IMG/VR virus record: IMGVR_UViG_3300017528_000134
Location: 1-24,470 of that record
Length of the DNA stretch: 24,470 nt
Reading direction: 5' to 3' (one strand)
From: a virus
The notes under the pieces were generated by a model, which made no database searches, was not told where the DNA came from, and saw only the letters and a program-made list of their open reading frames with translations. Position 1 is the stretch's first letter. Every line of letters begins with the position of its first letter. Of the stretch, positions 1 through 24,470 are shown in pieces. The translations under genes and the position numbers were made by a program.

Positions 1-1
1 A

Positions 2-1804
2 ACCGGCAAGGGCAGCCCCCGAGGCTCCGAAGTCATTCGCATGTTTGGCACGCTCGAGGTGAAACTGCCGATTCAGGCAAACGACCTTGACGTTTCCCAG
101 TATTTGCAGCACTCCGAAGAGATCGACGTCAATCTCGGAAAGACGATGTACCCGGACGTTGCCGACGATATTCAGCCAGCCCAGGCTCCGACGGCCGAGT
201 CGGACTACGAACGCCTCGCGCGCACCTCGATTATGATGGGGATGCGCCCGTCGAACATGACGAACGACGCGATGACGTACAACTGTACGATTCAACGCAC
301 CTGGGTCCGCCCCTCTTTCTACGCGGAAGAACAGGACGACGATCTTCGCAATTGGCTTTACGACAACTTCCCGAAGGGTTTGCTCGTCGTGATGATCGGG
401 CAGACGGTTTGCGAAGCGCGCAACGAATCTTTCACTGATCACTGGGTCCTCGTTCACGCGCGGCCCGGAGACGGGATGCACCGGCCGGCGCTCGGAACCC
501 CGCTCATTCCGCTACAGGAAAAGCTCAACGATTGCATGGACCTCGTTCACGAGAGCTTCATGCACCTGATTCCGATCAAGTGGGTCGACTCCGAAGCGAT
601 CGACGCGAACGCGCTGAACGAAATTCAGTCGAAGCCGAACACTTACCTCAAGATGAAGCGGCGCGTCGACAAGGCCCTCGCCGAGAACTTCTTTGTCGAG
701 CCTCAGATTCAGATCGCCGACGGGCTTCTGACCTACATCGAGAAGCTTTTCGGTGAGATGGCACAGTTTCTTTGCGGCGCGTTTCCCGCCCTTTTTGGCG
801 GAAACACGGGCTCGAACGACACCGCCCAGGGAATCGCTTCGCAACGCGACCAAGCCCTCGGGCGCGTCGGCCTGACGTGGCGGAACATCAAAGCGGGTTA
901 CGCGAAAATCATGCTGCAAGGCGTGATGGCCGCGGCCGAACACCGTAAAGAGATCATGGCCGGCACGATCAAGGGCGGCGACGGAACCGACCTCAAGATC
1001 GCGATCGACCCCGAAGACCTCAAGGCAAAGCTTCTGTGCTATCCCGACTCGGATGAGAACTTCCCCGAGTCCTGGGTCGCGCAGCGCATGGTCTGGATGA
1101 ACCTGCTCGAGCAAGCGAAGGCAAACCCGATTCTCGCGGGCATTTTGCAGGCGCCGCGGAATCAACTGATCGCGAAGGACAAGATCGGCGTGCCGGAACT
1201 CGTCATTCCAGGCGCGGACTCTTCGCGAAAGCAGCTTGCCGAGATCATGATTCTGCTCGAGACGGGACCGGTTCCGAATCCTGCAATGCAGGACGCCGAA
1301 GCCCAGGTCGCCGAGCTTGCGAGCAAGGCCCAGGCCGCCGGCATCGAGCCCGACCCCGCGATGATTGCGACGGTACAGCAAAAGCTTCAAGCGATTCCGC
1401 CGATGGTGTCGACAGTGCCCATCGGGAAGCTCGACGACAACGCGACCGAAGCGGCCGAGATTCGAACGTGGGCGAACTCGCCCGAAGGAATTCGTGCGAA
1501 GACGGATAATCCCGAAGGGTTCGATAACGTGATGACTCACTACGATGAGCATATGGCGGCGATCGCCGAGGCTGCGAAGGGAAATCAACCGACGCCGGCC
1601 GAAAAGCCGATCAGCGAGTCGATCAACTTCAAGGATTTGCCACCGGAAGGCCAAGTTCAGATGGCCGCCCGGGCGGGTATCAAGCTCGATCTGAACAAGC
1701 TCAACGTCGACGCGGCTCAGGACCGCGCGGCCGAAGTGGCGAAAGCCGCCGCTCGCGTCGTTCCCCACGGGACGCCCGAGGCGGCCGCGACCGCGGTTCA
1801 ATAA
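2..1804 (+). CDS. Phage portal protein (5' end outside window)
   Basis: Portal proteins form the dodecameric ring at the capsid vertex through which DNA is packaged and ejected. The frame is open from base 2 with no start upstream, so the N-terminus lies outside the window and about 600 residues are visible. An N-terminal alpha/beta part is followed by a long helical section with a TAQGIASQRDQALGRVGL-type stretch near residue 280. The last 150 residues are Ala/Glu-rich helix, which fits the C-terminal helical barrel of P22-like portals. The scaffold and coat genes follow directly, which is the usual order. The ATG at base 41 is probably internal. The family call rests on overall look and position, not on an alignment. 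A large minor capsid protein is the main alternative. Confidence 0.75.
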   Translation, partial: TGKGSPRGSEVIRMFGTLEVKLPIQANDLDVSQYLQHSEEIDVNLGKTMYPDVADDIQPAQAPTAESDYERLARTSIMMGMRPSNMTNDAMTYNCTIQRTWVRPSFYAEEQDDDLRNWLYDNFPKGLLVVMIGQTVCEARNESFTDHWVLVHARPGDGMHRPALGTPLIPLQEKLNDCMDLVHESFMHLIPIKWVDSEAIDANALNEIQSKPNTYLKMKRRVDKALAENFFVEPQIQIADGLLTYIEKLFGEMAQFLCGAFPALFGGNTGSNDTAQGIASQRDQALGRVGLTWRNIKAGYAKIMLQGVMAAAEHRKEIMAGTIKGGDGTDLKIAIDPEDLKAKLLCYPDSDENFPESWVAQRMVWMNLLEQAKANPILAGILQAPRNQLIAKDKIGVPELVIPGADSSRKQLAEIMILLETGPVPNPAMQDAEAQVAELASKAQAAGIEPDPAMIATVQQKLQAIPPMVSTVPIGKLDDNATEAAEIRTWANSPEGIRAKTDNPEGFDNVMTHYDEHMAAIAEAAKGNQPTPAEKPISESINFKDLPPEGQVQMAARAGIKLDLNKLNVDAAQDRAAEVAKAAARVVPHGTPEAAATAVQ

Positions 1805-1822
1805 ATCAGGAAATCAGGAAAA
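1804..1822 (+). promoter_or_regulatory. Doubled Shine-Dalgarno leader, copy 1
   Basis: The 19-base string aatcaggaaatcaggaaaa contains two tandem ATCAGGAA units and lies just before the scaffold start at 1834. An exact copy sits at 5978-5996 before the gene at 6011. It probably works as a ribosome binding leader. Its duplication suggests that one start region was copied from the other. Confidence 0.5.
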
Positions 1823-1833
1823 AGTGAGGTAAC

Positions 1834-3102
1834 ATGGACGGCGAAGAGGTACTTGTCGAAGTAGGTGCGGGCGATGGTGGTGCCGGTAACGGTGGTGATG
1901 GGGGCGAAGGCGGCGGCGCTGGCGCGGAAGAACAAGACCTTTCGCGTGGCGGTGATGGCGCTGGCGAAGGCGGCGGGGAAGGTGATGGAGCAGGAGACGG
2001 TCAGCCTGCAAAGCCAGGAGTCTACACCCCGAAACAGTTCAAAGAGCACCTTGCCAAGCTCAAGGAATTCGATCAGTCGATCGCGAGGGCGTTCGAGCGC
2101 GCCTACTACAAAGTCGCGAACGTCGACAAGCTCGGTTCGACGCAAGATCTCCAATCTTTCAAGGAAACAATCGAGGCCCACGGCGGATTAGAGGGAATCG
2201 CCGAAATGGCCGAAGAGGTCGAAGCCTCACGGCAACTCGAAGACGGCTTCAAAGCGGGCGACCCGAAGATCATCGACGGATGGGCGAAGGATTACCCGGA
2301 CGGCTTCAAAAAACTGCTTCTGCCCGCGTTCGACCGGCTCGAATCGATGGACTCGCAGGCATGGGAACAGCAAGCGGGAACGGTTTCGACGAAGTTCCTG
2401 ACGAAGTTCGGCGTCTTCGATGCCGTCGGGCAGCTTGGCGCGGCGCTCAAGGACAACAAACCGGAAGAGGCGATTCGGCTCTATAACGACCTTGTGAGTA
2501 AGGTCTTAAAGCCGATGCAAACGCTCGCACAGAAGGCCGCAAGCGACCCTCTCGCTGCCGATCGTCAGAAGATCGAAGAGCAGCGGCAGGAGCTTTTGAC
2601 CCGTGAGCAGAAAATGTTCTACGGGACGGTTCGAACCGACGTTAACACCCAGGTTACGGGCCTCATCAACAAAGAACTAAACACCGTCCTCAACGGCAAA
2701 AAGCTCGACGTGAACCTCGGCAATCGCGTGCGCAAGGCGATCAACGAAGAACTCGCGACGAAGACGAATTCGAATCCGATCTATTCGCGGCAATATAAGG
2801 CGATGATGGCGGGGGCGGATAAAGACAAGGCCGTCAAGTTCATCGTCACGAACGCCTCGAAGAACGTTTCGGCGGTCGTTCGGCAGGTTGTCAAAGAGTT
2901 CGGACTCACACCCGGAAGCCGCGCGGCGGCCGGTGGAGGCACTCAGCAACGGCGCGCAAGCTCGAGCGGCAACGGTCAACCCGTAACCGTTCCAGGCAAG
3001 CCGAAGGCGGGAGACGTCGATTGGAGCCGGAGCGACAAGTCGCAATTCATCTTGCCGCATGGGCAGGTGTGGGACAAGCAAGGCAAACTTCGTAAGTGGT
3101 AA
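1834..3102 (+). CDS. Putative capsid scaffolding protein
   Basis: Scaffolding proteins guide coat assembly and leave the shell before or during packaging. This 422-residue product sits between portal and coat, the usual scaffold position. Residues 1-57 are almost only Gly, Asp, Glu and Ala and must be disordered. Residues 60-350 are highly charged and mostly helical, with Lys/Glu patterns suited to coiled coil. The last 70 residues are basic and polar (QQRR, KPK, ending KLRKW), like the basic coat-binding tails of known scaffolds. The ATG at 1834 follows AGTGAGG and the doubled AGGAA leader. No protease motif is seen. The identification comes from position and composition rather than sequence similarity. 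Confidence 0.65.
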   Translation: MDGEEVLVEVGAGDGGAGNGGDGGEGGGAGAEEQDLSRGGDGAGEGGGEGDGAGDGQPAKPGVYTPKQFKEHLAKLKEFDQSIARAFERAYYKVANVDKLGSTQDLQSFKETIEAHGGLEGIAEMAEEVEASRQLEDGFKAGDPKIIDGWAKDYPDGFKKLLLPAFDRLESMDSQAWEQQAGTVSTKFLTKFGVFDAVGQLGAALKDNKPEEAIRLYNDLVSKVLKPMQTLAQKAASDPLAADRQKIEEQRQELLTREQKMFYGTVRTDVNTQVTGLINKELNTVLNGKKLDVNLGNRVRKAINEELATKTNSNPIYSRQYKAMMAGADKDKAVKFIVTNASKNVSAVVRQVVKEFGLTPGSRAAAGGGTQQRRASSSGNGQPVTVPGKPKAGDVDWSRSDKSQFILPHGQVWDKQGKLRKW

Positions 3103-3376
3103 ACGAGTTAGGGGGACGAGCAACCCAAAGCGGTTAGTGACCACATAGGGTCTTTGGGGAACCTTCGGGATTGCCCCGCCCCCTCAAAAATTTCTCTGAT
3201 CGTTGGACCTCAAAGAGCCGCGGACTCTCTCTAACCCGCTAAGTGAAGTGTCCGACCGATCAGGATGTTAGGCCCCGCTACGGCGGGACGCTGTGCGCTA
3301 AACACTCGGCAGACCGAAGCCGTGCGCTACAGGAGCGCGAATCGAAGCGTGCAAGCTCAAAACAGGTACCCAGGCT
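3103..3376 (+). other. Intergenic region before the coat gene
   Basis: These 274 bases hold no convincing ORF. A stem CCCGC/GCGGG with loop TACG lies at 3274-3287. TGATCG (3197-3202) and CGATCA (3256-3261) form a distant inverted repeat. I looked for a tRNA fold, a sigma70 promoter and a U-tailed terminator and found none. As the largest gap in the late block, placed before the most abundant virion protein, it may hold a coat-gene promoter of a phage-specific type or an RNA processing site, but that is inference. Confidence 0.4.
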
Positions 3377-4714
3377 ATGACCGCACTTAATGAAGCGGCG
3401 ACTCAGGCCGTGGAACTCGAGGCCGTTCGGGAAGATGTTCCCGATTTGATGCTCACCGAGGACACGTTCTACGCCCGCCTCAAGAAAGCGGGCCGTGTCA
3501 TCCCCATGTCGACCTCGACGGGCGGCGGATACGGTTCGAGCTTTGATAGCGGCGGGCGGCCTTCGTTGCGTATTCCAATGCGCATCAAGGCAGGCTCGGC
3601 GCACACCCAATTCGACGCGAACGGCGGCGACATGGGACGCGGCACGGGCTCGGTTTACGCGGCGCAATTCCTGTCTCCGGTTTCCTTCTCGGAAGCTTGC
3701 GAGATCACGGCACAAGCGCAGTGGTCGACCGACTCGGGCAAAAAGTCCCGAATCAACGTCAAAGCGACCGAATTCACTCACACTCTTGAACAGTTCAAGA
3801 GCAACCTCGACGCCGACCTTCAAGGCGACGGTTCCGGCACGCTCGGGACGGTCGTCACGGCGAGTTCGGGTTCCGGCTCTGCCGGTCCTTCGTTCTCGTT
3901 TGTCGACGTCGACAACGCGAACCAGTTTTTCGACAACCAAGTCGTTCAGGTCTTTCCGTCGATTGGCGGAACGACCCGCGGCTCGTTTCAAATCTCTTTC
4001 GTTGACGGCGTCGTGAATCGTCTATGGTCTGCCGATGCTCTGCCGAACGCTGGCGGGGCGACGACCACGGGCGATCTGCTCGTCGTAAACGGGGCGGCTG
4101 GAACGGCCGGCACGTCGATCATGGGCATCAAGGCGTATCAGGTAAACGGGAACACGGGGACCCTCAACGGGCTCTCGCGGAACCAGTACCCGGGCCGTCT
4201 TTCGACCCCCACGGTCGACCTTGCGGGCGCGGCGATCACGGAACAGACCGGTCGCTTCATCACCAGCAAGATCGCACTGGCACTCGGAAACGAGTCGCCG
4301 GCTCTCGCCGATCTCGTTTGGTACATGAACGTCGATCAGGCGGCCGCAATCGAGAACCTCGCGACTCAGGTTGCGATCACGAATCAGCAGCAGATCAAGG
4401 GCGATTCGTCCCAGGATATGCTGAAAAAGTTCACGCCCTCGACGTTTGTCGGTTACGACATAATCAAGAGCGTACATGCCGAATCCGGGCGCGTTGACGC
4501 GCTGTGCCTCAAGTACTGGGGCATCGGAGAACTCAAGGCTTCTGACCTGTACGACGTGAACGGCCAAACGGTCTTCCCGACGATTGGCTCTTCCGGCGGC
4601 ATCAATGCCTCGAGCATCTTCTACTTCGTCACCTCGCTGAACGTTTACAACTCGAACGTTCGCGCCGGCGCGTATATCCAAAACGCGCAAATCCCGAACG
4701 GCATCTTCAGTTAA
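3377..4714 (+). CDS. Major capsid protein
   Basis: This 445-residue protein is the likely coat subunit. It follows portal and scaffold, is of normal coat length, has no signal or membrane segment, and mixes alpha and beta with small-residue loops. The N-terminal helix-rich part (MTALNEAATQAVELEAVREDVPD) looks like an N-arm. A Gly/Ser-rich segment around residues 45-60 could be an E-loop. The C-terminal third, with YMNVDQAAAIENL, FVGYDIIKSVHAESGR and ALCLKYWGIGEL, resembles the P-domain and A-domain pattern of HK97-fold coat proteins (typically 'xxNPxxxxxL' then 'GxxIxxs'). The ATG has only a weak AGG upstream (3364-3366), which is surprising for so abundant a protein. No decoration protein gene is adjacent. 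Confidence 0.8.
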   Translation: MTALNEAATQAVELEAVREDVPDLMLTEDTFYARLKKAGRVIPMSTSTGGGYGSSFDSGGRPSLRIPMRIKAGSAHTQFDANGGDMGRGTGSVYAAQFLSPVSFSEACEITAQAQWSTDSGKKSRINVKATEFTHTLEQFKSNLDADLQGDGSGTLGTVVTASSGSGSAGPSFSFVDVDNANQFFDNQVVQVFPSIGGTTRGSFQISFVDGVVNRLWSADALPNAGGATTTGDLLVVNGAAGTAGTSIMGIKAYQVNGNTGTLNGLSRNQYPGRLSTPTVDLAGAAITEQTGRFITSKIALALGNESPALADLVWYMNVDQAAAIENLATQVAITNQQQIKGDSSQDMLKKFTPSTFVGYDIIKSVHAESGRVDALCLKYWGIGELKASDLYDVNGQTVFPTIGSSGGINASSIFYFVTSLNVYNSNVRAGAYIQNAQIPNGIFS

Positions 4715-4761
4715 TTCTTTCCCCGAGAACTCGGTTAATCGCCGACTCGGGCGGCAGGAAG

Positions 4762-4781
4762 GGGGCGGGGAAACTCGCCCC
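4762..4781 (+). terminator. Weak terminator-like hairpin after the coat gene
   Basis: GGGGCG (4762-4767) pairs with CGCCCC (4776-4781) around an eight-base loop. The tract that follows is TCTCTGC rather than a U-run, so at most it attenuates transcription. It could equally protect the coat mRNA 3' end. Confidence 0.3.
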
Positions 4782-4793
4782 TCTCTGCAAAAG

Positions 4794-4818
4794 CGCAACA
4801 AAACGCAACACCGCAACA
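4794..4818 (+). repeat. Three short direct repeats CGCAACA
   Basis: CGCAACA occurs at 4794-4800, 4804-4810 and 4812-4818, spaced by 10 and 8 bases. A further CGCAAC occurs near 4886. Spacing close to one helical turn could suit a DNA-binding protein, but with a seven-base unit chance is possible. Confidence 0.35.
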
Positions 4819-4861
4819 TTGCCCAAAATGACCATTATCTTCGGCATTTCGGGCCCCAAAA

Positions 4862-4886
4862 GGGGTAAAAGTACGGTTTTTGCCCC
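4862..4886 (+). promoter_or_regulatory. Hairpin upstream of the groES-like start
   Basis: GGGGTAAAA (4862-4870) pairs with TTTTGCCCC (4878-4886) through nine pairs including one U-G, around the loop GTACGGT. It ends 12 bases before the AGGAG of the next gene. CCCC-AAAA-GGGG at 4854-4865 is a competing small hairpin sharing the GGGG, so two alternative folds are possible. Confidence 0.4.
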
Positions 4887-4910
4887 GCAACGCAAATCAG
4901 GAGATGGAAC

Positions 4911-5246
4911 GTGGCAAGCAAGATCGAGAACTACCAGCCCCTCGGCGCCTTCATTCTCATCAAAGTGATCGAGGAAGACCTCGAGATGATCGGCGGGATT
5001 GTCCTGCCCGATATCGCGAAGCAGAAATCGAACAAAGGCCGCGTGATCGCGGTCGGCGAAGGGCAGATGATGTACGGCGCCTTTGTGAAGCCGAGCGTCG
5101 AAGCCGGCGACACGGTCCTTTTCAGCAAATACGGCGGAATCGACGTCAAGCTCGACGGCGAAGACTATCAACTCGTCCGCTATGACGAGATCTACCTCAG
5201 AGAGCGCAAGGTCGGACTCGTTTCCAGTATGACTCATGCGCTATGA
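4911..5246 (+). CDS. groES: GroES-type co-chaperonin (Cpn10)
   Basis: Cpn10 proteins cap the GroEL folding chamber as a heptamer. This 111-residue product starts at GTG 4911, eight bases after AGGAG. It shows the family pattern: PLGAFILIKV (residues 10-19), the mobile-loop tripeptide in GGIVLP (28-33), KSNKGRVIAVGEG (38-50), VEAGDTVLFSKYGG (62-75) and DYQLVRYDEIYL near the end. The IVL residues that dock on GroEL are kept. About 14 extra residues (RERKVGLVSSMTHAL) follow the usual C-terminus. No GroEL partner is visible, so it presumably works with host GroEL, like T4 gp31, to fold the coat protein encoded just before it. The stop overlaps the next start as ATGA. Confidence 0.92.
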   Translation: MASKIENYQPLGAFILIKVIEEDLEMIGGIVLPDIAKQKSNKGRVIAVGEGQMMYGAFVKPSVEAGDTVLFSKYGGIDVKLDGEDYQLVRYDEIYLRERKVGLVSSMTHAL

Positions 5247-5977
5247 GCACCTGGACGATCAGCGGAAGCGAACGCCGGCGCTGTCCGCCTGAGTACCAGG
5301 AACACCTCAACCGCCTGGGCGGATTCAACCGCTTCGGCGAGCCGAACTTCCTGCTCGTTTGGGGTCAAACCCATACGGACGTGATCTACGGGCAAATGCA
5401 CGACGGCAAGCGCGGGCAGCACGTCATTTTGATGTTTCACGACGTTCCCGCGTGGCACCTGCTCCAATGGAAGCCGCCTGAAACCTTCGGCACGGCCGAG
5501 ATGTGGTACGCGATGACCTGGAACAGAGAGGACGAGCTTCACATCCTCGGGAATTATCCAGGCCGCGGCGTGTACCTCGCTTGCCCGTTCAATCTGTATG
5601 TGAAGAAGATCATCAAGGGCGACGTCGTCACGAACCCGGACGGCTCGAAAGAGATCAGAGGCGAACGGCTCGAAATCGAGGCGATGCCGCTTTCGTTCTG
5701 GATTCTGGACCTGCTCGTTCCGAACATTTTGAAGGAACGGGACAAGACCTACCTCGAGAAACAGTTTGCCGTCAGAGAGCAAATGGAGCGCGAGCGCAAA
5801 GCGTGGCGGGATAGAGCGATGGACGCTTACCGCAATGCTTCGCCCGCCTTTGGTGGCGCCGACTTCGACAAGAGTCAGAACCGCGAACGGATGCTTGCCG
5901 AAATCAAGGCCAAACGCTTCCCCGTTAGTGCCGAAGAAGCCGCGCGGCGACTGGGACGCGGTCATACCGTTCGCTAG
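5243..5977 (+). CDS. Uncharacterised phage protein, head region
   Basis: A 244-residue soluble protein that I cannot assign. The N-terminal half is rich in aromatics, with GGFNRFGEPNFLLVWGQT at about residues 27-44, a pattern I associate with uncharacterised proteins in phage structural operons. The segment from about 170 to 215 is strongly charged and helical (KERDKTYLEKQFAVREQMERERK), probably a coiled coil. The C-terminus is basic (AARRLGRGHTVR). It is translationally coupled to the groES-like gene through ATGA at 5243-5246. Its place between chaperonin and connector suggests a head-assembly or minor virion role. Confidence 0.6.
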   Translation: MSTWTISGSERRRCPPEYQEHLNRLGGFNRFGEPNFLLVWGQTHTDVIYGQMHDGKRGQHVILMFHDVPAWHLLQWKPPETFGTAEMWYAMTWNREDELHILGNYPGRGVYLACPFNLYVKKIIKGDVVTNPDGSKEIRGERLEIEAMPLSFWILDLLVPNILKERDKTYLEKQFAVREQMERERKAWRDRAMDAYRNASPAFGGADFDKSQNRERMLAEIKAKRFPVSAEEAARRLGRGHTVR

Positions 5978-5996
5978 AATCAGGAAATCAGGAAAA
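5978..5996 (+). promoter_or_regulatory. Doubled Shine-Dalgarno leader, copy 2
   Basis: This is an exact 19-base copy of the element at 1804-1822. Here it is followed by AAAAGGAG, a strong ribosome binding site 12 bases before the ATG at 6011. Confidence 0.5.
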
Positions 5997-6010
5997 GGAG
6001 AACGAGAACC

Positions 6011-6823
6011 ATGCCATTAGCAGAAGGAAAAACGGCGCTTGCCGACGAGCAAGCCCGATTGAAGGAACAAGAACTCGACGGGCCGATCATCTACACACCG
6101 AACCCGCTTCTCGATTTGCTTCCGAAGGGGTACGTCTACGTTTTCAGCGTCTTCCCGCAAGAGAAGATCGTCGCAAAGGGGATTCTCGGCAAGTACCGGA
6201 TTCCGGCTTGCGTCTCGGGCGAACGGGTTTCAACGCCGCTCAAGATTCCGACGATCGTTATGTCGTCCTACTTCGACGCGGCAAGTCAAAGCATGAAGAC
6301 CGATATCATGAAGGGCGAGGCCCTTGCTCAGGATATCGTGCGGCCCTACACGCTGCTCGAACGCGGCGCCGATTGGTCGGTCGGGAACGTCCTCGAAGAC
6401 TACGGCGTTTTCTGGACGAAGAACGAGGTCCCGACGGATGCAGAGATCACCCGGGCCCGGGAGAAACTTGAAACGCTCTTCCGCCGGCAACTTGCGGAAG
6501 CGACGCGCCTCGAGACGACCGATCAACTCGAGTTCATTACGCCCTTGATGCGGCTCGCAGCTTCCTACTTCAAGGAAGACCGGCCGTGGAACCGCATCTA
6601 TAAGAAAATGGAAGCCTGCTTCGCGTGCGGCGGCGATGTTCGCGCCGGCGTGATTATTCACTCTTGCGGGGCCGTGATGCCCGGACAGTGGACTCGCGCT
6701 ATCGCGGCAGGGCTCAAGACGGTTGAACAGGCCCTCGCGGCCGGAATCGACCTGGACGCCGAAAAGGCGTCTCCCAGTGATAAGACTGGGAAGGGCGGCC
6801 GAAAAGCAGCCGACAAGCCGTAA
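6011..6823 (+). CDS. Uncharacterised phage protein with possible Cys/His metal site
   Basis: A 270-residue protein of unknown function. The first 30 residues are a charged helix. The middle holds an alpha/beta region with IIYTPNPLLDLLPKGYVYVF at its start. Residues C203, C206, H217 and C219 (CFAC, then HSC) form a CxxC-plus-HxC set that could bind zinc. The tail (last 25 residues) is Lys/Gly-rich and disordered. It starts at an ATG behind AAAAGGAG. It lies next to the unknown protein at 5243, and I would expect the two to occur together in related phages. The stop codon TAA forms part of the palindrome at 6820-6835. Confidence 0.6.
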   Translation: MPLAEGKTALADEQARLKEQELDGPIIYTPNPLLDLLPKGYVYVFSVFPQEKIVAKGILGKYRIPACVSGERVSTPLKIPTIVMSSYFDAASQSMKTDIMKGEALAQDIVRPYTLLERGADWSVGNVLEDYGVFWTKNEVPTDAEITRAREKLETLFRRQLAEATRLETTDQLEFITPLMRLAASYFKEDRPWNRIYKKMEACFACGGDVRAGVIIHSCGAVMPGQWTRAIAAGLKTVEQALAAGIDLDAEKASPSDKTGKGGRKAADKP

Positions 6824-6835
6824 ACAGCGGTTTAC
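6820..6835. repeat. Palindrome GTAAAC-AGCG-GTTTAC
   Basis: A perfect 6-4-6 inverted repeat overlapping the stop of the previous gene. The same half-sites with centre GGCG occur at 15962-15977. They occur again, with a six-base centre, inside the promoter of the RHH gene at 22788-22805. It may be a binding site or a small RNA hairpin. Confidence 0.4.
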
Positions 6836-6940
6836 CGCGCGGCCTATGATCTTCGGGGGGCGGCAAGAAACCTGTAGAGACTCCTGATCTTTACGGGCCT
6901 TGCTTGCCCCTCGGGGCTTTAACAAGTTTAGGGGGACCTT
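6824..6940 (+). other. Short intergenic region with hairpins
   Basis: These 117 bases contain a compact palindrome GCCCC-TC-GGGGC at 6906-6917 followed by TTT, a weak terminator-like element. The string TTAGGGGGAC at 6928-6937 supplies the ribosome binding site for the TTG start at 6941 and also occurs at 3108-3117. No promoter is clear. Confidence 0.4.
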
Positions 6941-7732
6941 TTGCCGAGCGTACCGGTAGGAACGTACTTCACGGGTGACGATGCCTTGCGCCTTGCGCGC
7001 GCTATCATCAATGACATGCTCCGCTCGTCTGCCGGTCAGACGCTCTCGAACGACAAACCCTTCACGATTGAATATCTGAACGCCTCGGTCGAAGACTGCC
7101 AGGAATACCTCGCAAACAACGGAGTGACGTCGAACATTAAAGACGACTTCATTCTCACGCCTCTGACTCCCGTCCCTGCAGCAAATCCCGCGATACAAGT
7201 CTATGTCAGCGCCGAAGGCTACTTCAACGGCGCGACCATGTCGAAGACTCCCGCCCTTCCGCCCGATCTCATCGTTCCGCTTCGCTTGTGGGAACGGCAA
7301 ACGGGCAGCGGTCAAATCTTTCAACCTATGAATCAACCCGAAGACGGCCTTCCGTCTGTTCAGCAAGGGACCTATTTCGGGATGTGGGAATGGCGCGAGG
7401 ACAAGATCGCGCTCTTTGGTTCCACACAGAGCCGCGAGCTTCGTATGCGTTACGAAGCCGCACTTTTGCCTATCGGGACCGATGCGGACCTCGCCGAGGC
7501 GATCATCAAGATTCGCGGCGGGAAGCGCGCAGTCGCTTTCGGGATTGCCGAGTACTACGCCGGCGCACGCGGCGCACCTCAACAAACCTGGGCCGCGCAA
7601 CAGAAAAAGGCGCGTCTCGATGAGCTTGTGAACCGTCAGGTCAGGAAAGATCAGCGCATCGCGTTTCGGCCGAAAGCGTACAATGCCGACCGGAGTTCAA
7701 TCGACGGAAGTCTTTCGGGGTCCTTCAAGTGA
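6941..7732 (+). CDS. Putative head-tail connector / adaptor protein
   Basis: A 263-residue soluble protein between head genes and tail genes. It starts at TTG 6941, four bases after the strong AGGGGGAC. The N-terminus is helical (DALRLARAIINDML, then a short SVEDCQEYLANNG helix). A central beta-rich part follows (IQVYVSAEGYF, LIVPLRLWERQ, GMWEWREDKIALFG, LRMRYEAALLPI), then C-terminal helices (DLAEAIIKIRGGKRAVAFGIAEYYAG). That helix-beta-helix layout, with the RMRYEAAL strand and a basic tail, resembles adaptor proteins that extend the portal in podoviruses (P22 gp4-like). The assignment is inferred from fold pattern and position. A tail accessory protein is the alternative. Its stop overlaps the next start as GTGA. 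Confidence 0.5.
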   Translation: MPSVPVGTYFTGDDALRLARAIINDMLRSSAGQTLSNDKPFTIEYLNASVEDCQEYLANNGVTSNIKDDFILTPLTPVPAANPAIQVYVSAEGYFNGATMSKTPALPPDLIVPLRLWERQTGSGQIFQPMNQPEDGLPSVQQGTYFGMWEWREDKIALFGSTQSRELRMRYEAALLPIGTDADLAEAIIKIRGGKRAVAFGIAEYYAGARGAPQQTWAAQQKKARLDELVNRQVRKDQRIAFRPKAYNADRSSIDGSLSGSFK

Positions 7733-9084
7733 GCGCAACGTTCTTTCGTTACGACGGCACCGTTCGCACGGTTCTAGGCGAAGCGATCTCGGGAGCCTCG
7801 ATTGCCGTCCTGACGCAGCCCGCCGACACTTCAACGCAACCCGGGTCGCCCCTTGCGACGATCTACGCGGCGCCAAATTCAAACGCGCCGACCGTGACCG
7901 CGGCATCGTGGCTCGCGGGCGTTGCGACGCTCACGCTGAACACCGTTCCCGCGGATATCGTGCCCGAGAGTTTTGTCGAGGTAATCGGCCTCAACCCCGC
8001 GGGCTACAACGACATCGTTCAGATCGTTACCGTCGACCCCGTCGCGAAGACGGTCACGTTTGACCTCGCGCTCAATCCCGGGACGTTTGTTTCGGGCGGC
8101 ACCTTGCGGACGAGCGCGCTGCCGAATCCCCTTCAAACCGACAACCTCGGCAATTACTTTTTCTACGCGACGCCCGGAATCTACACCGTTCAGATCTTCG
8201 ACCTGCCGGCGCTTCCGGGCGAGCAGCTTGTTCTCGCCGATCAAAATGTCGTAGCAGGCGGCGGCACGGGTTCGGTGACGAGCGTCGCCCTTACGATGCC
8301 TGCTGAGTTTGCGGTTGCGGGTTCGCCTGTTTCGTCGGCGGGGACACTTGGTGTCACCTGGGCGAATGAACTCGCAAATCGCGTGCTCGCCGGCCCCTCT
8401 TCGGGACCTGCTGCGACGCCTAACTTCCGCGCGCTTGTTCCGGCCGACTTCCCCGCGGGCGTCGGAACCGTGACGAGCGTCGCCCTTACGACGACAGTCC
8501 CCGCGGCCTTGCTTTCGGCAAGTGTTACGGGTTCACCGGTTACGACGTCGGGAACGCTTGCGATCGTGATCACGCTTGCGAATCAACCGGCGAATACGGT
8601 CTTTGCGGGGGCTACCTCGGGGGGCGCCTCGGCTCCGACTTTCCGCGCGCTAGTCGCTGCAGATCTGCCCGGGCTCGCACTGCAGTCCGTTTCGGTTTCG
8701 CTCTCTTCGGCCGACCTTCTCGCCCTGCTCGGGACGCCGAAGACACTCGTCGCCGCCCCCGGCGCGGGTTTTACGATCGTTCCCTTGATGATTCTGATCG
8801 AGTTCTTCGGGGGCGCGGTCGCTTACACCGATGCGGGCGGCGCCGTGAGTTTTTCGATCGGGAGCGCGTCGCAGGCGCTTTCCTCGAACGCGATCTTCCT
8901 CGTCACGACGACGCCTAACAAGGCGATTCAGCGGGTCGGGGCGCTCATCGCAACCGACACGGCCGGGAACCCGCCGACCGACGAGAACGCCGCGCTCACG
9001 ATCAGCAAGGCGACGAACAATTTCGCAGCCGGCAACGGCACGGCGAAAATTCTAGTGCAATATCTCATCTTGCCGACGACTTAA
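7729..9084 (+). CDS. Tail fibre-like protein with duplicated module
   Basis: A 451-residue virion protein, starting at GTG 7729 within GTGA. Residues 1-175 look like a carboxypeptidase-regulatory or Ig-like beta domain ending GNYFFYATPGIYTVQIFD, a pattern common in phage fibres and baseplate-like proteins. Two homologous modules of 65 residues follow (about 179-243 and 244-315), each with GTxTSVAL, SPVxxxGTL, AxxVxAGxxSG and FRALVxADxP, a repeat I know from phage tail fibres. The C-terminal domain (about 316-451) begins VSVSLSSADLLALLGTPKTL and resembles small beta domains at fibre tips or on capsid surfaces. It is probably a host-contact or surface protein. There is no collagen repeat and no chaperone domain. 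Confidence 0.65.
   Translation: MSATFFRYDGTVRTVLGEAISGASIAVLTQPADTSTQPGSPLATIYAAPNSNAPTVTAASWLAGVATLTLNTVPADIVPESFVEVIGLNPAGYNDIVQIVTVDPVAKTVTFDLALNPGTFVSGGTLRTSALPNPLQTDNLGNYFFYATPGIYTVQIFDLPALPGEQLVLADQNVVAGGGTGSVTSVALTMPAEFAVAGSPVSSAGTLGVTWANELANRVLAGPSSGPAATPNFRALVPADFPAGVGTVTSVALTTTVPAALLSASVTGSPVTTSGTLAIVITLANQPANTVFAGATSGGASAPTFRALVAADLPGLALQSVSVSLSSADLLALLGTPKTLVAAPGAGFTIVPLMILIEFFGGAVAYTDAGGAVSFSIGSASQALSSNAIFLVTTTPNKAIQRVGALIATDTAGNPPTDENAALTISKATNNFAAGNGTAKILVQYLILPTT
8263..8675 (+). repeat. Tandem fibre modules with exact 22-base DNA repeat
   Basis: The two 65-residue modules of the fibre-like gene share an exact 22-base direct repeat at 8275-8296 and 8470-8491, encoding VTSVALT. 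The repeats are exactly 195 bases apart, so unequal recombination between them would keep the frame and change the module number. Confidence 0.7.
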
Positions 9085-9102
9085 AAGGAGAGAAGCAAAA
9101 AC

Positions 9103-9498
9103 ATGGCAACCGCAACGTTCAAGTTCAATATCAACAATCGAGTCCCGCTCGGCGAAAAGAACCAGAAGACCGTGCGCTACTACGGCACGATCAGCTTCTC
9201 GGCCGCGACGGACACCTATGCGACCGGCGGCCTTTTGCCGACGACCGGATTCGATTTGAAGCACCTCGGGCCTTATGGCGACCGCGTCCCCTTGATCGTT
9301 CTGATCAAGAGCGCGAACGCTTCCGGCTTCGACTATGAATGGAATCAGTCGATCGGGAAGCTCGCGATTCTTTCAAACGCCGGCAGCGGCACGGCGGCGC
9401 CGACCGAAATCACGAACGGCACCGCCCTCAACGCGACCACGCCCACGATATCGACGGACGTGATCAACTTCGAGGCTGTCTTCCCGACGGGCAACTAA
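9103..9498 (+). CDS. Small beta-rich virion protein, unknown
   Basis: A 131-residue protein with no signal peptide or membrane segment, rich in Thr, Ser, Asn and Gly and predicted as mostly beta strand. The segment FDYEWNQSIGKLAILSNAG recalls short structural proteins encoded beside phage fibre genes. The ATG at 9103 follows AAAAGGAG. It lies between the fibre-like gene and the nozzle-like gene, only four bases before the latter. It could be a fibre-tip, decoration or tail accessory protein, and I cannot choose between these. Confidence 0.55.
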   Translation: MATATFKFNINNRVPLGEKNQKTVRYYGTISFSAATDTYATGGLLPTTGFDLKHLGPYGDRVPLIVLIKSANASGFDYEWNQSIGKLAILSNAGSGTAAPTEITNGTALNATTPTISTDVINFEAVFPTGN

Positions 9499-9502
9499 CC
9501 GA

Positions 9503-12500
9503 ATGAATAACGCGGCCGGCGCTTCTGACATTCCCCTGACGGTCTTCGGCGGGGCTGTGACCGAAATGAAGCCCGAAGACCTTCCCGAGGGCGCGAGTCC
9601 ATTTAATCAGGACATGGACTACACGCCCGGGGCGACGTTCACCAGGGCCGGCCGAAAGAATCAGTACTTTTACGAGAACCTATTTGTTGAAGTGGCCGCG
9701 GGGTTTGCTCAAAGTGTAGGCGACCCCGCTCTCGCCGCTTGGCTCAACCCTTCAAATCTCACGCTGAACACTCCGGGCGTGTACGCCAAAACACGGCTTC
9801 TGAGTACGCCTTTTGGCGGCGGCGGTTTTTGGGATTCATTGGGTTCGGCGGGGATTCTCGGCAATGCAAACCACTTCACCCTTACGTCGACACCCGCAAC
9901 TTCCGGGGAGCTTGCTCTCTTTTTCGTTTCGACGGGTTCGGCGGGCGGAACGACGCAACCCTTTCCCGCGGCGCAAGGTTGGACCGATATCACGGGTTCG
10001 GTTCCAGGCGTCAACGGGAATTATCAGCGCGTCGGGGCGAAGATTCTCGGGGCCGCGCCCGATAGCGCAGTCGTCAATTTCCAGGGCGGAAACGTTGCCT
10101 CTTTTGGCGCGCTCGTCGGCCTCTTCGGGTCGAATGGAAGCTTGCCGACGGTCGTCCAGTCGCACCTCATCAATTCGGGCACGATCTCGGCCGGCGCGCA
10201 CGGGCCTGCAACCTTCGGCGGTCCTGTCACGGCCGGGAACGGCGTATTCATCTTGCTCGGCGCCGCGAGCGGTACGAACGGCCTAACCCTTTGGAGCGGC
10301 GTCACCGCAACCGATAACCAGGGGAATACCTACTACCTCATCGGCAGCCAGGGAAACAACGCAAACGGGACGGCGCAAAGCCTGATTCTCTTTACGCCCT
10401 CGGTTCAAGCGGGCACGCTCAACGTGACGGTCAATATCGGCGCGGGCTCGATCGACGGCGCCAATCTCAGTATGCTCGAGGTTCACGGCCTGCAGGTTCT
10501 TCCGGGGAGCACCGCGACAAAGTCCCAGGAATTGCAGGCGTTCAACTTTCCGCTTAGTATCCCGTCGACCGAGGTCGTCCTCGGGTTCGAATTCGAAATC
10601 AGCGGACACCAATCGACGCTTGACCCGAGTGCGGTTCTGACTCTTTCGCTTCTGAATCCGTCGCCCGCGGGGTCGCCTTCGTTCACGTTCCAGCTTCCCC
10701 TTGTCGATGGGCCCGTGACGATTGCGACGCCGCTCGAGACGTGGGGTTTCCGCCTCACTCCCGATCAACTGAACGACCCGAGTTTCGGCTTCAAGATCGT
10801 CGCAAGCTCGGCGGTTGCCGCGGAATTCGATGCGTATTCGGCGAAGATCAAGGTCTTTCTGACGCCGAACCCGCCGGTTAACTTTAATTGGATTAAGACC
10901 TACCAGCAAAACAACGGGAACATTGACTCGCTGCTCCTCGACGACGCCGGGATTCTGTGGCAAGAGGACGTGATCGCGGCTCCTGGGGTTCTCGATTCGA
11001 TCTTCACGGCAATCGAGCCGCATACCTTCGCAAAGAGCGTGACCTTCGAAGACGTCGAATGGATTGCGTTTTCGAATCTTGTAAACGGTACGGACATGCC
11101 GCGGCAGTGGGACGGGAAAAATCTCGACCGCGTGAGTCAGGTTGGCCCAGGCGCGCCGCCTTCGTTTTCGACGAGTGCCTCGAGCATTGCGATCGTGTCG
11201 ATCACGCAACCTACGCCGAAATCGGACCCTGCTTCACCCGGACACGTCAGTCAAATTCTTTGGTCGGCCGGCCCGGGCAGTACTGGACCCGGAAACATTC
11301 TCACGGTTTATTATGCGATGACGGCGACCCATGAAGGGCACCCCGGGCAACCGGCCGCCGACCCTGACCTCGTCGTCGGCGGGAATGTCGCGCTACAGAA
11401 TTTCGCGACGATCAACGGGCAGACAGTCGACGGCGTTTATGTGATCACTTCGACGGGGCACCAAGTTCCGCCGAACTCGGATAATGACCGTTGGTACTTC
11501 ACCGTTCAGATGCCGACGGCACAATTTTTCCAGAATCACAACGGCGAACCGAGCGCGATCGTTGGGCAATATCAGGTGACGCTCGCGACCCTGACCGCGG
11601 CTTCGCAGGTTCCAAACCTCGAAGTCGGCGATCAGATGACGCTTTCGGGCACGGGCGGGGCTCCAACTGCCGGTTACGATGGAACGTGGACGGTGAGTCA
11701 AACGCCCAACGCTTCGCAACTGCAGATTGTTTCGGTCGCGCGCTCGGGCGGGATTGCGACTTACGGATTCAACCTGATCAATGGGACGCTTCCTGTCATC
11801 GGGCAGCAAGTGACGGTCGTCGGGACGCTTGCGGACAACGGCAGTTTCAACGTTTCGAATGTGGCAATCGCTTCGGTGACGCCAGGGTCCTTTACGCTTG
11901 CACTCCCCGGAAACGACGTTTCGAGCACGGGCGAAAACGGCTCGGGCACGATCTCGGGAACAATCTTCAAGTTTGACCCCGCGATCATTGTCGGAACGAG
12001 GACCGGTGGAACGATCGTCACTTCGGGCGTCATTGGCGCCGGAATTCGCCGCGGCGTCGTGATGTTTCAAACACGCAGCGCGGGAATCACTCAACCTTCG
12101 CCCTACTTCGAGTTCACTGTTACGGGCAGCGTGAGCACGCTCAATGCCTCACAGATTCCGATCGGGCCGCCCGACACAATCCGCCGCATCATTGCCTTCA
12201 CGGGGGCGAACGGCGGGAATTATTTTTACATTGATCAGCCGGTCACGGTGACGAACAACGGGCAGAAGGTGACGTATACCTCGACCGTCATCCCCGACAA
12301 TACGACGACCAGCGCGAATTTTAGTTTCCCCGATGCGGTTCTGCTCGCGGGCATCCCGATCGACGTTCAGGGAAACAATCTCTTCGCGCAGCGCGAACTC
12401 GGCTCCTCGATCGGGTTCCTCAGTTACTCGAGCCGGCTCTTTGCCTGGGGCGAACAGAACAAAGTCCAGAATTTTCTCAATCTTTCGTTTGATGGCGGGT

Positions 12501-14113
12501 ACAATCCGCCGAATCTTTTGCCGCTCGGTTGGACGGTCGACGCGACAAATGGCGACGGCGGAACGCTTACCGTTTCGCCCCAGTTCGGCAATGCGTACCT
12601 GATCAAGAACGCGACCGGCTCCCCGCAAGCTCTCTACGGGATGATCGAGCAAAATGCCTATGCGAATCAGCTAGGCACGCCGATCATTCGGTCGAACACG
12701 CGTTACTCGGTTCGCATCACCGCGCGCTCGCCTTCGCTCACGCCGTCAGGGAACCTTGTTGTCGATCTCTTTAGTCCGCAACTCGCCCAGGTCTTCGGCT
12801 CGTTCAGCATCCCGCTTGCGAGCATGGGTTCGACGATGACGATTTTCACGGGCGAGCTTTTGACCCAGGCGCAAGAGTTCGGGACCGTGCCGAAGGACCT
12901 GCTCTTGCGACTCTACGCTTCGGCGCTGCCCGATGGCGGCGACGTCGAGATCGACAGAACCGAGCCTTTCCCGACCGATGAACCCGTTTTTTCGACGTCC
13001 TTCACCGCTTCTTATGCCGACAATCCGCAAGGGTTTGACGGCGTTACGGGGAACACGGGCCCCAATCAGAATCAGCAGCCGATTCGCGGCGGCGCGACGA
13101 TGTTCGAGCTCCTCTACGCGCTCAAAGAACGTTCGATCTATTCGACTTCGGATAACGGCGTCACCGAGCCCGCCTTCTGGAACTGGCGCGAGGTTTCGCA
13201 GCAAGTCGGCACGATCGGGATTCACTCTTACGATTATGGGGAAGAGTGGCTCGTCACCGCTTGTCGGCCGGGAGTCTACTTTTTTAACGGCGGCGCCCCG
13301 CTCAAGATCTCGCAGGAGTTTCAAACCCTTTGGGACGCGATTGCCTGGAAATATGGATATACGATATGGGTCAGAAACGACGTCATCAACCGGCGGATTC
13401 TCATCGGGATTCCGCTCCCGACGGGCCCGGGGACGAAATCGTTTCCTTACCTGCCCGAGTTTCCGGCGAATTCCGCGCCGACGAGTCCGAATGTCATCCT
13501 GACGATCAACTATCGGGAACTCAATTCGGGCATGGCTGTTGCCGAAACGGGCCCGATCAAGACGGGGTACTCGGGGCGGATTCTTTCGCCTGAACCGGCG
13601 CGCAAAACATCCTTCTGGAACATTCGCTCGCCCTATGCGGACTTTGTCAACCGCGGGAACAACGAAACGCCGCTCTTCCTTTGTACGGGATACGGCGACA
13701 GCAAGGTTTTTGCTCTCGACCCGGACGAACTCGACGACGACGGCCTCGCGATCAATTCGTTTTACCTGACGTATGGGTTCACGAAAGCCGAAATGCAGGA
13801 CGCAAAGGGCCTCGGGCTTCACCGAATGAGCTTGAAGTACCTGACCTCGCTCGCGGTTGGAAGCGGCGATTTGAACATTTGGGTCTATCCCGAGACGCCC
13901 CTCAATCCGTTGCCCGTGCGGCTCGATTCGATTCCGCTTGACCCGTTCACGCTTGGCGACCTCGAGTCGGACGTCGACTACACGGCGAACCGGTTTTTCG
14001 TGCGTTACGGGACAAACAAGGTCGGTTCGCGTTTTGAGCTTTCGAAGATTGTCGCAAGTCTTGCGCCCGACCCGTGGACACCGATCAGGGGGTCAGCAAG
14101 AGGGAGTCCATGA
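9503..14113 (+). CDS. Very large tail nozzle-like protein with inserted beta domains
   Basis: A 1536-residue virion protein. The N-terminal 55 residues (IPLTVFGGAVTEMKPEDLPE, then FTRAGRKNQY) and the C-terminal 380 residues (YGEEWLVTACRPGVYFFNGG, WVRNDVINRRILIGIPLP, LFLCTGYGDSKVFALDPDELDDD) look like one split beta-propeller core, as in nozzle or DNA-stabilisation proteins (P22 gp10-like). Between them sit several extra beta-rich regions: about 75-330, about 333-455 (jelly-roll-like), about 560-840 (Ig-like, GTWTVSQTPNASQLQIVSV) and about 990-1155 (NxRYSVRITARSPS, carbohydrate-binding-like). Known nozzle proteins are usually roughly 450-900 residues, so the inserts are large. They may decorate the tail or bind the host surface. 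The ATG has a weak ribosome binding site four bases after the previous stop, so it is probably coupled. The stop overlaps the next start as ATGA. Confidence 0.6.
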   Translation: MNNAAGASDIPLTVFGGAVTEMKPEDLPEGASPFNQDMDYTPGATFTRAGRKNQYFYENLFVEVAAGFAQSVGDPALAAWLNPSNLTLNTPGVYAKTRLLSTPFGGGGFWDSLGSAGILGNANHFTLTSTPATSGELALFFVSTGSAGGTTQPFPAAQGWTDITGSVPGVNGNYQRVGAKILGAAPDSAVVNFQGGNVASFGALVGLFGSNGSLPTVVQSHLINSGTISAGAHGPATFGGPVTAGNGVFILLGAASGTNGLTLWSGVTATDNQGNTYYLIGSQGNNANGTAQSLILFTPSVQAGTLNVTVNIGAGSIDGANLSMLEVHGLQVLPGSTATKSQELQAFNFPLSIPSTEVVLGFEFEISGHQSTLDPSAVLTLSLLNPSPAGSPSFTFQLPLVDGPVTIATPLETWGFRLTPDQLNDPSFGFKIVASSAVAAEFDAYSAKIKVFLTPNPPVNFNWIKTYQQNNGNIDSLLLDDAGILWQEDVIAAPGVLDSIFTAIEPHTFAKSVTFEDVEWIAFSNLVNGTDMPRQWDGKNLDRVSQVGPGAPPSFSTSASSIAIVSITQPTPKSDPASPGHVSQILWSAGPGSTGPGNILTVYYAMTATHEGHPGQPAADPDLVVGGNVALQNFATINGQTVDGVYVITSTGHQVPPNSDNDRWYFTVQMPTAQFFQNHNGEPSAIVGQYQVTLATLTAASQVPNLEVGDQMTLSGTGGAPTAGYDGTWTVSQTPNASQLQIVSVARSGGIATYGFNLINGTLPVIGQQVTVVGTLADNGSFNVSNVAIASVTPGSFTLALPGNDVSSTGENGSGTISGTIFKFDPAIIVGTRTGGTIVTSGVIGAGIRRGVVMFQTRSAGITQPSPYFEFTVTGSVSTLNASQIPIGPPDTIRRIIAFTGANGGNYFYIDQPVTVTNNGQKVTYTSTVIPDNTTTSANFSFPDAVLLAGIPIDVQGNNLFAQRELGSSIGFLSYSSRLFAWGEQNKVQNFLNLSFDGGYNPPNLLPLGWTVDATNGDGGTLTVSPQFGNAYLIKNATGSPQALYGMIEQNAYANQLGTPIIRSNTRYSVRITARSPSLTPSGNLVVDLFSPQLAQVFGSFSIPLASMGSTMTIFTGELLTQAQEFGTVPKDLLLRLYASALPDGGDVEIDRTEPFPTDEPVFSTSFTASYADNPQGFDGVTGNTGPNQNQQPIRGGATMFELLYALKERSIYSTSDNGVTEPAFWNWREVSQQVGTIGIHSYDYGEEWLVTACRPGVYFFNGGAPLKISQEFQTLWDAIAWKYGYTIWVRNDVINRRILIGIPLPTGPGTKSFPYLPEFPANSAPTSPNVILTINYRELNSGMAVAETGPIKTGYSGRILSPEPARKTSFWNIRSPYADFVNRGNNETPLFLCTGYGDSKVFALDPDELDDDGLAINSFYLTYGFTKAEMQDAKGLGLHRMSLKYLTSLAVGSGDLNIWVYPETPLNPLPVRLDSIPLDPFTLGDLESDVDYTANRFFVRYGTNKVGSRFELSKIVASLAPDPWTPIRGSARGSP

Positions 14114-14709
14114 TCGACGGAAGTCAGTTTCTCAAAGAATTTCGGTCCCGCGAACCGCACCTCGCTCTTTTGCTCGAGCAGATCATCGACGGGGTAAACG
14201 GCACGGCGAATCACATCGGAGTTAACCCGAATGGGACGGTCACGCCGCCGCCGCCTCTCGAAGCTCTTGACGTTAAGGCGAACAACGGAGACGTTCACGT
14301 TTCTCTGACGCACAACTCGCCGATCGGGAAAAATATCCGGTACTTTGTCGAGGCTTCGACCGACCCGACGTTTCAGAACGTCGACCCCGCGCACGTTTTC
14401 GATCTTGGAAGTTCCCGCGGGCTCTTTACGCGGCTCCCCGCGATGGACGACGACGGAAACCCTCAGAACTGGCACTTCCGCGCCTATCCTCAGTACCAAG
14501 GGAGCGAAGCCGGCGAGAAGACTTACTTCGGAACGATGATCAATCCGACACCGGTTGCGACAGGCGGAACGACGCAACTCACGCCGCTCAAGTCAAAGGG
14601 TTCAGGAACCGCGGCGCCCGATGGGTCGCAAGGCGGGCAAGGTTTGGGGACTGATTTGCGGCGTTTGCCGCTCGGCCCGAAGGTTCCGGCGGCGCTGAAC
14701 GTTCTATGA
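14110..14709 (+). CDS. Fibronectin type III-like virion protein
   Basis: A 199-residue product. I chose ATG 14110 over GTG 14074 because it overlaps the previous stop as ATGA and follows AGAGGGAG. Residues 5-35 form an amphipathic helix (EPHLALLLEQIIDGVNG). A proline linker (46-49) leads to a beta sandwich at about 50-140 with YFVEASTDPTF, HVFDLGSSRGLFTRLP and WHFRAYPQYQGSE, which matches the FnIII strand pattern. The remaining 55 residues are Gly/Ser/Thr-rich and flexible. It lies at the end of the tail genes and is probably an accessory tail component or a surface-adhesion protein. Confidence 0.6.
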   Translation: MIDGSQFLKEFRSREPHLALLLEQIIDGVNGTANHIGVNPNGTVTPPPPLEALDVKANNGDVHVSLTHNSPIGKNIRYFVEASTDPTFQNVDPAHVFDLGSSRGLFTRLPAMDDDGNPQNWHFRAYPQYQGSEAGEKTYFGTMINPTPVATGGTTQLTPLKSKGSGTAAPDGSQGGQGLGTDLRRLPLGPKVPAALNVL

Positions 14710-15080
14710 GAATAAGGGAATACGCGGCGGCAGATCTCGAAGCGATCAAGCGGATTCACAATGGGAAGTTTGAACTTCCCGACCCCGCTCACCCGCTCAT
14801 GCTCGTCAAAAAATGTCTTGTCGACGACGAAGAACGGGTTAGGATGGCGGCGTTCGGTCGGCTTCACATTAGCGCGCTTCTCTTTGTTGACCCGAAATGG
14901 TCGACCCCGGAGACGAGGCTCGAGGCGATCAAGGAACTGCAGAAGGACATGGACGCGCAGGCGGGTGCCTTCGGAATTGACATTGCGACGACCCAGGCCG
15001 AAGGGCGCTTCGCCGAACGACTTAAGGATTTGGGATGGGACAGAGGTTACGGGGAAATGTTTTACAGGAGCATCGACTAA
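14706..15080 (+). CDS. Small GNAT-like acetyltransferase, possibly degenerate
   Basis: GNAT enzymes transfer acetyl groups from acetyl-CoA. This 124-residue protein opens with MRIREYAAADLEAIKRIHN, the usual first strand and helix of the fold, and ends with ERLKDLGWDRGYGEMFYRSI, the usual last helix and strand. It is shorter than the usual length (about 150), and I do not see the Q/R-x-x-G-x-G/A acetyl-CoA loop, so it may not be catalytic. It overlaps the FnIII-like gene by ATGA and ends one base before the next ATG. Small GNAT-like genes in this place are known in podovirus-like structural operons, but I know of no assigned role. Confidence 0.6.
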   Translation: MRIREYAAADLEAIKRIHNGKFELPDPAHPLMLVKKCLVDDEERVRMAAFGRLHISALLFVDPKWSTPETRLEAIKELQKDMDAQAGAFGIDIATTQAEGRFAERLKDLGWDRGYGEMFYRSID

Positions 15081-15692
15081 ATGCGGACGACAAGGCGCGT
15101 GCTGATCGACCCGCTCGGGTTCACCGAACCTTATGCGGGCATCAAGAAAGCGACAAAAGCGGCTCAATCAGCCGCGACGACCGCGGCGGATACCGGGGCA
15201 AAGTACGGCTCTTCGGCCGATACGGTTAGCTCGACGCTTGTCCCTGAACTGACCCGGGAAGCGACGCACCCGACGGGCTTCAATCCGACCGATGTTAATA
15301 ACATGCTCGTCGCGGGCGAAGAGGGCGCGGGCGGGGCGACAGGTTCGATCACCGGGGAAGCAAACCTCGAGGCGGCTCGCACGCATAACACGGGCGCGCT
15401 TTCGGGCGTGCTCGACGAAGCCGCGCGGACAAAGGCCCGGGCACTTTCCTCGAACGCTTTGAACGTCCAGAATCAAAACGCGCTGCTCAAGGAAAAGCAA
15501 CGGCAGTCGGGCCTCTCCGGGCTCGAAGGGCTCTATGGCGAGGACGTGAATGCCGGCCTCAAGGCGCAAGGACTCGTTCCCGAGGACATTAACGCCTGGA
15601 CGAACGCAAGCAAAACGGGCTGGCTGCAGAACGCCGAGGGTGTCGTCGATACGGCCGCCAATGCTGCGAAGGCGGCGAAAGGGTTCATGTAA
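15081..15692 (+). CDS. Putative internal virion (ejection) protein, small
   Basis: A 203-residue protein of low complexity, very rich in Ala, Gly, Thr and Asn, beginning directly after the previous stop. After a short basic N-terminus (MRTTRRVLIDPLGF) it is mostly helical, with repeated Ala-heptad-like stretches, and contains LSGLEGLYGEDVNAGLKAQG near residue 150. It ends in an Ala/Lys helix. Proteins of this composition between tail genes and large late genes are typically ejected with the DNA (compare P22 gp7, gp16, gp20). The function is inferred from composition and position. No enzyme motif is seen. Confidence 0.5.
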   Translation: MRTTRRVLIDPLGFTEPYAGIKKATKAAQSAATTAADTGAKYGSSADTVSSTLVPELTREATHPTGFNPTDVNNMLVAGEEGAGGATGSITGEANLEAARTHNTGALSGVLDEAARTKARALSSNALNVQNQNALLKEKQRQSGLSGLEGLYGEDVNAGLKAQGLVPEDINAWTNASKTGWLQNAEGVVDTAANAAKAAKGFM

Positions 15693-15694
15693 TA

Positions 15695-17341
15695 ATGGCC
15701 GACCTTCAAACGATTCCGATCAACGAAGACGAAGCCGAAGAAGAGCGGCGCCGGCGGGAAGAAGAGGCGCTTGCCAATTCGCCCGAGGCGGCCAAGCTCG
15801 CGCCCGTCGTGCAACCGACCGTCAACGCGCACCGCGGCAAAGGCACGACCGATCTCGAACTCGCCGAAGAAAACGAAAAGACGCACCCGACCTCGATCAG
15901 CGCGAAGAGCGTCGGAGACTTGTCAGCGCCCGACATGGGCGCGAAAAGCCCGGAACCAGTCGTAAACGGCGGTTTACAACCTATCGGGCCGTCGAGCCCA
16001 GTGAAGCCGTTGTCCTTTGCCGAGCGTCAAGCTCTTCCGGTCATTTCGCCCGGGGCGCCGGCCGGAAGCGCGGCTTCCTATCAGTCGCAACTCGAGCGAA
16101 TTGAAGATCAAAAACGCAACCCGTGGGGTAGCGCGGAGAATCACCCGGGCTTTGGCGGAAAGCTCGCGCACGTTCTCGCAAAGGTTGGGAACATTGCGGG
16201 CGATATCGTCGCGCCCGGAACGATGGAACTCATCCCCGGGACCGATCTCAACCGGCAAGCGACGGAAGCGAGCCTCGAGCGGAAACTTGGCGGCGCGCAA
16301 ACCCGGGAAGAGTCCGCAAAACGTGGCGAGGCCGAAACGGAGCAGGGCGCCGAACGCAACGCTCTTGAAAAGCGGCGGATAGAGGACGCAGAAAACAAGG
16401 AACCGAACCCCGGGTCGATTGATCAGAACGCGATCGACGCGAAGATGAAGGAAGACAACCCCGAAACGGGTAAGCCCTTCACGGCCTACGAAGCACGAAT
16501 CGAGCTTGCGAATGATATCGCCGCGGGAAAGCAGAAGCCCGAGGGCGCGCCGAAGACGATCGTGATGCAGGACGAACACGGGAAGCCCTTCGAATATCAG
16601 TTCGACAAAGCGGGGAACTTTTCGGGTGATGCGGGGTACGGGAACTGGAAAAAGGTTGGACCCGCAAAGGCCGATGCCCTTTCGCTCGGTCTTGTCGGCT
16701 CGATTCAGCCACTACTAGGGCCGAACGGGCAGATTGTCGGGACGCTCAACTCGAAGACCGGGAAAATGTCGGGGCTCACTCCTGAACAGGCGGCGACAGT
16801 CGGCGACACGGGCGGGACGACGGGGTCGGGCGCGCGCCTTGCGAACACCGAAAAAAATCAGTTTAACACCCAAGTCGTCAATCCCGCGCGGCAGATCGAA
16901 ACGCAATTCCAGAAAGCAACCGCGGCCCTCAACGCTTACAACGCGAACCCGCAAACCGGCGCGGCGGGCATGGTTCTTTTCGCGCAACACCTCGGGACGA
17001 CGCTCGGCGGCATCAAGGGCGCCGCGATCGGGGAACACGCGCAGGAGCTTCACTCGAACGCGATCGGCATCGCCGATCGTATTTCGCGGTGGATTGACAA
17101 AAACGCTACAGGGCAACCTATTTCCGAGTCCCAGGCCCGCGACTTCTACCATATGATTCAGGAGACGCGGGAAATCACTTGGCGCCTCGCAGCGCGCGCG
17201 GCGGCCGACCGGAAACAACCGCTCGACTTTTTGCCGAATGACGTTCAGATTAGCCTTGCAGACTCCGGCGGGAAAGTGCGGCACGTTCCTGGGAACCGTG
17301 TGCAAGAGTATCTCGACAAAGGTGCAAAGATCGCCGAATAA
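15695..17341 (+). CDS. Putative internal virion protein, medium
   Basis: A 548-residue protein. Residues 10-30 are an Arg/Glu-rich coil (EDEAEEERRRREEEALAN). Residues 30-250 are highly charged and probably partly disordered, with KLAHVLAKVGNIAGDIVAPG (about 154-173) as the only hydrophobic patch, which could insert in a membrane. The C-terminal 180 residues are helical (NTEKNQFNTQVVNPARQI; SRWIDKNATGQPISESQARD). It lies in a three-gene set with proteins of similar style and ends in a TAATG overlap with the next gene. I infer an ejection-protein role. No transglycosylase or protease motif is seen. Confidence 0.5.
   Translation: MADLQTIPINEDEAEEERRRREEEALANSPEAAKLAPVVQPTVNAHRGKGTTDLELAEENEKTHPTSISAKSVGDLSAPDMGAKSPEPVVNGGLQPIGPSSPVKPLSFAERQALPVISPGAPAGSAASYQSQLERIEDQKRNPWGSAENHPGFGGKLAHVLAKVGNIAGDIVAPGTMELIPGTDLNRQATEASLERKLGGAQTREESAKRGEAETEQGAERNALEKRRIEDAENKEPNPGSIDQNAIDAKMKEDNPETGKPFTAYEARIELANDIAAGKQKPEGAPKTIVMQDEHGKPFEYQFDKAGNFSGDAGYGNWKKVGPAKADALSLGLVGSIQPLLGPNGQIVGTLNSKTGKMSGLTPEQAATVGDTGGTTGSGARLANTEKNQFNTQVVNPARQIETQFQKATAALNAYNANPQTGAAGMVLFAQHLGTTLGGIKGAAIGEHAQELHSNAIGIADRISRWIDKNATGQPISESQARDFYHMIQETREITWRLAARAAADRKQPLDFLPNDVQISLADSGGKVRHVPGNRVQEYLDKGAKIAE
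15962..15977. repeat. Palindrome GTAAAC-GGCG-GTTTAC inside a gene
   Basis: A perfect 6-4-6 inverted repeat within the coding sequence of the medium ejection-like protein. It differs from the palindrome at 6820-6835 at one central base only, and shares its half-sites with the RHH operator at 22788-22805. Confidence 0.4.
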
Positions 17342-19143
17342 TGCCCGACGACAAAGCCTTCAACTGGGACGACGAAGACGAGAAGAAAGACAAGCCCGCG
17401 GCCGGCGGCGGTTTCTCGTGGGATGACGAGGAGAAAACTAAAGCTTCGCCCGAGCCCTACGCCGAAGCGAAGGCAAAAGTTTCGCAGCCGACACAATTCG
17501 AAAAGGAACGGGGCGCGACCGAGCAGTTTCCCGGGCACGACAAGAACCTCAAATCGGAGAATCTCCCCGTCGACAAGAGCCGGGGCTTTCTTCCCCACGT
17601 TGCCGACTGGATTAAGTCTCAGGCGCCGCCCGAACCGAAGAGTTTCGGCGAAGCTTTGTCGACCGGCTTGCATCAAGGGCTAAAGACCCTCGACCCGAGG
17701 GAAAGCGTAGGCGGGCAAGCGGTTCAAACGCTCACCGGGACAGTTCCGCAAGAGTACTTTGGCGCTCGCGAACGCGGTCACGACATTCCGTATAGCGTCG
17801 CCGCGGGAGCTTCGAGCGCAACGGGTGTGCGACCGCTGAAAATGGAGCAGGCGGCCGAGCACGGGGATACAGGCGGGGTTTATGGCGAAGCCGCGGGCCC
17901 GACCGCTCTTGCCGTCGCCCCTTCTGCGATCAGCAGAATTCCCAAAATTCCGGGGGCGGGCCCTCTCCTCAAAACGATCGGCGAACCCTTTCACATCGGG
18001 ATGAGCGGCGAAGAGCTTCTCAAAAAGGGCGTGAGTCCGCGCGCCCAGGCTACCGGATGGGACGATGCGATCAGCCGGCCGGGAGTTCAACGCGCGCTTG
18101 CCGAGCACAATTCCGCGACGCCGATCAAGAGCGCGGCAGATCTCGACGAAGCAATTCCCTTGATGAAAGAGAAAATTTGGAGCGAAAAGGTCGAGCCCGC
18201 ACTCGCGCGGCAGGCCAAACGTCCCGTCGACATGAATCCCGCGGCCGAGGCTGTGCGCAAGGCGGTTACACCCGAGATCGAAGAGTTTGACCCGGAGCAC
18301 GCCGATCAACTGAACTCGCTCGCCGACAAACTCGAAGGGTCGCGGGACGTTCAGAGCGCGAATCGCCTGCTCACTTATGTCAACGGAAAGCTCGAGTCCT
18401 ACTTTGCGAAGTACCCGAGCGCGCGGCGCGCAAATCTTATGAATAACCCGGACGTCGCGGGGTGGGAATCGGCGCGGCGGGCAATTCGCGAACAGTTCCT
18501 CGACACGCTCGAGAACGCGGGCGAAAAGCAGATTCGCGAAGCGCGGCAAGACTACGGCGGTCTCGAGACGGTTGGGAAGGAAGTCGAGCGGCGGGTCAAC
18601 GTCGCTGATAGGGCAAAGCCGATGAGTCTTTCGCGACTCCTCGGCATTATGGGTGCCGTGCCGAGTGGCGGCGTAAGCGTTCTCGCCGGCGAAGCCGCGC
18701 ACTATCTGAACAAGCCCGATGTGCTCATCAAGCGGGGAATCAGCCGCCTCAATCCAGGTCCCGAGGCGCCGTTTACGCCGCCCGCGTCGTTCGAGCCGCC
18801 GGAAGGTCCGAAGCCGACGCCCGTCGCCGGCTCCGATTTGCGCCAGCAGGCGCGCAATCCCCAGGAAGGTCCTACGCGGCTTTCACCTTTGCGACCGGTT
18901 TCGGGGGCGACAAGCGAGGCGCTCAGTCCGATTGAGGCACGGGGCTTTGCGAAGGCGCCCCCGGCGGGGTTCCAGGGGCTTCTAAAGGAAACGGGCTGGC
19001 AGTACGGCGGGAAAAATGCCCAGGGCATCCACGAATTCAAAGAGCCGAAATCGAACATTTCGATCAGCGTGAAGGATGCCGATCTGAACCCGCGGAAGGT
19101 CCGCGAGCGGATTGTCGCGAAGCTCAAAGAGTTCGGACGTTAG
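17341..19143 (+). CDS. Putative internal virion protein, large
   Basis: A 600-residue protein. The acidic N-terminus carries two copies of F-x-WDDE (residues 7-12 and 25-30) separated by a Lys/Gly linker, short motifs I associate with large phage virion or cargo proteins. Residues 120-215 are Ala/Gly/Pro-rich with a weakly hydrophobic patch (EAAGPTALAVAPSAISRIPK). Residues 220-430 are a long helical region with many Arg/Glu pairs. Residues 470-540 are Pro-rich linker. The last 50 residues form a small alpha/beta domain (GWQYGGKNAQGIHEFKEPKS, then SISVKDADLNPRKVRERIV). It starts in the previous stop (TAATG). The stop at 19141-19143 overlaps the stop of a minus-strand ORF. An ejection or core protein is the best inference. 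Confidence 0.5.
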   Translation: MPDDKAFNWDDEDEKKDKPAAGGGFSWDDEEKTKASPEPYAEAKAKVSQPTQFEKERGATEQFPGHDKNLKSENLPVDKSRGFLPHVADWIKSQAPPEPKSFGEALSTGLHQGLKTLDPRESVGGQAVQTLTGTVPQEYFGARERGHDIPYSVAAGASSATGVRPLKMEQAAEHGDTGGVYGEAAGPTALAVAPSAISRIPKIPGAGPLLKTIGEPFHIGMSGEELLKKGVSPRAQATGWDDAISRPGVQRALAEHNSATPIKSAADLDEAIPLMKEKIWSEKVEPALARQAKRPVDMNPAAEAVRKAVTPEIEEFDPEHADQLNSLADKLEGSRDVQSANRLLTYVNGKLESYFAKYPSARRANLMNNPDVAGWESARRAIREQFLDTLENAGEKQIREARQDYGGLETVGKEVERRVNVADRAKPMSLSRLLGIMGAVPSGGVSVLAGEAAHYLNKPDVLIKRGISRLNPGPEAPFTPPASFEPPEGPKPTPVAGSDLRQQARNPQEGPTRLSPLRPVSGATSEALSPIEARGFAKAPPAGFQGLLKETGWQYGGKNAQGIHEFKEPKSNISISVKDADLNPRKVRERIVAKLKEFGR

Positions 19144-19223
19144 TTTCGGTCGACAAACCACCATTGGCAGAGCATCCGGCTCAGAATCCAAACCGATGCT
19201 AGAAAAATCAAGTAACTAAGCAT
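19140..19223 (-). CDS. Possible 27-residue membrane peptide, antisense
   Basis: On the minus strand an ATG at 19223-19221 follows GAGGA with seven bases of spacing (bases 19235-19231 in minus orientation), an excellent ribosome binding site. The peptide is almost entirely one hydrophobic span (MLSYLIFLASVWILSRMLCQ) and then WWFVDRN. An in-frame upstream ATG at 19244 would make it 34 residues, with a charged MKDEDNA lead. It sits in the 163-base gap between plus-strand genes and ends in a convergent stop overlap. No promoter is obvious. Chance remains possible for so short an ORF. Confidence 0.35.
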   Translation of the reverse strand: MLSYLIFLASVWILSRMLCQWWFVDRN

Positions 19224-19306
19224 TGCGTTGTCCTCGTCTTTCATGTTAAGAAACGGACTCTTCGGTGCCAATAGGACCGAAGTACTACGAGCAAGGAACG
19301 AACGAA
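19144..19306. other. Gap between ejection and lysis regions
   Basis: This is the only sizeable gap in the second half of the late block. An imperfect inverted repeat AGCATC...GATGCT spans about 19171-19195 without a U-tract. Apart from the minus-strand micro-ORF I see no other coding sequence. AAGGA near 19293 serves the next plus-strand gene. Confidence 0.4.
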
Positions 19307-19978
19307 ATGAAGAACCGCCTAGCACCGATCTGTTTTGCTTTTCTGCTTCTAGCTCTCGCCCGAACGTTTGCCCAGTCTCCGCCGCAAAGTACGATTCCGC
19401 CGATGCCGGCGGCGCCTCAGTTTGACCCGACGAGCGTTATCCAGGCCGTCGGTCAGTCGGGTGCATGGACCCAGGCCGCCGGGACGAGCATCGACAACCT
19501 CGGGAAGATTCAGTATGCGGACGAAGTGCGCATCAACGGGCATGACGGCCTTCTCGCCGGCCTGCAGCAACAGATCAATGCGACCCGGGCCGCGACAAAC
19601 GAATTCCTGCTCGTCATTCCGACGTCATCCCCCGTGGGATGGAGCGGGGTGCCGGTTGCGGTTACTGAGTTTCAGGGGAACGCCCGGACGCGGCGGCTTT
19701 TGGACTTTAGCAGCGTTCACTACGTTCGACTTTGCCAAAATCTTTCCTTGCCGCTTGCGGGCGGCTTGCTCAATCTCGAAGAGAGCACCGATCAGATAAC
19801 CTGGACGCCGCTCGTTTCCGGGCTGGACCTCGGGACGAAGGGCGTCGCTTGTTCGCCGTGGGTTCAGTACACCAATACGAAACCCCTCGGGGATGCGGTC
19901 GTCAGGGTGACGGCATCCAATCCAGCGAACACGGCCGCAACGCCTAATTGGTGGTACATCAGCGCCGAGATCAAATGA
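19307..19978 (+). CDS. Secreted or periplasmic phage protein with signal peptide
   Basis: A 223-residue protein starting at ATG 19307 behind AAGGA. The N-terminus is a classical Sec signal: K2 and R4, a hydrophobic core over residues 5-18 rich in Leu and Ala, and a likely cut after TFA (residue 22). A Pro-rich linker (PPQSTIPPMPAAPQ) and a helical segment with GLLAGLQQQINATRAATNEF follow. The C-terminal 110 residues are beta-rich with YVRLCQNLSLPLAGG and WVQYTNTKPLGDAVVRV, jelly-roll-like, with two Cys that could pair after export. A signal peptide is unusual for a virion protein. Export during infection (envelope change, lysis or superinfection control) is possible. The GTG at 19265 would put 14 residues ahead of the signal and is less likely. 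Confidence 0.55.
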   Translation: MKNRLAPICFAFLLLALARTFAQSPPQSTIPPMPAAPQFDPTSVIQAVGQSGAWTQAAGTSIDNLGKIQYADEVRINGHDGLLAGLQQQINATRAATNEFLLVIPTSSPVGWSGVPVAVTEFQGNARTRRLLDFSSVHYVRLCQNLSLPLAGGLLNLEESTDQITWTPLVSGLDLGTKGVACSPWVQYTNTKPLGDAVVRVTASNPANTAATPNWWYISAEIK

Positions 19979-19987
19979 GGGCGGGGA

Positions 19988-20188
19988 ATGGCGATCAGTT
20001 TGATGGACATGCTCACGCGGCAGATCGTCGACAAACAGATCAGCGTCGAGGCCGCGCGGCGCATAGTTCTTAATCGCGCGGAACTTCGGCGCGAACAACG
20101 GCTTTCGGGGCTCAGAGTGATCGACCGTAAGGAAGAGGACGCACTTCTCGAGAAGATAAACGCGCAGGGGGAACCGAGTGAGGTATAG
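19988..20188 (+). CDS. Small helical phage protein, unknown
   Basis: A 66-residue, strongly helical and charged protein (MLTRQIVDKQISVEAARRIV, then RAELRREQRLSGL and KEEDALLEKI) with no Cys and no membrane span. It lies just before the holin-like gene and overlaps its GTG start by 11 bases. Small proteins of this look often precede lysis genes in podovirus-like phages, but I know of no assigned function. Confidence 0.5.
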   Translation: MAISLMDMLTRQIVDKQISVEAARRIVLNRAELRREQRLSGLRVIDRKEEDALLEKINAQGEPSEV

Positions 20189-20447
20189 AGATCACTTTTG
20201 GGGCAACCTCGACAAGTTCATGCTCGCGTTTTTTGTGGTATACTTCTCGCTCTTCGCTTACTTTTCCCTACAGGCGCCCCCGAACAATCCTTTTGTGGCG
20301 GCGATGCTCGATAACGAAAAGACGGTCCTCGGCGCATTTTTAGGGCTTGTCACGGGCCGCGCGATTCAGAGGGCACACGATGTTTCCGAATTCCGAACGC
20401 CGCCGCAAAGTCCGCCGACGCAAGGACCCCCCCATGCACAAGCATGA
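20178..20447 (+). CDS. Holin-like small membrane protein
   Basis: Holins make the inner-membrane holes that time lysis. This 89-residue protein starts at GTG 20178 behind AGGGGG. It has one clear membrane span (about residues 14-33, FMLAFFVVYFSLFAYFSLQA) and a second, weaker hydrophobic segment (about 48-63, KTVLGAFLGLVTGRAI). A Pro/Gln-rich hydrophilic tail follows. Size, topology and position two genes before the endopeptidase fit a class II-type holin. The 3' end overlaps the next gene by 14 bases. The assignment depends on context, since holins share little sequence. Confidence 0.55.
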   Translation: MRYRDHFWGNLDKFMLAFFVVYFSLFAYFSLQAPPNNPFVAAMLDNEKTVLGAFLGLVTGRAIQRAHDVSEFRTPPQSPPTQGPPHAQA

Positions 20448-20697
20448 TCGGAAGATCATCGTCGTGCGGAACTGGCAACTCTTCATCGGGATAGTCGTTC
20501 TCGTCATACAGATCACGTTCGGCGTCGGGATGCGCGCGGCCGAAAACGACGATAATACCCGGGAAATTCAGCAATTGAAGCAGCGGCGCGTCCTCGATAT
20601 CGACGTCTACGAAAACGAGCAGCGCGCGCTACAGGAACAACTCAATCGCGTTGAAGAAAAGCTCGACAAGCTTCTAGAACAGAAGGGCACGAAATGA
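20434..20697 (+). CDS. Membrane-anchored coiled-coil protein (possible inner-membrane spanin)
   Basis: I chose ATG 20434, which follows AAGGA (20422-20426) by seven bases; ATGs further upstream lack such a site. The 87-residue product has a basic N-terminus, one membrane span at about residues 13-33 (NWQLFIGIVVLVIQITFGVG), and then a long charged coiled coil (about 45-85, with LKQRR, EQRALQEQLNRVEEKLDKLL). That N-in, coil-out layout matches inner-membrane spanin subunits, which fuse inner and outer membranes at the end of lysis, but an anti-holin is also possible. The stop overlaps the endopeptidase start as ATGA. Confidence 0.5.
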   Translation: MHKHDRKIIVVRNWQLFIGIVVLVIQITFGVGMRAAENDDNTREIQQLKQRRVLDIDVYENEQRALQEQLNRVEEKLDKLLEQKGTK

Positions 20698-21206
20698 ACG
20701 GACACTCGGAAGCGAAACTCGGCGCAATCTACCCGGAACTCGCGCGGCGAATCCGGTCTGCCGACGGGATGATGACGAGCCTCGGCTTCCGGCTCGAGAT
20801 CTCCCAGGGCCTTCGCACCTTTGCCGAACAGCGCGCGCTCTACTTGAAGGGTCGCGACCTTGCCGGGAACATCATCGACCCGACGAAGATCGTGACACAC
20901 GCAAAGGCCGGCGAGAGTTACCACAATTACGGCCTTGCGGTCGACTTTTTCTTTGAGAACCTCGAAGGCGCCGCCATTTGGGCGCCCGACTTCCCGGGTT
21001 ACGCGAAAATGGTTGAAATCGCGGAAAGCCTGGGTTTAGTATGCGGCGTCAGATGGCCCGAACCCAAAACGGACCCCGATCACATCCAACTGACGGGCGA
21101 ATTTCCAATGAACGAACCCGATGCGAACCTCAAGTACATTCTGAAAGAAGGCGGCCTTCTCGCCGTCTACGCGGAGATGAACAAGGCGCTCGGGATTGAG
21201 GGATAG
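20694..21206 (+). CDS. Endolysin: M15-family peptidoglycan endopeptidase
   Basis: The 170-residue enzyme should cut peptide stems of peptidoglycan (L-Ala-D-Glu endopeptidase or D,D-carboxypeptidase type, as in T5 lysin). The M15 zinc motifs are clear: S75-Y-H77-N-Y-G-L-A-V-D84 (first His and the Asp), and D-P-D-H130-I-Q-L (last His). GLRTFAEQ at residues 40-46 holds the conserved Arg and Glu/Gln of the substrate side. There is no signal peptide, so it relies on a holin. No separate cell-wall binding domain exists, normal for phages of Gram-negative hosts. It overlaps the upstream coiled-coil gene as ATGA. Confidence 0.92.
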
Positions 21207-21210
21207 GCAA

Positions 21211-21423
21211 ATGGAACGAAGCGAAACGGGCGTTGTGAAGTGGTTTAATTCGGCGAAAGGGTACGGATTCATCGGGCGCGAAAACGCCGACGACGTCTTC
21301 GTTCACTTCTCGGCGATCGAAGCCGAGGGGTACAAATCGCTCAACGAAGGGGACAAGGTCAGGTTCGATATCGTCAAGGGCCCGAAGGGTTTACAGGCTT
21401 CCAACGTCATAGTTACGTCATAG
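21211..21423 (+). CDS. Cold-shock-domain protein
   Basis: CspA-type proteins bind single-stranded DNA and RNA and melt mRNA structure. The 70-residue product shows [15 protein letters not shown] (residues 7-21) with RNP1 (KGYGFI, 16-21) and RNP2 (VFVHF, 29-33), then [20 protein letters not shown]. This is essentially a full canonical domain. The start is ATG 21211, five bases after the endolysin stop. A TTG at 21196 would add five residues. It may tune host or late-phage translation. The 3' end contains a tandem duplication (21405-21426). Confidence 0.9.
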
Positions 21424-21426
21424 TTA
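21405..21426 (+). repeat. Perfect 11-base tandem duplication at the csp 3' end
   Basis: CGTCATAGTTA occurs twice in tandem (21405-21415 and 21416-21426). Its length is not a multiple of three, so the second copy shifts frame and supplies the TAG stop. Without it the gene would end two codons after VIV at a TAA (VIVM-stop). It looks like a recent slippage event. Confidence 0.6.
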
Positions 21427-21440
21427 TGTAAGGGGGAAAG

Positions 21441-21833
21441 ATGAACGGCAAACTTCTCGCAGTAGTTTTGACTCTCTCGCTGTGCCTCTCGGGGTGCGGC
21501 GCGATGATGAACAAACCGATCAACCATCCAGGCGCCGCCGACAAAGTCGACGATATCGCCTATTCGGCCTTGCTCGTCTACCACGATGCGATCGAGAGCA
21601 CGAAAGCCGACCTCACGGCCGGAACACTTCCCGAGGCGGCCAAGCCCGCGCTGAACAAGTTCATCGACGCCTACAACACACTAGACGTCGCGACCACGGC
21701 CTACCACAAGGCGGCCGTCGACCATACGGGCTCGCCCGATCTTTTGAGCAAAGTCTCTGACGCCGAAGCAGCCGCGGCCGCCGCGTTTGCCGAACTCGTC
21801 AAAATCTACCCACGAGCAGGAGTGAAAAAATGA
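21441..21833 (+). CDS. Lipoprotein, unknown (outer-membrane spanin possible)
   Basis: A 130-residue product with a lipoprotein signal: K4, a hydrophobic core (LLAVVLTLSL) and the lipobox L16-S-G-C19. The ATG follows AGGGGG. After the lipid Cys comes a short MNKPINHPG linker and a long Ala-rich helical hairpin (AALNKF... and AEAAAAAAFAELVKIY). Phage outer-membrane spanins are lipoproteins, but they are usually shorter and Pro-rich, and usually lie beside or inside the inner spanin gene. Here it is two genes downstream, so a spanin role is only possible. Superinfection exclusion lipoproteins are another option. Confidence 0.6.
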   Translation: MNGKLLAVVLTLSLCLSGCGAMMNKPINHPGAADKVDDIAYSALLVYHDAIESTKADLTAGTLPEAAKPALNKFIDAYNTLDVATTAYHKAAVDHTGSPDLLSKVSDAEAAAAAAFAELVKIYPRAGVKK

Positions 21834-22066
21834 GCACGCCCGCAACCCCACTACCCCCGAAGCCGCCGTCGACGATCGACCGGCTTTTGTCAATTCTCGA
21901 TATCGGACTCAAGACGACCGCCGCGATCGTAGGCGGTCCCGCCGGCGCCGGAATCAGCGCAGCCGACGCGCTCTTGCAGATCGGAGCGCACGCAAAGGCA
22001 GCCTACGAAGCCGAAACGGGGCAGCCCTACGATCTTTCGAAAGTTCCGCTTGAAGATCACGTCTAG
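21830..22066 (+). CDS. Small protein with a hydrophobic Gly/Ala centre, unknown
   Basis: A 78-residue protein overlapping the lipoprotein stop as ATGA. A Pro-rich N-terminus (TPLPPKPPSTIDR) leads to a helix (LLSILDIGLKTTAAIVGG), a Gly/Ala turn and a second helix (AADALLQIGAHAKAAYEAE). The hydrophobic parts are short and amphipathic. I have an impression of similar small proteins in other phage late regions, with no known role. A holin accessory or small virion component is possible. Confidence 0.5.
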   Translation: MSTPATPLPPKPPSTIDRLLSILDIGLKTTAAIVGGPAGAGISAADALLQIGAHAKAAYEAETGQPYDLSKVPLEDHV

Positions 22067-22087
22067 TCTGTTCAGAATTGAACAGAC
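22066..22087. other. Nine-pair hairpin after the 78-residue gene
   Basis: GTCTGTTCA (22066-22074) pairs perfectly with TGAACAGAC (22079-22087) around loop GAAT. It overlaps the TAG stop of the previous gene. There is no U-tract, so it is not a standard terminator. It may be an RNA processing or stability element, or a dyad-symmetric protein site. Confidence 0.5.
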
Positions 22088-22134
22088 AGAAGCGTCACGC
22101 CCGTATAGCGTGTGACCGCAGGAGAAACCACAAA

Positions 22135-22707
22135 ATGACGTCGAATGACCTTCTTTACATTGCCCGTGCGAACGCCGCGCTCAGGTCCCACGGCGTTTCT
22201 CCCGCGATCGCTGCAAAACTCGTCGTAAAGCATGGGCACAAGCGGATTAACGAAATTCTCAAGCTCGAACTGGACCTTCTCGAGAAGCTCGTCCGCGAAG
22301 AGATGGAAGAGATCGAGGAACTCGAAGAGATCATCGAAGGGGAAGAACAACCCGTCGCGGTTTCTTCGGTTCTCAAATTCAAAACTTCACTAGGAGAAAC
22401 CACGATGCCGTTAACAGTTCACGTCAATGACACCCCCGGAAAGGCTCTGTATACGGAATTTGCAGCGCCGAACGGGCAAGGCCAGGTTGTACCCCCGAAA
22501 GGGCCGGTTCTTTTCGCCTCGAGCGACCCGACCGTCGCAACGGTTGACCCTTCGACGGGGCAGCTTGCGTATCTCAAGGCAGGAACGACCACGATCAGCG
22601 CGAACGATCAAGGTCTGGACGCCCCAGGTCTGCCGGCTTCGGACGTTTTGACCGTGACCGACGCGGTCGCCGTATCTTCGGTCTTGACACTCAACCCCGG
22701 GCAGTAA
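22135..22707 (+). CDS. Helical domain fused to Ig-like (Big_2) domain
   Basis: A 190-residue product starting at ATG 22135 after AGGAG (22120-22124). Residues 1-70 are helical and strongly acidic toward the end (EEMEEIEELEEIIEGEE). Residues 91-190 match the bacterial Ig-like Big_2 pattern: VLFASSDPTVATVDPSTGQL and then AGTTTISA. VAVSSVL occurs twice, at the end of each half. Ig-like domains decorate many phage virions and may bind surfaces or glycans weakly. The second half has its own start and ribosome binding site (next entry), so the gene may give two products. It is the last gene before the terminator at 22740. Confidence 0.65.
   Translation: MTSNDLLYIARANAALRSHGVSPAIAAKLVVKHGHKRINEILKLELDLLEKLVREEMEEIEELEEIIEGEEQPVAVSSVLKFKTSLGETTMPLTVHVNDTPGKALYTEFAAPNGQGQVVPPKGPVLFASSDPTVATVDPSTGQLAYLKAGTTTISANDQGLDAPGLPASDVLTVTDAVAVSSVLTLNPGQ
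22405..22707 (+). CDS. Internal in-frame start for the Ig-like domain alone
   Basis: At 22392-22403 the 12 bases aggagaaaccac exactly repeat the leader at 22120-22131, and an ATG follows at 22405. Translation from here would give a 100-residue Ig-like domain (MPLTVHVNDTPGK...) without the acidic helical part. The site appears too good for chance inside a coding region. Either two genes were fused in frame by loss of a stop, or the phage makes both long and short forms. Confidence 0.5.
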   Translation: MPLTVHVNDTPGKALYTEFAAPNGQGQVVPPKGPVLFASSDPTVATVDPSTGQLAYLKAGTTTISANDQGLDAPGLPASDVLTVTDAVAVSSVLTLNPGQ

Positions 22708-22739
22708 CACCGCTCGGATTCCAAACTTGTCCAGTGGTC

Positions 22740-22778
22740 GCCCCCTTGAGTTTCGGCTTGAGGGGGCTTTTTTATTTT
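22740..22778 (+). terminator. Strong intrinsic terminator of the late block
   Basis: GCCCCCTTGAG (22740-22750) pairs with CTTGAGGGGGC (22757-22767), 11 pairs including two G-U, around loop TTTCGG. The U-tract TTTTTTATTTT follows (22768-22778). It ends one base before the -35 box of the next promoter. Confidence 0.92.
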
Positions 22779-22779
22779 C

Positions 22780-22808
22780 TTGACATGGTAAACCGTTTGG
22801 TTTACACT
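22780..22808 (+). promoter_or_regulatory. Sigma70 promoter of the RHH gene
   Basis: A consensus -35 TTGACA (22780-22785), a spacer of exactly 17 bases and a -10 TACACT (22803-22808). Transcription should begin near 22814-22816, that is at the ATG itself. Confidence 0.82.
22788..22805. promoter_or_regulatory. Operator palindrome between -35 and -10
   Basis: GTAAACC (22788-22794) and GGTTTAC (22799-22805) form a perfect inverted repeat with a four-base centre GTTT. It covers the spacer and the first bases of the -10 box, so a bound protein would block polymerase. The product of the next gene, an RHH protein, is the obvious candidate for autorepression. Confidence 0.75.
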
Positions 22809-22814
22809 TTCCGT

Positions 22815-23066
22815 ATGGCGCATCAAACCCCTACAACGGACGGAAAGGCTACCCCGAGTCGTAGCACGAAAACCCTTTCCGTCCGCCTTCCTTTGGCACA
22901 AGCCCTCGAAATCGAGAAGCAGGCCCGGGAAAAGGGCTATACGAACACCAATCAGTATCTTGTTGCAATGATTGGGTTTATTGCGCCGTTGACGCCGCCA
23001 AATCCCATAGAGCAGGTGCATAATGAAGCTCAAGCCCCCATTTCGGATTCAAGTGTTCCGCTATAG
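22815..23066 (+). CDS. Ribbon-helix-helix (CopG/Arc-like) small DNA-binding protein
   Basis: An 83-residue protein from ATG 22815. After a Thr/Ser/Pro-rich, probably disordered N-terminus (18 residues) comes the RHH pattern: beta strand KTLSVRLP (19-26), helix A (about 27-41), a GYTNTN turn and helix B ending near 55 (QYLVAMIGF). RHH dimers insert the paired strands in the DNA major groove. The tail is Pro-rich and acidic. The ATG has no Shine-Dalgarno and coincides with the predicted transcription start, so the mRNA is probably leaderless. The gene is monocistronic, closed by hairpins at 23058-23090. No toxin gene follows that I can recognise, so it is more likely a regulator than an antitoxin. 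Confidence 0.7.
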   Translation: MAHQTPTTDGKATPSRSTKTLSVRLPLAQALEIEKQAREKGYTNTNQYLVAMIGFIAPLTPPNPIEQVHNEAQAPISDSSVPL

Positions 23067-23217
23067 TAGCGGACGCTCAAAAGCGTTTTTGCAAGCATGG
23101 CAGATCATAACAAAGACTTTTCGCGACCCGAAACTTGGATGCGGCGTAGGCTCTTATAAAACATGGGGTTACGTTAACATTGGGCGTTTGTGGCGCAGCG
23201 GAATGGGGCCGTGTTAA
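23023..23217 (+). CDS. Small basic ORF, doubtful
   Basis: A 64-residue ORF starting inside the RHH gene (ATG 23023, AGGTG upstream) and ending in the GTGTTAA that also holds the methyltransferase start. It is basic (MKLKPPFRIQVFRYSSGRSK; then KTFRDPKL) and has no recognisable domain. The intrinsic terminator at 23073-23090 lies inside it, which argues against a normal gene. The stop/start overlap with the methyltransferase argues for coupling. I keep it at low confidence. Confidence 0.25.
   Translation: MKLKPPFRIQVFRYSSGRSKAFLQAWQIITKTFRDPKLGCGVGSYKTWGYVNIGRLWRSGMGPC
23058..23090 (+). terminator. Twin hairpin terminator after the RHH gene
   Basis: CCGCT-ATAGT-AGCGG (23058-23072) is followed at once by ACGCT-CAAA-AGCGT (23073-23086) and then TTTT (23087-23090). 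The first hairpin contains the RHH stop codon. Confidence 0.65.
23155..23160 (+). promoter_or_regulatory. Possible -10 box for the methyltransferase gene
   Basis: TATAAA lies 51 bases before the GTG at 23211. The best -35 candidates (TTGGAT at 23135, ACTTGG at 23133) are poor in spacing or match. Since a terminator lies between this gene and the RHH gene, some promoter is needed here. Confidence 0.25.
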
Positions 23218-24038
23218 CGCACGGTAGCCTTTTTTCGGGGATTGGCGGCTTCGATCTCGGTTTCGAGCGCGCGGAAATCCGCACAGTTTGGCAGGTCGAG
23301 ATTGATGATTTTTGCCGTCGTGTCCTCGCCCGCCACTTTCCAAACGCCAAACGCTATGAAGACATTCGAACAGTCGGAGCCCGAACCCTTGAACGAGTCG
23401 ACATTCTCAGCGGCGGATTCCCCTGCCAAGATATCAGCACCGCCGGAAAACGTGCCGGAATCGAAGGCGACCGAAGCGGCCTTTGGGGAGAGTATAAAAG
23501 GCTCATTTGCGAACTACGACCCCGCGTCGCGGTCGTGGAAAACGTCGCAGCTTTGCTTAACAGGGGAATTGAGCGGGTTCTCGGAGACTTGGCCGAGATC
23601 GGGTATGATGCGGAATGGCAGTGCATTCGAGCGTCAGACATTGGTGCCCCTCATCGACGAGACAGAGTTTGGATTGTGGCCTACCCCGGCCGGTTTCGGG
23701 ACGGATGGGCACGGAAGCGAGCTTTCACAGGCGACGAAGTATCGGGAGAATCCCGGCGGCCCGATTCGGGTGAAGTGGCCGACGCCGAAGGCGGGTCGTC
23801 CCGATCAAGCGAATACATTCGCGCGAGGCAATCCGAACCTAGCGAAAGCAGTAACGATGTGGCCGACGCCGACCGTACAGGATGCGGAGAACGACGGGGG
23901 CCCGTCGCAATTCAACCGGAACAGCCTGCCGTTGAATTCAATCGTCAAGCTATTCGCGACACCTCAAGCGAACGATCACTGGAGCCCTTGCAATTCTGGC
24001 AGCGAGCGAGCCTCGGGGATGTTGCCGACTCAAATTAA
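23211..24038 (+). CDS. C5 cytosine DNA methyltransferase, cut short before motif X
   Basis: The enzyme methylates carbon 5 of cytosine in a specific DNA site, often protecting phage DNA. From GTG 23211 the motifs run in order: I (LFSGIGGFDLGFE, 7-19), IV with the catalytic Cys (GGFPCQD, C72), VI (VENV, 109-112) and VIII (APHRRDRVWIVA, 146-157). GTG 23190 is an alternative start. Next comes a variable target-recognition part with VADAE and VADAD repeats. A TAA at 24036-24038 ends the frame at 275 residues, before motifs IX-X. In the same frame after the stop the usual end follows (24039-24206), so this is a nonsense-interrupted gene and probably inactive. The +1 frame is also open over most of its length. 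Confidence 0.85.
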   Translation: MLTHGSLFSGIGGFDLGFERAEIRTVWQVEIDDFCRRVLARHFPNAKRYEDIRTVGARTLERVDILSGGFPCQDISTAGKRAGIEGDRSGLWGEYKRLICELRPRVAVVENVAALLNRGIERVLGDLAEIGYDAEWQCIRASDIGAPHRRDRVWIVAYPGRFRDGWARKRAFTGDEVSGESRRPDSGEVADAEGGSSRSSEYIRARQSEPSESSNDVADADRTGCGERRGPVAIQPEQPAVEFNRQAIRDTSSERSLEPLQFWQRASLGDVADSN

Positions 24039-24060
24039 TGGACAACTGAACCCAACATAA
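23356..24060 (+). CDS. Overprinted +1-frame protein inside the methyltransferase gene
   Basis: The +1 frame of the methyltransferase gene is open from 23242 to a TAA at 24058-24060. From ATG 23356 it gives 234 residues. It contains TFSAADSPAKISA (over the catalytic-Cys motif of the other frame), SFANYDPASRSWKTSQ, FSETWPRSGMMRNGSAFE, three WPTP motifs (LWPTPAG, KWPTPKA, MWPTPTVQDAEND) and QLNPT at the end. I recognise this as a family of phage proteins often found annotated alone as hypothetical or as 'methyltransferase'; its usual end continues past LNPT as W-V-E-W-L-M-G-x-P. No good ribosome binding site precedes 23356, and TTG 23242 or frameshifting are alternatives. Whether it is translated cannot be told here. 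Confidence 0.5.
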   Translation: MKTFEQSEPEPLNESTFSAADSPAKISAPPENVPESKATEAAFGESIKGSFANYDPASRSWKTSQLCLTGELSGFSETWPRSGMMRNGSAFERQTLVPLIDETEFGLWPTPAGFGTDGHGSELSQATKYRENPGGPIRVKWPTPKAGRPDQANTFARGNPNLAKAVTMWPTPTVQDAENDGGPSQFNRNSLPLNSIVKLFATPQANDHWSPCNSGSERASGMLPTQINGQLNPT

Positions 24061-24206
24061 GTCGAGTGGCTCATGAAATACCCTCTCGAGTGGACCGTCT
24101 TACCGGACTCGGGAACGCGATCATCCCGCAAATCGCGGAAATCATCGGAAGGGGGCTCGTCAGATGGCTAGAACCGAACACGACGCGGCAACCCTCTACC
24201 TCTTGA
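24039..24206 (+). pseudogene. Detached C-terminus of the methyltransferase (motifs IX-X)
   Basis: Directly after the TAA at 24036, in the same frame, the sequence reads WTTEPNISRVAHEIPSRVDR and then LTGLGNAIIPQIAEIIGRGL, the conserved end of phage C5 methyltransferases (R-V-A-H-G-x-P-x-R-V-D-R-L, then motif X G-N-A-x-x-P-Q). It runs to TGA 24204-24206. No start codon with a ribosome binding site precedes it, so it is likely not made as a separate piece. In the +1 frame, bases 24061-24171 likewise carry the detached end of the overprinted family (VEWLMKYPLEWT). Confidence 0.75.
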
Positions 24207-24274
24207 AAGTCGTCACAATTTCCGTTGTTTTGGCAGGCGGTTTGCTGTACTTTCTGGACTGGCTTCAACACTAG
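24164..24274 (+). CDS. 36-residue membrane peptide
   Basis: ATG 24164 follows GGAAGGGGG (24147-24155) at good spacing. The product is MARTEHDAATLYLLK and then a hydrophobic span VVTISVVLAGGLLYFLDWL, ending QH. One membrane segment, N-terminus hydrophilic. It overlaps the dead 3' end of the methyltransferase reading frames. Its function is unknown. A small accessory membrane protein is plausible, but the size leaves room for chance. Confidence 0.45.
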   Translation: MARTEHDAATLYLLKVVTISVVLAGGLLYFLDWLQH

Positions 24275-24291
24275 AGCAGGAGCATATCTTC

Positions 24292-24470
24292 ATGAAATTC
24301 GAAATAAAAAATCGGTGGGACGGTTCGTTAATTTTCAGCATAGAAGCCGAAAATTGGCGCGTTGCAGTTGAAGCCGCTATTGGTGCAAAGGCGAACCTCC
24401 GCTTGGCGAACCTCAGCTCGGCGGACCTCAGCTCGGCGGACCTCAGCTCGGCGAACCTCAGCTTGGCGAA
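24292..24470 (+). CDS. Pentapeptide-repeat protein (3' end outside window)
   Basis: ATG 24292 follows AGGAG (24278-24282) by nine bases. Fifty-nine codons are visible. Residues 1-33 (MKFEIKNRWDGSLIFSIEAE...) match the N-terminal leader I know from phage pentapeptide-repeat proteins. From residue 34 the A(D/N)LxX repeat begins: ANLRL, ANLSS, ADLSS, ADLSS, ANLSL. Such repeats build a right-handed quadrilateral beta helix. Some members mimic DNA and inhibit gyrase; for most phage members the role is unknown. The window ends inside the repeat. Confidence 0.88.
   Translation, partial: MKFEIKNRWDGSLIFSIEAENWRVAVEAAIGAKANLRLANLSSADLSSADLSSANLSLA
24391..24470 (+). repeat. 15-base tandem repeats coding pentapeptides
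   Basis: Five near-identical 15-base units (type GCGAACCTCAGCTCG) run from 24391 to 24465 and a sixth begins at 24466. The third and fourth units are identical. The DNA-level identity exceeds what the protein repeat requires and suggests recent expansion. Confidence 0.85.

Follow-up and report, generated by a model that had tools for sequence, protein, structure and literature searches.

The window analysed here is an IMG/VR virus record of 24,470 bases, with a methyltransferase locus near its 3' end in which two overlapping open reading frames (ORFs) lie on the plus strand. The first of them, alpha (frame 0, 23190..24035), is the catalytic domain of a C5-cytosine methyltransferase: its translation comprises motifs I to VIII and a variable linker, and it matches PF00145 (4.3e-44), TIGR00675 dcm (5e-39, exceeding the curated cut-off) and phrog_363 (1.6e-70). 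Motifs I, IV (PCQ), VI (ENV) and VIII occur in the order expected of PF00145. Motif I is found at 23223-23252, so that alpha starts 5' of position 23242, from which an initial annotation had let a continuous two-frame locus run to 24171. Motif IV, GGFPCQDIS, which includes the catalytic Cys, is located at 23412..23438 (PCQ is invariant among relatives) and motif VIII, GAPHRRDRV, at 23643..23669, in columns that are invariant in an alignment of relatives (A2).

The second ORF, beta, is an open stretch in the +1 frame (23242..24057) that matches phrog_1008, labelled 'DNA methyltransferase' (2.5e-24), and scores 161 bits against a beta HMM. The matches of the two frames to PF00145 and phrog_1008 support the initial annotation in its view that two recognisable proteins are encoded in overlapping frames. 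Beta carries a WPRSGMMRNG motif (23590..23619) and WPTP-type units starting at 23677, 23776, 23860, and 23953 (the last one FATP); these units (23677..23964), which we propose as a recognition region, overlap the unconserved linker of alpha. Translation also confirms that four pairs of alpha and beta motifs are encoded by the same DNA: GGFPCQDIS and FSAADSPAKIS (around 23412-23438), LAEIGYDAEW and WPRSGMMRNG (23589-23619), VADAD and WPTPT (around 23858-23875), and RVAHEIPSRVDR and EWLMKYPLEWT (around 24061-24098).

Elsewhere in the window, an endolysin is encoded at 20694-21203 (phrog_2649, 7e-18), and positions 24292-24468 hold the start of a pentapeptide-repeat protein cut by the contig end (phrog_31265). 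A 1536-aa ORF at 9503-14113 belongs to no PHROG family and has no match among 50,697 phage records, and most other large ORFs of the window likewise lack PHROG matches. In the scanned part of the window, we recognised no restriction enzyme.

Contrary to the continuous locus initially described, neither frame is open across 23242-24171. The alpha frame is closed by a TAA (24036..24038) directly 5' of a conserved W..EP segment, where relatives have no stop, and the beta frame by a TAA (24058..24060) that interrupts LNPT*VEWLM at the codon of a Trp invariant in an alignment of relatives (LNPxWVEWLMG, A1). Past the first stop, the alpha frame continues as a C-terminal segment (24039..24206; phrog_363, 7e-5 for 24066-24203) with RVDRLTGLGNAIIPQ (24087-24131) aligned with motif X of relatives. 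Similarly, a remnant of motif IX, VEWLMKYPLEWT (24061..24096), follows the beta stop and aligns with motif IX of intact relatives. Thus, the earlier reading of frame 0 as motifs I to VIII and X is correct as to the motifs present, but motif X comes only after the stop. As motifs IX and X both lie past in-frame stops, whereas they are translatable in intact relatives, the window copy is a degraded relative of C5-cytosine methyltransferases rather than a working member. It is probably inactive, and most likely decayed, unless it contains sequence errors.

It is possible, if somewhat doubtful, that both stops are sequencing or assembly errors in an intact copy, or that the fragments complement one another. 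Conserved sequence does run on past both stops in both frames, and split C5 methyltransferases can function from fragments (PMC3404938). On the other hand, each stop replaces a codon that is read through in relatives, the two stops are only 22 bases apart, and we found no second copy of the same virus against which they could be checked. This alternative bears only on the condition of the window copy; what kind of family it belongs to is unaffected. Recoding of the stops was rejected, as TAA ends 10 of the 20 ORFs of the window and is their commonest terminator. Compared by eye with the consensus of relatives, positions 24039-24131 show an apparent excess of G-to-A differences near both stops (GRVAHGVP to SRVAHEIP, V to I, TGG to TAA).

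Overlapping motifs could also arise as side effects of residue conservation in the methyltransferase and of codon bias, in which case the +1 frame would be a mere shadow of alpha. Viral contigs, bacterial genomes and phage records together yielded about 270 two-frame loci. Beta overlaps alpha in the +1 frame in all 192 loci of a first set, which was fetched mostly through beta. Because of this bias, a second set was fetched through alpha alone, and beta is at +1 in 81 of its 82 loci; the sole exception (L271) has a +1 pair too, with another alpha-like ORF. We then shuffled synonymous codons in such a way that neither the alpha protein nor its codon usage changed, and scored the resulting +1 frames against the beta profile. 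The window scores 161.4 bits, versus a mean of 47 and a maximum of 90 in 2000 shuffles. For 160 loci outside the profile-building set, the mean is 192 bits observed versus 43 shuffled, and in each locus the observed score exceeds the best of 100 shuffles. This test measures resemblance to a profile and the 160 loci were fetched partly through beta patterns, a bias that does not affect the window or the alpha-fetched loci.

Shuffled sequences that preserve only alpha still average 43-47 bits, so that part of the resemblance is indeed a shadow. The openness of the +1 frame in the window is weak evidence, as 38 of 2000 shuffles are equally open; in the 160 loci, the lack of stops in the overlap follows from construction and was not taken as evidence. 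Three alpha-like ORFs without conserved +1 signal (L333, L163 and the second ORF of L152) provide outgroup controls, albeit weak ones. The +1 frame of L333, a more distant methyltransferase, yields 15 bits with 11 stops (5 of 300 shuffles equal it), and that of the second ORF of L152 yields -0.3 bits (equalled by 77 of 300). More distant methyltransferases thus give little beta signal.

Further evidence against a shadow comes from individual columns and from synonymous rates. Across 211 loci, we compared the observed frequencies of beta residues with those expected from alpha. The W and P of WPxxG reach 0.82 (0.29 expected), the P of TP units 0.95 (0.32 expected), TP residues overall 0.91-0.98 (0.3-0.6 expected), and the V, E, L and G of VEWLMG 0.89-0.97 (0.16-0.44 expected). 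In the reverse test, with beta fixed, alpha is constrained at motifs I-VIII and at W..EP..GRVA..R, 5' of motif X, and its linker hardly at all. In 60 related pairs, alpha pS is 0.60 upstream and 0.59 downstream of beta, 0.55 in the linker and 0.44 across motifs IV-VIII, and falls to 0.22 where beta encodes motif IX, LNPxWVEWLMGFPxGWT; pN/pS of the alpha linker is 0.82. This pattern indicates that the constrained product is beta in the linker, mainly alpha at motifs IV-VIII, and both at the 3' end. A strict motif IX pattern leaves 57 of 80 loci doubly intact, and the other 23 mostly carry variant spellings of motif IX (EKLMGF, EQVMGF). Both frames are under constraint.

Shuffle, per-column and synonymous-rate tests therefore lead us to reject the shadow-frame reading, which we regard as extremely improbable: no shuffle equals the observed scores in the window or the 160 loci, alpha synonymous change drops where beta is conserved, and, as described below, the WPTP and motif IX parts of beta are retained outside the overlap. 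The same results contradict the suggestion that a long-lived spurious frame had been annotated many times. Residues of the +1 frame do not vary freely, +1 ORFs are not randomly broken in relatives, and the proposal that a nested gene is conserved here and has a link to DNA modification is supported.

What beta contributes can be read from loci in which the two frames are arranged differently. In the phages Ovechkin, Andrew and Samy, and in loci L178 and L182, alpha ends after motif VIII and beta continues alone, in a single frame that holds WPTP units, a (V/A/P)EW(L/M)MG segment and motif X, so that WPTP units and motif IX are kept in non-overlapping DNA. Alpha and beta parts are found on one chain in actinobacteriophages, and in many mycobacteriophages motifs I-VIII, WPTP units, IX and X form a single chain. 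A IX-X profile built from joined forms matches the plant DRM methyltransferase 4onj over LEPDEVEMLLGFPKNHTRG-GGISRTDRYKSLGNS (E 0.002), a match that identifies the LNPxWVEWLMGFPxGWT stretch as motif IX. Judged from its sequence, then, beta carries motif IX. Modelled with AlphaFold, a single-chain form (pLDDT 74, pTM 0.72) matches M.HhaI with a Z of 24.0 (rmsd 3.9, 247 aligned); its ends are confident and its WPTP region (around residues 161-278) is of low confidence, as it is in the model of beta alone (pLDDT 62, pTM 0.33), which was left out of the fold search.

Beta could be a real nested gene for an independent protein, such as a regulatory protein or one that counteracts host restriction. 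An early beta alignment found no solved relative among PDB sequences at E<=1, beta modelled alone is poor, and its assignment to the methyltransferase depends on the presence of motif IX and on the joined genes. Yet motif IX is precisely what alpha lacks, and in split and single-chain relatives beta is fused in frame with motif X and with motifs I-VIII, which makes an independent function very unlikely. An unrelated overprinted or counter-restriction protein, as initially envisaged, is thus at odds with a +1 product that seems to complete the enzyme encoded by alpha. The variable region of beta is probably the target recognition region, given its position and variability: betas carry 0-7 TP units (most commonly 2-4), and some loci have other sequence in their place, as expected of a recognition region.

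Two further observations concern joined forms. VEWLMG (motif IX) is fused straight to motif X in one frame in L192 (3139-3321) and L226 (3350-3541), an apparently separate, second in-frame joining outside mycobacteriophages. In mycobacteriophage loci L286, L287, L288 and L306 (around 3230-3260), single-chain forms retain an open +1 piece that comprises the N-terminal part of beta and two TP units, outscores all or nearly all alpha-preserving shuffles, and ends at a common TAG where TP units resume in the alpha frame. This junction possibly reflects recombination between frames or a further small product.

The locus thus very probably encodes, on sequence grounds, a phage-borne two-polypeptide C5-cytosine DNA methyltransferase with the layout of M.EcoHK31I, in which alpha is catalytic and beta supplies motif IX. 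Alpha would provide the large catalytic domain, its linker standing where a monomeric enzyme has the small domain, and the nested beta would supply motif IX together with the variable, often WPTP-type, region that probably recognises the target. Translation of beta would start internally on the alpha mRNA: 72% of loci have a start codon with a Shine-Dalgarno-like motif ahead of the conserved core of beta, compared with 46% in shuffles, an excess that favours this mechanism. In the window, the start is likely ATG 23356 or 23305. Alternatively, beta may be produced by frameshifting from alpha. The two products are expected to pair as one enzyme, which the phage would use to shield its own DNA from host restriction.

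The beta of M.EcoHK31I (YGGCCR) is reportedly translated from an alternative frame within the alpha gene, according to a 1995 NAR paper. In that two-polypeptide enzyme, alpha contains motifs I-VIII and X and beta only motif IX, and the predicted recognition domain is assigned to alpha (PMC3404938). Compared by layout, intact relatives of the window locus fit this type of split: alpha has motifs I-VIII and X without IX, beta has IX, and beta lies in another frame inside the alpha gene (in 192 of 192 and 81 of 82 loci). As the layout is the same, this kind of enzyme is already known. Two differences are that our alpha linker is unconserved and the variable WPTP units are in beta, whereas recognition is predicted to lie in alpha in M.EcoHK31I, and that the window copy is interrupted. 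M.AquI (CYCGRG) has a second polypeptide with motifs IX and X, as do Ovechkin, Andrew, Samy, L178 and L182; in contrast, motif X stays with alpha in the window and in most loci, where beta is fully or nearly nested at +1. PHROG_1008 is the same family as the +1 product of the window, but the entry gives no frame relation, partner or mechanism. A literature search for nested phage methyltransferases found no paper with the terms tried. New here are the breadth of the family, the evidence for dual constraint, the absence of beta from Pfam and NCBIfam, and the occurrence of nested, split and single-chain forms.

Beta relatives are encoded in at least 551 viral stretches and at least 352 genome stretches. 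The beta of one locus (L001) is matched by 423 phage records, and 11 of 274 gammaproteobacterial genomes have a match (one of the 11 being the genome on which the search was centred). PHROG_1008 is matched by the window beta and by 90 of 90 relatives, and the betas tested have no match in Pfam or NCBIfam. Annotation is inconsistent. Among the records examined, the view that the +1 protein is deposited without its partner holds for ReT1v-2 and Mwe-JY08, which annotate beta without full alpha, but not for Bloom, ArV1, Andrew, Samy and Ovechkin, which annotate both, nor for the Leptospira plasmid p2, E. coli PT62, phiGT1, BF1-TP2 and MW202733, which annotate alpha only. The two RefSeq bacterial records examined lack an annotation for this probably necessary methyltransferase subunit, and neither Pfam nor NCBIfam models it, so that the annotation of many 'orphan' methyltransferases may miss their motif IX part.

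In bacteria, cases in which two functional genes overlap on the same strand over a long, deeply conserved stretch are rare and difficult to establish. Hundreds of loci of this family, among them some from cultured phages and from E. coli prophages, show strong dual constraint, and because one enzyme occurs in split, nested and single-chain form, it becomes possible to test how an overlapping gene arose. We tentatively suggest that the use of two frames of the same DNA for the catalytic and the DNA-recognising part of one methyltransferase may be a widespread and long-lived strategy, with a modular WPTP recognition region that shifts between frames. If so, WPTP units would vary in number and have moved between frames more than once, and specificity could change even as the catalytic frame exerts a continuous constraint.
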